This document shows, in pieces, positions 1 through 64,000 of a stretch of 64,000 bases of DNA. A program made the translations under genes and the position numbers. The stretch spans positions 62,001 to 126,000 of the forward strand of contig JAHCLO010000001.1 of assembly GCA_026125285.1 (NCBI GenBank), read 5' to 3'. Source of the DNA: Verrucomicrobiia bacterium. GTDB lineage: Bacteria > Verrucomicrobiota > Verrucomicrobiia > Limisphaerales > JADLHS01. The notes below the pieces were generated by a model, which was given only the letters and a program-made list of their open reading frames with translations, was not told the origin of the DNA and did not search any database. Numbering within the stretch: the first letter of the stretch is position 1; each line of letters begins with the position of its first letter.

Positions 1-1047
1 GGCACCGGCGAGTTGCATGCGCTCGACTTGACTGTCGTGGAACTGACCAACTCGGATTGGGACACACTTACTCCCAACCAACTCTGGCAGCGGCTCTATC
101 TGGGTCAGTACCGGCCCAGCACCTTAAAGCTCCGCGAGAACGGCCAATTGCCCGCCACGTTTGGCTTCCGTACCCGCGAGGGCGGCACGGGGCTTCTGCA
201 ACTCGTTACCTTTGACCCGGAGGGCCCTGGCGCAACTGTTCGGTTCAAGCGAATTCTCCGTGCTGGCGACAAGATGCCGCTGCAAGCCAAGCTGGATCCT
301 CAAACTGGCGACCTCGTCGCGAAGCTGGCTAACGGTGGGTCTGTGGCGTTCGTGGCGATCAAGTCCGCACATGACGTGTCCGACGGTTGGCGGCGAGCGG
401 ATGGTGCGAGAGCCATCGGCATCAATTGCTCCGTGGATTACCCGCAACGGCTCAGCGCAGTTGAAGCGCAGTTGTTTGACCTGCTCTTTCGGCTGGAGAA
501 GTTGCCGGAGCCTACGATGACACCCGTATTCGAGTTTGCGGGCGCGATCAGGAGTTCAACCGGAGATAAAGAGACCATTCGCGGCCGTGCGAATGATGAT
601 CTTTTGCCCGTGCAAGTAGTCTGGCCTAACTCGAAAAGATCTGCTTCGGCGCGCGTGGGCATCCCGCGCGCCGGGTGGCACACCATTCGGAGCATCGAAC
701 CCATCTCCCGTGGTTTCACCAAGACCCGCATTGGCGATGATCCGAAATGGGAGATCGAGATGCATGCAGCCGGAGTGGGCACCAAGGGTGCACAGATTAC
801 GGTTGTGTACACCACGAACTATCCGGGCTGGAATCTGCGCGTCCTCGCCTCGCGTTCGCGCCTACCCGATGTTACGGGCATCCTGGATGCCGCTGTCACC
901 AATGGCCCGGCAGCCACCAAAACCTATGTCTTTCCCGGGCTCCTGCTCAAGGACGTGCAAAACTTCCAGGTGCAGGCCCAACCGCTCGAGTGGGTGGAAT
1001 TTCGGAATCTGAAACTGGCACGGGCAACCGAACCCATGCATCCATGA
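1..1047 (+). CDS. Hypothetical protein, 5' end outside window
   Basis: The reading frame is open from the first base, so the gene probably starts upstream; the first in-window start would be a TTG at 13. About 348 residues are visible. I do not recognise a named family. A short 'GGTGLLQLVTFDP' stretch near residue 60 and a C-terminal 'QPLEWVEFRNLKLA' segment resemble C-terminal regions of planctomycete and verrucomicrobial BlaR1/M56-type or sigma-linked proteins, but that is recollection and not a search result. Its stop codon overlaps the ATG of the following ECF sigma gene (ATGA at 1044-1047), so the two are probably co-transcribed and translationally coupled. This makes a signalling or regulatory role possible, but unproven. 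Confidence 0.7.
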   Translation, partial: GTGELHALDLTVVELTNSDWDTLTPNQLWQRLYLGQYRPSTLKLRENGQLPATFGFRTREGGTGLLQLVTFDPEGPGATVRFKRILRAGDKMPLQAKLDPQTGDLVAKLANGGSVAFVAIKSAHDVSDGWRRADGARAIGINCSVDYPQRLSAVEAQLFDLLFRLEKLPEPTMTPVFEFAGAIRSSTGDKETIRGRANDDLLPVQVVWPNSKRSASARVGIPRAGWHTIRSIEPISRGFTKTRIGDDPKWEIEMHAAGVGTKGAQITVVYTTNYPGWNLRVLASRSRLPDVTGILDAAVTNGPAATKTYVFPGLLLKDVQNFQVQAQPLEWVEFRNLKLARATEPMHP

Positions 1048-1799
1048 CTGGAAACGACTCCACATCTCTGGATTCCCCTGCTGCGCGAGGCGACATTTTC
1101 GTCACCACGCGCTGGACGGTGGTGCTCTCCGCCGGGCGCAAATCTTCTCCGCAATCGGATCGTGCGCTCGGTGAACTATGTCAAACCTATTGGTATCCGC
1201 TCTACGCTTACGTGCGGCACCGAGGGCACTCAAGGGAGGACGCGGAAGACCTCACGCAAGCGTTTTTCGCCCGCTTCCTGGAGAAGAACTATCTCGAGGG
1301 TCTGAGCGCCGAGCGCGGGAAGTTTCGCGCGTTCCTGCTCGCGTCGTTGAAACACTTTCTGGCCAACGAATGGGACCGCTCGCAGGCCCGGAAACGCGGT
1401 GGCGGCGCGCTTCATCTCTCGCTTGACTGGCAGAGCGCGGATGAGCGTTATCATCTCGATCCCCCTGACCCCACCAGCCCGGATCGCCTGTACGACCGAG
1501 ACTGGGCCCTCGCGTTGTTGGAAAGGGTGATCGCCCGGTTGCAGAAGGAATGTGCCGCTGCCGGCAAAGCCGAATTGTTTGAGCGGACAAAGGATTTTCT
1601 CACAGTCGGTGAAGCCGCAATTCCTTACGCTCAAGCGGCGGAGCGACTCAATCTGAATGAAGGCGCGGTGCGCGTGGCGGTGCATCGGTTGCGCAAGCGT
1701 TACCGCGAACTGCTGCGGGATGAAATCGCCCAAACCCTGAGCGACCCCGCGCAAGTAAAGGAGGAACTGCGTTCGCTACAGGCTGCGCTCGCGTCCTGA
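1044..1799 (+). CDS. ECF-type RNA polymerase sigma factor
   Basis: The product is a 251-residue sigma-70-related regulator that would direct RNA polymerase to a specific promoter set. Region 2 is visible at about residues 40-105: 'YWYPLYAYVRHRGHS', then 'EDAEDLTQAFFARFLE' (region 2.2-like) and 'GKFRAFLLASLKHFLANEWD'. Region 4 is near the C-terminus, with a helix-turn-helix in 'AAERLNLNEGAVRVAVHRLR'. This long form, with about 60 extra residues between regions 2 and 4, is typical of verrucomicrobial and planctomycete ECF factors often linked to Ser/Thr kinases; no kinase is next to it here. The ATG at 1044 overlaps the upstream stop, which supports this start over any upstream in-frame codon. 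No adjacent anti-sigma factor is seen. Confidence 0.9.
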   Translation: MTGNDSTSLDSPAARGDIFVTTRWTVVLSAGRKSSPQSDRALGELCQTYWYPLYAYVRHRGHSREDAEDLTQAFFARFLEKNYLEGLSAERGKFRAFLLASLKHFLANEWDRSQARKRGGGALHLSLDWQSADERYHLDPPDPTSPDRLYDRDWALALLERVIARLQKECAAAGKAELFERTKDFLTVGEAAIPYAQAAERLNLNEGAVRVAVHRLRKRYRELLRDEIAQTLSDPAQVKEELRSLQAALAS

Positions 1800-1809
1800 A
1801 CTGACGGCG

Positions 1810-2790
1810 CTACCTTGGGCGGCCCGCTCCGCCGGAGTTGGAGGTCCGACTTTTGCGCAAGGCTTTCTCCACCCGGGTCAGGCGCTCCTTGATTTCCTCC
1901 AGTTCGTGATAGAGCGCGGTGGCCACTTCCTCCGCTTTGAGCGGCGCCTCGACCTCGAGTTTGCCCACAAGATCCTCCACCCGTATGTTCGAGAGTTTCC
2001 GAACGAGCAATGCCGACTTGGCCTTGGCCGCTTCCGCTTGGAATCGCTTCGCCAGGACGTCGAGCGCAGCCAGCGTCTGTGGATGAGTCAAGGACGGAGG
2101 TGCCGATTGACCAGCAGGTTCGTCAACGGGATCACGGTCAAACATCTGTTGGATCGCATCCGGAATGTCCTCGTCCAGAAACTCCTTCCGCCCGGTGGCG
2201 ATAGGCGTCACATTGCGGCGATCCAATTCCCGCAAAACGGCGCCGAACAGGCTGAAATGGGTGGCCTCTGGACTGGTGGCCGGCAACTCCACAATCTTGT
2301 CACCTGCCATCTTGCCCGCATAAGCGAAGCCGCTGCCGCCGCCCACTGCGGGCATCCAATGGGCTTCATCGGCCAAGTGCTCGCGCGCGGCTTGGATTAT
2401 TTCCAGTTTGATCTCGGGCGTGAGCACCGCGATCTGCGGGGGTGGAGGTGAGGCGAAAGCCGAGGTGGATTCGGATTCAGCGAGGTCTGGCTCAAGCGGC
2501 AGACTTTGACTCGCGCCCGGAGCCACAGGCGGATTGAGCGCTGGCGGCGGGGACAGCGCCGGGGCAGACGAAACCACCTCAGTCTTTGGAGAAGCCGTGA
2601 CACCGGTGGCGCCCGCGTCCTTGCCCGGGGCCGGCGGGTGGGCGGGCGAAGCTGCCTCCGGCTCGCTGGTCGGCGGCGGAATGGCGATCGTGGCTTTGCA
2701 AGACGGGCAGGCGGTCGCCCGGCCAATTTCGCTGGCTTCGGTCAGGATGCGCTGGCCGCAAGCGGGGCAACTGAATTTGAACGCATTCAT
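1810..2790 (-). CDS. Zinc-ribbon protein with proline-rich linker
   Basis: A 326-residue protein that opens with a zinc ribbon: 'SCPACGQRI' and 14 residues later 'CPSCKATI', two CxxC knuckles expected to bind one zinc ion. A Pro/Ala/Ser-rich low-complexity linker follows (about residues 40-110). The remainder is charged and probably helical, with a heptad-like C-terminal end ('ALYHELEEIKERLTRVEKAL') that could form a coiled coil. There is no signal peptide or membrane segment, so it is probably cytoplasmic. The start could also be the ATG two codons upstream at 2796. The pattern is common in Planctomycetes-Verrucomicrobia proteins of unknown role, and I cannot assign a function. It converges with the ECF sigma gene, leaving 10 bp between the stops. 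Confidence 0.75.
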   Translation of the reverse strand: MNAFKFSCPACGQRILTEASEIGRATACPSCKATIAIPPPTSEPEAASPAHPPAPGKDAGATGVTASPKTEVVSSAPALSPPPALNPPVAPGASQSLPLEPDLAESESTSAFASPPPPQIAVLTPEIKLEIIQAAREHLADEAHWMPAVGGGSGFAYAGKMAGDKIVELPATSPEATHFSLFGAVLRELDRRNVTPIATGRKEFLDEDIPDAIQQMFDRDPVDEPAGQSAPPSLTHPQTLAALDVLAKRFQAEAAKAKSALLVRKLSNIRVEDLVGKLEVEAPLKAEEVATALYHELEEIKERLTRVEKALRKSRTSNSGGAGRPR

Positions 2791-2842
2791 GGCCATCGCT
2801 TTCGTTTGTCGAGTCACATTCGCGCGGAGCTTCGTCCCTGCC

Positions 2843-3778
2843 TCAATCACCCGCAGACATCGTCCACATCCCCATTGGATTCAAAGCGCTGCCGCGCCCA
2901 ATGGTTTCGGTGGTCGTGTGCAGTCCCACATGACCATCGTGGAAGAGGTAGTTGAAGCGTCGGGAATGAAGCCCGTAGGAGATGGATCCGTAGGTGTGCT
3001 CGGTGCCACTGACCCTGGCCACGGTGGTCGTTTGGATGCAGTCCTCGTTAACGCCACTTGGCGCTGCCGGCCCCGGCCCGGCACAAAAGGATGGCCAATC
3101 GTTGCCGGCCATATTGCGGCCATTGGCCAGTTCCGCCAGCAGGATTGTTCCCGCCTGGTCCTTTACCTGATTCACTTTGAAGCCGCGCGGCCTCCAATTG
3201 AACGTGTTCGGGGCCGAGCCACGCAGGTTGTAGAAAATGCCGATGCCTTTCAGCCCGGAAACCGGCAACGGCGCATTGGCCGAACTGAGCATGAAGCCGG
3301 AACCAGCCCAGTTCATGGAGTAGGATCGCCGTGCCGCAAACGCGTTCAGCCAGGATTCATTCTTGGGGAATTCGATCCGGTCAGCCGGGCACCGAAGGAT
3401 TCGCGGCGTCTTGTCGGGTGGCATGACACCCATTTGCAGGTCCATGTCACTGCCGGTACCACCAATGTTGCGGTGAATGTAATCGTCCCAAGTCAACTGA
3501 TAGGTGATATCACCAGTGGAATAAGCCGCAGGTGGATACATGTCCTGATGATCAGCGGTGAACAGCGTCACCCCCAACCCAAGCTGTTTCAGATTGGACA
3601 GACATTGGGTTCGTTGCGCGCGCGCCTTGGCTTTGCTCAAAGCCGGAAGCAGCATGGCCGCGAGAATCGCGATGATGGCGATGACGACCAGCAGTTCAAT
3701 CAACGTGAACGCTCCCCGCAGTCCCTTGCGGCATGCACATGAACTTTCCTGACTGGATTGCGAATGTGAATTCGTCAT
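2843..3778 (-). CDS. Type II secretion-like pseudopilin (prepilin N-terminal cleavage domain)
   Basis: A 311-residue protein with a class III (prepilin) signal. A short basic leader 'CACRKGLRG' precedes '[20 protein letters not shown]', with the conserved Glu five residues into the hydrophobic helix. A prepilin peptidase would process it and it would be exported to the periplasm or surface. The soluble domain carries 'LRCPAD', '[16 protein letters not shown]' and a C-terminal 'GMWTMSAGD', the signature of the large verrucomicrobial/planctomycete pseudopilin family (H-x9-DG type). No other secretion genes are adjacent, so it is one of many dispersed paralogues; two more are in this window. The stretch just 5' of it (3779-4002) holds the terminator of the next minus-strand gene. 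Confidence 0.9.
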
Positions 3779-3892
3779 CGCCGGTTGCTCATCTATAGCT
3801 TCGTTTTCACCTTTCGTAAACGCCCGAAGTGGCTTCGAGCGTCAATGAAAGAACCGTCCATGCGGTGCAGAATTCCCAAGGACATCAGGCTT

Positions 3893-3927
3893 CCCAAAAG
3901 TGAGGGCGCCGGTTTGCCGGCGCCCTC
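3893..3927 (-). terminator. Rho-independent terminator for the secreted two-domain protein gene
   Basis: A perfect 11-bp stem (left arm 3902-3912, right arm 3917-3927, 4-nt loop) lies 76 bp past the stop of the minus-strand gene ending at 4003. Read on the minus strand, it is followed within two bases by TTTT. Confidence 0.7.
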
Positions 3928-4002
3928 TCCCAGTCAATCCCCACTCAATCCCCACTCAACCCAGGACAATACATCCGTGACGCAGTTCGAAACCCATGTG
4001 CC

Positions 4003-5652
4003 TTATGGAGTGGGCGGCACCCAGACGGTGCGGAAATACTTGGGCGCACCCGAAATGGGCGTCGCGTACGGGTTGCTTGCGCCAACGACTTCGCTGAACG
4101 GTCCATTGACATTCGTCGCGCTTTGGAGTTTGACGCTGCCGGTGGCCGGGTCTGCCCAAGTGACAACGATGTTCTCGCCGCTGACAGCGACACTCAATGG
4201 CGGGCAACCCACGAAGAGCCGTTCGAGCTTGATGTTGTCAACGATCAGCGCGTTGTCGGCGTCGTATCCCCAAGTCGTCAACGAGTTCGCATTCTCAATC
4301 TGGAACTGCATGTTCATGTCGTGGATCTTGCTGGCATGATCGGTGAAGTTTGCCTTCGAGCCAATGCCGGCATTGCCCTGCCTTAGCGTGTAGGACGTCG
4401 TTTGCCAATTCGTCCCGGCTGGCACCGCAAAGTCCAGACGCACCAGCAGGTCATCATCTTCGTCTGCGTCGGCCGGTTCCAATGTGTCGTCGGGTGCGCG
4501 CAGGAACACCTGCAAGGCCAAGCTGGTGTTGAGCGTGGCCGGCTCCAAGCCCTCTGCCCGTGCGTCAAAGGTGAGCAAATAGTCACCGAGGTCTCCCGAA
4601 CTGAACAGGCTGTAGTCCACCGGACCGCTGCCGCCCATGCCGCCACCCGCCCATTGCGGTGGTTCGCTGGCTAACGCGCTGTTGTCCATTCGCAGGGACC
4701 AACCGTTACTGCCGCCCACCCCGGCGCCCGCGTCCGCTTCGTTATAGGTGAAGATCGGCAGGTTGGCGTTCTGCGACCAATTATAGCCACCGTAGAAACC
4801 CCAGCCAGGCTTGTCGTCCATGTTCCACTCCAACATGACGACCGGGACGGTGGGCGGCGGCGGCGGCGGCGGCGCCTTCTGCACTACTTCCAATCGAATA
4901 TCGTCCAGGTAGAAAGTGTTATCGGCATCAAAATCCCAGCCACCCTCGGGCTGGTGGAAATTGACATTGAACCGCGGATTGCAGTCCTGAAAACGGTAGG
5001 CGATGAAATCGGCCTCGGTCTTGCCATCGGCGATACCACCTTGGTCCAGCGTGAACACGAAGGTCTGCCAGTTGCTGCTCACACTGAAGTTGAGGTTCAC
5101 CTGCATGAGCATGTCATCGTCAGTGTTTGCATCCGGCGGCTGGATGGTGTCGTCCGGCGCGGCAAACTGCACCTGGAATTCGCCATTGGCAGTGGTGACG
5201 CCCGCCTTCAGCCCCTCGGCGCGCGCGCGGAACGAGATGATGTAGTCCTCCCGATTGGTCGCCGTGAAGATGGAGGCGTCGTTTGTCCAATTCAGCCCAC
5301 CGCCAAAGCCGAAGCCGTAGCCACCCCCGGGATAGGCGATCATGAAATCGGCATAGCCGGCGTTGTCAAAGTAGAACTGGCCCATCGCGTTGGTGAATCC
5401 CCAATCGTCCGGGTCGTAGAACGCCGTGTTGAAGTAGTAACTGTGCGCGGGGGCCTCGCCCCCCCAATCATACTTGTAGCCGTAGTTCCACCGCAGGTTG
5501 TGGCCGACCCCGGTGTCGAAATCATAATCAAAGGTGGTCAACGAAACCAGATTGGTAACGGGGGTTTCCTGGGCCAGAGATTTTAACGGTGATCCAGCCA
5601 GACTACACGCGAAGATGGCGCAGATCATCCATTGGCTTGATGTGGTTTTCAT
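4003..5652 (-). CDS. Secreted protein with two duplicated carbohydrate-binding-like domains
   Basis: The chosen 549-residue start gives a clear signal peptide ('MKTTSSQWMICAIFACSLAG' to 'SLAQ'); the frame is open for 71 further codons upstream but these do not look like an export signal. Two homologous beta-rich halves follow (about residues 30-260 and 275-480). They share 'F.ARAEGL', 'APDDT(I/L).P.DA' and 'NWQT...TL.QG' motifs and an 'A(D/L)NT/ALxxDxI(R/K)LE' end, resembling galactose-binding-like CBM folds. A poly-proline linker separates them. The C-terminus (about 485-549) is a short module ending 'GAPKYFRTVWVPPTP', nearly the same as that of the protein encoded at 21918-25409. It is probably an extracellular or cell-surface binding protein; the ligand is unknown. 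Confidence 0.8.
   Translation of the reverse strand: MKTTSSQWMICAIFACSLAGSPLKSLAQETPVTNLVSLTTFDYDFDTGVGHNLRWNYGYKYDWGGEAPAHSYYFNTAFYDPDDWGFTNAMGQFYFDNAGYADFMIAYPGGGYGFGFGGGLNWTNDASIFTATNREDYIISFRARAEGLKAGVTTANGEFQVQFAAPDDTIQPPDANTDDDMLMQVNLNFSVSSNWQTFVFTLDQGGIADGKTEADFIAYRFQDCNPRFNVNFHQPEGGWDFDADNTFYLDDIRLEVVQKAPPPPPPPTVPVVMLEWNMDDKPGWGFYGGYNWSQNANLPIFTYNEADAGAGVGGSNGWSLRMDNSALASEPPQWAGGGMGGSGPVDYSLFSSGDLGDYLLTFDARAEGLEPATLNTSLALQVFLRAPDDTLEPADADEDDDLLVRLDFAVPAGTNWQTTSYTLRQGNAGIGSKANFTDHASKIHDMNMQFQIENANSLTTWGYDADNALIVDNIKLERLFVGCPPLSVAVSGENIVVTWADPATGSVKLQSATNVNGPFSEVVGASNPYATPISGAPKYFRTVWVPPTP
4853..4873. repeat. (GGC)7 trinucleotide tract encoding a poly-proline linker
   Basis: Seven uninterrupted GGC units on the plus strand read as consecutive proline codons on the minus strand, between the two duplicated domains of the secreted protein. 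Slippage would change linker length by whole residues. Confidence 0.85.
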
Positions 5653-5942
5653 TTTCAGACTTTTTGTTTGTGGGTTATGGCAGCGGTCGGCATCGGCAGG
5701 CAGAGGTTCAAAGCGGAGGATGTCCTTGAGTCTGATTGGACGAACCGACTCCCAGACACCCGACTCCCCGGTCTTCTCGCCATTGAAACCATCGTAATAA
5801 TACGCCTTCCTAATCCACCGCTGGTAATACCGTAGCGAAGCCCAAACCAGCCGTCCTGTCATCAAAACAGATTACAGGCGATCTGAGCACAAACCGCCCC
5901 GGCGGGATCACTTGGGTTGGAAGTCGAGTCACCGACCGATGG

Positions 5943-7091
5943 TTACAGTTCCCGCACGTACAAGTTCATAAACTCCCCTGCCCCGCCGGTATCACGCAAT
6001 CCCAGCGGCCCGCGCCCGGGTGCGTCCGCCGGCAAGTTGATCTGCTGTGTGTCCTTATCAGCCTGCCGCACCGTAATTTGACGGCCACGACCGGTAAGGA
6101 TGAAACGCTGGTACACTCCTGGGGTTGTTCCGAGCAATGGCAGTTCCACGCCGCGCCAGGCCACGATCGGCACCATTGGCGAACTGCCCTCGGCTGGCTT
6201 CGCCGGACGGCAATCCAGAATGAACTCCGCATCGCCAAAGTCAGTCGCCGTCCACAAGTCGCCCGCCGCACTTGCTTTACCCGCAGCGATGGTCAGCCGT
6301 TCACCACGCACGCGCCAACGTGTCGCTGTGACGGCGTTCGTCTTCCAGCCGCGCAAATCCAAGCCCGTGAAAAGTGAACGCCAGCCCTGATCAAGTGGCG
6401 CGGTCAATTCGGCCGACGCACCACTGGACGGCAGTTCCTTGATACGCATATTACGAAATTCCACTGGCGCCCCCTCGGACTCCAGCGCCAGATAGCCTTT
6501 GCGATAATTGCAGTCCTCGCCGCCGGAGACTTCCTGGCCGTTCACGCTCAGGCGAATCACGCCGTTGGTGCAAACGATGCGGTAATGATTCCATTCGGGG
6601 GACCGCCGACTTCGCTCCTCGGAGGGAAAGCTTCTCATGCCGTTGTGGCGCCCAAACGGCTTCATCGTGGCGCCATGAATGGGAAACACATCCCCGTGCG
6701 TCGTGAACCAGTCCGGCTTCCTCCCGGTTTCTTTCGCGTACTGCTCGGCGTAGCCGTGATCCAACACCTGCACCTCGATGCCGCGCAGGAACGGCACCCC
6801 CGGCGCGGCGATGGGTGTGCCCCAGAGAAACACGCCGGAGTTGCCGCCGCTGGTCAGATGCCGCCATTCGAGTTCGAGGATAAAGTTCTCGTACTGCCGT
6901 TCGGTGCGCAGTGCGCCCGTGGGGAAACCGGTGCAATGAATGACACCCTCACGCACGCTCCACGTTTCGGGCGCGCAATTGGCGTTCACCCAGCCACTCA
7001 GATCACGGCCGTTGAACAGCGGCACGAAGCCGTCCTCCGCCCCCCGGGCAGTGCCCGCGGCCACCAAAAAAATCAGGCACAATTGTTTCAT
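5943..7091 (-). CDS. DUF1080 (3-keto-disaccharide hydrolase-like) secreted protein, two domains
   Basis: A 382-residue protein with a signal peptide ('MKQLCLIFLVAAGTARGAED'). The first domain (about residues 22-210) is a typical DUF1080 jelly-roll: 'FVPLFNGRDLSGWV', 'W.VREGVIHC', 'NSGVFLWG', 'GIEVQVLDHG', 'NHYRIVCTNG', 'YLALESEGAPVEFRNMRIKEL'. The second half (about 225-382) begins 'GWRSLFTGLDLRGWK' and is a weaker second copy of the fold. DUF1080 members are concanavalin-like domains; some are reported as 3-keto-glycoside hydrolases acting in the periplasm or outside the cell. The substrate here is unknown. Neighbouring genes are not obviously in the same pathway. The region 5653-5942 to its 3' side holds only the upstream region of the neighbour reading away from it. 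Confidence 0.9.
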   Translation of the reverse strand: MKQLCLIFLVAAGTARGAEDGFVPLFNGRDLSGWVNANCAPETWSVREGVIHCTGFPTGALRTERQYENFILELEWRHLTSGGNSGVFLWGTPIAAPGVPFLRGIEVQVLDHGYAEQYAKETGRKPDWFTTHGDVFPIHGATMKPFGRHNGMRSFPSEERSRRSPEWNHYRIVCTNGVIRLSVNGQEVSGGEDCNYRKGYLALESEGAPVEFRNMRIKELPSSGASAELTAPLDQGWRSLFTGLDLRGWKTNAVTATRWRVRGERLTIAAGKASAAGDLWTATDFGDAEFILDCRPAKPAEGSSPMVPIVAWRGVELPLLGTTPGVYQRFILTGRGRQITVRQADKDTQQINLPADAPGRGPLGLRDTGGAGEFMNLYVREL

Positions 7092-7232
7092 CTTGGGAAT
7101 ATGTCAGCGTGTTCTTCACCAGTAAGCAGGAAACTCCCGATCCGTCAATCCTCGCAGAGAATTTCGCCCTCTTACGGCGGTGGCCGCCCTGGAAGGATGC
7201 GAGCTTCATGGAGCTGCACAGCGTTCACAAAG

Positions 7233-8675
7233 CTACAGAAATGGCGAGAACAACCGCGCCGTCGCATCGCGCAGTTTGGCCGGCATCGCGCGTCCGTCCG
7301 CCTCCGCCAACGTCACTTCGCGGGCAATCTGGATTTTTCCCTGCGCCAGCGCCGACATGGCCTGCGCCAGATCGCGGTCGTAACATTCCACGTTTAACTC
7401 GAAGTTCAGCCGCAGACTCCGCGGGTCCCAGTTGGCCGAACCAACGAACACCCAATGGCCGTCCACCACCATCAGCTTCGAGTGATCGAAGGGTGGCGGG
7501 GTCAGCCACAGCCGGCAGCCGCGCTCCAACACCTGCCACCACAGCGCGCGCGACGCCCAGTCCACGAACGGCAAGTTGCTGTTCGCCGGCAGGATGATGT
7601 CCACGCGCACCCCGCGCAACGCCGCCAGATTCAGCGCGGTGATCAGGGTCGGATCGGGCAGAAAATACGGTGTAACGATTTGCACGGACGATTGCGCCTC
7701 GGCCAGCGCCGCCAACAACGTCCAGCGCAGTTTGTCGTAATCTTCATCCGGTCCGTCCGTCACCACGCGCGCCACGACCTTGCCGCCATCGCACAATTCC
7801 GGAAACCAGACGTGGCCTTCCAGGATTTCGTCGGTGCAAAACGCCCAGTCATTGGCAAACGCCTCCTGCATCTGCGTCACGACCGGCCCTTCCAGCCGGA
7901 AATGCAGGTCCTGCACCGGACGACGGGGTTGAGCCGCCAGCACATTCCCCTGCCGGATATTGATTCCGCCAGTGAAACCGACGGCGCCATCCGCCACCAG
8001 CAACTTCCGATGGTTGCGCAGGTTCATCGTCATGAAATGCCACAGCGGAAAACTCGGCAGAAACCGGCCCACGGGCACGCGGGCACGCTTTAGCTCGCGG
8101 AAGATGGTCGGCCAGGAATACCGCGCACCAGCATCATCAATCAACACGCGCACCGCCACGCCGCGCGCCACCGCCCGCCCCAGCGCGGCCACGAATTGCC
8201 GCCCACTCGGGTCGCGGTCGAAAATGTAAGTGAGGAGCGCCACGGATTTCTTCGCGCCATCAATCGCGGCGAGCATGGCTGGAAAAGCTTCATCTCCGTT
8301 CACCAGCACTTGAACGCGATTCCCGCCCGCCAGCGGGCGCGCGGCCACGCGCTCCACCAAACGCGCCAGCGATCTCAAGTGCTCGGCCACGGGCGCATCC
8401 GACTCGCCGGCATCATGTGCCAGGGAAGGAGGGATGACTTCAGGATTCTCCGCGCGCAACGTTAGCGCTTTACGGCGGATGCGGTTGACGCCGAGCGAAA
8501 CGTAAAGGATCGGGCCGAGCAGCGGCATGAGCCAGATGAAACCCAACCACAGCACCGCGGCTCGTGAATCGCGCTTGTTCAGCAAGGCGTGGGCGGAAGC
8601 CAGCAACGCGGCAAAAAAACTCAACGCCGCCACCAAGTGCGGCCACAAGCGGGCAAGCTGATCGAGCCAGGGCAT
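7233..8675 (-). CDS. cls: Cardiolipin synthase (phospholipase D family)
   Basis: A 480-residue membrane enzyme that condenses two phosphatidylglycerols, or a related pair, to cardiolipin. The N-terminus has two hydrophobic segments ('LVAALSFFAALLASAHALL' and 'AVLWLGFIWLMPLLGPILYV'), as in bacterial ClsA. Two HKD motifs are present: 'NHRKLLVADGAVGFTGGINI' near residue 210 and 'DHSKLMVVDGHWVFVGSANW' near residue 390, each with the following Gly/Ser-rich strand. The start at 8675 is preceded by AAAGGAAAT, a good ribosome-binding site; the frame stays open upstream without a plausible N-terminus. Length fits the family (about 480). It is divergently placed from the ABC ATPase gene at 8822. Confidence 0.95.
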   Translation of the reverse strand: MPWLDQLARLWPHLVAALSFFAALLASAHALLNKRDSRAAVLWLGFIWLMPLLGPILYVSLGVNRIRRKALTLRAENPEVIPPSLAHDAGESDAPVAEHLRSLARLVERVAARPLAGGNRVQVLVNGDEAFPAMLAAIDGAKKSVALLTYIFDRDPSGRQFVAALGRAVARGVAVRVLIDDAGARYSWPTIFRELKRARVPVGRFLPSFPLWHFMTMNLRNHRKLLVADGAVGFTGGINIRQGNVLAAQPRRPVQDLHFRLEGPVVTQMQEAFANDWAFCTDEILEGHVWFPELCDGGKVVARVVTDGPDEDYDKLRWTLLAALAEAQSSVQIVTPYFLPDPTLITALNLAALRGVRVDIILPANSNLPFVDWASRALWWQVLERGCRLWLTPPPFDHSKLMVVDGHWVFVGSANWDPRSLRLNFELNVECYDRDLAQAMSALAQGKIQIAREVTLAEADGRAMPAKLRDATARLFSPFL

Positions 8676-8821
8676 CGTTTGATTTCCTTTATGGCGCAAG
8701 CCCCGGCGGTTGCAAGCACCATGTCTGGGGCGGCCAGAATCCGGCTGACAAGCCCGCTGCGATTTGTTCCAATCTCCGCGCCGATGATTTCTCAACTTAA
8801 CCCTGCTGAATTGCCGCTGCC

Positions 8822-9574
8822 ATGACCGCCATGCTCCTCGCCCAGGGTTTGCAGAAGCAATTCGGCGCCGTGTCGGCGGTGCAAAGTGTGAACCTGGAGG
8901 TGCAACCGGGCGAAGTGGTCGGCCTGCTCGGTCCGAATGGCGCGGGCAAAACCACCACGCTGCGAATGTTGACCGGCGTGCTGGCGCCGACCGCCGGACA
9001 GGTTACGGTGCGCGGCTGGGACGTTCGCGCGCAGCCGCTCGCAGCCAAACGTTGCATCGGGTTTCTCTCCGGCGACACCCAACTCTACCAGCGGCTCACC
9101 CCGCGTGAGGTGCTCCGCTACTTTGGCCGGTTGTACGGAATGACTGAAACCAGCTTGTCCCCGCGCATTGCCGAACTCATATCCGACCTGGAAATGCGTT
9201 CCTTCGCCGACCGGCCCTGCCGCACGCTGTCGTCGGGTCAGAAGCAACGGGCCAACATCGCCCGCGCGCTGCTGCATCGTCCGGAAGTGTTGATGCTTGA
9301 TGAACCCACGGCGGCGCTCGACGTGGTGAGCGGACAATTCATCCATGAAGCGATCCTCCGTGAGCGCGCCGCAGGCCGGGCGATTTTGTTCTCCACGCAT
9401 TTTATGAGCGAGGCGGAGCGATTGTGCGACCGCATTTACCTGTTGCACGAGGGCCGCATCGCCGATCACGGCACGCTGACTGAGCTCCTCACCCGCTCGG
9501 GATGCAATAATCTGACGGACGCCTTTCTGCATCATGCAAGGGCGGCAAAATCCCCGGCCATATCAGCCGCTTGA
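8822..9574 (+). CDS. natA: ABC transporter ATP-binding protein, NatA-like
   Basis: A 250-residue ATPase of the Na+/ABC-2 exporter class. The Walker A motif is 'GPNGAGKTT' near residue 40, the signature motif is 'LSSGQKQR' near 138 and Walker B is 'VLMLDEPTAALD' near 158, with the switch histidine in 'FSTHFMSEAE'. It should pair with the permease that starts 10 bp after its stop, forming a two-gene exporter. NatAB systems extrude sodium in Bacillus, but substrate specificity cannot be read from sequence. ATG at 8822 follows 'GCTGCC' without a strong Shine-Dalgarno; an ATG three codons later is an alternative. Confidence 0.9.
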   Translation: MTAMLLAQGLQKQFGAVSAVQSVNLEVQPGEVVGLLGPNGAGKTTTLRMLTGVLAPTAGQVTVRGWDVRAQPLAAKRCIGFLSGDTQLYQRLTPREVLRYFGRLYGMTETSLSPRIAELISDLEMRSFADRPCRTLSSGQKQRANIARALLHRPEVLMLDEPTAALDVVSGQFIHEAILRERAAGRAILFSTHFMSEAERLCDRIYLLHEGRIADHGTLTELLTRSGCNNLTDAFLHHARAAKSPAISAA

Positions 9575-9584
9575 ACGAATCGCC

Positions 9585-11711
9585 ATGCGCCCACAAATCA
9601 TCTGGACCATCTTTCGCAAGGAAATCACCGAGGCGTTGCGCGATCGCCTGACGCTGCTGGTGGTGCTGGGTCTGCCCATCCTGATTTATCCGCTGGTGGT
9701 AACGGTCTTGGTGCGCATACAGAAGACCCAGGAAGCGGTGGAGGACCAGCGCATCTCGCAAGTCGCCGTGTGGGGACAGCCCGTGGAACCGCTGCTAAAG
9801 TTTTTGCAGCGCACCAACACCCTGAAACTGGACCCAGTCCAGGGATTGCCCACGGAATTACGCCGGACATTCGAGTCAGGCGAATTGCAGCCGCGCCGAA
9901 CGGACAAATCTCCGCCGGCGTCAGACGAAGCCACGGCCACTGAGTCAAAGGACGATTCGGACGACCCGTTGCTGCTGGCGGCGCGAAAACTCCTGACCGA
10001 CAAGGCCGCCGACGCTGTGTTGGTGCTCTGGCCCGGCACCACGGAGGCGTTGGATCAACTGGATCGCGGCAACATCACCGTCTTCTACGACGAAGTCCGA
10101 CCGGCATCTGTGAAGGCCTGGTCGCGGTTGCGCGAACAACTCACGCAATTCCGCCGCGAACTGGTCGGGCAGCGGCAGGAACAATTGAAGCTTCCCGCCG
10201 GCTTTGCCACCGCACTGGAAATCCGCTCCGAGAGTGTGGCCACCCCGAAGAAGGTTTTTGGCAATCACTTCGGACGTTTGCTGCCATTGTTGCTGATCAT
10301 GCTCTCGGCCACCGGCGCGCTGTATGCGGCGGTGGACTTGACCGCGGGCGAGAAGGACCGCACGACGATGCAAACGCTGCTGTGCGCGCCAGTGTTGCCG
10401 CTGGAAATCGTGGCGGGAAAATTTCTCGCCGTGTGGAGCATCAGCCTGGTATCAGCCTTCGCCAACATCCTCAGCCTGGGGTTCACGTTCACCCGGGTAG
10501 CCGCGGCGGCAAATTTGCCGACGATTCCGCTCGGCACTTTGGCCGCCGTGCTGGGGCTGCTCTCGCTGGTCACCTGCACGGTAGCCGCCGCGTTCATCGG
10601 CGTGGCGGCGCTGGCGCGCGACGCGAAGGATGCCGGCAACTTCCTCTCCGCCGCGCTCACCCTGCTGATTGTGCCCGTGGCGGCGTCCATCATGCCGGGT
10701 GTGGAACTCAACGCGTGGACGGCTTTCGTGCCGCTGGTGAACATTGCGTTGCTCATCAAAACGCTATTCCTCGAAGAGTTGAGGGCGAACCTCTTCTTCC
10801 TGACGGTGGTGGCGGCGTTCGCCTACGCCATGCTGGCGCTGGTCTTCGCGTCGCGGGTTTTTGGCAAAGAGGAAATCCTGCTGGGCGGGGCGGGGTCGGT
10901 CCGTCAACTGTTGCCCGGCCAGACGCGGGCAAAATCCGAACCCACACCCGGGTTGGTGCTGACGTTGTTTGCCGTGGTACTGGTCGTAACGTTTTATGGG
11001 AGTCTGCTGCTGGAAGGCCGCGGGCTCGTGACTACCATCCTGACGGTGCAATACGGGTTCTTCCTGTTGCCGGTAGTGCTGCTGGTGCTCCTCAAGAGAT
11101 TTCCTGTCGCCACCACGTTCTCGTTGCGCCCGCCGAACTGGCGCAGTGTGGTGGGCGCGTTGCTGATTGGCGTTTCTGGCGGCGTGGCGGTGGCGGGCTT
11201 GACGCTGCGATTACTGCCGCCGCCCGATTCACTGGTGGAAGGCTTGCGCGACGCCTTGCTGCTCGGCAAAGACCCTGCCCCGTTGTGGCTGGTTTGGCTG
11301 GTGTTGGCGTTCACCCCGGCGCTCTGCGAGGAGGCGTTCTTCCGCGGACTGACCCTCTCCGGTTTGCGGCGGCTCGGACCGTGGGCGGCCATTGGTCTTT
11401 CCGCGCTGCTGTTCGGCATCGCGCACGCCTCGATTTATCGGCTGCTGCCAACCTTCCTATTGGGCGTCGTGCTTGGTTACGTCGCCTGGCGCAGCCGCTC
11501 CATTTATTGCAGCATGATCGTCCACGCGCTGAACAACGGCTTGATTGCCACACTGGTCCATTTCGGTGTGGACGCGGAATGGGGGCTCATGGAGATGAAG
11601 TTTGTTCCGTGGTCGCTGACGTTCGGCGCGCTGGCGGTGCTGGCGGTGGGTCTGGCGCTCATTGGGCCGCCGCGATCCCGGCCAGTGGATGCGGAATCCA
11701 CACCAGGCTGA
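9585..11711 (+). CDS. ABC-2 permease (NatB-like) fused to CPBP intramembrane protease
   Basis: A 708-residue membrane protein. The first ~430 residues are an ABC-2 permease of the NatB type: 'IFRKEITEALRDRLTLLVVLGLPI', a large extracytoplasmic loop, then 'GEKDRTTMQTLLCAPVLP' and several membrane segments. The last ~230 residues form a CPBP (Rce1/CAAX-like) protease with all three motifs: 'CEEAFFRG' (EExxxR), 'LFGIAHASI' (FxxxH) and 'VHALNNG' (HxxxN). The fused form is known from Planctomycetes and Verrucomicrobia. It lies 10 bp after the NatA gene. The chosen start 'MRPQIIWTIF' replaces an in-frame ATG 17 codons upstream that would overlap natA by 41 bp. Role: export plus possible membrane proteolysis; substrates unknown. 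Confidence 0.9.
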   Translation: MRPQIIWTIFRKEITEALRDRLTLLVVLGLPILIYPLVVTVLVRIQKTQEAVEDQRISQVAVWGQPVEPLLKFLQRTNTLKLDPVQGLPTELRRTFESGELQPRRTDKSPPASDEATATESKDDSDDPLLLAARKLLTDKAADAVLVLWPGTTEALDQLDRGNITVFYDEVRPASVKAWSRLREQLTQFRRELVGQRQEQLKLPAGFATALEIRSESVATPKKVFGNHFGRLLPLLLIMLSATGALYAAVDLTAGEKDRTTMQTLLCAPVLPLEIVAGKFLAVWSISLVSAFANILSLGFTFTRVAAAANLPTIPLGTLAAVLGLLSLVTCTVAAAFIGVAALARDAKDAGNFLSAALTLLIVPVAASIMPGVELNAWTAFVPLVNIALLIKTLFLEELRANLFFLTVVAAFAYAMLALVFASRVFGKEEILLGGAGSVRQLLPGQTRAKSEPTPGLVLTLFAVVLVVTFYGSLLLEGRGLVTTILTVQYGFFLLPVVLLVLLKRFPVATTFSLRPPNWRSVVGALLIGVSGGVAVAGLTLRLLPPPDSLVEGLRDALLLGKDPAPLWLVWLVLAFTPALCEEAFFRGLTLSGLRRLGPWAAIGLSALLFGIAHASIYRLLPTFLLGVVLGYVAWRSRSIYCSMIVHALNNGLIATLVHFGVDAEWGLMEMKFVPWSLTFGALAVLAVGLALIGPPRSRPVDAESTPG

Positions 11712-11726
11712 TCCAAAACGATTGCA

Positions 11727-11750
11727 GGCCGCCCCGAGCAAGGAGCGGCC
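11727..11750. terminator. Hairpin between convergent natB-CPBP and fbaB genes
   Basis: GGCCGC and GCGGCC arms, with a further imperfect extension, lie between the two stop codons. No T-run follows on either strand, so it may be a simple hairpin. Confidence 0.35.
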
Positions 11751-11780
11751 CGCGTCACGTCACATTACTGTTCGTTTTCG

Positions 11781-12839
11781 TCAGGCAATCGTTACGGACT
11801 TGTCGAGATACACGTCCTGGATGGCGTTCAGCAACTCGACGCCTTCCTGGAGCGGTCGTTGAAAAGCTTTGCGCCCGGAAATCAAGCCAGTGCCGCCAGC
11901 GCGCTTGTTGATGACGGCGGTCTTCACAGCAGCTTCGAGATCACCTTTGCCCTTGGACTCACCGCCTGAGTTGATCAAGCCCGCCCGGCCCATGTAACAG
12001 TTCACGACCTGATAGCGGCACAGATCAATCGGATGATCGCTCGACAGTTCGGTGTACACCTTCTCGTGCGTTTTGCCGTATTTCTCGAACGCTTTGTAAC
12101 CGCCGTTGTTCTCGGGGAGCTTCTGCTTGATGATGTCCGCCTCGATGGTCACCCCAAGGTGATTTGCCTGCGCCGTGAGATCGGCGCTGACGTGATAATC
12201 CTTGTCTTTGGTCTTGAAGGCGCTGCTCCGCAGGTAACACCACAACACCGTGGCCAGCCCGAGTTCATGCGCGCGTTTGAAGGCAAGACTGGTTTCGACA
12301 ATCTGGCGCGTGGCTTCCGGCGAGCCGAAATAGATCGTCGCGCCCACCGCCGCCGCACCCATGTTCCACGCCTGCTCCACCTGCGCGAAATAGACTTGAT
12401 CGAACTTGTTCGGGTAGGTCATCAACTCGTTGTGATTGAGCTTCACCATGAACGGAATTTTATGGGCGTACTTGCGCGCCACCATGCCAAGCACGCCGAG
12501 CGTGGAAGCCACCGCGTTGCAGCCGCCCTCGACCGCCAGCTTCACGATGTTCTCGGGGTCAAAGTAATCCGGGTTCGGCGCAAAGCTCGCGCCGGCGGAG
12601 TGTTCAATGCCCTGATCCACCGGCAGGATGGAGAGATAACCCGTGCCGCCGAGCCGGCCGGTGTTGAACATCGCCTGCAAACTGCGCAAGACCTGCGGAT
12701 TGCGGTCGGTGGGCGCGAACACGCGGTCCACGAAATCCGGGCCGGGCAGATGCAGGTTGTCTTTGGAGACGGTCTTGCATTGGTGTTCCAGCAGACTCTT
12801 GGCGGAATCACCGAGGAGGGTTTCAATCTTAGTGCTCAT
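11781..12839 (-). CDS. fbaB: Class I fructose-bisphosphate aldolase, FbaB/DhnA type
   Basis: A 352-residue cytoplasmic enzyme that interconverts fructose-1,6-bisphosphate with dihydroxyacetone phosphate and glyceraldehyde-3-phosphate in glycolysis and gluconeogenesis. It is collinear with E. coli FbaB (350 residues) from end to end: '[10 protein letters not shown]', '[20 protein letters not shown]', '[12 protein letters not shown]', 'GATIYFGS', 'DYHVSADLT', 'ENNGGYKA', '[13 protein letters not shown]', '[20 protein letters not shown]' and '[10 protein letters not shown]'. The DhnA type uses a Schiff-base lysine and no metal. The gene stands alone, converging with the natB-CPBP gene and followed on the 3' side by the repeat-rich gap before the next pseudopilin. 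Confidence 0.97.
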
Positions 12840-13174
12840 AATTAAATCAGTCGCACATGAAACTATGCGCTGTGCCGGCCTTGGGCTTCTTCGATTTTGC
12901 CCTTGTGTTGCCAGATTTTGCCCAGCCCGGCGGTTGGGACGATTGGAATTGGCGAGAGTGCATCAGGCGACCAGGCCGGCACGAGAGCTGTTGGATTGCA
13001 ACGGCATATCGCTGCGGACCACATTGCCAGGATTTCCAAGGCTACTCCCAGTACGACTTATGCCCGCAACCCCAGTAAACGACGTAATGTTCGGGCGTGG
13101 AGTGCAAGCCTCCCTCCACCAGCAAGCGAAATCAGATTCGCGCTTTGAGCCCATTGAACCGGCCACCCGTCAGA

Positions 13175-13304
13175 CCCGCGCAGAGAGCGGCGCTAAAGTC
13201 GCACGCACTCCAAACGCTTCGCGACTTCTCAGCGGCAGCCAACCTCGCGAAGCGTCTGGAGTGCGGCGGATTCATCGCCGCTTTGGGCGAAGGGGTTCAG
13301 GAGG
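13175..13304. repeat. Palindromic repeat family F, copy 1
   Basis: About 130 bp. A 17-bp inverted repeat with one mismatch (13207-13223 with 13246-13262) is followed by a hairpin, GCGGCG (13263-13268) with CGCCGC (13276-13281). Directly repeated at 13352-13483 and found again at 21582-21690. It lies in the 956-bp gap 12840-13795, in which I support no gene. Confidence 0.85.
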
Positions 13305-13351
13305 AGTCTCCACGATTTGCGAATCGCACATCGAGACCGTGAAGTGTCCGT

Positions 13352-13483
13352 CCCGCGCGGAGAGCGGCGCTGAAGTCGCACGCACTCCAAACGCTTCGCG
13401 ACATTTTCAGCGGCAACGAACCGCGCGCAGCGTCTGACGTGCGGCGGATTCATCGCCGCTTTGGGCGAAGGGATTCAGCAGGA
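13352..13483. repeat. Palindromic repeat family F, copy 2
   Basis: Direct repeat of 13175-13304, offset by about 177 bp, with a shared start (CCCGCGC.GAGAGCGGCGCT) and shared end (GGGCGAAGGGRTTCAGSAGGA). The internal arm CGCGAAGCGTCTGGAGT has decayed here to GCGCAGCGTCTGACGT. Confidence 0.85.
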
Positions 13484-13795
13484 CAGCCGGAGGACGCTCC
13501 TGGACTACTTTGCCATCGTTGCGCAACGTCTCGGCATTGGGTTATGGAGTGAGAATCCGAGCCGCCCCGGGCGCACGGCGACCTTGTCGTCGGCTGAATT
13601 TTTCCTTTGCGCTTCGGAGTGGATTAAGTCAATTTATCGGTAGATGCAGTCAGGCATAGTTACGCATTAAGTCGCAGTGACAGTGAAAAACGTTGCCCCA
13701 GTCAGTGTTCCGATCCTGCGTTCGCAGCATGAATTCCGTGCGGAGGAACGCAACACCCACACCTCCCCATCCAAGACTCAACCCACACTCACACT

Positions 13796-14668
13796 ATGAA
13801 GCTTGATTCCTCGCAAAAGCCCGTTGGCTTCACTCTTATCGAACTCCTGGTCGTCATCGCCATCATCGCTATTCTGGCCGCGATGCTGCTTCCCGCCCTG
13901 GCCAAGGCCAAGACGAAAGCGCAAGGCATCATGTGCATGAATAACGGCAAGCAGATGATGATTGGTTGGCGCATGTACTCAGGCGATTTTAACAACCTCC
14001 TGGCCCCCAACGAGGACAGTTCTGGCGCTCCGCAGGGCCATGTGTGGATCCGCGGCCATGCAGGGACCATTCCAGAAGGAACCAATACGGCTTTGTTGAC
14101 CGATCCGGCAAACAACGTCCTCGCCAATTACACCGGCAAAAACGTGAAGGTTTACAAATGTCCGGCGGATCCCGGAGCATCAGGATTGTCCATATTGCGA
14201 TCACAATCGGTTCGTAGCTTCGCCATGAATCAGGCGGTGGGCACCGTTTGCATTGGATTCGCGAATGGTTCAGGTCACAGCGGAGCTCCGACGCGAGCCA
14301 CCCACGGTCCTTGGCTGGATGGCAACCACTCGCATGTCGCTGGATCAACCTACCGCACTTTCGGCAAGGACAGCGACCTCGTGAGGCCCGCTGATACCTG
14401 GGTGTTCATTGACGAACACCATGAGAGCATCAACGACGCGGGATTTGGCCATCCGGGCCCGCAGCCGGCAAATAGGCGTTGGGTGGATTTCCCCGGCATT
14501 TATCATAACGGCGCCGGCGGCCTGGCCTTCGCGGACGGTCACTCGGAAATCAAGAAGTGGCGTGGGTTGAACTATCCGCGAATCGGCGTGCCCTCCAGCA
14601 CCGTCACGCCCGAGAATAGTGACTCTTGGGAATGGCTGGCGCAAAGAAGCAGTCAACGTCTCCGGTAA
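13796..14668 (+). CDS. Type II secretion-like pseudopilin
   Basis: A 290-residue prepilin-type protein: leader '[11 protein letters not shown]' then '[20 protein letters not shown]' with Gly at -1 and Glu at +5, so prepilin peptidase cleavage is expected after the glycine. The soluble domain has '[12 protein letters not shown]', 'SFAMNQAVG', '[17 protein letters not shown]' and '[20 protein letters not shown]', and it ends 'EWLAQRSS', the standard end of this verrucomicrobial subfamily. It probably sits in the periplasm or on the surface; the assembly partners are not local. It has its own terminator 46 bp downstream and a long repeat-containing upstream gap, so it appears monocistronic. Confidence 0.93.
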
Positions 14669-14713
14669 CCTCCGGACGCTTCACCGTCGGAACACTTGGC
14701 GGTCTTTTCAGTT

Positions 14714-14745
14714 TGGCGTTTGCCCCAAAGCAAACGCCATTTTTA
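14714..14745 (+). terminator. Rho-independent terminator of the pseudopilin gene
   Basis: A perfect 10-bp stem TGGCGTTTGC / GCAAACGCCA (14714-14723 with 14730-14739) with a 6-nt loop, followed by TTTTTA. Confidence 0.9.
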
Positions 14746-14830
14746 TTCCTGCTCCCAGCCATGCGAGTGCGATCCGCCGCCGCCCCAGCTCGCCGGACTG
14801 CAATCGGCTTTGGGACTTCCGACCGCGATC

Positions 14831-14880
14831 AGCCGGTCACAGACGTGATAGACCGGTGCTCCCTTGCAGTTCGTGTGAGA
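14831..14880. repeat. Degenerate palindrome related to the one at 55020-55046
   Basis: AGCCGGTCACAG ... GACCGGTGCTCC resembles AGCCGGTCACAGGCCGGCGCTCC near 55022-55044. It is probably a decayed copy of a dispersed hairpin. Confidence 0.45.
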
Positions 14881-14906
14881 TACCCTGGCGAACGATGCGC
14901 GACCGT

Positions 14907-16094
14907 TTACGTCGGCGGGTAGAGCAAAGCGTGTTGCACCCGTTCACGCCAGTCCTCCACCGCCGTCACCTGCTCCAATTGGCTGGCGACATCATGCAAA
15001 ACATCCTGAAGCAAATCCTGGATTCCCGTCCGCCCGAGGAGCCGTTCAAAGTGATGCACACCGGTGGGATTGGCCGCAGTGGGGTAGTGCGCCCAACGAA
15101 ACTCTGCCCGGTGCGTGTGAATCACACTGGCCAGCAAAAGCAATCCCGTCTTGACGGGACGAAATGACCGGCTGTCCGTGACATGCAATTGCACGCCCTG
15201 GCAGCGCGCACCGCAACACGGATTCTGGTCCGGCACGAACTCCACCGGTTCCCCGACCACGCCCGGCAACCGCACCGCGTTCAATTTGCCGGCCAGTTGC
15301 GCCGCGTTCAACCACGGTGCGCCAACGATCTGAAACGGTAGATCAGTTCCCCGTCCCACACTCAAGTTCGTGGCCTCCAGCAGGCAGAGTCCGGGATAGA
15401 GCAACGCGGATTCATAACTTGGAATTGCCGGCGAGGTGGGAAGGAAGGGCAGACCGGTCTCCGGCCATGGTTGCTCACGCTTCCAGCCGGTACAGGGGAT
15501 CACGCGCAGGTCCGCACCCCATTGCTGCTCCCTGTTCCACAAGCTGGCCAGTTCCCCAACGGTCAACGAATGTCGAATGGGAATGTTTGCGCGGCCCAGG
15601 AAGCTGGCACATTTCTCCGTATCGAGCAGCGGACCTTCCGCAGCGCACAGATCCCCACTCAAAGGGTTTGGCCGGTCCAGCACGAGGAGAGGTCGCCCGA
15701 ATTCCGCGCACGCCTCCAGCACGTGCCACAAGGTCCAGATGTAAGTGTAGAATCGCGCGCCGATGTCGGGCACATCGAACAAAACCAAGTCCAAGTCGGC
15801 GAGACTGGCGCGCGACGGCTTCATGCGCTCGCCGTAGAGGCTCACCACCGGCAGGCCGGTCAAAGCGTCGAAGCCATCGCGTATCGCCGCACCATCGGCG
15901 GCCATCGCGCCCAGGCCATGCTCGGGTGCGAACAATCGAACCAGCGGAAAGCCCGCTTGCTGCAAAGCGACCCGGCTGCGCACGCCCGGGTCCGGAGCCG
16001 TGCGCGCCGCGTCATTGGTTACCAGGCCGAGCCGGCGCGCCGCCAGGCGCGGCGCGGCCAACATTTCATCTATCCCAAAGCGCACTCGGCTCAT
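14907..16094 (-). CDS. DUF1343 protein, NamZ-like exo-beta-N-acetylmuramidase
   Basis: A 395-residue member of the DUF1343/NamZ family (GH171), whose characterised member removes terminal N-acetylmuramic acid during peptidoglycan turnover. Landmarks are 'LGLVTNDAAR', 'VRLFAPEHGLGA', 'GLPVVSLYG', 'DLVLFDVPDIGARFYTYIWT', 'VLDRPNPLSG', 'PTSPAIPSYESALLYPGLCL' and 'NLSVGRGTDLPFQ..GAPWL'. The usual D(I/V)QD is 'FDVPDIG' here. Length fits the family. No signal peptide is visible at this ATG, although many homologues are exported, so it may act in the cytoplasm or the true start may differ. The genes 3' of it on the same strand are unrelated. Confidence 0.9.
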   Translation of the reverse strand: MSRVRFGIDEMLAAPRLAARRLGLVTNDAARTAPDPGVRSRVALQQAGFPLVRLFAPEHGLGAMAADGAAIRDGFDALTGLPVVSLYGERMKPSRASLADLDLVLFDVPDIGARFYTYIWTLWHVLEACAEFGRPLLVLDRPNPLSGDLCAAEGPLLDTEKCASFLGRANIPIRHSLTVGELASLWNREQQWGADLRVIPCTGWKREQPWPETGLPFLPTSPAIPSYESALLYPGLCLLEATNLSVGRGTDLPFQIVGAPWLNAAQLAGKLNAVRLPGVVGEPVEFVPDQNPCCGARCQGVQLHVTDSRSFRPVKTGLLLLASVIHTHRAEFRWAHYPTAANPTGVHHFERLLGRTGIQDLLQDVLHDVASQLEQVTAVEDWRERVQHALLYPPT

Positions 16095-16240
16095 TCACGG
16101 CGGGTTTAGCCTGAATTGGGTACGCGGCGCAATCCTCGATATTCTCCTGGGCAGTGGCCATCCCGGACAACTACCCGCGCGGATTGGACCGCTCGAACCC
16201 GGGGACGCAATGGCCGCGCACGAAGTCTTCTGTCCTGCTC

Positions 16241-17266
16241 CTATTCTTGATGTGCCTGCTCATAATGTTTCCGCAGGGCGTCGTCGCCGAAGTCGTTGTC
16301 AAAGTCGCGCCAGACAGTGTGGATGTGGTTGGCATTGTTCTGGGTGTTGTCGTATTCGATCAAGAATGTCGGACCCTGAATCCGGTAATAATGTTCCTGG
16401 TTCGGCTCGAGTCCGCCCGCCCAAGCAAAGGTAATGTTCTGCCAGCCCGCGGCTTCAATCCGCTTCCGGTCCGCCTCGGCAATCTCAGACCGGTGGCGAT
16501 GGATGTATTCCTGGAGCAATCGCTTGAGCAGTTCGCGCTGCTCCGAATTCAAATGCGTCGCCGGCAGGCCCTCCGGTTCAAGTGGTTTCACTTGGCGCGC
16601 CGCGCCGGTCAGGATGTCACGTGGGGCCGTAGTCGAGATAATCCCGAGCTTGCGCTGGGTTTCATCCAGCGATTTGGCCAATTGCCGGCCCAGGTCTTCC
16701 TCGACCGCGAGCACGCGCAACCCCTTGCGCGGCCCGCGTTGGACCTCGGCGGGATTGACGCCGATGAACGACGGCGTCGTGGCCAGCACCGTGTCGCCGC
16801 GCACGGTGAAGTTCATGGAAAGATGATGTCCCTCGATGCGCCAGCCCCACACGTCCTTGCCCGGTGTGCCAAAAATGGTGACGTAATACAGGTCCGCATC
16901 GCGATAGGCGGCGTTGTTCTCCAGTTCAAAGAGAACCTGCTCCACGCTCATCAGCGTGGTGACCTTGTAGAAACCGCGATGGCTCAGGACGCAGTTGAGC
17001 AGCGCGTGGGCGAGGTGTTTCTGCGCGGGAGTCATTTCCTTGAACGGCAGCCCGTTGCGCGTTCGCGGCACAAAATGGAAATTCACGCGCTCGTCGCTCT
17101 TCAACTCGAACACCGTTCTGGAGCGTTGGTCAGCGGTTAGTGCGGCCAGAAGATTATTTGCTGCCTGCGCCAGTTCCGCACCCGGCGATTGTGCATCCAC
17201 GGAAATAGAATTGAGGTGCAGCGCAGCCAGCGCCAGCAGCAGGACGAAACGTCGGGGAAAATTCAT
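16241..17266 (-). CDS. Secreted DUF3500 protein
   Basis: A 341-residue protein with a signal peptide ('MNFPRRFVLLLALAALHLN' ... 'SVDAQ'). The body matches DUF3500: 'LTADQRSRTVFELKSDER.NFHFVP', 'GLPFKEMTPAQKHLAHALL', 'LYYVTIFGTP..D.WGWRIEGHHLSMNFT', 'TPSFIGVNPAEV', 'ITFAWAGGLEPNQEHYYRIQG', 'FLIEYDNTQNNANHIHTVWRD'. The His- and acid-rich C-terminal motif suggests a metal site, but the enzymatic activity of the family is not established as far as I know. It lies 146 bp from the NamZ-like gene on the same strand. Confidence 0.9.
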   Translation of the reverse strand: MNFPRRFVLLLALAALHLNSISVDAQSPGAELAQAANNLLAALTADQRSRTVFELKSDERVNFHFVPRTRNGLPFKEMTPAQKHLAHALLNCVLSHRGFYKVTTLMSVEQVLFELENNAAYRDADLYYVTIFGTPGKDVWGWRIEGHHLSMNFTVRGDTVLATTPSFIGVNPAEVQRGPRKGLRVLAVEEDLGRQLAKSLDETQRKLGIISTTAPRDILTGAARQVKPLEPEGLPATHLNSEQRELLKRLLQEYIHRHRSEIAEADRKRIEAAGWQNITFAWAGGLEPNQEHYYRIQGPTFLIEYDNTQNNANHIHTVWRDFDNDFGDDALRKHYEQAHQE

Positions 17267-17428
17267 AACCCAAGGACAGCCGAACGCGCGCCCAAAGGCA
17301 AATCGAAAAGCGATGAATTGGGGTTATCCGCCCATCGAGTTGTATCCTCCCACCTCGCACTTCCGCAAGTCGTTCGCTTATGGGAAACTTCGATTTCCTA
17401 TAATGGACGGGCATCGGCGCCATGAACC

Positions 17429-17501
17429 GTAGCGGCGCCTCGGCAGAGCGCCGCATACTGGCTGGTGTGAGAATGGCGGCGTTCTGCCGAAACGCCGCTA
17501 C
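17429..17501. repeat. REP pair (BIME-like), family A, GTAG...CTAC
   Basis: GTAG (17429-17432) opens a GCGGCGC/GCGCCGC hairpin; a second hairpin, GCGGCGTT/AACGCCGC, closes with CTAC (17498-17501). The two halves are also complementary to each other. The gap 17267-17732 holds this and the next element and no gene. Confidence 0.85.
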
Positions 17502-17558
17502 GTGGAGGTTTATGGAAAGCCTTCTTGATGCTCGAATTTCGCGTCGCATCCATCCACA

Positions 17559-17640
17559 ACGTGCTGCCGCGCCTCTGGCCGGCAGGGCAAGTTTCATTAC
17601 AGTGAGTGAGAACTGCCGGCGGGACGCACGGCAGCACGTT
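17559..17640. repeat. Long inverted repeat with perfect 12-bp outer arms
   Basis: AACGTGCTGCCG (17559-17570) pairs perfectly with CGGCAGCACGTT (17629-17640). An inner GCCGGCAG/CTGCCGGC pair lies between them. It ends 92 bp past the stop of the DUF1552 gene. Confidence 0.75.
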
Positions 17641-17732
17641 GAGGTTCACGGAAAGAATTCCCCGGATGACTCGGGCATTGCACCCTTGAACTGTTGCGGG
17701 CGACACGAGTCGGCTTCAACTTCTCCCTACGC

Positions 17733-19085
17733 TCAGACGTCTTCCAGCTTGCCGGTGCTGTCGCCAACGCGCTCGGCGGAAACACCCATGCGATCCAGCA
17801 TCGCCAGATACAAATTTGTCATTGGGATTTCGCGGCCATAACGCACGTGGCGACCCGGCTGAAGCGAACCGGCGCCGCCGCCGGCGAGCAGAATGGGCAG
17901 GTTGTCGTGATTGTGGCGGTTGCCGTCACTGATGCCGCCGCCATACACAATCATGCAGTTGTCGAGCAACGTACCCTCGCCTTCCGGCACGGATTTCAGT
18001 TTCTCCAGGAAATACGCGAACTGCGTGGCGTGGTAATGGTTGATCTTCGCAATCTTCTCCTTCTTCACCGGATCGTTGCCATGATGGGAGAGGTCATGAT
18101 GCCCCTCCGCGACGCCGATGTTGGGATAGGGACGATTACTACCGTCGTGCGCGACGATGTAGGTGGCGATGCGCGTGGTATCGGTCTGAAATGCCAGCGT
18201 CATCAAATCAAACATCACCCGCAGGTATTCCTCGTGTTGTTGCGGAATGCCCTCCGGTTTTTCGTATTCCGGCAGCGCGGCGGCGAATTTCTCAGACCGT
18301 TCAATGCGCAATTCCAGTTCGCGCACCGAAGTGAGGTATTCATCCAGCTTGCGATTGTCCGTGTAACCGAGTTTGCGCTTCAAATCCTTCGCGTCTTCGG
18401 CCACAAAATCGAGAATACTCTTGCGCTGATTCAACCGCGCGGCCTGGCTCGCCGCCGTCTCGGCCGCGTCACTTCCGGCAAACAACCGCTCGAACACCAG
18501 CCGCGGATCCACCTCCGGTGGAACGGGCGTGGATTCCGTCTTCCATGAAATGTTGAACTGGTAGGCACAAGCGTAACCGGAATCACACGAACCCGTTGTG
18601 CGCCGGCGGTCCGCCGAAAGCTCCAACGATGGCAAGCGCGTGTGCTTGCCGATCCGCTCCGCGGCAATCTGGTCCACCGACACGCCGACCTTGATGTCCG
18701 CGCCGGCGGTCTTGCGCGCCTGGCAACCGGTGAGAAAGCTGGCCGAAGCGCGCGCGTGATCGCCGGCGCCATCACCGTTGGCCCGCGCCTTGTCGTGCGC
18801 CAGACCGGTCAGGACCTGAAAATCCTTTTGATGCGGCAGGAGCGGTTCGAGAATGTAGGGCAACTCGAACTCCGTGCCGACCGCCTTGGGCGTCCAATCC
18901 ACCATGTTCGCGCCGTTGGGGATGTACACGAACGCCATGCGACGCGGGAACGCCTTGGACGACTTGCCCGCGCCCGCCGCCAAGGAACGCATGGTCGGGC
19001 ACATCGCTTCCAGCATCGGCAGGGCGACCAATGCGCCCATGCCCCTCAAAAAAGTGCGTCGCGGCAAATACCAAGGTTTTTTCAT
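17733..19085 (-). CDS. DUF1552 protein with Tat-type signal
   Basis: A 450-residue protein starting 'MKKPWYLPRRTFLRGMGALVALP', a twin-arginine signal (RRTFLRG), so it is probably exported folded. The DUF1552 body is clear: 'RMAFVYIPNGANMVDWTPK', 'LPYILEPLLPHQKDFQVLTGL', 'GDGAGDHARASASFLTGC', 'GVSVDQIAAERIG', 'LPSLELSAD', 'YEKPEGIPQQHEEYLRVMFDLM', 'MVYGGGISDGNRHNHDNLPILLAGGG'. The fold is related to alkaline phosphatase/DUF1501 enzymes; no reaction is established. In Planctomycetes and Verrucomicrobia it is usually encoded next to a DUF1592/DUF1587-type cytochrome-like protein, and that partner is absent here. It follows the SGNH/TPR gene by 93 bp and may share its transcript. Confidence 0.92.
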   Translation of the reverse strand: MKKPWYLPRRTFLRGMGALVALPMLEAMCPTMRSLAAGAGKSSKAFPRRMAFVYIPNGANMVDWTPKAVGTEFELPYILEPLLPHQKDFQVLTGLAHDKARANGDGAGDHARASASFLTGCQARKTAGADIKVGVSVDQIAAERIGKHTRLPSLELSADRRRTTGSCDSGYACAYQFNISWKTESTPVPPEVDPRLVFERLFAGSDAAETAASQAARLNQRKSILDFVAEDAKDLKRKLGYTDNRKLDEYLTSVRELELRIERSEKFAAALPEYEKPEGIPQQHEEYLRVMFDLMTLAFQTDTTRIATYIVAHDGSNRPYPNIGVAEGHHDLSHHGNDPVKKEKIAKINHYHATQFAYFLEKLKSVPEGEGTLLDNCMIVYGGGISDGNRHNHDNLPILLAGGGAGSLQPGRHVRYGREIPMTNLYLAMLDRMGVSAERVGDSTGKLEDV

Positions 19086-19180
19086 GGCAACATTCTTTCG
19101 GTGTTTGACGGTGACAGTAGTTCAAGTGCGCGGCGATGACAACCCGGACGCCAAAGATTTTTCGACCTTGCAACACCGCT

Positions 19181-21487
19181 TCAGTCAGCGGGGCGCGAGC
19201 GCGACCGGAGTTGTTCGAGATACTGCCTTGCGGGAGTGAGCCGCGGTTCCAGCCGGAGGGCCTCTTCAAAGTGACGGATCGCCTCGGCGTCGCGGCCTTG
19301 CTTGAACAGCGCCACGCCCAGATTCAAATGCAATAACGGACTGTCCGGCCTGAGTTTCAATGCGGCTTCAAATTCCTTTTGAGCTTCCGTGGTCTGACCC
19401 GCAAAAGCGAGTTCCTCACCCAGAAAAGCCCGCGCCTCCCAGAACCCTGGATCAAGTCGGACGGCCGCGCGCACCTGTTCGATAGCCTCCTCCGGGCGCT
19501 TCAAGCGGGAGAGGGCCTTGGCGGTCTGCAACAAGATTGGCGGATGTTGCGGGAGGAATTGTCGGGCGCGGTTGAAGTGTTGCAGCGCTTCCTCGTGCCG
19601 GCCTTCGGCGAGACTCAGGGTGCCGAGTTCCAGCCAACCTGCGCCCAAGTCGGGGCGAAGACCCACAGCTTGGTTGAGCCATTCGCGTGCTCCCTCGCGC
19701 TGGCCTTGCTCGGCCAGCAACCGCCCAACTTGGTAAGGCCCGAGGTGATGATGCGGAATCAGCGACTGAACCCGCCGCCACTGTTCGGTGGCGCCAGACA
19801 AATCGCGGATCGCTTCCAGGAACGTGGCAAAATTCCCGTGCAACCGAAAGTCATCCGGGCGGCGTTCAATGGCTTCGAGATAGACTTCACGGGCGTTGAC
19901 GGCATTGGTCGCCGTCAACTGTTGCCTGACCTCGCCCAGTTGCGCCCGCCAGAACCTGATCCGCTGAGAGTTGTCCGGTTGCTCTGCGAAGGGCGGTTGC
20001 TGGAGCCGCCGCACCATGTTGTCATAGACCTCGCGACGATTCCAATCCGTCAGCCCGAGCGCGCGTTCGCATTGTTCCTGGGTCGCCCACGCTTGCACGG
20101 CCGGCTGCGCCAAGTGCGCCGGCAAAAGCCCAGCGATGCGGTCCGCCAGCGCGCGCGCCAGCCGGTAGTTGCCCTCAAAGGTAAAATGGACGTGCTCGTA
20201 GAATGATTCGTCGCCGGGAATCTCAACCGCGCTGTGCGCTGCCATCGCGGCTGGCGCATCGAACCGATGCACTCCCCGACGGGCGTGAGTCTGGCCGACT
20301 TCCTCAATGATGGCGTTCAGCCGCGAATCCGTGCGGAACGGCAGCGCGTCATCGTCGCACGCCTGGGAGAAGCTGGAGCGCGCCGCAACCAGATTCGACA
20401 CCGCCAGTTGGCATTGCCCCAGCCGATAGTGCAGGTCCGCATGGCGCGACGACAACGCCAGGGCGCGTTCGTAGAAATGGATTGCGCCCGGCCAATCGCC
20501 CGCCGTCTGAGCGGTCACCGCGCTGGAAGTGAACTTCAGCAAGTCGGGCGGCGGGTTGGTGCCGTCTGACGCGGCGGGCAAGGAAGCCAGTGGCGCGAAG
20601 TCTTTCAAGTTCACGGCCACGGTGCTCAAAATGATGGGAATGTTTGCTCGTTCACCGGCGCGGAGAATGGCTTCGAGATTCGCGCGGAAATTTCGATAAA
20701 CGATTTCGCGCGCCGGATCGTCGGGCGCAAGTCGGTGCTCCGTGAAAAGCTTCATCCCCTCCCACCCGCGCGTACGATCATTTCCCCGTCCGGGAATTCT
20801 TATGTCCTCCAGCGCCTGCATGAGCCGAGTTCGCCCCAGAGCCAGGCGCAGCCGCACCAGCCAGCCGGGCAGGGCTTTCGCCCCGAACGCGGTGGCCGCG
20901 CCAAAGGGCCCGACCATCTCGTTGTTACCCATATAGACAATCCACAAGTCTCCATCGCGCCGCGCACATTCCCGGGCGATGGGCAGGATCGCGTGCGAGT
21001 TGATGGCGGTCATGGCCACGCACACCACCTCGAAGTCGGTCTCGGGATAACGCTCCCGGAGCAACACCTCCAGGTAGCGGCCAAAGCCAAAAGCCGGGGC
21101 CGGATCGCCCAACGCCGCAGATTCGCCCAGCAGAAAAATCCGGTATTGGTCCGGCGGTTTTTCCGCGCGCATCACCACGGGTGCCGGACTGCGCGCCAAT
21201 TCCGGCGGGAAGAACTGCAGACCGAATTTGTCATTCTCCACCAGGAACGCTTCACCGTTGATGGTGGCCGGTTTGAAAAAAGTCGTCGGACGACCGTAAC
21301 CTGCCAGCCGCAATACCAGTTCAACGCCGCCCAACAAAACCAGCGGCACCAACGTCATGGCCGCGAGGCGGAACCACCAGAGCCGCCGTCCTGTTGGTGA
21401 TTGGGACAACGACGGTCTTGCCGCGGAAAACGGCGCTGCGGTTGGAGTTGGCTTTGGATGCTTCGGGTAGCGCTTCAACGCGCGCAC
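19181..21487 (-). CDS. Membrane-anchored SGNH-hydrolase-like and TPR protein
   Basis: About 768 residues from the GTG at 21487. One membrane segment ('FRLAAMTLVPLVLLGGVELVLRLAG') is followed by an SGNH/GDSL-like region with 'IFLLGESAALGDPAP' (block I-like), 'VCVAMTAINSHAI' and 'YMGNNEMVGPFG' (NN of block III). The second half holds tetratricopeptide repeats: 'AIHFYERALALSSRHADLHYRLGQCQLA', 'GWLELGTLSLAEGRHEEALQHFNRAR' and 'LHLNLGVALFKQGRDAEAIRHFEEALRLEP'. The frame continues upstream to an ATG at 21634, but that stretch translates a dispersed palindromic repeat (21582-21690), so I reject it. Such proteins are common in Verrucomicrobia; role and substrate are unknown, possibly extracellular polymer modification. 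Confidence 0.85.
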   Translation of the reverse strand: MRALKRYPKHPKPTPTAAPFSAARPSLSQSPTGRRLWWFRLAAMTLVPLVLLGGVELVLRLAGYGRPTTFFKPATINGEAFLVENDKFGLQFFPPELARSPAPVVMRAEKPPDQYRIFLLGESAALGDPAPAFGFGRYLEVLLRERYPETDFEVVCVAMTAINSHAILPIARECARRDGDLWIVYMGNNEMVGPFGAATAFGAKALPGWLVRLRLALGRTRLMQALEDIRIPGRGNDRTRGWEGMKLFTEHRLAPDDPAREIVYRNFRANLEAILRAGERANIPIILSTVAVNLKDFAPLASLPAASDGTNPPPDLLKFTSSAVTAQTAGDWPGAIHFYERALALSSRHADLHYRLGQCQLAVSNLVAARSSFSQACDDDALPFRTDSRLNAIIEEVGQTHARRGVHRFDAPAAMAAHSAVEIPGDESFYEHVHFTFEGNYRLARALADRIAGLLPAHLAQPAVQAWATQEQCERALGLTDWNRREVYDNMVRRLQQPPFAEQPDNSQRIRFWRAQLGEVRQQLTATNAVNAREVYLEAIERRPDDFRLHGNFATFLEAIRDLSGATEQWRRVQSLIPHHHLGPYQVGRLLAEQGQREGAREWLNQAVGLRPDLGAGWLELGTLSLAEGRHEEALQHFNRARQFLPQHPPILLQTAKALSRLKRPEEAIEQVRAAVRLDPGFWEARAFLGEELAFAGQTTEAQKEFEAALKLRPDSPLLHLNLGVALFKQGRDAEAIRHFEEALRLEPRLTPARQYLEQLRSRSRPAD

Positions 21488-21581
21488 GCTAACATTCGGA
21501 AGGGGGCCGCGCCAAAGCAATTTGCGTTTCCGCCAGGCAGGTGCAGTCAGCAGTGCGGTTAAGTTCCTACCACGCTGCCCC

Positions 21582-21690
21582 CTTCGGCGAAGCGGCGCTA
21601 AAGACGCACGCACTCCAAACGCTTCGCGCGGCACGCAGACGCACGGACTTCGCGAAGCGTCTGGAGTGCGGTGACTTCATCACCGCTTTC
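21582..21690. repeat. Palindromic repeat family F, copy 3
   Basis: Matches 13175-13304. Its terminal hairpin is GCGGTG (21668-21673) with CACCGC (21681-21686), a compensated change from GCGGCG/CGCCGC in the other copies. The gap 21488-21917 otherwise shows no gene. Confidence 0.8.
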
Positions 21691-21917
21691 GACACACCGG
21701 CAAAGGTCGAGCCGTCGGGCCGTGCGGTCACGGCGAGGGGTGCTCATTTGGGCGTTTGCAGTCCTGAAATAACCGTTTCAACGAACGCTCGCAAAGTCCT
21801 CTCGCAGACTCTCATTCGGTCGTGCCAATTCTTGAAACTTTTTTCCATTTATTCTTGCCAGTGCCCGCCGAACTTTGATAGGCAAGGCACAGGCAAATTC
21901 AACCCAGTTAAAAGCCT

Positions 21918-24900
21918 ATGAAAAACAAACTCCTCAACAAACTACTACAACTCACCTTGGGCACGGCGCTGGTCGCCTCCCTCGGCACCAATACACGCGC
22001 AGGCAGCTTCCTTTGGGACTTCGACGACTGGCTCACTCCCGGTGGTCCGGCGGATACGCTGACCTACGCGGGCGACGCCAACGCCATGTTGTTCGAAGAT
22101 TACAAGGGCCTCTCGGAAGGGAATCCCGCGACCGGCGGCTTTCTGCAATTGACCCCGGCGGTTGACAGCCGAAACCTCGCGGTCGCCTTCCCGGACATTG
22201 ACGATGGCGCCCCGATCAAGGCGTTCAAACTCACCATGGATGTGCGTGCCGGAAATCCTGGTGATGGTGATGCTCGTCCAGCCGATGGATTCAGCATCAG
22301 TTATGTTCGTGACGGCGATCCGGCATTGAGCAACCTGGTCAGCTACGTAGATCCGCTGACAACCCGAGGCATCGTCTGGGGCTATGCGGGTGGCGACGAT
22401 GATGCCACAACCCAGAACCCATTGGGAGGCGGCAACCCAGAGAACGGTAGCAAGACCGGGGTCGCCATCTCCTTCGACGCTTGGGCTGGCAATCGCCTGC
22501 CGGATACGGGTCCCGGCGGGACGCCTGGTCCCGACCTTGAAGGCATCGCGGTCCGCGTGGACGACAAGACGCTGATTCAAGTGGCCATGCCAACCCGGAA
22601 TGCAGGCTGCGCCGACAATACGTCAATGCAGACGGGCACTTGGCTAAATGATGGTGGCGCAAGCTTTACGCATCTCGAATGGTGCCGACTCGAGGTGGAA
22701 TTGACCACGGACGCCAAAGTCAATGTCACTTGGAAGGGTCGCAAGCTGCTGGATGGCTACCAATTGACCGCTTACAGCCCGCACAAGGGCCGCTTGCTTC
22801 TCGCCGGCCGGACGGGTGGCAATAATCAATATGTGCATTTCGACAACATCTCCCTTGAAACCGTTCCGGCCATTGAGCCGCTGGTAAAGAGTATGGCCGT
22901 GAATGTCTCGGACCTGAAAGGTTGGACACTCACGTTGGAGGACTTTCTGCCCAGCACTGTCACCACCGTCACTTCCGTGAAATGGAATGGCGTGGACGTG
23001 ACCTCCTCGGTCACCACGACGCGCACCGGTCTCGAAACGGCCATCGTTTATACCCAAGCCAACCGCCTGCCCGCGAATTCAGCCAACAACGTGGAGGCGA
23101 CGTTTGAAACCAGCTTGGGCCAGACCATCACGGTGTTTGCCAGCGCAACCACTCCCGATTGGTTCCTCATGCCGGCAGCATACGCACTACCTTTGAGCGC
23201 CGTCTCCGGCCAGCCCCGCGGCATCGCGCTCGGCCAGGCCTGGCAGACCGTTGCGGAAAACCGCAACAGCCAGGGCGACAACAAGCTCAACTGGACCGAG
23301 GAACAAATCCTCGGCCTGCGCGGCGCAAACCTCGCCACCGTTCCCTCGCCGGCTTCCACCGACGTGGTTGACTTCCAGAACGGCGGCCCGACGGGCAATT
23401 TCCGCGTGGACGGTGTGACGGGTGGATTCCGCGACGGCGCGGATTACTCCATTCAGAGCACCTTCGGCATCGGCATGAATCCCGCCAAGGGCAACACCGA
23501 TGACGGCGCGATTGAATGGTTTAGCTACGTCAACTTCCCGACCGCCGGCGACTATGTCATGGTGGTGAACAGTGACGACGGCTTCCGGCTCACCACCGCC
23601 CGCAATGCCAAGGACCGCATGGGCGACGTGATCTCGTCCTTCAACGCCGGTCGCGGCGCGGGCACGGGAGTCGGTGCCGGCACGCAACAACGCGTCATCG
23701 TGGAGCAAGCAGGTGTGTATCCGATTCGCGGCCTCATGTTCAACCGTGGCGGCGGATTCGACGTGGAATGGTACACCCGCGACGGCGACAACCTCTATCT
23801 GGTGAATAGCAACTCCACCCCGCAGGCCCTGCAAGCATGGACCTCGGCCACGGGCACGGGCGCCTATGTCAACAGCGCCATCCCCGTGCGCAGCGCGGTG
23901 GATGTTCCCGGCAACCAGAAGATCATCATTGAGTTGGCCAATGGCACAACCACCGTCAATGGCGGCTCGATTGTGTTGAAGGTGGATGGCAACACGGTAA
24001 GTCCCACCATCACGGCGGGCGCAACCACCAAGGTGGAACTGGACCCGATCGGCCCGAACAACCTCTGGCCCAGCGGCACCAGCCACAACGTGGAACTCAC
24101 CTTCACCGACAGCGCCAGCACGGCTTACAGCTATGCGTGGAGCTTCAGCGTCGCGCCGTACACGCTGCTGAACCCGGGCTACCCGATTGGCTCGCAAGAC
24201 CCCACCAAGGCTGGCTTCATGTATAGCACCTGGCAGCTTGACCCGACTGGCAGTGTGGGCTACCCCAATCGCGTCTATGTCGGTGAACAAGTCGTCCAAG
24301 GCTGGTGGGGACCGAACACGGCTACCCTGGCTTCCGGCCCCATCAGCGGTGTGATCAACTTTGACAACACCCAGGCAGCGCAAGGTAACTTCACTGCCAA
24401 CAACGGCTATCAAGAGGAGTTGATCCCGGGAATTCCCGGCACGAGCGCGACTCCCACCGATTGGTACGCATGCGAGATCCTGACCTACGTGGAATTCCCC
24501 GCTGCGGGTTTCTACCAATTGGGCTTCAACAGTGACGATGGCTTCTGGACCCGCCAAGGGCACTCACGCCCGAGCAAGGTCGGCCAACTCACCATCAATA
24601 GCCCCGCTAGCATTGCCGGCAACAAGGGTGCTTTGCTGCCCGCCGCCAACGCCGGGCTCGAGGTGCTTGCGACTAATGACGTCACTGGCGAAATCGTTCT
24701 GGCCAACCCGGTGGATGCCAGCACCGCGCTGGTAAATGCAGCGCAAGTCGCTGGAAAGATTGTCATCTGCTATCGCGGCGTAAACTCGTTCGCCGAAAAA
24801 ATCCAGTTCTGTGCCAACGCTGGCGCCATTGGCGTCATCGTGGTGCAGAACCGCCCGGAAGTCACGCCTACGGACGGAGTCTTCCCGATTGAAATGGGCG

Positions 24901-25409
24901 CCACGGTGGGACCGATCCCATCGGTGATGATTCAACTGGCTACCGGTAACGCGATTACCAATGCACTGAGTTCCGGGGCTGTCTCCGGCACCTTGAATGC
25001 GGCGGTCAATCTCAATGACTCCCTCGGGTTCTTTAACGATGGCCGTGGAGCCTCCGACACCATCTACAGCATGGTCGTCCCCGCCCCGGGCCTCTATCCG
25101 TTGCGGACGATGTGGTGGCAGGGTAACGGCGGTGGCAATTGCGAGTGGTTCAGCATCAATAACGGTATCCGGACGCTGCTCAACGACTCCAGCAATCCGG
25201 CAGCGTTGAAGACCTATTACGGCCTGAACATTGTGCCGGCACCCGAGATCAGCCTCGCCCGCGACGGCGCGAATGTGGTCATCACCTACACCGGTACGTT
25301 GCAGTCGGCGGATTCGGTCAATGGCCCGTACACGGATGTGGTCGGTGCCAGTTCACCATACAGCACGCCCGCAACCGGCGCGGCAAAGTACTTCCGCTCA
25401 AAGGAATAA
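21918..25409 (+). CDS. Large secreted multidomain protein (lectin-like, PA14-like, PA domain)
   Basis: A 1163-residue protein with a signal peptide ('MKNKLLNKLLQLTLGTALVASLG'). In order: an L-type-lectin-like sandwich (about 30-315; 'LWDFDDWLTPGG', 'DGFSISYV', 'GIAVRVDD', 'CRLEVELTTDAKVNVTWKGR', 'YVHFDNISLETV'); an Ig-like linker; a PA14-like unit (about 445-640; 'SYVNFPTAGDYVMVVNSDDGF'); another linker; and a second PA14-like unit (about 770-1100; 'YVEFPAAGFYQLGFNSDDGF') into which a protease-associated (PA) domain is inserted ('GKIVICYRGVNSFAEKIQFCANAGAIGVIVVQN', shortened). The C-terminal ~50 residues are the 'LQSADSVNGPYTDVVGA' module also seen at 4003-5652. It is probably extracellular with sugar-binding roles; no catalytic site was recognised. 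Confidence 0.85.
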   Translation: MKNKLLNKLLQLTLGTALVASLGTNTRAGSFLWDFDDWLTPGGPADTLTYAGDANAMLFEDYKGLSEGNPATGGFLQLTPAVDSRNLAVAFPDIDDGAPIKAFKLTMDVRAGNPGDGDARPADGFSISYVRDGDPALSNLVSYVDPLTTRGIVWGYAGGDDDATTQNPLGGGNPENGSKTGVAISFDAWAGNRLPDTGPGGTPGPDLEGIAVRVDDKTLIQVAMPTRNAGCADNTSMQTGTWLNDGGASFTHLEWCRLEVELTTDAKVNVTWKGRKLLDGYQLTAYSPHKGRLLLAGRTGGNNQYVHFDNISLETVPAIEPLVKSMAVNVSDLKGWTLTLEDFLPSTVTTVTSVKWNGVDVTSSVTTTRTGLETAIVYTQANRLPANSANNVEATFETSLGQTITVFASATTPDWFLMPAAYALPLSAVSGQPRGIALGQAWQTVAENRNSQGDNKLNWTEEQILGLRGANLATVPSPASTDVVDFQNGGPTGNFRVDGVTGGFRDGADYSIQSTFGIGMNPAKGNTDDGAIEWFSYVNFPTAGDYVMVVNSDDGFRLTTARNAKDRMGDVISSFNAGRGAGTGVGAGTQQRVIVEQAGVYPIRGLMFNRGGGFDVEWYTRDGDNLYLVNSNSTPQALQAWTSATGTGAYVNSAIPVRSAVDVPGNQKIIIELANGTTTVNGGSIVLKVDGNTVSPTITAGATTKVELDPIGPNNLWPSGTSHNVELTFTDSASTAYSYAWSFSVAPYTLLNPGYPIGSQDPTKAGFMYSTWQLDPTGSVGYPNRVYVGEQVVQGWWGPNTATLASGPISGVINFDNTQAAQGNFTANNGYQEELIPGIPGTSATPTDWYACEILTYVEFPAAGFYQLGFNSDDGFWTRQGHSRPSKVGQLTINSPASIAGNKGALLPAANAGLEVLATNDVTGEIVLANPVDASTALVNAAQVAGKIVICYRGVNSFAEKIQFCANAGAIGVIVVQNRPEVTPTDGVFPIEMGATVGPIPSVMIQLATGNAITNALSSGAVSGTLNAAVNLNDSLGFFNDGRGASDTIYSMVVPAPGLYPLRTMWWQGNGGGNCEWFSINNGIRTLLNDSSNPAALKTYYGLNIVPAPEISLARDGANVVITYTGTLQSADSVNGPYTDVVGASSPYSTPATGAAKYFRSKE

Positions 25410-25423
25410 ACTAACCTTGTTGG

Positions 25424-25483
25424 CCGGATGCTGATCCGGCCACGCACAAAGACCGGGTGGCCAAACCACCCGGTCTTTTTATT
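25424..25483 (+). terminator. Double hairpin with rho-independent terminator
   Basis: GGCCGGAT..ATCCGGCC (25424-25443) is followed by a perfect 13-bp stem (25448-25460 with 25466-25478) and TTTTTATT, just after the large secreted protein gene. Confidence 0.9.
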
Positions 25484-25558
25484 GCCCAACCCACTGTCCG
25501 CACGAAACCAGTTCCGTGGGCGCCGGCCCGCCACCTGTCTATTTCTATGAACCTCGAC

Positions 25559-25628
25559 GTAGCGGCGGTTCGGTAGCGCCGCTATTCCAACCTCAGCCAG
25601 CATGCGGCGCTCACCGAACCGCCGCTAC
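25559..25628. repeat. REP pair (BIME-like), family A, GTAG...CTAC
   Basis: GTAG (25559-25562) begins hairpin GCGGCGG..GCGCCGC; a second inverted hairpin closes with CTAC (25625-25628), followed by GGTTCATG, the complement of the leader seen before GTAG at 17421. Confidence 0.85.
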
Positions 25629-25857
25629 GGTTCATGTTCCCGATGCGCGTAGGTCGAAGCTCCCTTGAACCGCTTTCGCTCAGCGGCGCTGAAGCCGCCG
25701 TGATCTGGTTAGCTACGCGAGGTTGGTTGACGTTGAATCGCGCCAGAAGCGTTTGAGTGCGTGCGGCTTCAGCGCCGCTTTTAGCAAGGGACTCACGTTT
25801 CACCGGTACAAGCAAGGGATCCAGGCACGAACCGGTTCGGGCAATTTTGCCCAGGAA
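25629..25857. repeat. ~230-bp intergenic repeat unit, copy 1
   Basis: Begins with the leader-complement GGTTCATGTTCCCGATGCGCG. It contains a perfect 16-bp inverted repeat, GCGGCGCTGAAGCCGC (25683-25698) with GCGGCTTCAGCGCCGC (25763-25778), and ends CGAACCGGTTCGGGCAATTT. A second copy is at 25937-26180. Confidence 0.8.
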
Positions 25858-25866
25858 CCGAAGCCC

Positions 25867-25934
25867 GGAGCGCGGACCGCTGAGTCCGCGCGAACTTAAG
25901 AGAAGCAACTCGCGGACAAAGCTGTCCGCGCTCC
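25867..25934. repeat. Palindrome pair, family E, GGAG...CTCC
   Basis: Hairpins GCGCGGAC/GTCCGCGC (25870-25877 with 25884-25891) and CGCGGACA/TGTCCGCG (25911-25918 with 25923-25930) are bounded by GGAG and CTCC in place of GTAG and CTAC. Confidence 0.8.
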
Positions 25935-25936
25935 TC

Positions 25937-26180
25937 CGGTTCATGGTCCCAATGCGCGCCCGAATTCAGAATTGGAGGCTTCCCTTGACTGAACCACTTC
26001 GCCCACAGCGGCGCGCCGAAGCCGCCGCACTCCAAGCGCTATGCGAGGTTGGTTGACGTTGAATCGCGCGAAGCGTTTGGAGTGCGTGCGGCTTCAGCGC
26101 CGCTTTTAGCAAGGGACTGACGTTTCGCCGGTACAAGGGTTCCAGGCATGAACCGGTTCGGGCAATTCTTTCCAAGAACC
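25937..26180. repeat. ~230-bp intergenic repeat unit, copy 2
   Basis: Direct repeat of 25629-25857 with the same leader, central palindrome and end. It runs up to the 3' end of the disrupted oxidoreductase frame. The gap 25484-26180 is made almost entirely of these repeats. Confidence 0.8.
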
Positions 26181-27002
26181 TCACCTCATGCCCAACGCCG
26201 CCCACCTGCAACGGGTGTTGCTTGCTCGTCTCATCGTCCGCATGGACGACTGCGACGCTGTTGGCGAGGCGGTTCCCGACCTGCCACGACAGGGCGCAGT
26301 CGGCGAGGCCCTCTTGGGGGAATACGCCCTTCCCCTCGATCTCCGTCGGCTCGGTCGGTTGGTTGGGGATCGGAACGCTGCCCGGCACCCCACCCCTACG
26401 AGGATGGTTTGAAGCCGGCCGATCCGGCCGTTCCGCACGAGTTCGCAGGCGAGGCGGAACTTCGCGTCTGAACGCTGTTGGGTGCCGAACTGATACACCA
26501 CTTTGCGGTCATGCACCGCCCACCGCACTGCCTGGGCCGCGCAGACGCTCCAGCCGATGGACTTCTCACAATAAACATGTTTGCCCTGCCGCGCCGCCTC
26601 GATCGTGATGAGCGGATGCCAGTGGTCTGGCGTGCAAATCAACACTGCGTCCAGGTCTTTGCGGGCCATGAGTTCGCGGTAATCCTTGAACTTCGCACAG
26701 TCCCGGTTGCCGTAATGGTCGTCCACGAGTTTCTTGCCATGGGCCCGTTGAGTTTCATGCACGTCGCAAACGCCCATCACCCGGACCTCCGGATGCGGGA
26801 GGAGCGCATGGAGGTTGTCCGGCCCCCGGTTGCCCAAGCCGATACAGGCCACCGTGACACGGATGCTCGGCGCGACCGCGCCAGCCGCTCCCCGAGCCGA
26901 GGCAGATATCCAGTGCGGGAGGCCAAGGACGCCGCCAGTGGCTAGGTCGGTTCGCTTCAGAAAAGCACGGCGGGTGGCAACCAACGATCGTGTTGTTTTC
27001 AT
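26181..27002 (-). pseudogene. Frameshifted and truncated Gfo/Idh/MocA oxidoreductase
   Basis: The first ~205 residues are a normal exported Gfo/Idh/MocA dehydrogenase: a Tat-like start ('ATRRAFLKRTDLATGG'), the Rossmann entry 'RVTVACIGLGNRGPDNL', 'KDYRELMARKDLDAVLICTPDHWH', 'GKHVYCEKSIGWS' and 'FGTQQRSDAKFRLACELVRNGRIGRL'. Family members normally run to about 430 residues. Here the frame breaks at 26386-26395, where CACCC is tandemly duplicated; removing one unit restores the expected 'VGVPGSVPIPNQPTEPTEI'. Beyond that, neither frame resembles the family's C-terminal domain ('DYxxWLGPAP', 'DWGAHH'), so a deletion is likely as well. The 3' end abuts repeat copy 25937-26180. The usual EKP motif reads EKS. 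Probably non-functional. Confidence 0.8.
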
Positions 27003-27156
27003 TCGAGGGATGGGAAGTGGTTAACGAGTTCAGCGACCGCTGGGCCGCGAGCGTGGCTCGCAAAATCAATGTCCAAGTTCTCCATCCGCGTCGCGCGACC
27101 AGCGGGGCGGCGGTTCGTTGCGCCCCAGGTTAGGCAGCGGTAGCATGTAACCGCTC

Positions 27157-28407
27157 CTATCGTCCGGTTTGCCGGGATGCGCGCACTGCGCGAACCACAG
27201 CCCACAGGCCAGCTTCGGCGGGTACCTTCTGGTCATTGAAGATAACCGAGACGAACAGATCGTCGTCGGCCAAGTAGGCAACGATGCTGGTGAAACCGGT
27301 AATTCCTCCGCTGTGGCCGAGCATCAAACCGGGTCCCTCCGGGATGTCGTAGAACTGAACTCCACAACCATAGAATGTTTGGCCACCTTGATTCATCGGC
27401 GCAAGATCGGTGAACATGGCGCGCACCGTTGCTGGCGAGACGAGTTGGCCACTCAACAAACCATGCCAGAATGTGACCAGGTCTTCCGCGGTCGACGCGA
27501 GTCCACCGGCGGCAAACGCTGTCGCATACTGGTCAGGTACATCTACTGGTTTTCCTCCGATGTGCCCCGACACAACCGTCATCTCATCATCTGGATAGCG
27601 AAGCGAAGTATTCTTCAAGTCGAGCGGACGCGAGATCCGCTCCATAAAAACCTCACCTAATTGACGCTTGTCAATGTCTTCGATGATCACGCCCAGCATT
27701 GCGTAGCCGGTGTTCGAGTAGGCGAAATTCGAACCTGGACTGAACTGCGGCGGTTTTGCCGCCGCCATGGCGATGGCGTCACGCGGCTGCCGATAGTCCG
27801 GGGTCCAGGAAGGCAGCGCATTGAAGCTGACGAGGCCGCTCGTGTGGCGCAACAGGTGATCGCATGTCGTGAGCGTGGCATTCGGAACGTCATTGAACCA
27901 ATGGTCAATGGGCTGGGAAATCAGGAGTTTGCCCTCAGCTTCCAGTTGTAGGATCGCCGCCGCCGTGAAGGTCTTCGTCGTGCTGGCAACCTGAAATCTC
28001 GCGTTGGGCGGCAGCGGAGTCCTCGGCTCGGTTCGGGCCACGCCTTGTGAAACAGCCCATCGGCCCAGCCCCGGAATCGCGACTGCAACGGACGCTGCCG
28101 GAGCGCGGCCCGTGAACCCCTTCACCACGTCTTGCAACGCGGATATGAGGCCGGCCGGCAGCGAGCCATCAATCCGACGAGTGAAGTCGCGTTGCCATGT
28201 CTCAGCGGGAACCTGACGTCGCAGTGGCCCACTATAGTGAGCGTTGGCGGGCCGGGACTGCTGCGGAAATGGTGAGACGACCTCCTGGCTCGCGGTTTGC
28301 GCGTGCAGCGCGACCATCATGCCGCAGGCGGAAACGAGCGCCGCATGTCTGATCGCCGGACGTATGAACAAGCGGGTGAGAACCACCGCCTGACAGAGGC
28401 GTTTCAT
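27157..28407 (-). CDS. Beta-lactamase-family serine hydrolase (class C / D-Ala-D-Ala carboxypeptidase-like)
   Basis: A 416-residue protein with an N-terminal hydrophobic export signal ('HAALVSACGMMVALHAQTA'). The penicillin-recognising serine hydrolase fold is clear: the nucleophile motif 'ASTTKTFTAAAILQL' (SxxK, near residue 142), 'LLRHTSGL', the Tyr motif 'YSNTGYAMLG' (YxN, near 225) and the C-terminal 'LGHSGGITGF' (HSG replacing KTG). Members include AmpC, esterases and peptidases, and the motifs do not separate these. It is placed 154 bp from the broken oxidoreductase gene on the same strand, with no evident functional link. Confidence 0.92.
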   Translation of the reverse strand: MKRLCQAVVLTRLFIRPAIRHAALVSACGMMVALHAQTASQEVVSPFPQQSRPANAHYSGPLRRQVPAETWQRDFTRRIDGSLPAGLISALQDVVKGFTGRAPAASVAVAIPGLGRWAVSQGVARTEPRTPLPPNARFQVASTTKTFTAAAILQLEAEGKLLISQPIDHWFNDVPNATLTTCDHLLRHTSGLVSFNALPSWTPDYRQPRDAIAMAAAKPPQFSPGSNFAYSNTGYAMLGVIIEDIDKRQLGEVFMERISRPLDLKNTSLRYPDDEMTVVSGHIGGKPVDVPDQYATAFAAGGLASTAEDLVTFWHGLLSGQLVSPATVRAMFTDLAPMNQGGQTFYGCGVQFYDIPEGPGLMLGHSGGITGFTSIVAYLADDDLFVSVIFNDQKVPAEAGLWAVVRAVRASRQTGR

Positions 28408-28681
28408 GGCTGGCTAACAGTATTATTGGAACGGAGGCAGCGGCAGAAGCCAAATTCCGCCCTGACCTGACGTTGCTGCCGACGATAGTCCGCAGGCCAT
28501 GCGCTGCAAGGTTTATTTGCGGTTCGGCGTATCCGCGGATCGTAAACCGCCCAACCACGAGCCGGATGGTTGCCCCGAGTCCGTCACCGCAGGCAAGGGT
28601 TTGTCATTGAGATTTCATTCAATAACCCGCAACCATGTTGCGTCCAAATATGGCCCGAACCTGTAAATCTGAAATAACGCG

Positions 28682-29932
28682 ATGAAAATGAACCAACGAA
28701 CACCCTTTGCCATCCTGTGCGCCCTGCTCACCTTGAACGCCTTGTCCGCCGGCGCGGGCGATTGGCCCCAGTGGCGCGGACCCGACCGGACAGATATCTC
28801 CACCGAAACCGGCCTGCTGAAATCCTGGCCCGCCGACGGACCGAAACGGGTCTGGTTGTACGAAAACGCGGGCCACGGTTACGCGGGTCCGGCCATCGTT
28901 GGCGGCAAGTTATTCACCCTGGGCACGCGGGACGGTTCGGAAATCCTCCTGGTCCTCGACGCCAACACGGGCAAGGAGCTTTGGACCGCCAAGGTCGGCT
29001 CCGTGTTGAAGAACAATTGGGGTGACGGCCCCCGCGGCACGCCCACGGTGGATGGCGACCGGGTTTATGTGCTGGGCGGTACGGGCAGCCTGGTATGCGT
29101 GCGGATCACGGATGGGAAAACGCTCTGGCAGGCCAGCCTGACGGATCTGGGCGGCAAAGTGCCCAACTGGGGCTACAGCGAGTCGTTGCTGGTGGATGGG
29201 AATCAGGTCGTTTGCACACCGGGCGGGGCGCAGGGCGCGATTGCGGCGCTCGACAAAATGACGGGGAAGCTGCTGTGGCAGAGCAAGGAGTTTACCGATG
29301 AAGCACATTACGCTTCGGTCGTGGTCGCGGAGATCAATGGAACGCGCCAATACGTCCAATTGACCATGCAGAACTTCGTCGGGGTTTCGGCCAAAGACGG
29401 CAAACTGCTGTGGCAGGCGTCCTTTCCCAAAGGTCGCACGGCGGTCATTCCCACGCCCATCGTCAAGGGCAACCTAGTTTATGTGACGGCCGGCTATGGT
29501 GCGGGCTGCAAAATGGTGTCCATCGGCCCGGACAACCAGGTGACCACGGTCTATGAAAACACGGTGATGAAGAATCATCACGGGGGCGTAATTCTCGTGG
29601 GCGACCACCTGTACGGACATTCCGATGGTTACGCGTGGGTGTGTCAGGATTTCAAGACCGGAGAGGAAGTCTGGGGACACCGCCAGTTCCGCAAAGGGGC
29701 GGTGGCTTACGCCGACGGGATGCTTTATTGCCTGGAGGAAGGCAGCGGCACGCTCGTGCTGGTGGAGGCTTCTCCGACGGACTGGAAGGAGCACGGGCGC
29801 TTCACGCTCGAACCGCAGACCAAAATTCGCAGCCCCTCGGGCCGCATCTGGACGCATCCGGTCATCAGCCACGGCAAACTATATCTGCGCGATCAAGACC
29901 TCATTTATTGCTACGACATCAAGGGGCGTTGA
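28682..29932 (+). CDS. Secreted PQQ-type beta-propeller protein
   Basis: A 416-residue protein with a signal peptide ('NQRTPFAILCALLTLNALSAGA'). The rest is a PQQ-like/BamB-like eight-bladed propeller: 'DWPQWRGPDRTDISTETGLL', then repeated blades such as 'VLDANTGKELWTAKVG', 'VRITDGKTLWQASL', 'ALDKMTGKLLWQSKEF' and 'SAKDGKLLWQASF'. In Planctomycetes and Verrucomicrobia, 'W.QWRGP' proteins are abundant, probably periplasmic, and do not necessarily bind PQQ. A second one (40286-41626) shares the opening motif. Start: ATG 28682, with another ATG two codons later. The upstream gap 28408-28681 shows no gene. Confidence 0.9.
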   Translation: MKMNQRTPFAILCALLTLNALSAGAGDWPQWRGPDRTDISTETGLLKSWPADGPKRVWLYENAGHGYAGPAIVGGKLFTLGTRDGSEILLVLDANTGKELWTAKVGSVLKNNWGDGPRGTPTVDGDRVYVLGGTGSLVCVRITDGKTLWQASLTDLGGKVPNWGYSESLLVDGNQVVCTPGGAQGAIAALDKMTGKLLWQSKEFTDEAHYASVVVAEINGTRQYVQLTMQNFVGVSAKDGKLLWQASFPKGRTAVIPTPIVKGNLVYVTAGYGAGCKMVSIGPDNQVTTVYENTVMKNHHGGVILVGDHLYGHSDGYAWVCQDFKTGEEVWGHRQFRKGAVAYADGMLYCLEEGSGTLVLVEASPTDWKEHGRFTLEPQTKIRSPSGRIWTHPVISHGKLYLRDQDLIYCYDIKGR

Positions 29933-29971
29933 ACGACCAACTCCCAAAGCGACAACGGAGGCGCGGCCGGC

Positions 29972-29992
29972 GGCGTTTGACAAGCAAACGCC
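29972..29992. terminator. Hairpin between convergent genes
   Basis: GGCGTTTG / CAAACGCC (29972-29979 with 29985-29992), 5-nt loop, lies between the propeller gene and the NlpC/P60 gene. No T-run follows. Confidence 0.45.
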
Positions 29993-30002
29993 CCGCGACC
30001 GT

Positions 30003-31199
30003 TCACATTTCAGGCAGCACGCGGCGCGCGGAGATCAGTGTGCGGATGCGGTGCGCGTCGCTGATGGGCGAGTTCGGATCAAGACTATTGATCCGCACGC
30101 GGTCGGAAGAATGGATGAACAGTTTTTCGCCGAGATAGATGCCCACGTGCGTGACTCGTTCCGGCCGGCTCGGGCGGGCGCGCGTGCCAAAGAAGACCAA
30201 ATCGCCCTTTCGCAGGTGGCTCAAGTCTGCGTCCAGCGGAATCTGAACCCCTTGCCTTGCTTGATGACTGGCATTGCGATCCAATTCCACGCCATTGAGG
30301 AAGAATGTCAGTTTCGTGAACCCGGAACAGTCGAGGGCTTTCGGTGAATTCCCGCCCCAGATATAAGGCCGGCCCAGGAGGGTGCGCGCAGTACGCTCGA
30401 TGGCGTCCGGTGTCGGCTGGCGGGTGCGCTGCCATGCGGCGTAATCCTCCGCGGCGTTTTTGGGCAGGTAGCCGGTGCGTTGATCCGGAAGTTCGACCTG
30501 GTACCACTCCCCCTCCTCTCCCGTGCGCTTCACCAGACACCCCGTCACGACTTCGGACACCGGCTGCGCCTCCGAGTGGGGCCGTTCCAACACCTGTTCC
30601 TCCAAGGCAGTCACCAGCAGCAACGGTGCGTTCTTCCACGCTTCGACCTCCGCCTGCGTGCCACGCACCAAGGAGCCGCGCGCGGCCCAGGAAAGGTAAC
30701 GGTCCGCGGATTGCACGAAATACCAACCGTTGGTTTGCGCCCAAACACGCACCACGTGGCCCATCAACACCTGCATGCCCAACTCCGCGCCATGTGCCGG
30801 CAGTTCCCGCGCATTGGCGGTGCTCACGGAAGCGATGGCCCAGGTGGCCTCTCCCAGCTCTGGCGCGGGCAACACGGAGATGCGGTCAATCACCTCGAAA
30901 CCAGTGCTCGTGACCGCCGCCAATGTTTCCGCTTTTGCCTCCGCGCTGTCCACCCAGCCCGTGAGCACAACGCGCTTGCCGGCTGCCTGCACTTGGACCT
31001 GGTAAATGGCCAGGTGAGGATCCGGCGCGAAGCGGTGTTTCACCGGTTGAATCGCACGTTCCGCGGCGCTGGTCTTCGCTTCGTCGCCCGGGGTTGACGT
31101 ACGTTGAACATGCACGCAACCGAACAGAAACAGTGCCGCCCCCAACGCCAGCAGGCCGGGGAGGCTCTGCCACATCTTGCGCCCAGGAACTTGAAGCAT
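30003..31199 (-). CDS. NlpC/P60 peptidoglycan hydrolase lipoprotein with SH3-like domains
   Basis: A 398-residue protein. The chosen start 'MLQVPGRKMWQSLPG' leads into a lipoprotein signal with lipobox 'LFLFGC', so it is probably lipid-anchored; an ATG at 31175 is the alternative. The frame runs much further upstream without a plausible N-terminus. A BON-like segment ('VVLTGWVDSAEAKAETLAAV') and two SH3-like regions ('RVWAQTNGWYFVQSADRYLSWAARGSLV', shortened, and 'GCLVKRTGEEGEWYQVELPD') come first. The catalytic domain (about 275-398) has 'RPYIWGGNSPKALDCSGFTK' (Cys), 'THVGIYLGE' (His) and 'FIHSSD' (third residue), a complete NlpC/P60 triad. Probable activity: cleavage of gamma-D-Glu-diamino acid bonds in wall peptides. 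Confidence 0.92.
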   Translation of the reverse strand: MLQVPGRKMWQSLPGLLALGAALFLFGCVHVQRTSTPGDEAKTSAAERAIQPVKHRFAPDPHLAIYQVQVQAAGKRVVLTGWVDSAEAKAETLAAVTSTGFEVIDRISVLPAPELGEATWAIASVSTANARELPAHGAELGMQVLMGHVVRVWAQTNGWYFVQSADRYLSWAARGSLVRGTQAEVEAWKNAPLLLVTALEEQVLERPHSEAQPVSEVVTGCLVKRTGEEGEWYQVELPDQRTGYLPKNAAEDYAAWQRTRQPTPDAIERTARTLLGRPYIWGGNSPKALDCSGFTKLTFFLNGVELDRNASHQARQGVQIPLDADLSHLRKGDLVFFGTRARPSRPERVTHVGIYLGEKLFIHSSDRVRINSLDPNSPISDAHRIRTLISARRVLPEM

Positions 31200-31361
31200 G
31201 GCTGGGAGGAAACGAATAATCCCTCGCAATGCCAATTCAAAATCACTGCTTGGGGGTTCACAAATCCAACCACACTCAAAGCTTGCCCGGCGGTCTGGCG
31301 CAGGTAAGGTCCAAAGCCACGAGACACTTTGAAACTTCGGAGCCAACAGTTGTACGGACAA

Positions 31362-32165
31362 ATGCATTTGATCAGTGAAGCCGGCGCACGCGACTCCCAT
31401 CGCGCCTTCAGTCTGACCGAGTTGCTGGTGGTCATCGCCGTGATCGCGATCCTCGCGGCATTGTTGTTGCCCGCACTCGGCAAATCCAAGTCCAGGGCCG
31501 AGGGCGTCGCTTGCGCGAACAACCTCCGACAGCTTTCCCTGGCCTGGCAATGGTATGCCGACGACAACGACTCGTTGCTGGTCAACAATCACGGCACGCC
31601 GGAGACTTTGGCCCGCCGCCAAACCTGGGCCAACAATGTGCTGGACTGGGTGGACGGCGACGACAACACCAATCTGCTTCATCTCACGGATTCCAAGCTC
31701 GGCCCGTACGCCAACCGCGCCACGCAGATTTACAAATGTCCTTCCGATCGCGAGCCGGCGCTCAATGGTCAACGCCTGCGCACCATGTCCATGAACGCTC
31801 AGGTCGGCAATCCGGGGGAGTTGACCAATCGGTTCAATCCCGGATATGTCCAGTTCTTCAAGGCCGCCGAGGTTTTGCATCCCTCGGGCATCTTCGTATT
31901 CCTCGATGAGCATTGCGACACATTGAACGACGGCTTTTTTGTGAATCGGCTGGATGACTATGAGTGGGGCAATCTGCCGGGATCCTATCACAATGGCGCG
32001 GCCAATCTGTCATTCGCCGACGGACACGTGGAATCACATCGGTGGTTGGTGCCTCAAACCGTGCAACCAGCCCGCAAGCATGTGGTGCGCGGCAGCCGGA
32101 TTCCCGCAAATCCTGCAACTGACTTCGAATGGCTCAAGGCGCGCACCAGCTTCAAGCAGCCATAG
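31362..32165 (+). CDS. Type II secretion-like pseudopilin
   Basis: A 267-residue prepilin-type protein. The hydrophobic helix begins 'RAFSLTELLVVIAVIAILAA' with the +5 Glu, but Ser and Thr replace the usual Thr and Ile and the -1 residue is Ala instead of Gly. The soluble part has 'IYKCPSDREPALNG', 'RTMSMNAQVG', 'GIFVFLDEHCDTLNDGFF', 'GSYHNGAANLSFADGHVESH' and an 'FEWLKARTS' end, matching the 13796-14668 protein in order. The frame extends upstream to a TTG at 31329; the ATG at 31362 gives a normal-length leader. The upstream region is shared with the divergent NlpC/P60 gene (31200-31361). Confidence 0.9.
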   Translation: MHLISEAGARDSHRAFSLTELLVVIAVIAILAALLLPALGKSKSRAEGVACANNLRQLSLAWQWYADDNDSLLVNNHGTPETLARRQTWANNVLDWVDGDDNTNLLHLTDSKLGPYANRATQIYKCPSDREPALNGQRLRTMSMNAQVGNPGELTNRFNPGYVQFFKAAEVLHPSGIFVFLDEHCDTLNDGFFVNRLDDYEWGNLPGSYHNGAANLSFADGHVESHRWLVPQTVQPARKHVVRGSRIPANPATDFEWLKARTSFKQP

Positions 32166-32229
32166 CACCGTCCACGCTACTCCACCGCGTCAACCCCGGT
32201 CCTGGTCTCACCTCCCCCTGAATCCCTCG

Positions 32230-32299
32230 GTAGCCGACAACGTGAGGAGGTGGATTTCCTGATGGCCAACCCTTTCCGCTTCCTCACGTCGGCGGCTAC
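32230..32299. repeat. REP pair (BIME-like), family C, GTAG...CTAC
   Basis: GTAGCCGACAACGTGAGGAGG opens and a sequence ending CACGTCGGCGGCTAC closes (CTAC 32296-32299); GGTTCAGGGG follows. The same family is at 54721-54791. It lies between the convergent pseudopilin and TraB-like genes. Confidence 0.8.
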
Positions 32300-32387
32300 G
32301 GTTCAGGGGCTCAAGGCGCGAACTGTTGGTTGGGGGAATTCTCACACCAAGCGTTGGGTTCGTGGAACACCGCAAGCTCGTTCCCCC

Positions 32388-33671
32388 CTACTCGTACGCT
32401 CCCAGGCTTTCCTTCGGATCGCCGACTTCGCCTCGCTTCGCCGTCCTGCGGAATCGCATCACGGTGAACTCCCGGGTTTCGTTCAACCGGAAGCCCAGCT
32501 TCTGGATTTCGCGCGCGATCTCCGGCATGTGGGCCGCGCCCCATGGGACCACAAACTTGTCGGCCTGCGCTAGCCGGGAGCGGAGCGCCTCCACCAAATG
32601 CCGGTTGCGGTTGGTGAGCAGATCCTCGATCAACTCGCGCTCAAATCCGGGGGCCGGCGAATGTTGCAGCACCTGCAGCAGCAGCTCGACGTTGAAGTCC
32701 TCGGTATGCAGGCGCATGGCCAGGTTGAGAAAGCCAATCGTGTTCGCCGTGAACTCAGCGACGTCCACGTCGGCATGCACGATTTCACCCCGGGTGGGCG
32801 TGAATTCCTTCTCCTGCTCGACCACCCCCAGGGACTTCGCCATTCGCCGATAACTGATCCGGTTCGTAAGCAACCCCTCTTGATCCGTCACACCTTCCAT
32901 GAGAACAATCGCGTCGGGGGTGAACGAATCCGCGAGCGTCCGGTAAAAACTGCGCTCCGCGACATGGGCCATCGGAAACAACTGGACCGTCTTGCCGTCG
33001 TCGCGAACGTAGGTTCGCGCCTGCACCGTGATCCCGCCTGGCCGCAACGCCACAAAGCCGTCGCTGAAATGATCCACCGCCAGGACCGCACAACTGCCGA
33101 GATACACTACGGTCACCGGAAACAGCACGAACGCGTTGACCAATAGAAACCCCAACAGGTTTGCCCAACTGAATCGTCGGGGCTTCACGAGTTCCTCACT
33201 CACCAACGGCCAGCGCACATTGAATCCGCCTTGAGCGCAGTAGAGCACGGCCAGTCCCATGCCAACCTGGCAGAGTGACACCGCCCAAGCCAACGGGTGA
33301 AGCCAACCCTGGTGATAGATCAGAAAGGGAATGACGACGAGATGGGCCAGCGGATGGAACATGACCAGCGGCAGAAACAGCCGCTTGGGAATCATTGGCG
33401 TAAGCCCTATCAGCCCATAGATCAGCACCGACATCAGAATCGCACCAACGGACAACAGCCCGCGGAGCACTGGCAGGAACCGGATGTGGAAGATGGCCGC
33501 CAAGGAATCATCCACCAGCGAAACCAAGGCATGCGCCAGGAACAATCCGAGATACAGGCTCAACAACAGCGCCAGCAATCCCGGCATGGCCTGGGATCGC
33601 GGCTGCGGTGTTAGTCGGGGCGGAACCCCAGCCAATAACGGGGAAGCGTTCATCGCCGGGCGATTAGACAT
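32388..33671 (-). CDS. Membrane protein with TraB/GumN-like C-terminal domain
   Basis: About 427 residues. The N-terminal half has several membrane segments: 'LLALLLSLYLGLFLAHALVSL', 'LLSVGAILMSVLIYGLIGL', 'LFLPLVMFHPLAHLVVIPFL', 'SLCQVGMGLAVLYCA' and 'LLGFLLVNAFVLFPVTVVYL'. The C-terminal ~200 residues resemble the TraB/PrgY/GumN (erythromycin-esterase-like) superfamily. 'MAHVAERSFYRTLADSF' matches its first GxxH-like motif, 'DAIVLMEGV' its acidic strand, 'VHADVDVAEF' the middle motif and 'VVPWGAAHMPEIAREIQKLGF' the C-terminal GxxHxxG-like motif. These could form a metal-dependent hydrolase site facing the extracytoplasmic or cytoplasmic side. The assignment rests on motif memory. The start at 33671 was chosen; 33653 is possible. 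The gap 33672-34009 holds nothing I can support. Confidence 0.65.
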   Translation of the reverse strand: MSNRPAMNASPLLAGVPPRLTPQPRSQAMPGLLALLLSLYLGLFLAHALVSLVDDSLAAIFHIRFLPVLRGLLSVGAILMSVLIYGLIGLTPMIPKRLFLPLVMFHPLAHLVVIPFLIYHQGWLHPLAWAVSLCQVGMGLAVLYCAQGGFNVRWPLVSEELVKPRRFSWANLLGFLLVNAFVLFPVTVVYLGSCAVLAVDHFSDGFVALRPGGITVQARTYVRDDGKTVQLFPMAHVAERSFYRTLADSFTPDAIVLMEGVTDQEGLLTNRISYRRMAKSLGVVEQEKEFTPTRGEIVHADVDVAEFTANTIGFLNLAMRLHTEDFNVELLLQVLQHSPAPGFERELIEDLLTNRNRHLVEALRSRLAQADKFVVPWGAAHMPEIAREIQKLGFRLNETREFTVMRFRRTAKRGEVGDPKESLGAYE

Positions 33672-34009
33672 TTCTCTTGAAAGCACAGTCAAGCACGACT
33701 GTGTGGCTGCGCATGGATACTTACGCCTCCCATGAAGAAGTGCGGCTGGAAGCAAGCTCAACGCCCTGCTCCGGCTTCGCTGTTTCAGTGCCTTCCAATA
33801 CGCGGCGGTTTGCGTGCGGCAATATAGCCATCGCTGGATTGCATGTCAGGCTGTAACCCTCCTCGCACACGCGCACCAGACGAAGAACCGAGAGAAATAC
33901 TTGAAGCCTGATGAGGGTGTCCAAGACCACCGCCAATAAACGAACCGGATTGGACGCCGGCGTATTGCCAACATCCAATCCGGGGCTATCTCAACCAGGA
34001 ATCTTCGCT

Positions 34010-35944
34010 TCAGGGATTCACTTGGATGGGGCTGCCGGTGTCGGGAGCCTTGCTGGGATCCGTGTCGTCCGTGGCGGTGACGGTTTGCGGGCCCTGGGTG
34101 TAGAAATACACCTCAAACGTGCCCACCCCGCCCAGCAATGCCGCCGGCTGCGGCAGAATGGCCGACTCATCACTGCTCGTGATGCTGACGGTATGATTGA
34201 TGTTGTTGATGAGATGCCAGCTTGAATCCACCGCCCGCACCGTGACGATGCAAGGTGTGACAGCAGAAACAGGCGTGGGGGTGCCGGTCTTGCCCGTGGG
34301 GGTGCCCGGCGCCGGGCTTTCACCCGGCATCAGCACCTGCAATTTCACGAATTCCCGCTTGAGCATGCGGAAGTAGCTGGCGACGGGATTCAACTCGGCG
34401 GCATCGAGCAGCACTCGGCGGGTATCCTGAACCTTGATGAAATCCGCGGAGAGCGGTGCTTTCCAGGTGGCACCCGGCGCCACGCTGTCGGCAATCAACG
34501 GATTGAAGCCCGTGGCCGGCAGCGTCCACACCAACGCCCACGGACTGGTCGCCGGCACCACAAACACGCCAGCGGCATCCGAAGCCTGCCTAACCCATAA
34601 GCCCGGATCCAGCGTGCCGCTGCTGAAATCATCCTCAAGCAACGTAGTGTCGGGCGTGCTAATTTTGACCTTGTCGAAAACATACCCGGCACCGCCGTAT
34701 GCCAGGTTGTTGGGCTGCACCCCTAAGCAAACGCGCATCGTGCCAGCAAACAGTGGTGCGGCGTCCTCCGGAATGGACACATTCATGGTGGTCCCGTCGG
34801 GAGCCACGACTGTGGCATCGGTGTTGTTGTTGAAGGTGAGTTTCCATGTTCCGAGAATGTCCGCACTCTCAACCGTCCCCAAGCTACCCACGCCGATCAA
34901 TCCACCGGTGCTGTTGGTGGCCGCCGGGTCGTCGTTGAATAACATATCGTTGCCGCCCGGGCGGTTGGTTTTATAGCGGAAAGTCGCCTGGCCCCCGCCG
35001 TTATCGAGATTCTCAACGTGCAGCCAGATCAGGTCGGGAACGTTCCAGTCCAGCGAGGGCGCCGTGTCCGTGGTGTTCGGCGCCAAGAACAGGTGCGCCT
35101 GAAAGTAAGGACGTGAAGTGCCGGGAGAATCCTTGATATTGAACTCGAACGTCACCGGCTGCCCAAGGCTCACCCAACTGAAGGTTTCATCCAGCGCCCG
35201 GATTTGCTGGCGGTCGTACTGACCCGTGCCACTGGCCAGCAAGTTCAACCCGGACACCGTCTTGGCCAAGGAAACCGTAGGCGGTGGGATCACCACGACT
35301 TCGGTGGGCTTGGTGATCATGAAATTATCCACATTGAAGATCAGGCTGTTGGTGTGATCGCCATTGGACCACATCTTGACAAAGAAGCCGACGACCTTGT
35401 CCAGATTCTCAAGCGTGGGCACTAGCGGATAGTCAAAATGCGTCCAAGTGGTCGCGGACAACGGTATGGCGCGGCCGGGAAGATAAATTGTTCCCCAACC
35501 ATCCGTAACCAGGCCAATCTCCAGCCAGCCATAATCGTTTGCGTTCACTCTCTGCCCGGAACTTGGATCAATTCTGAGGTCAAAGGACAAATTGGTGTAC
35601 GTGGTAGCGTCAAGGATATAGCCCCCGTCCCAACCCCACCGATTCGCGATGGTGAAAAAGGTCATGAACTGCTCGCCCTCGTTGCCAACGAAGTTGGCCT
35701 CATACCTCACCGACCCCGAGGCCGTGTCGTTTGCGGCATCCAGGGTTTCATCCCAGGTCATGGTGGCCCCGGCGCCACCGCCTCCCCACCATTGAACAAA
35801 CGAGGCGGTGCTCGCGGCAGTGTCAAAGGTGTTGGTGGGATTCGTGTTTTGCGCCGGGCTCAGGCTGGCCGAAGCAGCCAACGTCAGAGCAATGGCGCTC
35901 GAGGTCGAGGTTAACCAGCACTGGAGATTATGCGGTCTTTTCAT
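34010..35944 (-). CDS. Secreted beta-rich protein with CBM-like and Ig-like domains
   Basis: A 644-residue protein with a signal peptide ('MKRPHNLQCWLTSTSSAIAL' to 'SPAQ'). The first domain (about 30-220) resembles a galactose-binding carbohydrate module: 'NLSFDLRIDPSSGQ', 'DYGWLEIGLVTDGWG' and 'FNVDNFMITKPTE'. A middle beta domain (about 235-480) carries 'FEFNIKDSPGTSRPYFQAHL' and 'LWVRQASDAAGVFVVPAT'. A Pro/Thr-rich linker is followed by an Ig-like C-terminal domain ('PCIVTVRAVDSSWHLINNIN', 'VYFYTQGPQTVTATDD'), typical of Big/invasin-like folds. No catalytic motif was seen and it lacks the 'LQSA' end module of the other secreted proteins. It is probably extracellular; a polysaccharide-binding or adhesive role is plausible. 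Confidence 0.75.
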   Translation of the reverse strand: MKRPHNLQCWLTSTSSAIALTLAASASLSPAQNTNPTNTFDTAASTASFVQWWGGGGAGATMTWDETLDAANDTASGSVRYEANFVGNEGEQFMTFFTIANRWGWDGGYILDATTYTNLSFDLRIDPSSGQRVNANDYGWLEIGLVTDGWGTIYLPGRAIPLSATTWTHFDYPLVPTLENLDKVVGFFVKMWSNGDHTNSLIFNVDNFMITKPTEVVVIPPPTVSLAKTVSGLNLLASGTGQYDRQQIRALDETFSWVSLGQPVTFEFNIKDSPGTSRPYFQAHLFLAPNTTDTAPSLDWNVPDLIWLHVENLDNGGGQATFRYKTNRPGGNDMLFNDDPAATNSTGGLIGVGSLGTVESADILGTWKLTFNNNTDATVVAPDGTTMNVSIPEDAAPLFAGTMRVCLGVQPNNLAYGGAGYVFDKVKISTPDTTLLEDDFSSGTLDPGLWVRQASDAAGVFVVPATSPWALVWTLPATGFNPLIADSVAPGATWKAPLSADFIKVQDTRRVLLDAAELNPVASYFRMLKREFVKLQVLMPGESPAPGTPTGKTGTPTPVSAVTPCIVTVRAVDSSWHLINNINHTVSITSSDESAILPQPAALLGGVGTFEVYFYTQGPQTVTATDDTDPSKAPDTGSPIQVNP

Positions 35945-36168
35945 GTTTGAGTTTGGTTGGAGTTGAAACTGCGCTCCATTCAAAAAGCTGACCTCGCCAC
36001 GGCAGGGGCCGCGGAAAAGTCCATATCAATGGTGCGTTTTGCGGTTTGGTCATGCTTAGACTAATGAAACACCCTACCACGCTTCGCGTTGGCGTCATGT
36101 CCACAAAATTGACGACAGACCGGGCGTGCCGCGCGGCTCATGCCGCAACAAACATATTTCGAGAAAAG

Positions 36169-36245
36169 GTAGGGCGCGTCACGCCGCGTGCGCCGCAACC
36201 GGTGCATGGCCTTCCCACCGGCGCGCACGGAGTGACGCGCCCTAC
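36169..36245. repeat. REP pair (BIME-like), family B, GTAG...CTAC
   Basis: GTAGGGCGCGTCAC (from 36169) is matched by GTGACGCGCCCTAC (to 36245), with GGCGCGCACGGA in the right half. The same family is at 44434-44511 and 54422-54498. The gap 35945-36294 holds no gene. Confidence 0.88.
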
Positions 36246-36294
36246 CCACGCACCGCGCGATGTACCGAGGATTCCTTGTCGCCTCACCAGGGAC

Positions 36295-36957
36295 TCACCC
36301 CCGGGCGGGCGTGGAACGATCCGAGGCCAGCGGGATGTGCGCGTATTTGGCCACCGCTTGGGCACGGGACCGCACCTGCAGCTTCTCGTAAATCCGCCGG
36401 ATGTAGGTGTTTACCGTCGGTACGCTGATACCCAAGGCTTCCGCGATTTCCTTATAGAGATAGCCGCGCGCGAGGAGGTTCAGGACCTCGTGTTCCCGCG
36501 GAGAAAGTTCCTCGTCTTCAGTGGAAGCGGGGCGGAATTGCTGAAAGGACTGGACCACCTTGCGAGCAATGTTGCTGGTCATGGGCGAGCCGCCGGAGTG
36601 AACTTCCTTGAGCGCCGCCAGCAATTCGTTAAACGGAGTCTGCTTGAGCAGATACCCGCTGGCGCCCGCCGCCAAGGCATCGAAGATATGATCGGCATCC
36701 TCATAGACCGTGAGCATCACGAATTGTGTCTCCGGCAGCAGAGGCTTGAGGCGGCGCACACACTCAATACCACTCATGCCCGGCAAATTGATGTCCATTA
36801 ACACCACGGCCGGCCGTTTGGTCGGCACCTGCACCAAGGCACTCTCGGCCGTGCCGTGCTCGCTGACACACCGAAAACCCTCCGCGCGCCGGATCCATTC
36901 TGCGAGGATCGCTCGCGCCGGGGCGTCGTCTTCGATTATGGAAACACCTATACTCAA
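36295..36957 (-). CDS. NarL/FixJ-type response regulator
   Basis: A 220-residue two-component regulator. The receiver domain has the acidic pair 'IIEDDAPA' near residue 9, the phosphoacceptor in 'VVLMDINLPGMSG' near residue 55, Thr in 'VMLTVYED' near 83 and Lys in 'GYLLKQ' near 105 (Gln replaces the usual Pro after Lys). The C-terminal LuxR domain is 'LSPREHEVLNLLARGYLYKEIA' (shortened) followed by 'VPTVNTYIRRIYEKLQV'. It lies 175 bp downstream of the sensor kinase gene on the same strand and is its probable partner. It is a paralogue of the regulator at 53709-54353. Confidence 0.95.
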   Translation of the reverse strand: MSIGVSIIEDDAPARAILAEWIRRAEGFRCVSEHGTAESALVQVPTKRPAVVLMDINLPGMSGIECVRRLKPLLPETQFVMLTVYEDADHIFDALAAGASGYLLKQTPFNELLAALKEVHSGGSPMTSNIARKVVQSFQQFRPASTEDEELSPREHEVLNLLARGYLYKEIAEALGISVPTVNTYIRRIYEKLQVRSRAQAVAKYAHIPLASDRSTPARG

Positions 36958-37132
36958 GTTGGTTTGATTCTACACTGCGCTCCGGCCGGACGATTGTCGT
37001 CAGTTTACACGACAGCCGGATCGCGCGATCAAGGTGAAGGGTTGTTGATGATGGAATCGGCAGCGCTCATTCATGGATTGCCTGGAGTTGGTGTCGTGAC
37101 TGATGCGGTCTGAGGCATCATAAGTCATCCCA

Positions 37133-40100
37133 TCATGCAGCCGCGCCGCGCACCTTCACCGCCAACATGATGGTAGTTCCCTCGCCGGGCTGGCTGTGGA
37201 TCTCGCACTCCCCGCCGATTTCCGCGAGCCGGCGGCGCATGTTGGCCAGACCATTGCCCGTCGCCACGCGATCACTTTCCGGCGCGCGTCCGCCCGATAA
37301 TTCCGCGGGTGAAAAACCACGGCCATTGTCGGCGAGCGTCAGGGCGAAACCGTGCGACTGGAGGACCAGGGAGAAGCGCACCTCGGATGCGGCTGCATGT
37401 CTCACGGTGTTGTGCAAGGCCTCCTTGAACGCGAGGAACAAATTATGCCGCACCTCGGCCGTCAACGGCCACGGAGGCAATTCCAGCGGCACATCCAGGC
37501 GACAACGAACACCGGCAACCTGGAGATAATCCTGCGCGAAGCGCCCCAAGTAGGACGCCAGACTGTCCAACGTGTCGTGCTGCGGATTCACCGCCCAAAC
37601 GATTTCGTCCAGCGCGCGGGTCAATTCCCGCGCCGTGCCATAAATGCGGCCCAGGTCCATCGCGGCTTGTTCCGGACGATCAAGTTCACTGCGCGCCGTC
37701 TGGCTCAACATGGTAATGCGAGTGAGGCTCGCCCCCAGATCGTCATGGATATCCTTGGCGATGCGGGTGCGTTCGCGTTCCACGGCCCGCTGGCGTTCGG
37801 CGCGTTCCAGTTTGTGGCGCATGCGGCGCCGGGTGTCGAACCAGACCATGGCGCCCACGGAGGCCAAGATGGCAAGGGCCAGAGTCGAGCGAAACCACCA
37901 AGTCTGCCAGAAGTGCGGCAGCACGATGAACGCGAGCTGGGCTCCGGTTTCATTCCAGACGCCATCGTTGTTGCAGGCAATCACGCGAAACGTGTACGGC
38001 CCCGGTGGCACATAACTGTAGTTGACCCGCCGCTCCCCGCCCGCGTCCTCCCACTGCGTCTGCAATCCCTCCAGGCGGTGCTTGAACCTCACCTTCTCGG
38101 GCACGACGAAACTCAGCCCGGTGTAATGGATTTCCAGCCGATTGCGCCCCGGTGGAATTCGCAAGGGCGGATTGGTGACTCCGCGAAATTCCGTCACGCG
38201 GCCATCCACGCGCAATTCCTCAATGATGACCGGCGGGGCCAGTTGATTGGTTTTCACATCGAGCGGATTGAGCACCGCCAACCCGCGGCTGGTGGCAAAC
38301 CAAAGTCGTCCGTCCGTCGTGCGGCAACCCGCCGGTTGCGAGCCACCGGAGGATTCGAGGGTGGGCAAGCCGTCCCCCGTCCCGTACGTCAGCCAATTTA
38401 TGTTTTCAACTTCGCCATCCGCACAACGCCTCAACTCCGCTTTGCTGGCGCGAAGAATTCCCTGGTGCGAACTCATCCAGAAATACCCTTGGCCGTCGTC
38501 GGCAATGTGGCAGATGTGAGTGTCCGGCAGTCCCTGGGCGGAGCCGATGTGGGAGAAACGCCCATCTTTGAACCGGCTCAAGCCCCCGCCGGCCGTCCCC
38601 ATCCAGAGTGCTCCATCCTCGTCCAATTGCAGGCACCAGACAAAATCACTGGCCAGTCCGTCGGCCTTGCGAAACTGGCGGACCATGCCGCGCTCCAGCA
38701 GCCCTAGACCGCCCCCCAACATGCCAAACCACACCCGGCCTCCTGCTTCTTCCACCACGGCGCGGACGTCGGGCAGCACCAAACCCTGTTCACGCCCGTA
38801 GCGGATCGTGGGGCTTCCGGGTTGATAAAGCAGCAACCCATCGCCCGAGCCAATCCAACAACTCCCATCGGGCCGGGGCAACAAAGCTGGCGTGGGTGCG
38901 TTAAAGTCCTCCAGACCGACGGCGCGCTCGAACCGCTCCCCGCGTTTGATGAATACTCCTCCACCCCATGTCCCGGCCCAGACTTGTCCGCGCGCGTCTT
39001 CGGCCACACTCCAAACGAAGAGATTTCCAAGTCCACTGCTTTCCCCAAAATGGGTCCACTCCCCGGAACGGAGCCGATAGATACCGGCACCTTCCGTGGC
39101 CACCCAAAGCGCGTTATCATTTCCCACACTGGCTGAGAGCACCGGGCGGCCTTGCCAGCCGTCGGGGGGAGCGACGCTGGCCGCTTTGCTGCCACGCACC
39201 ACCGCCAAGCCACTGCCGCCGGCACCGATCCAGAGGTTGCCTTCGCGATCCTCATACAGGCAGCGCAGCCAATCGCTCGGAAAACCATTCATGCGATTGA
39301 AATGCAACACTTCGGACTCTGGGCCCACCAGATACAACCCTTGCTCCGAGGTGGCCGCCGCCAGGAACCCCTCCTTGGTTTCGATCAAATTCACCAGCGC
39401 CGCCATGCCCCAGGGAGCCTCTCCCAAGTCCTCCGCCCACGCGGTTCCCGACCAGCGCCGCAATCGTCCATTGCTGGCCACCCACATGCCCCCGCGGCGA
39501 CTCCGCGCGAGCCCTTGCACGTAAATGTCCGCCGCCTCTCCCTCCAAGTTTGCCGGACTCAACTCACCATGCCGCAGCGTGGCGACCTTGCCGGCGCTAA
39601 GGATCCAGAGCCCATCGTCGCCCCCTCTGACCAGATGGAACAGCCCCGGCGCGTTTCCGCCCGGCGGCTTCAGGACGCGGCCATCGCTCACACGCACCAG
39701 GGTTCCCTCGTCGCCTTGCAGCCAGATGTCTTGTGCGCCATCCGCCTGGATACCGACAATCTTCCGGCCCTGCCACCCGTCGGGAAGAGTCACCACCTCG
39801 AAGCGACCATCGCGCAGCCGCGTCAGTTCGCCGGTTTCGTGGCCGATCCACAGACTGGCATCGTCGGACTCGAACAGACTGGTCACGCGATTGTTGGGTA
39901 GCTGCTCGGTGTTGCCGTGGTCAAACACCCTGAATCGCACCCCGTCAAAGCGCGCCAGACCATTGTAGGTTCCTACCCAGAGATAACCGTCGCGAGTCTG
40001 CACCACAGCCGACACTGCGTTCTGAGGCAAGCCGTCGTCACTTTGCCAGACACGGACAAAGTAATTGGGAAAAGACGGCGGTTGGGCGTCCGCCACCGTA

Positions 40101-40204
40101 CCTGGAATTCCCAATGCCAGCCCCAGACTGAACCATCCCAGCCTCAACCAATCTGCTCGAAAGCAGGTCGTGCCTGACACACACGGGTGCATGCGCCGAA
40201 TCAT
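37133..40204 (-). CDS. Sensor histidine kinase with Reg_prop propeller sensor
   Basis: A 1023-residue membrane kinase. After an export signal ('RLGWFSLGLALGIPGTVADA'), a large extracytoplasmic two-propeller sensor is built from Reg_prop blades ('AVVQTRDGYLWVGTYNGLARFDG', shortened; 'LYEDREGNLWIGAGGSGLAV'; 'LQLDEDGALWMGTAGGGLSRF'). A Y_Y_Y domain ('RVIACNNDGVWNETGAQL') and one membrane span ('FRSTLALAILASVGAMVWF') follow. The kinase core is HisKA_3, with the phosphorylated His in 'ARIAKDIHDDLGASL', and a HATPase with N box 'FLAFKEALHNTVRHA' and G1 box 'LADNGRGF'. The architecture lacks the fused AraC-type regulator of Bacteroides hybrids. Start 40204 was chosen; 40192 is possible. It should signal to the LuxR-type regulator 175 bp downstream. 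The ligand is unknown; such sensors often respond to polysaccharides. Confidence 0.93.
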   Translation of the reverse strand: MIRRMHPCVSGTTCFRADWLRLGWFSLGLALGIPGTVADAQPPSFPNYFVRVWQSDDGLPQNAVSAVVQTRDGYLWVGTYNGLARFDGVRFRVFDHGNTEQLPNNRVTSLFESDDASLWIGHETGELTRLRDGRFEVVTLPDGWQGRKIVGIQADGAQDIWLQGDEGTLVRVSDGRVLKPPGGNAPGLFHLVRGGDDGLWILSAGKVATLRHGELSPANLEGEAADIYVQGLARSRRGGMWVASNGRLRRWSGTAWAEDLGEAPWGMAALVNLIETKEGFLAAATSEQGLYLVGPESEVLHFNRMNGFPSDWLRCLYEDREGNLWIGAGGSGLAVVRGSKAASVAPPDGWQGRPVLSASVGNDNALWVATEGAGIYRLRSGEWTHFGESSGLGNLFVWSVAEDARGQVWAGTWGGGVFIKRGERFERAVGLEDFNAPTPALLPRPDGSCWIGSGDGLLLYQPGSPTIRYGREQGLVLPDVRAVVEEAGGRVWFGMLGGGLGLLERGMVRQFRKADGLASDFVWCLQLDEDGALWMGTAGGGLSRFKDGRFSHIGSAQGLPDTHICHIADDGQGYFWMSSHQGILRASKAELRRCADGEVENINWLTYGTGDGLPTLESSGGSQPAGCRTTDGRLWFATSRGLAVLNPLDVKTNQLAPPVIIEELRVDGRVTEFRGVTNPPLRIPPGRNRLEIHYTGLSFVVPEKVRFKHRLEGLQTQWEDAGGERRVNYSYVPPGPYTFRVIACNNDGVWNETGAQLAFIVLPHFWQTWWFRSTLALAILASVGAMVWFDTRRRMRHKLERAERQRAVERERTRIAKDIHDDLGASLTRITMLSQTARSELDRPEQAAMDLGRIYGTARELTRALDEIVWAVNPQHDTLDSLASYLGRFAQDYLQVAGVRCRLDVPLELPPWPLTAEVRHNLFLAFKEALHNTVRHAAASEVRFSLVLQSHGFALTLADNGRGFSPAELSGGRAPESDRVATGNGLANMRRRLAEIGGECEIHSQPGEGTTIMLAVKVRGAAA

Positions 40205-40285
40205 GGGTTTAGCCCGCGGAGCGCGCAAGCTTTTGGCTTGTCGGCGGACAACTCCCACCGCGAGAGAGAACACCGGTGTCGAGCT

Positions 40286-41626
40286 TTAATCGGGCCTGCC
40301 TACCGCCAGCAGCCGGTTGCGTGTGCGGAACAGGAGGCTTCCGTCCGCGATGGCAGGAGTTGACATGCAGGTTTCACCGAGTTCATTCGTCGCCACTTTG
40401 GAAAATTGATCTGCCACCGGCACGACCAGCACTCGTCCGGTTTCGCCGGAGAAATAGAGCTGTCGCCCATCGGAAACGGGCGACGCGGTATAGCCTTGCG
40501 GGCTGCCGCCCAGTCGCTCGCTATAAAGAATCTCTCCGCTGCGCGCATCAAAGCAGGTCACCACCCCGCCATCCGTGCTGGCATACAACCGGTGGCCGAC
40601 GATGATGGGCGTCTGCATGTAATTGCCCTGCCGCGGATGCACCCAGGCAATGCCCGCATTGGTGCCGGTGGGATCGGGATGAGTGATGTCGCCGATGGCC
40701 TCGGGCCGAATGGCCCGCATGGGCCGCAGTTTACCGTGCGCACTCGTCAGATAAACCAAGCCGTGCGCGAAGATGGGCGTCGGCACGGGTATGTCGCCTC
40801 CACCCTTGAGCCGCCACAGTTCTCGACCAGTGGCGAAATCATATCCGCCAGAATGATGCCAGCCATTCACCACGATCTGCGGGCGGCCACCCACGTCAAT
40901 CACAGTGGGACAACCCCAGGTGGGGACATCCTCCCGCAACGTGCGCCACAGCTCGCGGCCGGAACGGAGATCGAACACCGCGAGAAACGAATTGGTTTGC
41001 ACGTCGCATAGCACCACCACTTTCCCATCGTGGATCACGGGTGAACTGGCAAATCCCCACTGCGCCGAAGGTACCGCGAAGAAGCCGGAGTCCATCGGCC
41101 CAAGGTCCTTCTTCCACAGCAGCGTTCCGTCGTCATCAAAACAGAACAACCCCTCCGACCCGAAAATGGCGACAATATGCCGACCATCGGTCGCCGGCGT
41201 CGAGTTGCAGTGCGTAGATTTTGGGTGTCGCCTCACGCGCGGCACTGCCTCATGGCCGACCACATTCCAGACGATTCTTCCAGAAACGCGATCCAGCGCG
41301 AGCAGTCGCCATTGGTGAACACCGCTCTCTTCCACTGGTGCAATGTCTCCGTAAAGCCCCACCTTGAGTTCCGCGTCGCCTGACCCGACAGCGGTGGCCA
41401 CGTAGATGCGGTCCCCGGATACAATCGGCGAAGCGTGTCCCAGTCCAGGAATGGGAGTTTGCCAACGAATGTTCAGGCCAGTCTCCACATTCCACTCCAC
41501 TGGCAAAGGGTGGCGATCATCAACTCCGCTGGCTTGGGGGCCGCGGAATTGCGACCAGTCCGCCGCCGTGCAATCGAGCAAGCCCAGTGCGAAGATTGAA
41601 ACGAGAATTACAATCCGGGTTTTCAT
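40286..41626 (-). CDS. Secreted PQQ-type beta-propeller protein
   Basis: A 446-residue protein with a signal peptide ('MKTRIVILVSIFALGLLDCT', 'AADW'). A cysteine in 'LLDCTA' could alternatively make it a lipoprotein. It has the 'DWSQFRGPQASGV' opening of the verrucomicrobial PQQ-like family and blades such as 'LALDRVSGRIVWNVVG', 'LFCFDDDGTLLWKKDLG', 'VFDLRSGRELWRTLRED', 'GYDFATGRELWRLKGGGD' and 'TCFDARSGEILYSERLGG'. It is probably periplasmic, with no identified catalytic residues. It lies 81 bp upstream of the sensor kinase gene on the same strand and could be co-transcribed with the two-component pair. The gap 41627-41929 contains the mreB promoter. Confidence 0.9.
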   Translation of the reverse strand: MKTRIVILVSIFALGLLDCTAADWSQFRGPQASGVDDRHPLPVEWNVETGLNIRWQTPIPGLGHASPIVSGDRIYVATAVGSGDAELKVGLYGDIAPVEESGVHQWRLLALDRVSGRIVWNVVGHEAVPRVRRHPKSTHCNSTPATDGRHIVAIFGSEGLFCFDDDGTLLWKKDLGPMDSGFFAVPSAQWGFASSPVIHDGKVVVLCDVQTNSFLAVFDLRSGRELWRTLREDVPTWGCPTVIDVGGRPQIVVNGWHHSGGYDFATGRELWRLKGGGDIPVPTPIFAHGLVYLTSAHGKLRPMRAIRPEAIGDITHPDPTGTNAGIAWVHPRQGNYMQTPIIVGHRLYASTDGGVVTCFDARSGEILYSERLGGSPQGYTASPVSDGRQLYFSGETGRVLVVPVADQFSKVATNELGETCMSTPAIADGSLLFRTRNRLLAVGRPD

Positions 41627-41879
41627 GGCGTTAACCGACCAGAGCCAGGAGACCTAACCGGTCACGTTTTGGCAAGTCGCGTTCACGCGATTGGCGGCTG
41701 GTCCATTCAACATGGGCGCCATCCCTGAAGTGATCCACAACGACGGAATAGACTGGTTCAACGGCAACAACATAGTCGGTCTCGTTTGGTTGGTGTTTGC
41801 AGCCCAGTTTGGCTGTGATTTCGATCCGGCGTCGCGGCGGCTGGATTGAGTCAGAGGCTGGCAGCCAAGGTTAATAATC

Positions 41880-41908
41880 TTGACCTTCAGGCATCGTGCC
41901 ACTTTACT
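41880..41908 (+). promoter_or_regulatory. Sigma-70-like promoter for the rod-shape operon
   Basis: TTGACC (41880-41885) and TTTACT (41903-41908) are separated by exactly 17 bp and lie about 20 bp upstream of the mreB ATG. The leader would be very short. Confidence 0.6.
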
Positions 41909-41929
41909 TGCTGTCGTTAGGCACAATTC

Positions 41930-42955
41930 ATGTTTGCGCAAGTTAAAAGCCTGTTTTCCAACGACATTGGGATAGATCTCGGGACCGCCAACTCTCTCGT
42001 TTATGTGCGGGATCGGGGCATCGTTCTGCGGGAACCTTCGGTCGTGGCCATTCAGGCGGGTACTACCAACGTGCTGGCGGTCGGTGACGAGGCCAAACGG
42101 ATGTTGGGGCGCACCCCCGGCAACATTGTGGCCATTCGCCCGATGAAGGACGGCGTGATTGCCGACTTCGAGATCACCGAGGCCATGCTGCGCCACTTCA
42201 TTCAAAAAGTGCATCATCGCAAGCTCATTGCCCCGCGCGTCGTCGTCGCGGTGCCTTCGGGCATTACGGAAGTGGAAAAGCGGGCGGTGAAAGATTCCGC
42301 CACGCACGCCGGAGCGCGGGAGGTTTACCTGATCGAGCAGCCGATGGCGTCGGCGATCGGGGTGGGATTGCCGGTGCATGAACCGGCGGGCAACATGATC
42401 GTGGATATTGGCGGCGGGACTTGCGAGATCGCAATCATCTCGCTCGCCGGCATCGTCTTCAGCCGCAGCCTGCGGGTGGGCGGGGACGAATTCGACGAGA
42501 CGATCGTGGCGCACATGAAACGGGCCTACAACTTGATGATAGGCGAACGCACGGCGGAAGAGATCAAAATTCGTATTGGCTCTGCCTTTCCGCTGGAGCA
42601 GGAATTAACGATGGAAGTCAAGGGACGCGATTTAAGCGCCGGTCTGCCGAAAACGCTGACCATTCGCTCGGAAGAAATTCGCGAAGCCTTGCAGGAACCG
42701 CTTTCCAGCATCTTGGAATCCGTCCGTCTGACCCTCGAACGCACCCCGCCGGAATTGTCCTCCGATCTGGTAGATCGGGGCATTGTGATGGCGGGCGGCG
42801 GCGCATTGTTGCGCGGCATAGACCGCATGGTGGCCGAAGAAACCGGCCTGCCGGTCCATATCGCCGACGACCCGTTGAGCGCCGTGGCCGAGGGCACCGG
42901 CCGGGTACTGCAAGAGCTTCAGTTTCTCAAGCGCGTCTCCACCAACTCCAAGTAA
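41930..42955 (+). CDS. mreB: Rod shape-determining protein MreB
   Basis: A 341-residue bacterial actin that polymerises under the inner membrane and guides lateral wall synthesis with MreC, MreD, RodA and PBP2. Nucleotide-binding motifs are intact: phosphate 1 '[14 protein letters not shown]' near residue 13, connect 1 '[19 protein letters not shown]', phosphate 2 '[18 protein letters not shown]' near 160 and the adenosine motif '[17 protein letters not shown]' near 287. Length matches the family. The N-terminal '[11 protein letters not shown]' could be the short membrane-binding amphipathic helix. It is the first gene of the operon. Confidence 0.98.
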
Positions 42956-43019
42956 TTCCTGCCGGCGTTGGCCCAGCGACCGAACCGGACATGACTTCGG
43001 TTCAGCGACGCGCGAATTG

Positions 43020-43829
43020 ATGTTAAGACGGCCGCATTACATTGCCGCGGGCCTTGTGGCCCTGTTGACCTTGCTGGTCTTGAACCTGCCGGGACACACT
43101 ACCGCCCGCCTCAAACTCGCTCTGGGCAGTCTGTTCCTTCCCTTGTTCGGTCTGGCCAGCGGCACCCAGCAGGCGACGGGACACGCGGGGAACGCCCTGC
43201 TGTCGAAAGGTGAGTTGCTGCGCCTCAACGAATCCCTCCACCGTGAGAACCAATGGCTGCGACTTCAGGCGGCACAAGCCGACGAGCTCGGACGGGAAAA
43301 CGCCCGGTTGCGCGAACTGCTGGAGCGGCGGGCGCAGGCTAAACGGCACTACAAACTCGCCAACGTCGTGCTACGGGACCCCGCCAACTGGTGGCGCACC
43401 GTCCAGATTGACCTCGGCAGTCGCCACGGCGTGAGCAACAACCTGCCCGTGTTGAGCGCCGAGGGATTTCTGGTGGGACGTATCGCCCAGACCGGTCCAA
43501 CCCTGGCGCAGGTCCTGTTGCTGGGCGATCCCAATTGCAGGGTGGCCGCCCTCGTCGAAAACGAATCCCGGGAAGCCGGGGTGATTGGAGCGGGCGGTCC
43601 GTTCGACAGTTCCCTGGTCGAGATGAGGTGTTACCTCTCGCGCACCACCAATTTGAAACCGGGACAACGCGTCGTCACCAGCGGAGATGGCGGACTTTTC
43701 CCCAAGGGGATTCTCATCGGAACCATCACCGATGCCCGGCCCGTTGAGTCCGGGCTGTACACCATGGCCCAGGTCAAACTGGCGGCGAATCTCGCCCGCC
43801 TGGAGGAAGTGTGGGTGTTGTTTCCATGA
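43020..43829 (+). CDS. mreC: Rod shape-determining protein MreC
   Basis: A 269-residue bitopic protein. A membrane segment ('YIAAGLVALLTLLVLNLPG') is followed by a coiled coil ('LLRLNESLHRENQWLRLQAAQ', shortened), then the double beta-barrel MreC domain: 'VVLRDPANWWRTVQIDLGSRHGV', 'LVGRIAQTGPTLAQVLLLGDPN', 'YLSRTTNLKPGQRVVTSGDGGLFPKG' (shortened) and 'IGTITDARPVESGLYTMAQVK'. It links MreB filaments to PBP2 in the periplasm. It starts 64 bp after mreB; a TTG one codon upstream is possible. The stop overlaps the mreD start (ATGA), indicating coupled translation. Confidence 0.96.
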   Translation: MLRRPHYIAAGLVALLTLLVLNLPGHTTARLKLALGSLFLPLFGLASGTQQATGHAGNALLSKGELLRLNESLHRENQWLRLQAAQADELGRENARLRELLERRAQAKRHYKLANVVLRDPANWWRTVQIDLGSRHGVSNNLPVLSAEGFLVGRIAQTGPTLAQVLLLGDPNCRVAALVENESREAGVIGAGGPFDSSLVEMRCYLSRTTNLKPGQRVVTSGDGGLFPKGILIGTITDARPVESGLYTMAQVKLAANLARLEEVWVLFP

Positions 43830-44374
43830 TCGCGCTGCAACATATCCTCCTGTTTGCGACCGCATTTCTGGCGGTGTTCTGGGAAGCAGCGTTTCCTTTC
43901 GTTCGCGCCATGTTCGGCGCGCAGATCAGTCTCTTGCCGCCATTGATGGTTTATGCCGCGCTGAACCTGGGACTGACCAGCGTGGCCGCACTCGCGGTGG
44001 TGAGCGGAGTGCTTTTCGATTCACTCTCCGCCAATCCGCTGGGCATCAGCATCCTGCCGTTGTTCATGATTGGCCTGGTGATTTGGGCGCGCCGCGATTT
44101 GGTGCTGCGCGATCAGCCGTTTGCTCAATTTGTGCTGGGTTTGTTCGCCAGCGCCGCCACACCAGTTTTGATGGTGGTGTTGCTGTTGACCGCGGGCCAG
44201 ACCCCACTGCTGGGCTGGGGCTCGCTGTGGCAATGGCTGATCATGAGCCTGGGCGGTGCGTGCGCCACCCCGATCCTGTTTATCCTGTTCGGCTGGGCCC
44301 ATCACGCTCTGGGTTACCGCCGCGTCACCGAAACCAGTTTTCGTCCAGACCGGGAAATCCGACGCGGAAGATGA
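43826..44374 (+). CDS. mreD: Rod shape-determining protein MreD
   Basis: A 182-residue integral membrane protein with about five hydrophobic segments ('ILLFATAFLAVFWEAAF', 'LLPPLMVYAALNLGL', 'SILPLFMIGLVIWA', 'FVLGLFASAATPVLMVVLLLT', 'LIMSLGGACATPILFILFGW'). The 'GVLFDSLSANPLGISILPL' loop corresponds to the MreD 'G...D......G...L' pattern. Sequence identity in this family is low, so the call rests mainly on hydropathy, length and position directly after mreC with a 4-bp overlap. It forms the membrane elongasome with MreC, RodA and PBP2. Confidence 0.88.
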   Translation: MIALQHILLFATAFLAVFWEAAFPFVRAMFGAQISLLPPLMVYAALNLGLTSVAALAVVSGVLFDSLSANPLGISILPLFMIGLVIWARRDLVLRDQPFAQFVLGLFASAATPVLMVVLLLTAGQTPLLGWGSLWQWLIMSLGGACATPILFILFGWAHHALGYRRVTETSFRPDREIRRGR

Positions 44375-44433
44375 GAACCAACACCATGAGTATCACCGCG
44401 ACAATGAAGACGCGATACATCCTGCGGGGCGCA

Positions 44434-44511
44434 GATAGAGCGCGTCACTCCGTGCGCGCCGCAACTGACACCTCGCTTCCCCACCGGCGCGCACGGAGTA
44501 ACGCGCCCTAC
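44434..44511. repeat. REP pair (BIME-like), family B, inside the rod operon
   Basis: AGAGCGCGTCACTCCGTGCGCGCC opens (GTAG decayed to ATAG) and GGCGCGCACGGAGTAACGCGCCCTAC closes, CTAC at 44508-44511; both are quoted in shortened terms: arms GCGCGTCACTCCGT and ACGGAGTAACGCGC. It occupies the 232-bp mreD-mrdA gap and has the same central spacer type (GCAAC...TTCCCACC) as 36169-36245. Confidence 0.87.
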
Positions 44512-44606
44512 CCTGGCTTGGATTTTGGCTGTCACGACACAAGCTGGAGTAAGGACGTTTCGAGTTCCGTGGCCCATGCGGCCGGTTTGTCCTCCGCCAT
44601 TTGCTG

Positions 44607-46652
44607 ATGCTGGTTTACGACCAATTGAGAAAGAACGACCCGCAGTTGCGACTGTTGGCGCTAATCGTCCTGCTCGCATTCGGCGTGCTTCTCGTCGGCG
44701 TGTGGTGGGTGCAGATCGTTAGCGCGCGGCATTACCAGGCCTCGCTCGAAACCCAGTCGTTCCGCAGCGTGCGCCTGCCCGCCTTGCGAGGGAAAATTCT
44801 CGACCGGCAGGGTCGCGTGCTGGCCGAAAATCGGCCCAACTGCAGCATTGGACTTTACCTGGAGGATTTGCGCCCGGCGTTCGACGCCGCCGGCGGTGCG
44901 GAAGTCCGGCGTGTGCGCGCCGAGCGTGCCCGTTTGCTGGCAGCCCGAGAGGCAGCAGTGGGACGCAAGCTCACCAAGACCGAACGTCGCCCCTACACAT
45001 TGAGTTTGGGCGAGCGAACCATGCTGCGCACGAACGCCTTCTACGCCGTGGCCAGCAACATCGTCGCCCAAATTGGCGCGGGACTGCAACAGCCGATGAT
45101 GCTCGATCCCGATAGTTTTCATCGCCATTATCGCATCACTCGTTTCCTGCCCTTTCCCGTGGCAACCAATCTCTCGGTGGCCCAGATTGCCCGCTTCGAG
45201 GAACAACTCCACGGCATCCTCGGCGCGGACCTGGAAGTTCAATCCACACGTATTTACCCACAGGGTGTGACTGCGTCGCATGTGATTGGCTATGTGCGCC
45301 GGGACAATGATTCGACCGAGGGTGAGCAGGCTTTCTTTTCCTATCGGCTGCCCGACTACCGGGGCGTGGTGGGCATTGAAGGACATTTTGACGAACAACT
45401 GCGCGGGCTGGCGGGTGGCAAATCCGTGCTCGTTAACAACCTTGGCTATCGTCAGTCGGAAACCGTTTGGGCCACCCCGGAGGCAGGCCGCAATGTCGTC
45501 CTCACTCTCGACCTGGACATTCAACGCGCCGCGGAACGCGCCCTGCGCGACCGACAGGGACCACACGTCCGTGGCGCGGTGGTGGTCCTGGACGTTCACC
45601 GCGGTGACATTCTCGCGCTGGTATCCGCACCCGCCCCGGATCCCAATTATGTCATCTCTGGCTTTCCGCCCGAGGAATTTGCGCGGTGGCAGGACGAACG
45701 ACTGGGAATGCAGAGAAATCGCGCGACGCAGGAGATTTACCAGCCCGGGTCCATCTTCAAGCCCCTTGTAGGTTTGGCAGTATTGGAAGCGGGGCTTAAT
45801 CCCCTGGAGAGTTTCCTCGTTGAACCGGATCCGCAGAATCCAACGCGCGGCGCCATTTTCGTGGGCCCGCAGAAATTCAGAGACACCGTTTCCCCCGGCA
45901 AGTACGACTTCCGCCGGGCCATCGCCAAGTCCAGCAATTCCTACTTCATCACCAACGGACTCCGCTTCGGAGTCGCGAACATTGTGGAACTGGCCAAACA
46001 GTTGCATCTCGGGGAGCGCTATGGACTCCCGACGATGCAGGAGTCGGCTGGGATATTTCCCAGCCTTAGACGGGTGAGCGCCAACTGGCGGAGTGGCGAC
46101 ACCGCCAATCTTTGCATTGGCCAAGGCGAAATGGCCGTGACGCCCCTCCAAATGGCCGTGATGACCGCGGCCTTTGCCAATGGCGGAAAGGTCTTGTTAC
46201 CGCGACTGGTTCAACGAATCGAAGCCTACGACCCGACGTCGTTGTCCCCCACACAAGTCTTTCCTGCGGGCCAGGTGCGCAATCATATCGGCGTGAACCC
46301 ACGTCATCTCGACACGCTCCGCGATGCAATGCTGGCAGATACGGAAGACCCCGAAGGCACGGCTTACGCCGCGTTCCGCGATTTCCGCCCCCGTTCCGGG
46401 CAGGCCGCGCCGATGCGGGTTTGTGGCAAGACCGGCACCGCGCAAAAGAAAGACCTCAACGGGCGCTTGCAGGATTACATCACTTGGTTTGCTTCCTTCG
46501 CGCCGTACGAGGAACCCCGTTACGCGGTCGTGGTGATGGTGGAAAGCGGCAGTTCGGGCGGCGGGGCGTGTGCGCCCGTGGCGCGCGACATCTACGCCTC
46601 CATCCAGAAACTGGAGGCCGCGGCGGAAAGAGCAGTTGTGCAGAATCCATGA
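44607..46652 (+). CDS. mrdA: Penicillin-binding protein 2 (peptidoglycan transpeptidase)
   Basis: A 681-residue class B PBP that crosslinks wall peptides during elongation as the partner of RodA. An N-terminal membrane anchor ('LLALIVLLAFGVLLVGVWWV') is followed by the pedestal/dimerisation domain ('LRGKILDRQGRVLAENRP', 'VIGYVRR', 'GVVGIEGHFDEQLRG'). The transpeptidase domain has the nucleophile SxxK in 'YQPGSIFKPLVG' near residue 385, SxN in 'AKSSNSYF' near 440 and KTG in 'VCGKTGTAQKKD' near 612. The Ser-Asn motif directly precedes 'YFI', as in other PBP2s. The start could also be TTG 44601. It is separated from mreD by a palindromic element and from rodA by 86 bp containing a small GCGGCG/CGCCGC hairpin (46684-46700). 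Confidence 0.96.
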   Translation: MLVYDQLRKNDPQLRLLALIVLLAFGVLLVGVWWVQIVSARHYQASLETQSFRSVRLPALRGKILDRQGRVLAENRPNCSIGLYLEDLRPAFDAAGGAEVRRVRAERARLLAAREAAVGRKLTKTERRPYTLSLGERTMLRTNAFYAVASNIVAQIGAGLQQPMMLDPDSFHRHYRITRFLPFPVATNLSVAQIARFEEQLHGILGADLEVQSTRIYPQGVTASHVIGYVRRDNDSTEGEQAFFSYRLPDYRGVVGIEGHFDEQLRGLAGGKSVLVNNLGYRQSETVWATPEAGRNVVLTLDLDIQRAAERALRDRQGPHVRGAVVVLDVHRGDILALVSAPAPDPNYVISGFPPEEFARWQDERLGMQRNRATQEIYQPGSIFKPLVGLAVLEAGLNPLESFLVEPDPQNPTRGAIFVGPQKFRDTVSPGKYDFRRAIAKSSNSYFITNGLRFGVANIVELAKQLHLGERYGLPTMQESAGIFPSLRRVSANWRSGDTANLCIGQGEMAVTPLQMAVMTAAFANGGKVLLPRLVQRIEAYDPTSLSPTQVFPAGQVRNHIGVNPRHLDTLRDAMLADTEDPEGTAYAAFRDFRPRSGQAAPMRVCGKTGTAQKKDLNGRLQDYITWFASFAPYEEPRYAVVVMVESGSSGGGACAPVARDIYASIQKLEAAAERAVVQNP

Positions 46653-46738
46653 AAAGCCCCCGACTAAGAGTGACCATGATACAGCGGCGCATTTCGCCGC
46701 GCGCTCGCACTCGCGTGAGCACTGTAAAATCTTGAACC

Positions 46739-47956
46739 ATGTTTGAAGCCACCCTCAGTGATCGTCAGGGCCGACTCGACCGGCTGCAAATCGCCGCCGT
46801 GGTCGGACTGATGTTGTTGAGTGTGGCCTTCGTTTATAGCGCCACCATGGCGGATGACATCGCGCGTGAACTGGCGTGGTACCATCAAACCTGGGTACGC
46901 CAGGTGGTGTGGTTCGCGCTGGGCACAGCGGCGGTTGTGGGCGTCTGTCTGGTTGAGTATCACACACTCGCCCGCTGGGCCTTCGTGGCTTACTGGCTCA
47001 CCATCTTGGGGTTGGTTGCGGTGCTGATTCCCGGAATCGGCACCACCCGTGGTTGGGGTGCCATGCGTTGGATTGATCTGGGACCGCTGGGTCAGTTTCA
47101 ACCCTCGGAGTTCGCCAAGCTCGGCGTTATCTTGGCGTTGGCACATTTTCTCAGCCGGCCGGTGGATGAACTCCGCTTCCCGGCAAACTTCTGGAAAGGG
47201 ATCGGACTGATCCTGCTCCCGTTTGTGCTTATCATGAAAGAACCCGACCTCGGCTCGGCCATCGTGCTGCTGCCGACCGGTCTGGTAATGATGTTTGTGG
47301 CCGGCACGCCGCGACGTTATCTGCTGCGGTTGGTGGGCGGGGTTGGAATCCTGGGCGCGCTGTTTCTGGTGGACGTTCTGTTCGCCCCGCCCGGCTGGTG
47401 GCAAATCAAACTGGAAGATTACCAACGCCACCGGCTGATGACTTATTTCGGACGCGATTTCACCCCGCCCAACGCCACCCCGGAGCAACGCCGTCGCGCC
47501 AGGGAACTGGAGGACGCCAAATCCTACCAGATCCGGCAGGCGCTGATCTCCGTGGGTTCCGGCGGATTCTGGGGCAAGGGCTGGCGTCAGGGCACGCAGA
47601 ATTCCCTGGGCTTTCTGCCGCGAGGTGCGGCCCACAACGATTTCATCTTCTCCGTGATTGCCGAGGAGAAGGGATTCGTAGGCAGCGTGACTGTGCTCAC
47701 GCTGTATGCGGTGGTCCTCTTTACGGGATTGAGGATCGCCGGCCAAGCGCGCGACCGCCTGGGTAAACTGCTGGCTGTGGGAGTCGTCACGCTCCTGTTC
47801 AGCCACGTCTTCATCAACATCGGCATGAACATTCGTCTCATGCCCGTGACGGGCGTGCCACTGCCGCTGTTAAGTTACGGCGGGTCTTCAGTGCTCGGCT
47901 CGTTGATCGCCATGGGCATGCTTCAGAACGTGTACATCTATCGAAAAGGATACTAA
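46739..47956 (+). CDS. rodA: RodA SEDS peptidoglycan glycosyltransferase
   Basis: A 405-residue polytopic SEDS protein that polymerises lipid II into glycan strands with PBP2. Typical landmarks are 'WVRQVVWFALGTAAVVGV', 'GWGAMRWIDLGPLGQFQPSEFAKLG' (shortened; RW.. .G...QPSE), 'LLPFVLIMKEPDLGSAIVLLP' with the putative catalytic Asp in 'KEPDLGSA', 'LISVGSGGFWGKGWRQGTQ', 'FLPRGAAHNDFIFSVIAEEKGFVG' (shortened) and 'IGMNIRLMPVTGVPLPLLSYGGSS' (shortened). Length and about ten membrane segments fit. The next gene (RNase E/G) begins 3 bp after its stop. Confidence 0.97.
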   Translation: MFEATLSDRQGRLDRLQIAAVVGLMLLSVAFVYSATMADDIARELAWYHQTWVRQVVWFALGTAAVVGVCLVEYHTLARWAFVAYWLTILGLVAVLIPGIGTTRGWGAMRWIDLGPLGQFQPSEFAKLGVILALAHFLSRPVDELRFPANFWKGIGLILLPFVLIMKEPDLGSAIVLLPTGLVMMFVAGTPRRYLLRLVGGVGILGALFLVDVLFAPPGWWQIKLEDYQRHRLMTYFGRDFTPPNATPEQRRRARELEDAKSYQIRQALISVGSGGFWGKGWRQGTQNSLGFLPRGAAHNDFIFSVIAEEKGFVGSVTVLTLYAVVLFTGLRIAGQARDRLGKLLAVGVVTLLFSHVFINIGMNIRLMPVTGVPLPLLSYGGSSVLGSLIAMGMLQNVYIYRKGY

Positions 47957-47959
47957 AAT

Positions 47960-49930
47960 ATGAGCGAGAGAAATTTTTCGCGCCGGCGCCGCGGCATGCG
48001 GTTCCGCCCCAGTGGCGGTTTGGGCCGGAGTCAGCAGAAGCCTGACCGCGAAGCCAGCCAAGCCCGCGCGGAGGTAATCGGCGAAACCTCGGGCGGTCCG
48101 GAGCGGCTCTTCGAGCACCGGCATCAAACGGAAATCGAACGTGCCGAGAACATCGCCGCCGGCCTGCCGCCCACTGGCGCCCCCGCCGATGCCGTCCCCC
48201 CGCCGCCGGCGGAAAAAAAGCAGTTCCGCGAACCGGATCTGAAGCGAACCGCGGAGGTGGATTCGGAGAAACCCTACCAACCGGTGGCGGTAAAGGAACA
48301 ACCCAAAGGCATTGTCGAAACCCTCAAGGTCGCCGCCACCAATCTGGTCAAGAAGGTGCAGCGTTTGATCCGCCCGGTGAAGAAGATTCACAAAGAAGTC
48401 ATCATCAATACGGAGACGCTGGAAACCCGCGTGGCGGTGCTCGAAGACGGCAAGCTCGAGGAATTCAACATCGAGCGCACCACGGAGGAACGCCTCGTTG
48501 GCAGCATTTTCAAGGGCCGGGTGCGCAATCTCGAGGACGGCCTGAAAGCCGCTTTCGTGGATATTGGCTTCGAGAAGAACGCTTTCCTGCACTACTGGGA
48601 CATTGTCCCCAACCAATTCGACAGCGGGGTCGAAATCGTGGATCGCCCTACCAAGAAACGCGACAAACCGCGCATCACCCAAAAGGACATTCCCCGGCTG
48701 TATCCCACCGGCACTGACATCATCGTTCAGGTTACGAAAGGTCCCATCGGCACCAAAGGCCCGCGCATCACCACCAATCTGGTGTTACCCGGACGCTACC
48801 TCGTGTTGTTGCCCAACTCGGACCAAAGCGGCATCTCGCGCAAGATCGAGAACCAGCAGGAACGGCAACGCCTCAAAAAAGTCCTCCGCGAACTCACCAT
48901 CCCGGACGGCATGGGCGTGATCATGCGCACCGCCGGCGAAGGCCAGCAAAAACGTTACTTCGTGCGCGACCTGGCGCTGCTGCTCGAGGAATGGCGCGGC
49001 ATCCAGGAACGCATCAAATCCCAGCCCCCCGCCACCTGTGTGTTTCAGGAGCCCGATTTGATCGAACGCACCGTCCGGGATTTTCTCACGGAGGACGTCG
49101 AGCGGATCGTCGTGGACAGTCCCAAGGCTTACGAACGCATGCGCGACATGATCACCAAGATTTCGCGGCGCTCGGCTTCCAAGGTCAAAAACTACGTCGA
49201 AGCGCAACCGATCTTCGACCGGTTTGGCATCAGCAAGCAACTCGAGAACGCCTTCTCCCGCCAGGTCCATCTGAAAAGCGGCGGCTACATCGTCGTGGAT
49301 GAAACCGAGGCGTTGGTGGCCATTGACGTCAACACCGGTCGTCACAAAGGCAGCCGCGACCAGGAATCCACGATTCTCAAGGTCAACCAGGAGGCCGCGG
49401 ACGAAATTTGCCGGCAACTGCGCCTGCGCAACATGGGCGGCTTGATCGTGCTCGACTTCATTGACATGAAAGGCCGGCGCGACCAGCAAAGCGTGTATCA
49501 GCGCATGAAGGAAGGTTTGCGTCGCGACAAAGCCAAGACGCACATCCTCCCCATCTCGCCGCTCGGCCTCATGGAAATGACCCGTCAGCGCCACACCGAG
49601 AGCGTGCGTTCGGCCGTCTATGATGATTGCCCGTACTGCAAGGGCCGCGGCAAGGTCAAGAGCGTCCTCACCATGAGCGTCGAGATTCAGCGCAAGCTCC
49701 AGGAAATCCTCAAGAAACGGTCGCGCGACGAATCGGACTTCCAATTACGCATCGTCGTCCACCCCACCGTGCTCGAACGCCTGCGCACCGAGGACGAGAA
49801 ACACCTGATCGAAATGGAAAAGCGTTACTTCGGCAAACTTTCGTTTCGGGCCGACCCCGGCATGCACGCCGAACAATTCAAGATTCAGAACGTGGCCACG
49901 AACGAGGAACTGGCCAGCGTCGGCGCCTGA
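47960..49930 (+). CDS. rng: Ribonuclease E/G family endoribonuclease
   Basis: A 656-residue single-strand endoribonuclease for RNA processing and decay. An N-terminal basic, proline-rich extension of about 140 residues ('RNFSRRRRGMRFRPSGG', 'APADAVPPPPAEKKQ') precedes the conserved core. The S1 RNA-binding domain is at 'GSIFKGRVRNLEDGLKAAF', 'VDIGFEKNAFLHYWDI'. The catalytic domain has both metal-binding aspartates: 'LVAIDVNTGRHKGSRD' and 'MGGLIVLDFIDMKGRRDQQ'. A zinc-link CPxC sits in 'DDCPYCKGRGKVKS'. The long C-terminal degradosome scaffold of enterobacterial RNase E is absent, so it is closer to RNase G with an added N-terminus. In enterobacteria rng also lies near mreBCD. A terminator follows. 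Confidence 0.95.
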   Translation: MSERNFSRRRRGMRFRPSGGLGRSQQKPDREASQARAEVIGETSGGPERLFEHRHQTEIERAENIAAGLPPTGAPADAVPPPPAEKKQFREPDLKRTAEVDSEKPYQPVAVKEQPKGIVETLKVAATNLVKKVQRLIRPVKKIHKEVIINTETLETRVAVLEDGKLEEFNIERTTEERLVGSIFKGRVRNLEDGLKAAFVDIGFEKNAFLHYWDIVPNQFDSGVEIVDRPTKKRDKPRITQKDIPRLYPTGTDIIVQVTKGPIGTKGPRITTNLVLPGRYLVLLPNSDQSGISRKIENQQERQRLKKVLRELTIPDGMGVIMRTAGEGQQKRYFVRDLALLLEEWRGIQERIKSQPPATCVFQEPDLIERTVRDFLTEDVERIVVDSPKAYERMRDMITKISRRSASKVKNYVEAQPIFDRFGISKQLENAFSRQVHLKSGGYIVVDETEALVAIDVNTGRHKGSRDQESTILKVNQEAADEICRQLRLRNMGGLIVLDFIDMKGRRDQQSVYQRMKEGLRRDKAKTHILPISPLGLMEMTRQRHTESVRSAVYDDCPYCKGRGKVKSVLTMSVEIQRKLQEILKKRSRDESDFQLRIVVHPTVLERLRTEDEKHLIEMEKRYFGKLSFRADPGMHAEQFKIQNVATNEELASVGA

Positions 49931-49947
49931 TTCCAGAATCCGCCTCC

Positions 49948-49982
49948 AACGCCCCGGTACATCGCCGGGGCGTTCTTGCTTT
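49948..49982 (+). terminator. Hairpin terminator of the rod-rng operon
   Basis: A 10-bp stem AACGCCCCGG (49948-49957) with CCGGGGCGTT (49965-49974), 7-nt loop, followed by CTTGCTTT, a weak T-tract, 17 bp after the stop. Confidence 0.75.
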
Positions 49983-50123
49983 GGTTCAAGCGAAAGCACA
50001 AATGATCGGGGGTGAACTGGATTGCCTCCCCTGCCCTGTCTTCCGGCCTGCGCCTTGCCGTTTAATGTCGTCGCGGTGCAATCTGAGTTTGCGCCATGGT
50101 CCAGAATCAGCAAACAATTCGGC

Positions 50124-53100
50124 ATGGCACCAGGACGATCTCCAGGAATTCTCCTATTGGTCCCAATGGCAACCTGCCTGCTCCTGCCGCTGAATCCTGC
50201 GGCGGGGCAAAGCCGGCAACTTCAGATGTCGGATGAATACATGCCCCGCCAATACACCAAAGACCACGGCCTCCCGGATGACGAGGTGCGCAACATCCTG
50301 CAAACGCGGGACGGCTATCTCTGGATTGTCACCCAACAAGGATTGGCCCGCTTTGATGGCAAGCAGTTCGTCATTTTCGATCACGCGAACTCGCCGGAGA
50401 TCGACGAAGACAGCCTTCTGAATCTGGCCGAGGACCGGGCCGGGAATTTGTGGATTGGTGCCCGCGATTATTTTCTTCGCCGTGAGGGCAACTCGTTTCA
50501 CCGTTTACCCCGCCGGCTGGATCGCCGCGGCCACCACACGCCGCGCATCGTCCCGAGTCGCCATGGGGGAATCTGGGCCAGTTCGCACGGTGGCGTGGCT
50601 CACGTTACCGGGAGCAATATTGCTTTGTTGCCTACAGGGCAAGGATGGTCCCCTGCGGACACGATTTTCGCATTGCAGGAAGACCACGATGGCGTGCTGT
50701 GGGTGGGAACCCGGGCTGGACTTCATCGGTTCGATTCGGAGCAGCAGCGGTTTGAAAAGAGCCCGCCGGCCTCGCTGCCGCGCCGAGCACCGATTTCGGT
50801 GACGGCCCTCCACCGCGGCTCTGAGCAGGCACTCTGGGCAATCTTCGCGGAGCTTGACCCGCTCCTTGTGTTTAATTGCACGAACGCTTTGGTCGGCCGA
50901 CGAACCGGCGGCCAGTGGAACGCTGTTTCTCCGTCCAACGCGTTTAGCTTCGACCTTTCAGTTGCGGCTTCGTTTATCCTTCAGGACAGTCGGAGGGATG
51001 TCTGGTTATCGGCATCACTGCAAGTCATCCACCGTCTGCACCACGCGCAATTTGATGTGCTTGCGCTTCCTTTGCCTCACAGCGACGACCGGGTGCTTTC
51101 GCTCCACGAAGATCACGAGGGCAACTTATGGATGGGCACCGGCCGCAGCGGCCTGTGGCGCTGGCAACCGCGCAAACTTAAGACCTACACCACCCGGGAG
51201 GGCTTGCCCGATGAGAACGCCTGGGTGGTGTGCGAAGCACCCGATGGCGCCGTGTGGATGGGCACGGACGGCGGCGTTAGCCGCCTGCACGAAAATCGGC
51301 TGGAAACCTGGACCACTGAACACGGTCTCGCTCGTGACTACATTCGCGCCGTGGCCGTCGCGGCGGATGGCACCGTTTGGATTGGCACGAGCTCGGGCCT
51401 CAACTCCTGGCGCGATGGCCAATTGAAACACCACCCTTTTCCTGGCGAGTGGTTCGAAGGCAAAATTCGCGCCCTCCTGCCCGCGCGAGACGGCGCACTG
51501 TGGGTGGCGGCCGCCACGGGCTTGAATCTCTTACACGGCGAACAACGCACTCAGTTCACCATCACCAATGGCCTGGCCCACAATGATGTTCGGGCGTTGT
51601 TGGAAGACCGGGAGGGGCGGCTTTGGATCGGGACTTACGGCGCCGGGCTTCAGTCTTACTACGATGGGCAGTTCAAGACCTACAGCACCAATGACGGGCT
51701 TTCCAACAACTTCGTCTGGGCGCTTCACGAGGACGCCGAAGGCGCGCTCTGGGTCGGGACGGCATCCGGTTTGAACCGCCTGCGCGACGAACAATTCACC
51801 GTGTTCAACACGCACCACGAGCTGCCCGACAATCTGGTCAATTTCATTCTGGAGGACGATTTGGGCCAGCTTTGGATCAGTCACGACCGTGGCATTTATC
51901 GCGCGCGGCTGGCGGCGTTGAATGACGTGGCGGAGGGCCGGGCCACTCGTGTGCAGTGTGTCAGCTATACCACGGCGGACGGCCTGCCTAGTGACGAAAC
52001 CAATGGCCAGAAGAGCTATCCCGCCGGCTGCAAGACCCGCGATGGCCGGCTCTGGTTTCCCACCACCCGCGGCGTGGCGGTTTTCGATCCCAAACTCCAC
52101 CGTGAGGAACTCGCGCCGCCCAAGCCGGTTATCGAACAGATTCGCGCCACCGGTGAATTGGTTTACGATCTCAACCCGCGCGATCCCTTCGCCGCGAATC
52201 AGACGCGAACCCTGGAGCAACGCGCGGGAGTGTTCCAACTGCCCGCCGGCAGCGGGCGCGTGCTGGAGTTCGATTTCACCGCCAACACGTTCGTCAGCGC
52301 CGAAAAAAGCCGTTTCCGCTGTCGCCTCCTGGGCATGGGTGAGCGCTGGATTGATTTGGGTACGCGCCGCGAGGCGTTCTTCACGAACTTGAAGCCTGGC
52401 AATTACCGCTTCGAGGTCGTGGCCGCGAATCATCATGGCGTCTGGCAGGAAACGCCGGCTGTGTTCGCCTTTTATCTCGCCCCGTTTTTTCATGAAACGG
52501 TTTGGTTTCGCGGCGGCACGGTGGCCGTCCTCTTGCTCGGTGCTGCGGGCGTCTATGCGTGGCGCGTTCGCGAATTGCGCCGCATCCAGCGTCTGGAGCA
52601 ACAAGCGGCTTTGAATCGAGAGCGTGCCCGTATTGCCAAGGACCTGCACGACGGCCTGGGTGCCGACCTCACCCAGATCTCCCTGCTGGCGGATCTGGCG
52701 GAAGCGGAACACCCCGCCGCCGGCAGTCCGGAATCCCGCCTCCGCAACCTTTCCGCCGCCTCCAAACAAATGGCCCAGGCGCTCAAGGACATCATCTGGT
52801 CGGCCAATCCCGCCGACACCACGCTCGACGGCGTCGTGGCGCACATCTGCCAGTATGCGGAAACTTTTCTGAACGCGGCGCAGATCGCCTGTCGGTTCGA
52901 CGTGCCGGATGATCTTCCCTCACGCCCGCTGTCCGTGACTGAACGCCAGAACTTGTTCCTCGTGACCAAGGAGGCGTTGAGCAACGTCGCCCGCCACGCC
53001 CAAGCCACCGAGGTCTGGATTCGGGTTGCCATCCACGATGCCACGTTGGCGCTGGCGATTGAGAACAACGGGCGCGGTTTCGGAAACGCCGGCGTGAACG

Positions 53101-53222
53101 CGGACTCGACGGGCCGGGGTCTGCCCAACATGCGACAGCGCATGGCGGCGGTGGGCGGCGAACTGCGGGTCGAGCCATTGCCCGAGCGCGGCACAAGAGT
53201 TTCTCTCACGCTGCAGTTATGA
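50124..53222 (+). CDS. Sensor histidine kinase with Reg_prop propeller sensor (second copy)
   Basis: About 1032 residues, with the same architecture as the 37133-40204 kinase. The order is signal peptide ('ILLLVPMATCLLLPLNPAAG'), Reg_prop propeller blades ('DGYLWIVTQQGLARFDG', 'LQEDHDGVLWVGTRAGLHRF', 'LLEDREGRLWIGTYGAGLQSY'), Y_Y_Y domain ('VVAANHHGVWQETPAVF'), one membrane span ('VWFRGGTVAVLLLGAAGVYAW') and kinase core. The phosphorylated His is in 'ARIAKDLHDGLGADL'; the N box is 'FLVTKEALSNVARHA'. The G1 box reads 'IENNGRGF', with Asn where Asp normally contacts adenine. Start chosen to give the signal peptide; the frame is open 34 codons further upstream. Its probable partner is the regulator at 53709, beyond a 486-bp hairpin-filled gap. 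Confidence 0.92.
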   Translation: MAPGRSPGILLLVPMATCLLLPLNPAAGQSRQLQMSDEYMPRQYTKDHGLPDDEVRNILQTRDGYLWIVTQQGLARFDGKQFVIFDHANSPEIDEDSLLNLAEDRAGNLWIGARDYFLRREGNSFHRLPRRLDRRGHHTPRIVPSRHGGIWASSHGGVAHVTGSNIALLPTGQGWSPADTIFALQEDHDGVLWVGTRAGLHRFDSEQQRFEKSPPASLPRRAPISVTALHRGSEQALWAIFAELDPLLVFNCTNALVGRRTGGQWNAVSPSNAFSFDLSVAASFILQDSRRDVWLSASLQVIHRLHHAQFDVLALPLPHSDDRVLSLHEDHEGNLWMGTGRSGLWRWQPRKLKTYTTREGLPDENAWVVCEAPDGAVWMGTDGGVSRLHENRLETWTTEHGLARDYIRAVAVAADGTVWIGTSSGLNSWRDGQLKHHPFPGEWFEGKIRALLPARDGALWVAAATGLNLLHGEQRTQFTITNGLAHNDVRALLEDREGRLWIGTYGAGLQSYYDGQFKTYSTNDGLSNNFVWALHEDAEGALWVGTASGLNRLRDEQFTVFNTHHELPDNLVNFILEDDLGQLWISHDRGIYRARLAALNDVAEGRATRVQCVSYTTADGLPSDETNGQKSYPAGCKTRDGRLWFPTTRGVAVFDPKLHREELAPPKPVIEQIRATGELVYDLNPRDPFAANQTRTLEQRAGVFQLPAGSGRVLEFDFTANTFVSAEKSRFRCRLLGMGERWIDLGTRREAFFTNLKPGNYRFEVVAANHHGVWQETPAVFAFYLAPFFHETVWFRGGTVAVLLLGAAGVYAWRVRELRRIQRLEQQAALNRERARIAKDLHDGLGADLTQISLLADLAEAEHPAAGSPESRLRNLSAASKQMAQALKDIIWSANPADTTLDGVVAHICQYAETFLNAAQIACRFDVPDDLPSRPLSVTERQNLFLVTKEALSNVARHAQATEVWIRVAIHDATLALAIENNGRGFGNAGVNADSTGRGLPNMRQRMAAVGGELRVEPLPERGTRVSLTLQL

Positions 53223-53378
53223 CTCGCCTCACCTGTCGGCAACAAGGATTGGATGTTGGATGGGCTTTCTCAACGTTGATCGGGCTTAAGTGGATGCGCG
53301 AGTTTGCCACCCGGCACCCTTTCCCGGGGGCAGAATTCCCCGAACGCCGATTCGCGTATTGAACCCCGACTCCGCATC

Positions 53379-53489
53379 GTAGGGCAGGCTTTCCAGCCTG
53401 CCGGTTCACCGGACTTTCCAGTCCGGTGTTCCCTGGAAACGGGCGACTCGAAAGTCGCCCGCACCGGCGGACAAGAATGTCCGCCCTAC
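53379..53489. repeat. REP array, family D: GTAG, four tandem hairpins, CTAC
   Basis: GTAG is at 53379-53382 and CTAC at 53486-53489. In between are four perfect hairpins with arms at 53383-53390/53395-53402, 53408-53415/53420-53427, 53441-53460 and 53466-53473/53478-53485. The first two have the core CTTTCCAG with different stems; the third has the core CGAAAG. Confidence 0.88.
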
Positions 53490-53553
53490 ATGAGATTCGT
53501 GGTCAGCCTCCAGGATACTCGGATCGCGCATTGGAACCGTGAACCGCAAGGGC

Positions 53554-53605
53554 GTAACGCCGGTTTTCCAACCGGCGCACGCGCCGACTGGAAAGTCAGC
53601 GTTAC
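53554..53605. repeat. REP pair, family D: GTAAC...GTTAC
   Basis: Hairpin CGCCGGTT/AACCGGCG (53558-53565 with 53570-53577) and hairpin GCCGACT/AGTCAGC (53583-53589 with 53594-53600), bounded by GTAAC and GTTAC. The loops carry TTCC and GGAA. A leader-like CGCGCATTGGAACC lies at 53525-53538. Confidence 0.82.
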
Positions 53606-53708
53606 CGACAGGCGGATCATAAACACACTGACAGCCTCACCGAAACCGTCACTCGTGAGAATTTTTTGATTCTTCACCCACGCCGCATCTTGTAACCTCC
53701 GGCTCGCC

Positions 53709-54353
53709 ATGCCCATCAAAGTTTCCATCGTCGAGGACCAGCAGGCGACCCGCGACATGCTGGCAGCCCTGGCGCGCGGCTCTGAGGGTTTCATCTGCGA
53801 CGGTGCTTATGCCAACGCGGAAACCGCGCTGAAACGACTCCCGACGGAAAGACCCGATGTGGTCCTGCTGGATTTGGAACTGCCTTGCATGAGCGGTGTG
53901 GAATTCATCGCCGCCGCCACCGCCCGCCAACCGGGCCTGCGCATCCTGGTGCTCACCATTCACGACGATCCAGTAAGAATCTTCACCGCACTGGAGGCCG
54001 GCGCGAGCGGCTACCTCGTCAAACCCGTGGCTCCCGCGAAAATCCTCGAGGCCATCACCGAAATCCACAATGGCGGCGCACCCATGTCCAGCCAGATTGC
54101 CCGCTTGGTGGTCAAGACGTTCCATCACCGCGGCGAGGCGCGGAGCGAACTCGAGGTGCTGACCCCACGCGAAGACGAAATGCTGCGCCTTGTCGCTCAA
54201 GGCTTTCATTCCAGCGAGATCGCCGGGCGCTTGGGCATCAGTCCCCGCACCGTGGGCACGCACCTGCGCAACATCTACGAGAAACTCCACGTCCACACCC
54301 GTGCCCACGCCGTGGCCAAGTACCTGCGCCAACCGCCTCCGCCCGCCGTGTAA
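53709..54353 (+). CDS. NarL/FixJ-type response regulator (second copy)
   Basis: A 214-residue regulator. The receiver has acidic residues in 'VSIVEDQQATR', the phosphoacceptor in 'VVLLDLELPCMSG' near residue 55, Thr in 'LVLTIHDD' and Lys-Pro in 'GYLVKPVAP'. The LuxR helix-turn-helix is 'LTPREDEMLRLVAQGFHSSEI' (shortened), 'SPRTVGTHLRNIYEKLHVHTR'. Together with the upstream kinase it forms a two-component system paralogous to the pair at 36295-40204; both regulators share 'SGGSPM/NGGAPM', 'RAQAVAKY/RAHAVAKY' and the overall layout. ATG 53709 is the only good start. The next stretch, 54354-55239, is repeats without a gene. Confidence 0.94.
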   Translation: MPIKVSIVEDQQATRDMLAALARGSEGFICDGAYANAETALKRLPTERPDVVLLDLELPCMSGVEFIAAATARQPGLRILVLTIHDDPVRIFTALEAGASGYLVKPVAPAKILEAITEIHNGGAPMSSQIARLVVKTFHHRGEARSELEVLTPREDEMLRLVAQGFHSSEIAGRLGISPRTVGTHLRNIYEKLHVHTRAHAVAKYLRQPPPPAV

Positions 54354-54421
54354 CAACACCTTCGCGACCGGTCTTTTAGCCAACGGAGAAAAGCAGTCTC
54401 GCCATTGCAACCGCAGCGCAG

Positions 54422-54498
54422 GTAGGGCGCGCTACTCCTTGCGCGCCGTTTGAGTTTTTGCTGACTGGGTACGGCGCGCACGGAGTGCCGCGCCCTAC
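54422..54498. repeat. REP pair (BIME-like), family B, GTAG...CTAC
   Basis: GTAGGGCGCGCTACTCCTTG opens at 54422 and CACGGAGTGCCGCGCCCTAC closes at 54498. Right flank CAGCCGATGTATTAAAACTT is shared with the single element at 54914-54939. Confidence 0.87.
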
Positions 54499-54583
54499 CC
54501 GATCAGCAGCCGATGTATTAAAACTTGGCTCTTCGACGTTTCTGGTGGGTAACTCCGGCACGAGGCCGGTTTGTCCCACGACC

Positions 54584-54867
54584 GCCCTCACCCCGGCCCT
54601 CTCCCCCAGGCGAGGGAGCAACGTTTGCCGCCGCGCCCAAAGACCCGCCGCTGGATGGGCCAAACACACCGCCGAATAGCCAGCCGAGCCCCAATGCGTT
54701 TCCCCATGAACCCTATGCTCGTAGCCGCCGACGTGAGGAGGCGGACAACGCTGCGACTCAGGGGAATCCGCCTCCGCACGTCGGCGGCTACGGTTCGGGG
54801 GTTCAAAGCGCGAATCTGGATTCGGCGAAATCACTCCCCCCTGGATGGGGAGGGTCAGGGTGAGGGC
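54584..54867. repeat. Large nested inverted repeat enclosing a family C REP pair
   Basis: Outer arms GCCCTCACCCCGGCCCTC (from 54584) and GAGGGTCAGGGTGAGGGC (to 54867) are complementary with two mismatches. The family C pair at 54721-54791 lies between them. Confidence 0.75.
54721..54791. repeat. REP pair (BIME-like), family C, GTAG...CTAC
   Basis: GTAGCCGCCGACGTGAGGAG opens at 54721 and CTCCGCACGTCGGCGGCTAC closes at 54791; GGTTCGGGGGTTCAAAGCGC follows, like the flank at 32300. Confidence 0.88.
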
Positions 54868-54913
54868 GAGCGTCACTCCATTCTTCCCCCCCATTTTACC
54901 CGCCCCCCGGAAC

Positions 54914-54939
54914 GGCGCGCACGGAGTGACGCGCCCTAC
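54914..54939. repeat. Single REP half, family B, ending CTAC
   Basis: GGCGCGCACGGAGTGACGCG then CCCTAC; only the right half is present. It is followed by CGGTTCGCAGCCGATGTGTC, a flank shared with 54499 onward. Confidence 0.82.
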
Positions 54940-54982
54940 CCGGTTCGCAGCCGATGTGTCGAAACTTCCTTGTCGGGGCAAT

Positions 54983-55046
54983 AGCGGCCGCCCCGCTACA
55001 TCTTCCTTGGAAACGCTGTAAGCCGGTCACAGGCCGGCGCTCCGCG
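54983..55046. repeat. Decayed palindromes before the PEP-CTERM gene
   Basis: TAGCGG..CCGCTA and GCCGG..GCCGGC hairpins; the second resembles 14831-14862. The rest of 55047-55239 shows no clear feature beyond the upstream region of the next gene. Confidence 0.5.
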
Positions 55047-55239
55047 CGGTTGCCGCTGTATCCAGCGTGCGGAGCCTCGGAACTACGTCAAACGACGTAG
55101 ATTTTATCCAATCACCGCGAAAATACTTCCATGATCTGCGTCTTTTGGCGGATGGCCAGACTCGAAAAACGTGCCACAATCGGGCAAATCGAACCGAGCA
55201 ACCGGATGAACAACTGACCATTACAACTGGAATCCTGCC

Positions 55240-57093
55240 ATGCGTACCAACCATCCGCTTATGTCAAAGTCCGCTCCCAACCGCCTGCGTGTTTTTCTGA
55301 ACAGCCTGCACCGCTTCCGCGGGGTGGCCGTCTGCCTGGCTGCGGGCGCGATTGCCTTCCTGGTCACACACCACACGCAGGCGCAAACTCGCACCTGGGA
55401 TGGCGGCGGGGCCAACGCGAACTGGGGCACGCCTGCCAACTGGGACAACGATGCGCTCCCCGAGACCACCGCCGATGTCTTTTTTGGCACCGGGTTCGCG
55501 TCGGGCACCAGCATCAACGTTGGTGCGAGTCGAACCGTGAACAGCCTTGCGATTGACACCGCGACAGGTTTGACATTCTCCAGTTCTATTTTCGCAGATC
55601 GCATCCTCCTTACGAGCGGTGGTTTGACGGTCGGAGCCGGGGCTGATCACGTTTTTAACATCTCATTCGAGCTTGGAACTGATGCCCTCTGGGATATCGA
55701 AGCCGGCAGTTCGCTGACAATTGGCGGCGCTCGGCTCATCGCCGATTCCGGGAGCGGTTACTCGCTCACAAAAGCGGGAGGCGGACTGCTGAATCTCACA
55801 GGAGGGAACACATATAGCGGTGGTACGATCATTCTCGAAGGAGTAGTACGGTCAAGTGGCAGCGGAGGTGGCGGTCTGGGTGGCGGAAATGTTTTCATTG
55901 ACTCTGCCGGGTTCTACGAAGTCCATAACTCCAGTTTCAGTCCTAGTATTGGAGCTCTCTCGGGTTCTGGTTCGGTCGATCGTAATGTCACTGGCAGTAC
56001 GACGCTGACCATTGGCAATAACGACGCCGATGGGAATTTCAGCGGGTTGATCGCCAATTCCAGCGGCACGCTCGGTGTCAGCAAGAACGGCAGTGGCACG
56101 CAGATTTTGTCCGGCGACAACACCTACTCGGGAAGCACATCGGTAAACGCCGGAGTCTTGCGCATCGCCAGCGGCACAGCGTTGGGGAGCACTGCGGGTG
56201 GGACATCTGTTTCCAGCGGGGCGGCACTGGAATTGACCGGGGGCATCAGTGTGGGAAACGAAGCGTTATCGTTGAACGGGACTGGGATAAGTGATGGCGG
56301 CGCACTGCGAAATATCAGCGGCAACAACTCGTATGCCGGCACCATCACACTTCAAAATGTGGCGGGCGTCCATCGCATCAACTCGGATGCCGGCACGCTC
56401 ACCCTGAATGACATCGCCGAGCTTGGAACAGGGGACAAGACGCTCATCATTGGCGGCACGGGCAACGTAATCGTGAACGGCATCATCAGCGGCGGATCGG
56501 ACATGGCCCTTGCCAAGGATGGTGCGGGCACCCTCACCCTCAACGGCGCGAATAGCTATGCTCTCGGCACCACTTTGAACGAGGGCACGCTCGTCCTGGG
56601 CGCCGACAACGTCATTCCCAACACCGGCACCTTCGATTTTGCCGGCGGCATTCTCGACGCCAACAACCGATCGGACATCATTGGAGCGCTTTCTCTCACC
56701 GCCGACTCCTCCCTCGTCCTGCACGCGGACAGCACGCCAGGGTCGCTCACATTCAGTTCCGCGTCCTGGACCGAAGGAACGCTCACCATTTACGGCTGGA
56801 GTGGTGAGATGTACACAGCAGGCACAGATGACAGGGTCTATTTCACTGCTGATCCCACGGCCAGTGGCATCCTAGATCAAATCCGGTTCGATGGTTATGG
56901 GATGGGAGCCATGTGGATCAACGAAACGGGCGAACTCGTCCCGGTGCCAGAACCCATCAACGTGGGTCTGGGGATCTTTGCGGTGATATTTGTTGGTCTC
57001 AGGTTGGTCCGGCGACTCCGCACCTGCTCAACCGGGCAACACGCGGTCACTGCATCAGATAACTCAGTTCTCTCCCGGCCATCGTGCCAATGA
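55240..57093 (+). CDS. Autotransporter-strand repeat protein with PEP-CTERM anchor
   Basis: A 617-residue exported protein (signal around 'GVAVCLAAGAIAFLVTHHTQ'). The body is made of autotransporter-associated beta-strand repeats, expected to fold as a beta-helix: 'LTKAGGGLLNLTGGNTYSGG', 'VSKNGSGTQILSGDNTYSGS', 'LAKDGAGTLTLNGANSYALG', each followed by a 'T.LNEGTLVLG'-type strand. The C-terminus has a PEP-CTERM signal: 'VPVPEP', a hydrophobic helix 'INVGLGIFAVIFVGL' and 'RLVRRLRT', normally recognised by an exosortase and linked to extracellular polysaccharide. About 22 residues follow the basic cluster, which is longer than usual. ATG 55261 is an alternative start. No exosortase gene is in the window. 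Confidence 0.88.
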   Translation: MRTNHPLMSKSAPNRLRVFLNSLHRFRGVAVCLAAGAIAFLVTHHTQAQTRTWDGGGANANWGTPANWDNDALPETTADVFFGTGFASGTSINVGASRTVNSLAIDTATGLTFSSSIFADRILLTSGGLTVGAGADHVFNISFELGTDALWDIEAGSSLTIGGARLIADSGSGYSLTKAGGGLLNLTGGNTYSGGTIILEGVVRSSGSGGGGLGGGNVFIDSAGFYEVHNSSFSPSIGALSGSGSVDRNVTGSTTLTIGNNDADGNFSGLIANSSGTLGVSKNGSGTQILSGDNTYSGSTSVNAGVLRIASGTALGSTAGGTSVSSGAALELTGGISVGNEALSLNGTGISDGGALRNISGNNSYAGTITLQNVAGVHRINSDAGTLTLNDIAELGTGDKTLIIGGTGNVIVNGIISGGSDMALAKDGAGTLTLNGANSYALGTTLNEGTLVLGADNVIPNTGTFDFAGGILDANNRSDIIGALSLTADSSLVLHADSTPGSLTFSSASWTEGTLTIYGWSGEMYTAGTDDRVYFTADPTASGILDQIRFDGYGMGAMWINETGELVPVPEPINVGLGIFAVIFVGLRLVRRLRTCSTGQHAVTASDNSVLSRPSCQ

Positions 57094-57407
57094 ATCGCGG
57101 AACTGTGTCTTTTGCCGAATGTTCGCCGAATCCGAACCCTGCCAGAGTAGTCTCCTTGATGACACCGCCCCAAACCATCAAGCCCCGAAGCGCGTGCCGC
57201 AGAACTTGGCAAGCTGGCCCGCACCGACTGCGGCCCCCCCTGCCTTGGACTCCAGGCTGGACAAATGTCGTCCCGGCGAGCCTGTTCACCAGTTTCCCGT
57301 TGACGGGCACAGCGTCGAACGCGCAGTCAGTATTCCTGCACGCCATTGAGCAATGATATGCCGCTGAAACCGTGGCAAGCAGACAGGTGAGCCAGACCGA
57401 GTTTACA

Positions 57408-57444
57408 GAAACGCCCTGCGCGTACGCACGGGGCGTTTCCCTTT
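57408..57444. terminator. Hairpin between convergent genes
   Basis: GAAACGCCC (57408-57416) pairs with GGGCGTTTC (57431-57439) with an inner TGCG/CGCA stem, followed by CCTTT on the plus strand. It may serve both the PEP-CTERM gene and the minus-strand gene ending at 57458. The rest of 57094-57407 shows no feature. Confidence 0.6.
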
Positions 57445-57457
57445 ATCCTTGTTCGCG

Positions 57458-57943
57458 CTACTTGGTGGGTTTCACCGCCACGAACCAGGCGGTCTTGTCT
57501 GGGGCGTTGCCGCTCAGGAGCAGAATCTCACCTTGGGGCAGCGGTTGCTTGCGCCCAAATACCGCCTTGCCGTTCTTGTCGAAGAGAGTGACTTCCACTT
57601 GATTGCCTTCGAGGTCCTTGATTTCCACCGAGCATTTATCGCTCAAGTCGGCCTTGCTTCTTCCTCCCTTGGCCATCACAAACTGCTTCCGGTTGACCTC
57701 AAAGTAGTTTTCCCATTTGAGAGGCAGTTCGTCCAGTTTCTTGCGGATCTCGGGCGCCACCGGCTTGTGTTTGGGATTGGGCGATTTCTTGTCGTTGGTC
57801 GCCCAGATGAGTTGCACCTCGAACTTCTGCTCCGCGCCTTGTCCCAGTTCAGTGACTTGCGCGGGCAGCCGCCAACCCAGCAGCAATAGGGGTAATACCA
57901 CCAGCCAGCTTGGCGGGAACGTTCGTGAGAGTGTCATCGTCAT
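57458..57943 (-). CDS. Small secreted protein of unknown function
   Basis: A 161-residue protein with a signal peptide ('FPPSWLVVLPLLLLGWRLPAQ'). The mature part is basic and beta-rich, with 'KFEVQLIWATNDKKSPNPKH', 'LPLKWENYFEVNRKQFVM' and 'VEVTLFDKNGKAVFGRKQPLP'. I do not recognise a named domain. It starts 2 bp after the stop of the anti-sigma-like gene and is the last gene of the minus-strand run, so it may be part of the sigma factor's regulatory unit, perhaps an extracytoplasmic partner; this is inference from position only. Confidence 0.8.
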   Translation of the reverse strand: MTMTLSRTFPPSWLVVLPLLLLGWRLPAQVTELGQGAEQKFEVQLIWATNDKKSPNPKHKPVAPEIRKKLDELPLKWENYFEVNRKQFVMAKGGRSKADLSDKCSVEIKDLEGNQVEVTLFDKNGKAVFGRKQPLPQGEILLLSGNAPDKTAWFVAVKPTK

Positions 57944-57945
57944 GA

Positions 57946-58464
57946 TTATTGGTAGGTGTCGGTGGGTGAGAAATCGGCCAGGCTGTTCTCCGCGGGATAG
58001 GAGAGCCAGACCAGCGTTGTGCCGGAATCGTAGTCGCGGTAGGTGAAGACGTCCGCTTGCGCGGTCTCCGTCTCCAGCGCGTTGAGCACCTTTTGAGACG
58101 AAATCTGTTGGGTTGTAATCAGGACACCAATCGCCAGCACCGCCAGCGCGCCGGCGGGAACGAGCAGACGGCGCAAAGTGAGGAAGAGGGAGGCGGGCTT
58201 TGCAGCAGGCTCAACGCTTTCCAATCGCTGGATTTCACGCCGGATCTTGGACCAGTAGAACTCGCGGGATTCGGGGAGCTTGATGTCGGCTTCATAATCC
58301 GCCACCGCCGCCCGTGTGTGCTTCAGTTCCGTGAGCAGGGCGCGGGCGTCCGCATCGCGCGCCACGTATTCCGCCAGTTCCTGCGCCTCGCCGTCCGGCA
58401 GTTCGCCGTCCAGATAGGCCTGCAGCTTCAATTGTACTTCCAGTTTCATGTCACCCATCTCCAT
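57946..58464 (-). CDS. Anti-sigma factor-like single-span membrane protein
   Basis: A 172-residue protein directly following an ECF sigma gene (stop and start are adjacent), which is the usual anti-sigma position. The N-terminal cytoplasmic part 'KLQAYLDGELPDGEAQELAE' resembles the first helices of zf-HC2/RsiW anti-sigma domains, but the HxxxCxxC zinc residues are missing. One membrane segment ('LLVPAGALAVLAIGVLITT', near residue 110) follows. The C-terminal ~50 residues, ending 'TTLVWLSYPAENSLADFSP', would be extracytoplasmic. Likely role: sequester the ECF factor until a signal at the envelope releases it. Internal ATGs at 58458 and 58449 are alternative starts. Confidence 0.8.
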   Translation of the reverse strand: MEMGDMKLEVQLKLQAYLDGELPDGEAQELAEYVARDADARALLTELKHTRAAVADYEADIKLPESREFYWSKIRREIQRLESVEPAAKPASLFLTLRRLLVPAGALAVLAIGVLITTQQISSQKVLNALETETAQADVFTYRDYDSGTTLVWLSYPAENSLADFSPTDTYQ

Positions 58465-59058
58465 TCACTCCGACTTTCTCAAATCCGCCAGCAACACGGC
58501 CATCTTGCGGCGCGCATAAAACAACCGTGACATCACCGTGCCAATCGAACATTCCATCGCTTTGGCGATCTCTTTGTATTCCATGTGCTCAAACTCATGC
58601 AACACCAGCGCCGTGCGGTGGGCATAAGAGAGCTGGTTCAACGCCTGATCAATGCGTTGCCGCAACTCCGCGCGTTCCAACCGCTCGGTTGGGTTCACGG
58701 TCACCACCGGCATTTGCCGTTCCACGCCGCCGGACTCTTCGTCCAGGGCTTCGATGGATTCGGCCCGCTGCCGCTTATGGCGCCGCAACTGGTCCAGGCA
58801 CAGGTTGATGACGATCCGCGTCATCCACGTTCCAAAGCTGGATTCACCCTGAAACTGTTTCAGCCGCTGCCAGGCCTTGACCCACGCTTCCTGGGAAAGA
58901 TCCAATGCCTCATCCTCGTTCCGCATCATGCTGTAGGCCCGCGCGTAAATCTTATCCCGATGCCGGGCCACCAACTCCTCGAAGGCGAACATGTCACCCG
59001 CCTTCGCGGCCGACACCAACGACTTATCGTCGGCGGAGGAAAGGCTTGCTTCACTCAT
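58465..59058 (-). CDS. ECF RNA polymerase sigma factor (RpoE-like)
   Basis: A 197-residue sigma factor. Region 2 has 'FEELVARHRDKIYARAYSMM', 'NEDEALDLSQEAWVKAWQRL' and 'GESSFGTWMTRIVINLCLDQ', with 'RRHKRQR' after it. Region 4 is 'LNQLSYAHRTALVLHEFEHM' then the helix-turn-helix 'YKEIAKAMECSIGTVMSRLF'. Length and motifs are those of the classical RpoE group, unlike the longer ECF factor at 1044-1799. It is followed immediately by the anti-sigma-like gene, which should control it, and preceded by hisB 39 bp upstream on the same strand. Confidence 0.96.
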   Translation of the reverse strand: MSEASLSSADDKSLVSAAKAGDMFAFEELVARHRDKIYARAYSMMRNEDEALDLSQEAWVKAWQRLKQFQGESSFGTWMTRIVINLCLDQLRRHKRQRAESIEALDEESGGVERQMPVVTVNPTERLERAELRQRIDQALNQLSYAHRTALVLHEFEHMEYKEIAKAMECSIGTVMSRLFYARRKMAVLLADLRKSE

Positions 59059-59097
59059 CGGTTCGACGGGGTGGAATCATCTGCTATTCAAGGCCCT

Positions 59098-59760
59098 CTA
59101 CAGTTTTCCCTTGGTGGAGGGCAGGCATCCAGCGATGCGCGGATCCCGCTGGCAGGCAACGTCCACGGCTTTGGCAAATGCTTTGAACAGCGCCTCGACA
59201 ATGTGGTGGGGTTCATCTCCGTAGAGCAACTCCAGATGGAGGTTGCAGCGGGCTTCATTGGCGAAGCCCTGGAAGAACTCCCGCGCCAGGCCAAACCGGA
59301 AAGCACTCGACATATCCTGCTCGCGTTCGCCCCGACCAAGTTTCCGGTACGCCTGATGGTTCAGCCCACGCCAAACGAGATGGGGTCGCCCGCTGAAATC
59401 AATGACGCACCGCGCCAGACATTCGTCCATGGGCACATGGGCCTCGCCGGTGAAAGGATTGCGCGGATGAAAGCCCGCGCCGTAGCGGCGGATGCCGCGT
59501 TTATCGCCCAGCGCCTGCGCGAACGCCTGACCCAGTGCAATGCCGCAATCTTCGACCGTATGATGCGCATCCACCTCCAGGTCGCCGACACAACGCAACG
59601 TCAGATCCACGACCGCGTGCTTGGCGAACAACACCAGCATGTGATCGAGGAATGGCACGCCGGTTTTGACCGATCCCCTGCCCTGGCCATCAAGTTTCAA
59701 CTTGATGGCCACGCGGGTTTCCGTGGTGGTCCGCTTCACTTGTGCCTGCCGGAGTTTCAT
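59098..59760 (-). CDS. hisB: Imidazoleglycerol-phosphate dehydratase
   Basis: A 220-residue enzyme for step 6 of histidine biosynthesis, converting imidazole glycerol phosphate to imidazole acetol phosphate at a Mn site. Landmarks are 'RTTTETRV', 'TGVPFLDHMLVLFAKHA', 'GDLEVDAHHTVEDCGIALGQ', 'VPMDECLARCVIDFSGRP' and 'DEPHHIVEALFKAFAKA', which together supply the metal-binding histidines and glutamates. Between 'RRYG' and 'PMDE' there are 15 residues ('AGFHPRNPFTGEAHV') where E. coli HisB has three, a 12-residue insertion. It is the monofunctional form. Start chosen at 'MKLRQAQVKR'; the frame is open 14 codons further. No other his genes are adjacent. Confidence 0.96.
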   Translation of the reverse strand: MKLRQAQVKRTTTETRVAIKLKLDGQGRGSVKTGVPFLDHMLVLFAKHAVVDLTLRCVGDLEVDAHHTVEDCGIALGQAFAQALGDKRGIRRYGAGFHPRNPFTGEAHVPMDECLARCVIDFSGRPHLVWRGLNHQAYRKLGRGEREQDMSSAFRFGLAREFFQGFANEARCNLHLELLYGDEPHHIVEALFKAFAKAVDVACQRDPRIAGCLPSTKGKL

Positions 59761-59813
59761 TCGCGCCAATAAATCAGACTCCGGGCAGGAGAGAAACATC
59801 AAATTCCAGGCGG

Positions 59814-60746
59814 CTAATTGCGCCCAGCCGCCTCGGACTGGATTTCGTCAATCTGCTTTTGCAGGGAATCCGGACTGGGCGAATGGGCCTTTGCCATCAT
59901 CAGCCATTGGATGGCTTTCTCTGGATTGCCAGATTCGTGCTCCAGCTTGCCGAGTCGGACGGTGATGCCCAGGAAGCTTTGTCGGTCTGGTTCCTCTTTG
60001 TCACCTTCATTCTGCTGCCAGAGGCGATAGGCGTGTTGGAGAAGATTCCGGGCGCGCGGAAGGTCTTTGTACGATTCATAATACAGGCGACCCAACTCGA
60101 AGTAGAGTTCGTGGGACTGTGGATTGGCCTTCAGCCCCTCGCGCAAGAAACGTTCAGCTTGATCGGCACGCTTTTGATCCACGCGCAACCAGTAGGCCCC
60201 CACCGCATAAGTCTCCACCCGTTGCGGGTCCAATTCCGCCGCCAGTTTCAGCCAAGGCAGAATCTCCCGCGCCTTGCCACCTTCGAGATGGGTGTGTTCC
60301 GAGACAATGAAGTGTCTGCCAAAGCGTTCGATCCAGTCCATTGGCCTGCCCATGAAAGAGGTGTCGCAGTTGTGGCACTCCGGACAACTTTCCTCGCCGT
60401 GGTCGTGAGTATGACCATGGTCGTGAGCATGTTCGTCAGCTTCTTCATGATCGTGCTTGCACTCTGCCGTGTGAACGTGCGGCTTGGCCTCTTGCGCTAC
60501 CGCGCTTTCCCGTCGTTCCGCCGCGGCTGCCTGGTCGAAGATGGACGGATAAAAACCACTGTGGAGGTACACGTCGGCCTTGACGGCGAGATGATTGGCA
60601 AACATTCGCCGCCCTTCGCCCAGCATGACCTCCAGCGCGCCGCCCGAATACCGCTCGTCCTCGCGCGTGACGCGTGGGTTCACCCAGGCGCTCAAGCTGA
60701 ACGCCAGCACCAGCATTAATACGAGGAGTAAGGCAGTGCGTTTCAT
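59814..60746 (-). CDS. TPR protein with His/Cys-rich metal-binding-like segment
   Basis: A 310-residue protein with an N-terminal hydrophobic signal or anchor ('TALLLVLMLVLAFSLSAWVN'). Residues about 88-130 are exceptionally rich in His, Asp, Glu and Cys ('HVHTAECKHDHEEADEHAHD', 'HGHTHDHGEESCPECHNC'), a likely site for Zn, Ni or Cu. Tetratricopeptide repeats follow ('ILPWLKLAAELDPQRVETYA', 'AERFLREGLKANPQSHELYF', 'ARNLLQHAYRLWQQNEGD', 'AIQWLMMAKAHSPSPDSL'). It is encoded 139 bp downstream of an ABC-2 permease gene on the same strand, so it probably works with that exporter on the extracytoplasmic face. hisB starts 53 bp further downstream. Function unknown. Confidence 0.85.
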   Translation of the reverse strand: MKRTALLLVLMLVLAFSLSAWVNPRVTREDERYSGGALEVMLGEGRRMFANHLAVKADVYLHSGFYPSIFDQAAAAERRESAVAQEAKPHVHTAECKHDHEEADEHAHDHGHTHDHGEESCPECHNCDTSFMGRPMDWIERFGRHFIVSEHTHLEGGKAREILPWLKLAAELDPQRVETYAVGAYWLRVDQKRADQAERFLREGLKANPQSHELYFELGRLYYESYKDLPRARNLLQHAYRLWQQNEGDKEEPDRQSFLGITVRLGKLEHESGNPEKAIQWLMMAKAHSPSPDSLQKQIDEIQSEAAGRN

Positions 60747-60885
60747 GATGCATGCCGGATTAAATGGTTGAACCCTATTGCCAAGTATCCCGGCGGGATG
60801 GCTTCAGAGCGCCCCACAACGGTTTCAGCGTTAAACCTCGACGGCCTTTGGCAATTTACTCCAAAACCTCTTTGGCAGATGCTGT

Positions 60886-61671
60886 TCATCCTACCGAAAG
60901 ACTTTTGCGCCGGAACACCAACCACGCCGCAATCAGGAACGCAAACATGTAGGCGATCCAATACCCCGTCGCTCCGGCCATCACTCCCCAACTGATCAAC
61001 GGTTGCTCGAAGAGCAGAAGATCGCGGTAGTTGAACGCCCATTCCAGATGGGGAATACAGAAGTAGAGCAACGTCAGCAGCGTCTGCGCCGGTTCAGTCA
61101 AACGAAGCGCGACTTTGTGCAGATGTTGTCCCACCATCAATATGCCGCCTACCACGATGAACGATATGGTGACGTTTACGGAGGGCGCGCTGAACAGGAC
61201 CGATCCCAGCATGGCCATCGCCACCACCACGCCCAGCATCATCCAATGGAGCCACGCCGCCTGAAAGTATTGCGCCACGGGCCAGGAATGATCCCGTGCG
61301 GCCGTGACAGCGCCGAGGAACAGGTAAAATGTAATCACCGCCACGCCCACCGCCAGCCAGCTACCCAGGAACTTGCCCACCACCACCTGCCAGCGCGTCA
61401 CCGGTTTTGCCAACAACGGGAAGATCGTCCGGCTTTCGCGTTCCGCAGGAATCTGCCGGGCCGCCGTCGTCAACGCGATTACCAGCGTGGCCAGCCAGAT
61501 CAACGCCAGACACAATTCCTTCAGATAACCACTGATCCGTTTGTCTTCAAAAAACGTCGTGCTGCCCGCCAGCAACGTCAGCAATGCTGTCAGCACAAAA
61601 AGGACGTAAAAATCCTTCCGGCGATACAGGTCTTTAATGACCACTCCCGCGAGGGCGAAAATCGTGTTCAT
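60886..61671 (-). CDS. ABC-2 type transporter permease
   Basis: A 261-residue integral membrane protein with six hydrophobic segments, among them 'FYVLFVLTALLTLLAGSTTF', 'LCLALIWLATLVIALTTAA', 'FLGSWLAVGVAVITFYLFLG', 'MMLGVVVAMAMLGSVLFSA' and 'ISWGVMAGATGYWIAYMFAF'. The motif 'ERESRTIFPLLAKPVTRWQVVVGKFLGS' (shortened) is the ABC-2/NosY-type coupling region. Its start overlaps the stop of the ATPase gene by 4 bp, so the two are translationally coupled. It is probably an exporter; the substrate is unknown, with a metal-linked or lipid substrate possible given the His-rich neighbour. Confidence 0.92.
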   Translation of the reverse strand: MNTIFALAGVVIKDLYRRKDFYVLFVLTALLTLLAGSTTFFEDKRISGYLKELCLALIWLATLVIALTTAARQIPAERESRTIFPLLAKPVTRWQVVVGKFLGSWLAVGVAVITFYLFLGAVTAARDHSWPVAQYFQAAWLHWMMLGVVVAMAMLGSVLFSAPSVNVTISFIVVGGILMVGQHLHKVALRLTEPAQTLLTLLYFCIPHLEWAFNYRDLLLFEQPLISWGVMAGATGYWIAYMFAFLIAAWLVFRRKSLSVG

Positions 61672-62423
61672 GGCAATGCGTTGATTTCGTACCCCACAAT
61701 CTTCAGGAAGATCTTTTCGAGATCGCAGTTGTGTTGCTGAACCAGATCGCTGACCCGCCCCTGGACCCTGAGTTCCCCCTGGCGCACAATAGCCACGCGA
61801 TCACACACCGTTTCCACCTCGCCCAGTTCGTGTGACGAGAAGAACACGGTCTTGCCCTCGGCCTTCAGGCGCTGAATAATCTGCCGCACTTTCATGCGGC
61901 CCAGCGGATCCAACCCGCTGGTGGGTTCATCCAGAATCAACAGTTCAGGATTGTTGATCAGCGCCTGGGCCAACCCCACGCGTTGCTGCATGCCTTTGGA
62001 ATAGGTTTTGATCTGGCGTTTGCCCGCGTGTTCGAGTTCCACCAGCTTGAGCAGCTCCGCAATGCGCTTGTCCGCCTCTGCTCCGTTCAGCCCAAAAATG
62101 CGCGCATAGAACCGCAACAATTCCTCGGCCGTCAGGAACTTGTAATAGTAGGTGTTCTCCGGCAGATACCCGATCCGCTGCCGGGCAATGGGCTGGCGCA
62201 CGTCAATACCAAACAAACTCGCCGTCCCGCTGCTCGGCGGGACGAACCCCAGCAACACGTTCATCGTGGTGGTCTTGCCGGCACCGTTCGGACCCAAAAA
62301 GCCAAACACCTCGCCCGCGTTGACTTGCAGGTCGAGGCCGGCGAGCGCCACCTTTGGGCCGTTCCGCGATTCCCGGTTCGGGTATTCCACCCGCAGCCGC
62401 TCGGTTTTGACGATCACGCTCAT
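61668..62423 (-). CDS. ABC transporter ATP-binding protein (ABC-2 exporter)
   Basis: A 251-residue ATPase: Walker A 'GPNGAGKTTTMNVLLG' near residue 46, Q-loop region 'IGYLPENTYYYKFLTAEELL', signature 'YSKGMQQRVGLAQAL' near 145, Walker B 'LLILDEPTSGLDPLGR' near 165 and the switch His in 'FFSSHELGEVE'. The 'YLPE..YYY..LTA.E.L' segment is typical of NosF/gliding-type ABC-2 systems. It overlaps the permease gene by 4 bp and is the first gene of the minus-strand run 62423-57458. The upstream region 62424-62646 shows no gene I can support. Confidence 0.95.
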   Translation of the reverse strand: MSVIVKTERLRVEYPNRESRNGPKVALAGLDLQVNAGEVFGFLGPNGAGKTTTMNVLLGFVPPSSGTASLFGIDVRQPIARQRIGYLPENTYYYKFLTAEELLRFYARIFGLNGAEADKRIAELLKLVELEHAGKRQIKTYSKGMQQRVGLAQALINNPELLILDEPTSGLDPLGRMKVRQIIQRLKAEGKTVFFSSHELGEVETVCDRVAIVRQGELRVQGRVSDLVQQHNCDLEKIFLKIVGYEINALP

Positions 62424-62646
62424 GGTTCGCTGAACTAGTTGTTCACACTCACCTTACGCCTATAGCAAATCGCTCGCCAAGGTCAACTCCCCCAATCTAG
62501 CTATTGGAAACCATGCTCAACCAAATTAGCGCGACTCTTGGACAGCAGTTCAATTCGAAGCACGACGAGGTCTCCACGCCAACCACCGCAGGCCGGTTTT
62601 CGTCGGATGAAACCCAGGAATCAACAATGACGACTCTAAAGGCAGA

Positions 62647-62672
62647 CAAGGGCATGAACACTCGTGCCCTTG
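62647..62672. terminator. Hairpin downstream of the TIM-barrel gene
   Basis: CAAGGGCA (62647-62654) pairs with TGCCCTTG (62665-62672), 33 bp past the minus-strand stop at 62705. Only a weak T-tract follows on the minus strand. Confidence 0.5.
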
Positions 62673-62704
62673 CTTGGACTCGGCTTATCCGGCTGCAGGC
62701 GTTA

Positions 62705-63736
62705 TTAAGCCCCCATGCCTTCCTCGAATGACCCCGCTGCCAACGGGAAGCACAAATGATCTCGCACGTAGGCCATACCGTTGGCGCTCGTCGCGTCAAG
62801 ATCGCGATAGGCACTTTCGGCTTCCACAATCAACGGCGCGGTCTTGCAGTCCATCACCTGGCAATAGCGTTGCGGATAGCCCACGTTGATCAGCATCTCC
62901 ACATAGCGCAGCATGTTCAGGTCGCCGGATGGGATGTCCACGAACTGCATCGCGCGATCCGGCCAGTTTGGCGCCATGGCGCGGAGCGGGAACCCGGGGC
63001 GAATGACGAAGTTCTTGACGTGGCAGGCGTAGATGCGCGGGCCGACTTTGCGGAAGCGCGTTTCCCAACTCTCGCCTTCCCAACAGTGCGAGGGGTCGGC
63101 GTTCACGGCGAGACATTTGTCGCCGGCACAGATTTGCACGAGCATGTTAAAGTCATCCGCGCACATGGCCGCCGTGCCTGGATGAATTTCATGAGCCAGA
63201 TACAAGCCGAGTTTGCGGGCGTGGGTGCGGAGTTTGCCGGTCTTCTTCACAAAACGATCCTGTCCCTCTTTCAGCAGGTCGTAATCCCCGCCCTTCCAGA
63301 AGCCCCACGGATATCCGGTCGCCATTTCCCAGCCAAACGCCACGCCCCAAAACATGGGCACAATCTTCACGCCAAGCTCGGCGCACAAATCGAGCAACCG
63401 CAGCAGGTAATCCTCCGTCCACTTCTCGATGTCGGCGGGCGACTTGCGCGCCACTTCTGGCGGCAGGAACGGACGAATGGTCGGGCTGCCCGTCCAAGCC
63501 GTCGTATGAACCCAAAACGGACAGTGCGCGGAGACTCCATCCAAGGTCATCTTGGCCTTGGCAAACGTGGCTTTGATCTCCTTGGCGGATTTGAAGCCCG
63601 CGCCGTCTTGCAGCATGTAATTGGATGGTTGCGCGCCGGACGCGCCGGATTTCTTCGCGTAGTCGAGGAATTGAGCGAGGTTCTTGGCGCCGTGTTGCGC
63701 GCCTTCGATGCTGGGGTGGAAACAGTTTTGCGCCAT
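62705..63736 (-). CDS. Xylose-isomerase-like TIM-barrel sugar isomerase/epimerase
   Basis: A 343-residue protein of the AP-endonuclease-2/xylose-isomerase-like superfamily. Landmarks are 'LAQFLDYAKKSGASGAQPSN', 'DGVSAHCPFWVHTTAWTG', 'LDLCAELGVKIVPMFWGVAF', 'LGLYLAHEIHPGTAAMC' (metal-binding Glu and His), 'LAVNADPSHCWEGESWETRF' (Asp and His) and 'ACHVKNFVI' with a late 'VEAES'. These fit a divalent-metal isomerase for a sugar or cyclitol, of the kind often paired with Gfo/Idh/MocA dehydrogenases. The only such dehydrogenase here (26181-27002) is broken and distant. There is no signal peptide, so it is cytoplasmic. The frame continues 50 codons upstream without a credible N-terminus. Substrate unknown. 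Confidence 0.9.
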   Translation of the reverse strand: MAQNCFHPSIEGAQHGAKNLAQFLDYAKKSGASGAQPSNYMLQDGAGFKSAKEIKATFAKAKMTLDGVSAHCPFWVHTTAWTGSPTIRPFLPPEVARKSPADIEKWTEDYLLRLLDLCAELGVKIVPMFWGVAFGWEMATGYPWGFWKGGDYDLLKEGQDRFVKKTGKLRTHARKLGLYLAHEIHPGTAAMCADDFNMLVQICAGDKCLAVNADPSHCWEGESWETRFRKVGPRIYACHVKNFVIRPGFPLRAMAPNWPDRAMQFVDIPSGDLNMLRYVEMLINVGYPQRYCQVMDCKTAPLIVEAESAYRDLDATSANGMAYVRDHLCFPLAAGSFEEGMGA

Positions 63737-63899
63737 AACAAGTAAAAGTTGATTGTTCTTCCGACGCCATGAGAAATACCGATAGCCACCGCGAAATTCA
63801 ACAGTAAAGCATGGTCGAATCACAATCGGACCTGCCCCCGGGCGGGGATTCGGCTGAGGCAAACCCGGCGAACGGCGGACATGCACCCCCGGCCCGGCT

Positions 63900-64000
63900 T
63901 CAGTCGCTCAGTTTCCAGCGAACACTCCGAGCAAGAAACTCCTTGATCTCGCGATGCCGCGGGTGGGTTGGCACTGGTTGGTGCGCGGGTTCTGATACGA
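63900..64000 (-). CDS. Possible 3' end of a gene running off the window
   Basis: A minus-strand frame open from the window edge ends at a stop (63900-63902) with the plausible C-terminus 'HPRHREIKEFLARSVRWKLSD'. Only about 32 residues are visible, too few to assign a family. Of the three minus frames, this one has the most protein-like composition. Confidence 0.3.
   Translation of the reverse strand, partial: VSEPAHQPVPTHPRHREIKEFLARSVRWKLSD

Follow-up and report, generated by a model that had tools for sequence, protein, structure and literature searches.

The window, a stretch of 64,000 nucleotides from a Verrucomicrobiia bacterium, contains a sensor histidine kinase gene of the Reg_prop/Y_Y_Y/HisKA_3/HATPase type (50022..53222, + strand, start codon uncertain) and a NarL/LuxR-type response regulator gene (53709..54353, + strand), and the 486 bp intergenic gap between them contains five perfect hairpins and one near-perfect hairpin. 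The preliminary description had placed at least six hairpins in 227 bp of sequence between these two genes, and both its count and its location are right, as five stems of 8-9 bp are perfect and the sixth pairs at 7 of 8 positions. However, the single uniform array that it proposed resolved into two elements with a spacer repeat, so that the hairpins of 53379-53605 belong to two units, A and B, rather than to six equal ones, with a degraded third repeat in between. Element A (53379..53489, + strand), which is supported by its genomic copies, covariation and fold, is a four-hairpin inverted dimer with GTAG...CTAC ends, that is, a composite REPIN-like unit. Its left half consists of an outer hairpin (53383..53402, + strand, GGCAGGCT-ttcc-AGCCTGCC) with a perfect 8 bp stem and an inner hairpin (53407..53428, + strand, CACCGGACT-ttcc-AGTCCGGTG) with a perfect 9 bp stem, and its right half of an inner hairpin (53440..53461, - strand, tip CTTTCGAG on that strand) with a perfect 9 bp stem and an outer hairpin (53466..53485, - strand, tip CATTCTTG on that strand) with a perfect 8 bp stem. 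Element B (53554..53605, + strand), which is recognised by its other loci and by the RAYT flanking seen elsewhere in the genome, is a two-hairpin inverted dimer with GTAACGC...GCGTTAC ends; its first hairpin (53558..53577, + strand, CGCCGGTT-ttcc-AACCGGCG) has a perfect 8 bp stem, and its second (53582..53601, - strand, CGCCGACT-ggaa-AGTCAGCG), which has the core GACTTTCCAGTC on the - strand, is the near-perfect one. The third repeat, whose ends read GGTTCATGG...CCATGAACC, is present at 53494..53545 in degraded form and with no strand assigned; the likeness of this copy was judged by eye against flanks such as those of L029.

Both A and B are inverted dimers in which the second half is inverted relative to the first, as is seen from the hairpin tips, which are pyrimidine-rich when the reading starts at the outer edge of the half that they belong to. 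Because of this inversion, ACTGGAAAGT and CTCGAAAG, which had been listed as separate cores, are really the same core on the opposite strand (CTTTCCAG and CTTTCGAG), and the list of hairpins, although correct in its number, had overlooked the one with the tip CAAGAATG (equal to CATTCTTG). No direct-repeat family was found in 53000-54000, in contrast to the regularly spaced direct repeats of a CRISPR array. Taken together with the genomic evidence below, the region 53379-53605, which separates the two genes of a two-component pair, is very probably a mosaic of two non-autonomous RAYT-type repeats.

Short hairpins of this design are frequent in the genome. In 830 kb of it, perfect 8-bp stems with 4-base loops occurred 140 times versus 17 times in Markov-shuffled sequence, an excess that is somewhat inflated because part of the 830 kb was picked for hits, and the loop was TTCC or GGAA in half of them (70 of the 140). 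Across the whole 7.16 Mb genome, the core GACTTTCCAGTC occurred 47 times versus once for a reversed control. A census using covariance models built from the A copies and the B copies placed element A at 19 loci and element B at about 40, so that the array is not unique in the genome. All within-genome A copies and nearly all A copies across genomes have a GTAG or GTGG tag, while the B tag is degenerate, mostly GTAA with GTAG and GTAT variants. Of the copies checked, which are not independent of each other, 15 of 18 for A and 22 of 28 for B fall, on a rough model of the ORFs, outside open reading frames of at least 300 codons, which cover 66% of the sequence. The third repeat (52-54 bp) has seven exact copies elsewhere (e.g., L192-L198) versus none for the reversed control, and many A copies adjoin it or stand between two copies of it.

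The position of the array between two co-directional genes and the stable fold predicted for it as RNA (z = -6.5) may suggest a cis-regulatory RNA of the kinase/regulator pair, such as an attenuator, a processing site or an mRNA-stability element, whose hairpins are selected as RNA, and RNA-element roles have been proposed for REPs elsewhere (PMC3733652). We consider this improbable as the main explanation, since A and B copies adjoin unrelated genes throughout the genome, the covariance model matches each copy on both strands, and no Rfam family reached its gathering score for the array, the best matches being far below. Furthermore, neither an intrinsic terminator (a hairpin with a T run after it) nor a promoter pattern was found on the + strand in 53100-53800, and several related kinase/regulator pairs overlap or stand a few bases apart without such an array. 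The unrelated neighbours, the missing terminator and promoter patterns and the overlapping or nearly touching related pairs thus do not indicate a dedicated role in this gene pair, although a secondary regulatory RNA effect could coexist with a REPIN-type origin of the repeats. An empty-site comparison for the locus yielded no close orthologue (best 52%).

The RAYT-type reading of the repeats draws on the genes beside them. RAYTs (REP-associated tyrosine transposases) were scored with the family model NF047646 at a cut-off of 80 bits. In this genome, a RAYT gene at L030:13712-14419 (94.6 bits) has B elements on both sides, and another B element lies in frame inside this gene (L030:14144-14214), between the N-terminal part and the HUH motif, where it adds residues to the protein. 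In related genomes, four-hairpin elements of the A type stand on both sides of the RAYT gene at L126 (5 and 7 bp away), at L117 (3 and 179 bp away) and at L220 (15 bp away on one side and about 280 bp on the other, measured there to the conserved gene core). The proteins of these three genes all score above the family cut-off; they are 64-66% identical among themselves and about 49% identical to the B-linked RAYT. An A half-element was found on 118 contigs, nearly all of which, among the 80 listed, are titled Verrucomicrobia or Limisphaerales. On these contigs, which were chosen for an A half-element, six of the seven RAYT-like genes adjoin one, and these six share 64-70% identity with the A-linked RAYTs. 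On one contig (L310, CANGMH010000075.1), a RAYT gene is surrounded by eight A half-elements in a stretch of about 3.5 kb. That RAYT genes are flanked by the same elements suggests that the constraint on fold and core comes from the copying enzyme.

No intact RAYT of the A lineage was found in this genome, in which the best candidate has 54% identity. The 190 bp between two A copies at L036:9893-10081 (G000:C52) contain a RAYT remnant of 26 residues, which is 73% identical to the L117 RAYT, and by the simplest reading of this sequence the A transposase appears to have decayed here. If so, element A would now be a fossil, or else another RAYT would move it in trans. In both A copies at L036, the inner hairpin pair is in reverse order. 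Both RAYTs that were examined in G028 are accompanied by other repeats, which leaves the A elements of that genome without an identified RAYT. Around another RAYT, in L226 of G028, the flanking repeats (1974-1999, 2654-2679 and 2768-2793) belong to a different REP family (GTAGGGACGACCC-gcc-GGGTCGTCCC), indicating that several REP systems coexist in Limisphaerales.

As single-stranded DNA, element A is predicted to fold into exactly four hairpins (z = -8.9), and its copies vary in agreement with this fold. Within the genome, 96.6% of cells are paired and 6 pairs changed on both sides, which 0 of 500 shuffles reached. In an alignment of 27 sequences from twelve Limisphaerales genomes, three of the sequences being from this genome, 96.3% of pair cells are paired and both sides changed in 25 of 41 pairs, which again no shuffle reached, pair cells being counts of sequences and not of independent events; the covariation score is 0.421 versus 0.04-0.09 for slid controls. 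A long fold-back, in which one half pairs with the other, was rejected as the conserved fold of A, as its pairing and covariation are much weaker (76.5% paired and a score of 0.201 across genomes, and 73.3% paired with no excess of double changes within the genome). Thus, what is conserved in A is the fold into separate hairpins, and where the two halves differ, the compensating change lies within the same hairpin. Element A is real, its structure is strongly conserved, and it is of the GTAG REP/REPIN kind. For element B, the covariation within the genome is weak, and the B copy in the window, as single-stranded DNA, is predicted to prefer one long hairpin. With copies dispersed over the genome and with the stem changes of A compensated both within the genome and across genomes, the proposal of the preliminary description that the folded form and the core are the target of selection or of the copying mechanism is supported.

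A similar covariation pattern could come from a mutational mechanism, namely templated correction between the arms of a hairpin (quasi-palindrome repair) instead of selection on a substrate. Hairpins with short loops lend themselves well to the correction of one arm from the other, and among the stem changes of A, swaps of G-C for C-G are numerous and one-sided intermediates are few. Selection and one-step templated repair of hairpin arms cannot be told apart by covariation alone. Nevertheless, such repair does not account for a loop and tag that are constant on one strand, for the copies throughout the genome or for the flanking of RAYT genes; as a full explanation we regard it as very unlikely, but it may contribute alongside the proposed copying of REPIN-type elements by RAYTs.

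The loops vary in a different way from the stems. When the reading starts at the outer edge of the half in question, almost all tips follow the pattern C-D-T-pyrimidines-D'-G, in which the closing pair covaries as T-A, A-T or G-C, and one loop type tends to predominate per genome, namely TTTCCA here, ATCCCT in G048 and GTCC in G013 and G036. Within a genome the loop is constant and the stems vary, whereas between genomes the loop changes and each hairpin position keeps a recognisable stem. The earlier notion of a constant loop core thus holds within a genome but not between genomes, where the core differs with a covarying closing pair, and the notion of unrelated stems is only half right, since each hairpin position has its own characteristic stem across genomes.

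Very probably, A and B are REPIN-type non-autonomous elements that would be copied by RAYTs recognising folded single-stranded DNA hairpins by tag and loop. Both are dispersed inverted-dimer repeats with an outer GTAG or GTAA tag. Element A shares with the GTAG REPs and REPINs the tagged palindrome, the dispersed and mainly extragenic copies, the inverted dimers and the RAYT association, and B shares the dispersed and mainly extragenic copies, the inverted dimers and the RAYT association. The points against this reading are that no intact A-lineage RAYT was found in this genome, the weak covariation of B within the genome, the fold-back predicted for the B copy in the window and the other repeats at the G028 RAYTs. 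We infer the mobility of A and B by RAYT from the named families and from the published biochemistry of TnpA-REP. By analogy with these, the RAYT would bind the element as folded single-stranded DNA, would use a single strand for reading the end tag and the pyrimidine loop, and would cut at the element ends and copy the element to new sites. Under such recognition, the stem sequence would be free while pairing, tag and loop would be constrained, and any effect on the mRNA of the kinase/regulator pair would be a by-product.

Integron attC sites, whose variable stems are kept by folding and which are recombined as single-stranded DNA by an integron integrase, are alike in principle, and the genome has an integron integrase gene (G000:C79:191340-192323, L350; 403 bits versus a cut-off of 265), but this explanation is extremely improbable, because the core sites GTTRRRY and RYYYAAC are absent from 53301-53700, and the copies are scattered over many contigs, form no cassette array and flank RAYT genes instead. 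Separately, three consecutive tyrosine-recombinase-like genes recur with the same scores on four contigs (G000:C17, C56, C60 and C75), and this trio is probably a four-copy mobile element.

Regarding their distribution, A-type elements occur in 19, B elements in 23 and the RAYT family in 48 of the 57 genomes of the order Limisphaerales. Outside the order, a phylum-wide search of 287 other genomes gave A matches in 9 of them, all weak and mostly partial (E-values of 5e-5 to 9e-4), so that the four-hairpin form looks order-restricted, although the search model was tuned to this genome and may miss distant forms. We tentatively speculate that Limisphaerales possess a distinct lineage of RAYT and composite REPIN with two same-loop hairpins per half, in which the four hairpins might act as one cooperative substrate, and in which the loop and its covarying closing pair might serve as a key that is particular to each genome and co-evolves with the RAYT lineage, the stems being free to drift.

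The comparison of A copies gives clear evidence that the fold which a REPIN-like element conserves is that of separate hairpins and not of one long hairpin, and one RAYT lineage is paired with one element architecture across genomes. Together, these make the part of a REP that is read by the transposase testable with natural loop and stem variants. The repeats also explain an annotation artefact in Verrucomicrobiota, in which they are translated inside or at the ends of predicted proteins. Among known systems, GTAG-tagged REP families with head-to-head dimers, some of them in Opitutus terrae (Verrucomicrobia), have been described (Di Nocera et al. 2013, PMC3733652), the sole relevant paper found on REPs or RAYTs in Verrucomicrobia. 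Like A, these REPs are short perfect palindromes with a GTAG or GTGG end tag that form inverted dimers with the tags outside, and, as in the repeats described here, they show complementary stem changes, heterodimers, a mostly extragenic location with occasional insertion inside genes, and RAYT association. In contrast, each half of A has a second, untagged hairpin with the same loop, which gives four hairpins, and its host belongs to another order of Verrucomicrobiota than O. terrae; A is set apart by description and not by consensus sequence, and may be the same as an O. terrae family. A CGTC REP family, which has been described with stem-loops at both ends of the dimer spacers, has a layout related to that of A. 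In Pseudomonas, REPINs are inverted REP doublets that, as here, behave as one unit, are dispersed and are linked to RAYTs, and two folds, a long hairpin and a clover, have been proposed for them (Bertels and Rainey 2011, PMC3116915); in A, covariation favours separate hairpins over the long hairpin, and there are four hairpins instead of two. No biochemistry of Limisphaerales RAYTs was found in the literature. Published TnpA-REP experiments agree with the recognition inferred above: for group 3 TnpA-REP of Stenotrophomonas and Marinomonas, the GTAG tag and loop bases are critical, whereas the stem sequence of TnpA-REP substrates is largely free if paired and the inverted strand is unused (PMC8266576); the group 3 substrates are, as here, short perfect palindromes, although they come from another phylum and have other loop sequences. 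The element is thus of a known REP/REPIN type, and its unusual feature is the four-hairpin architecture with a matched RAYT lineage.
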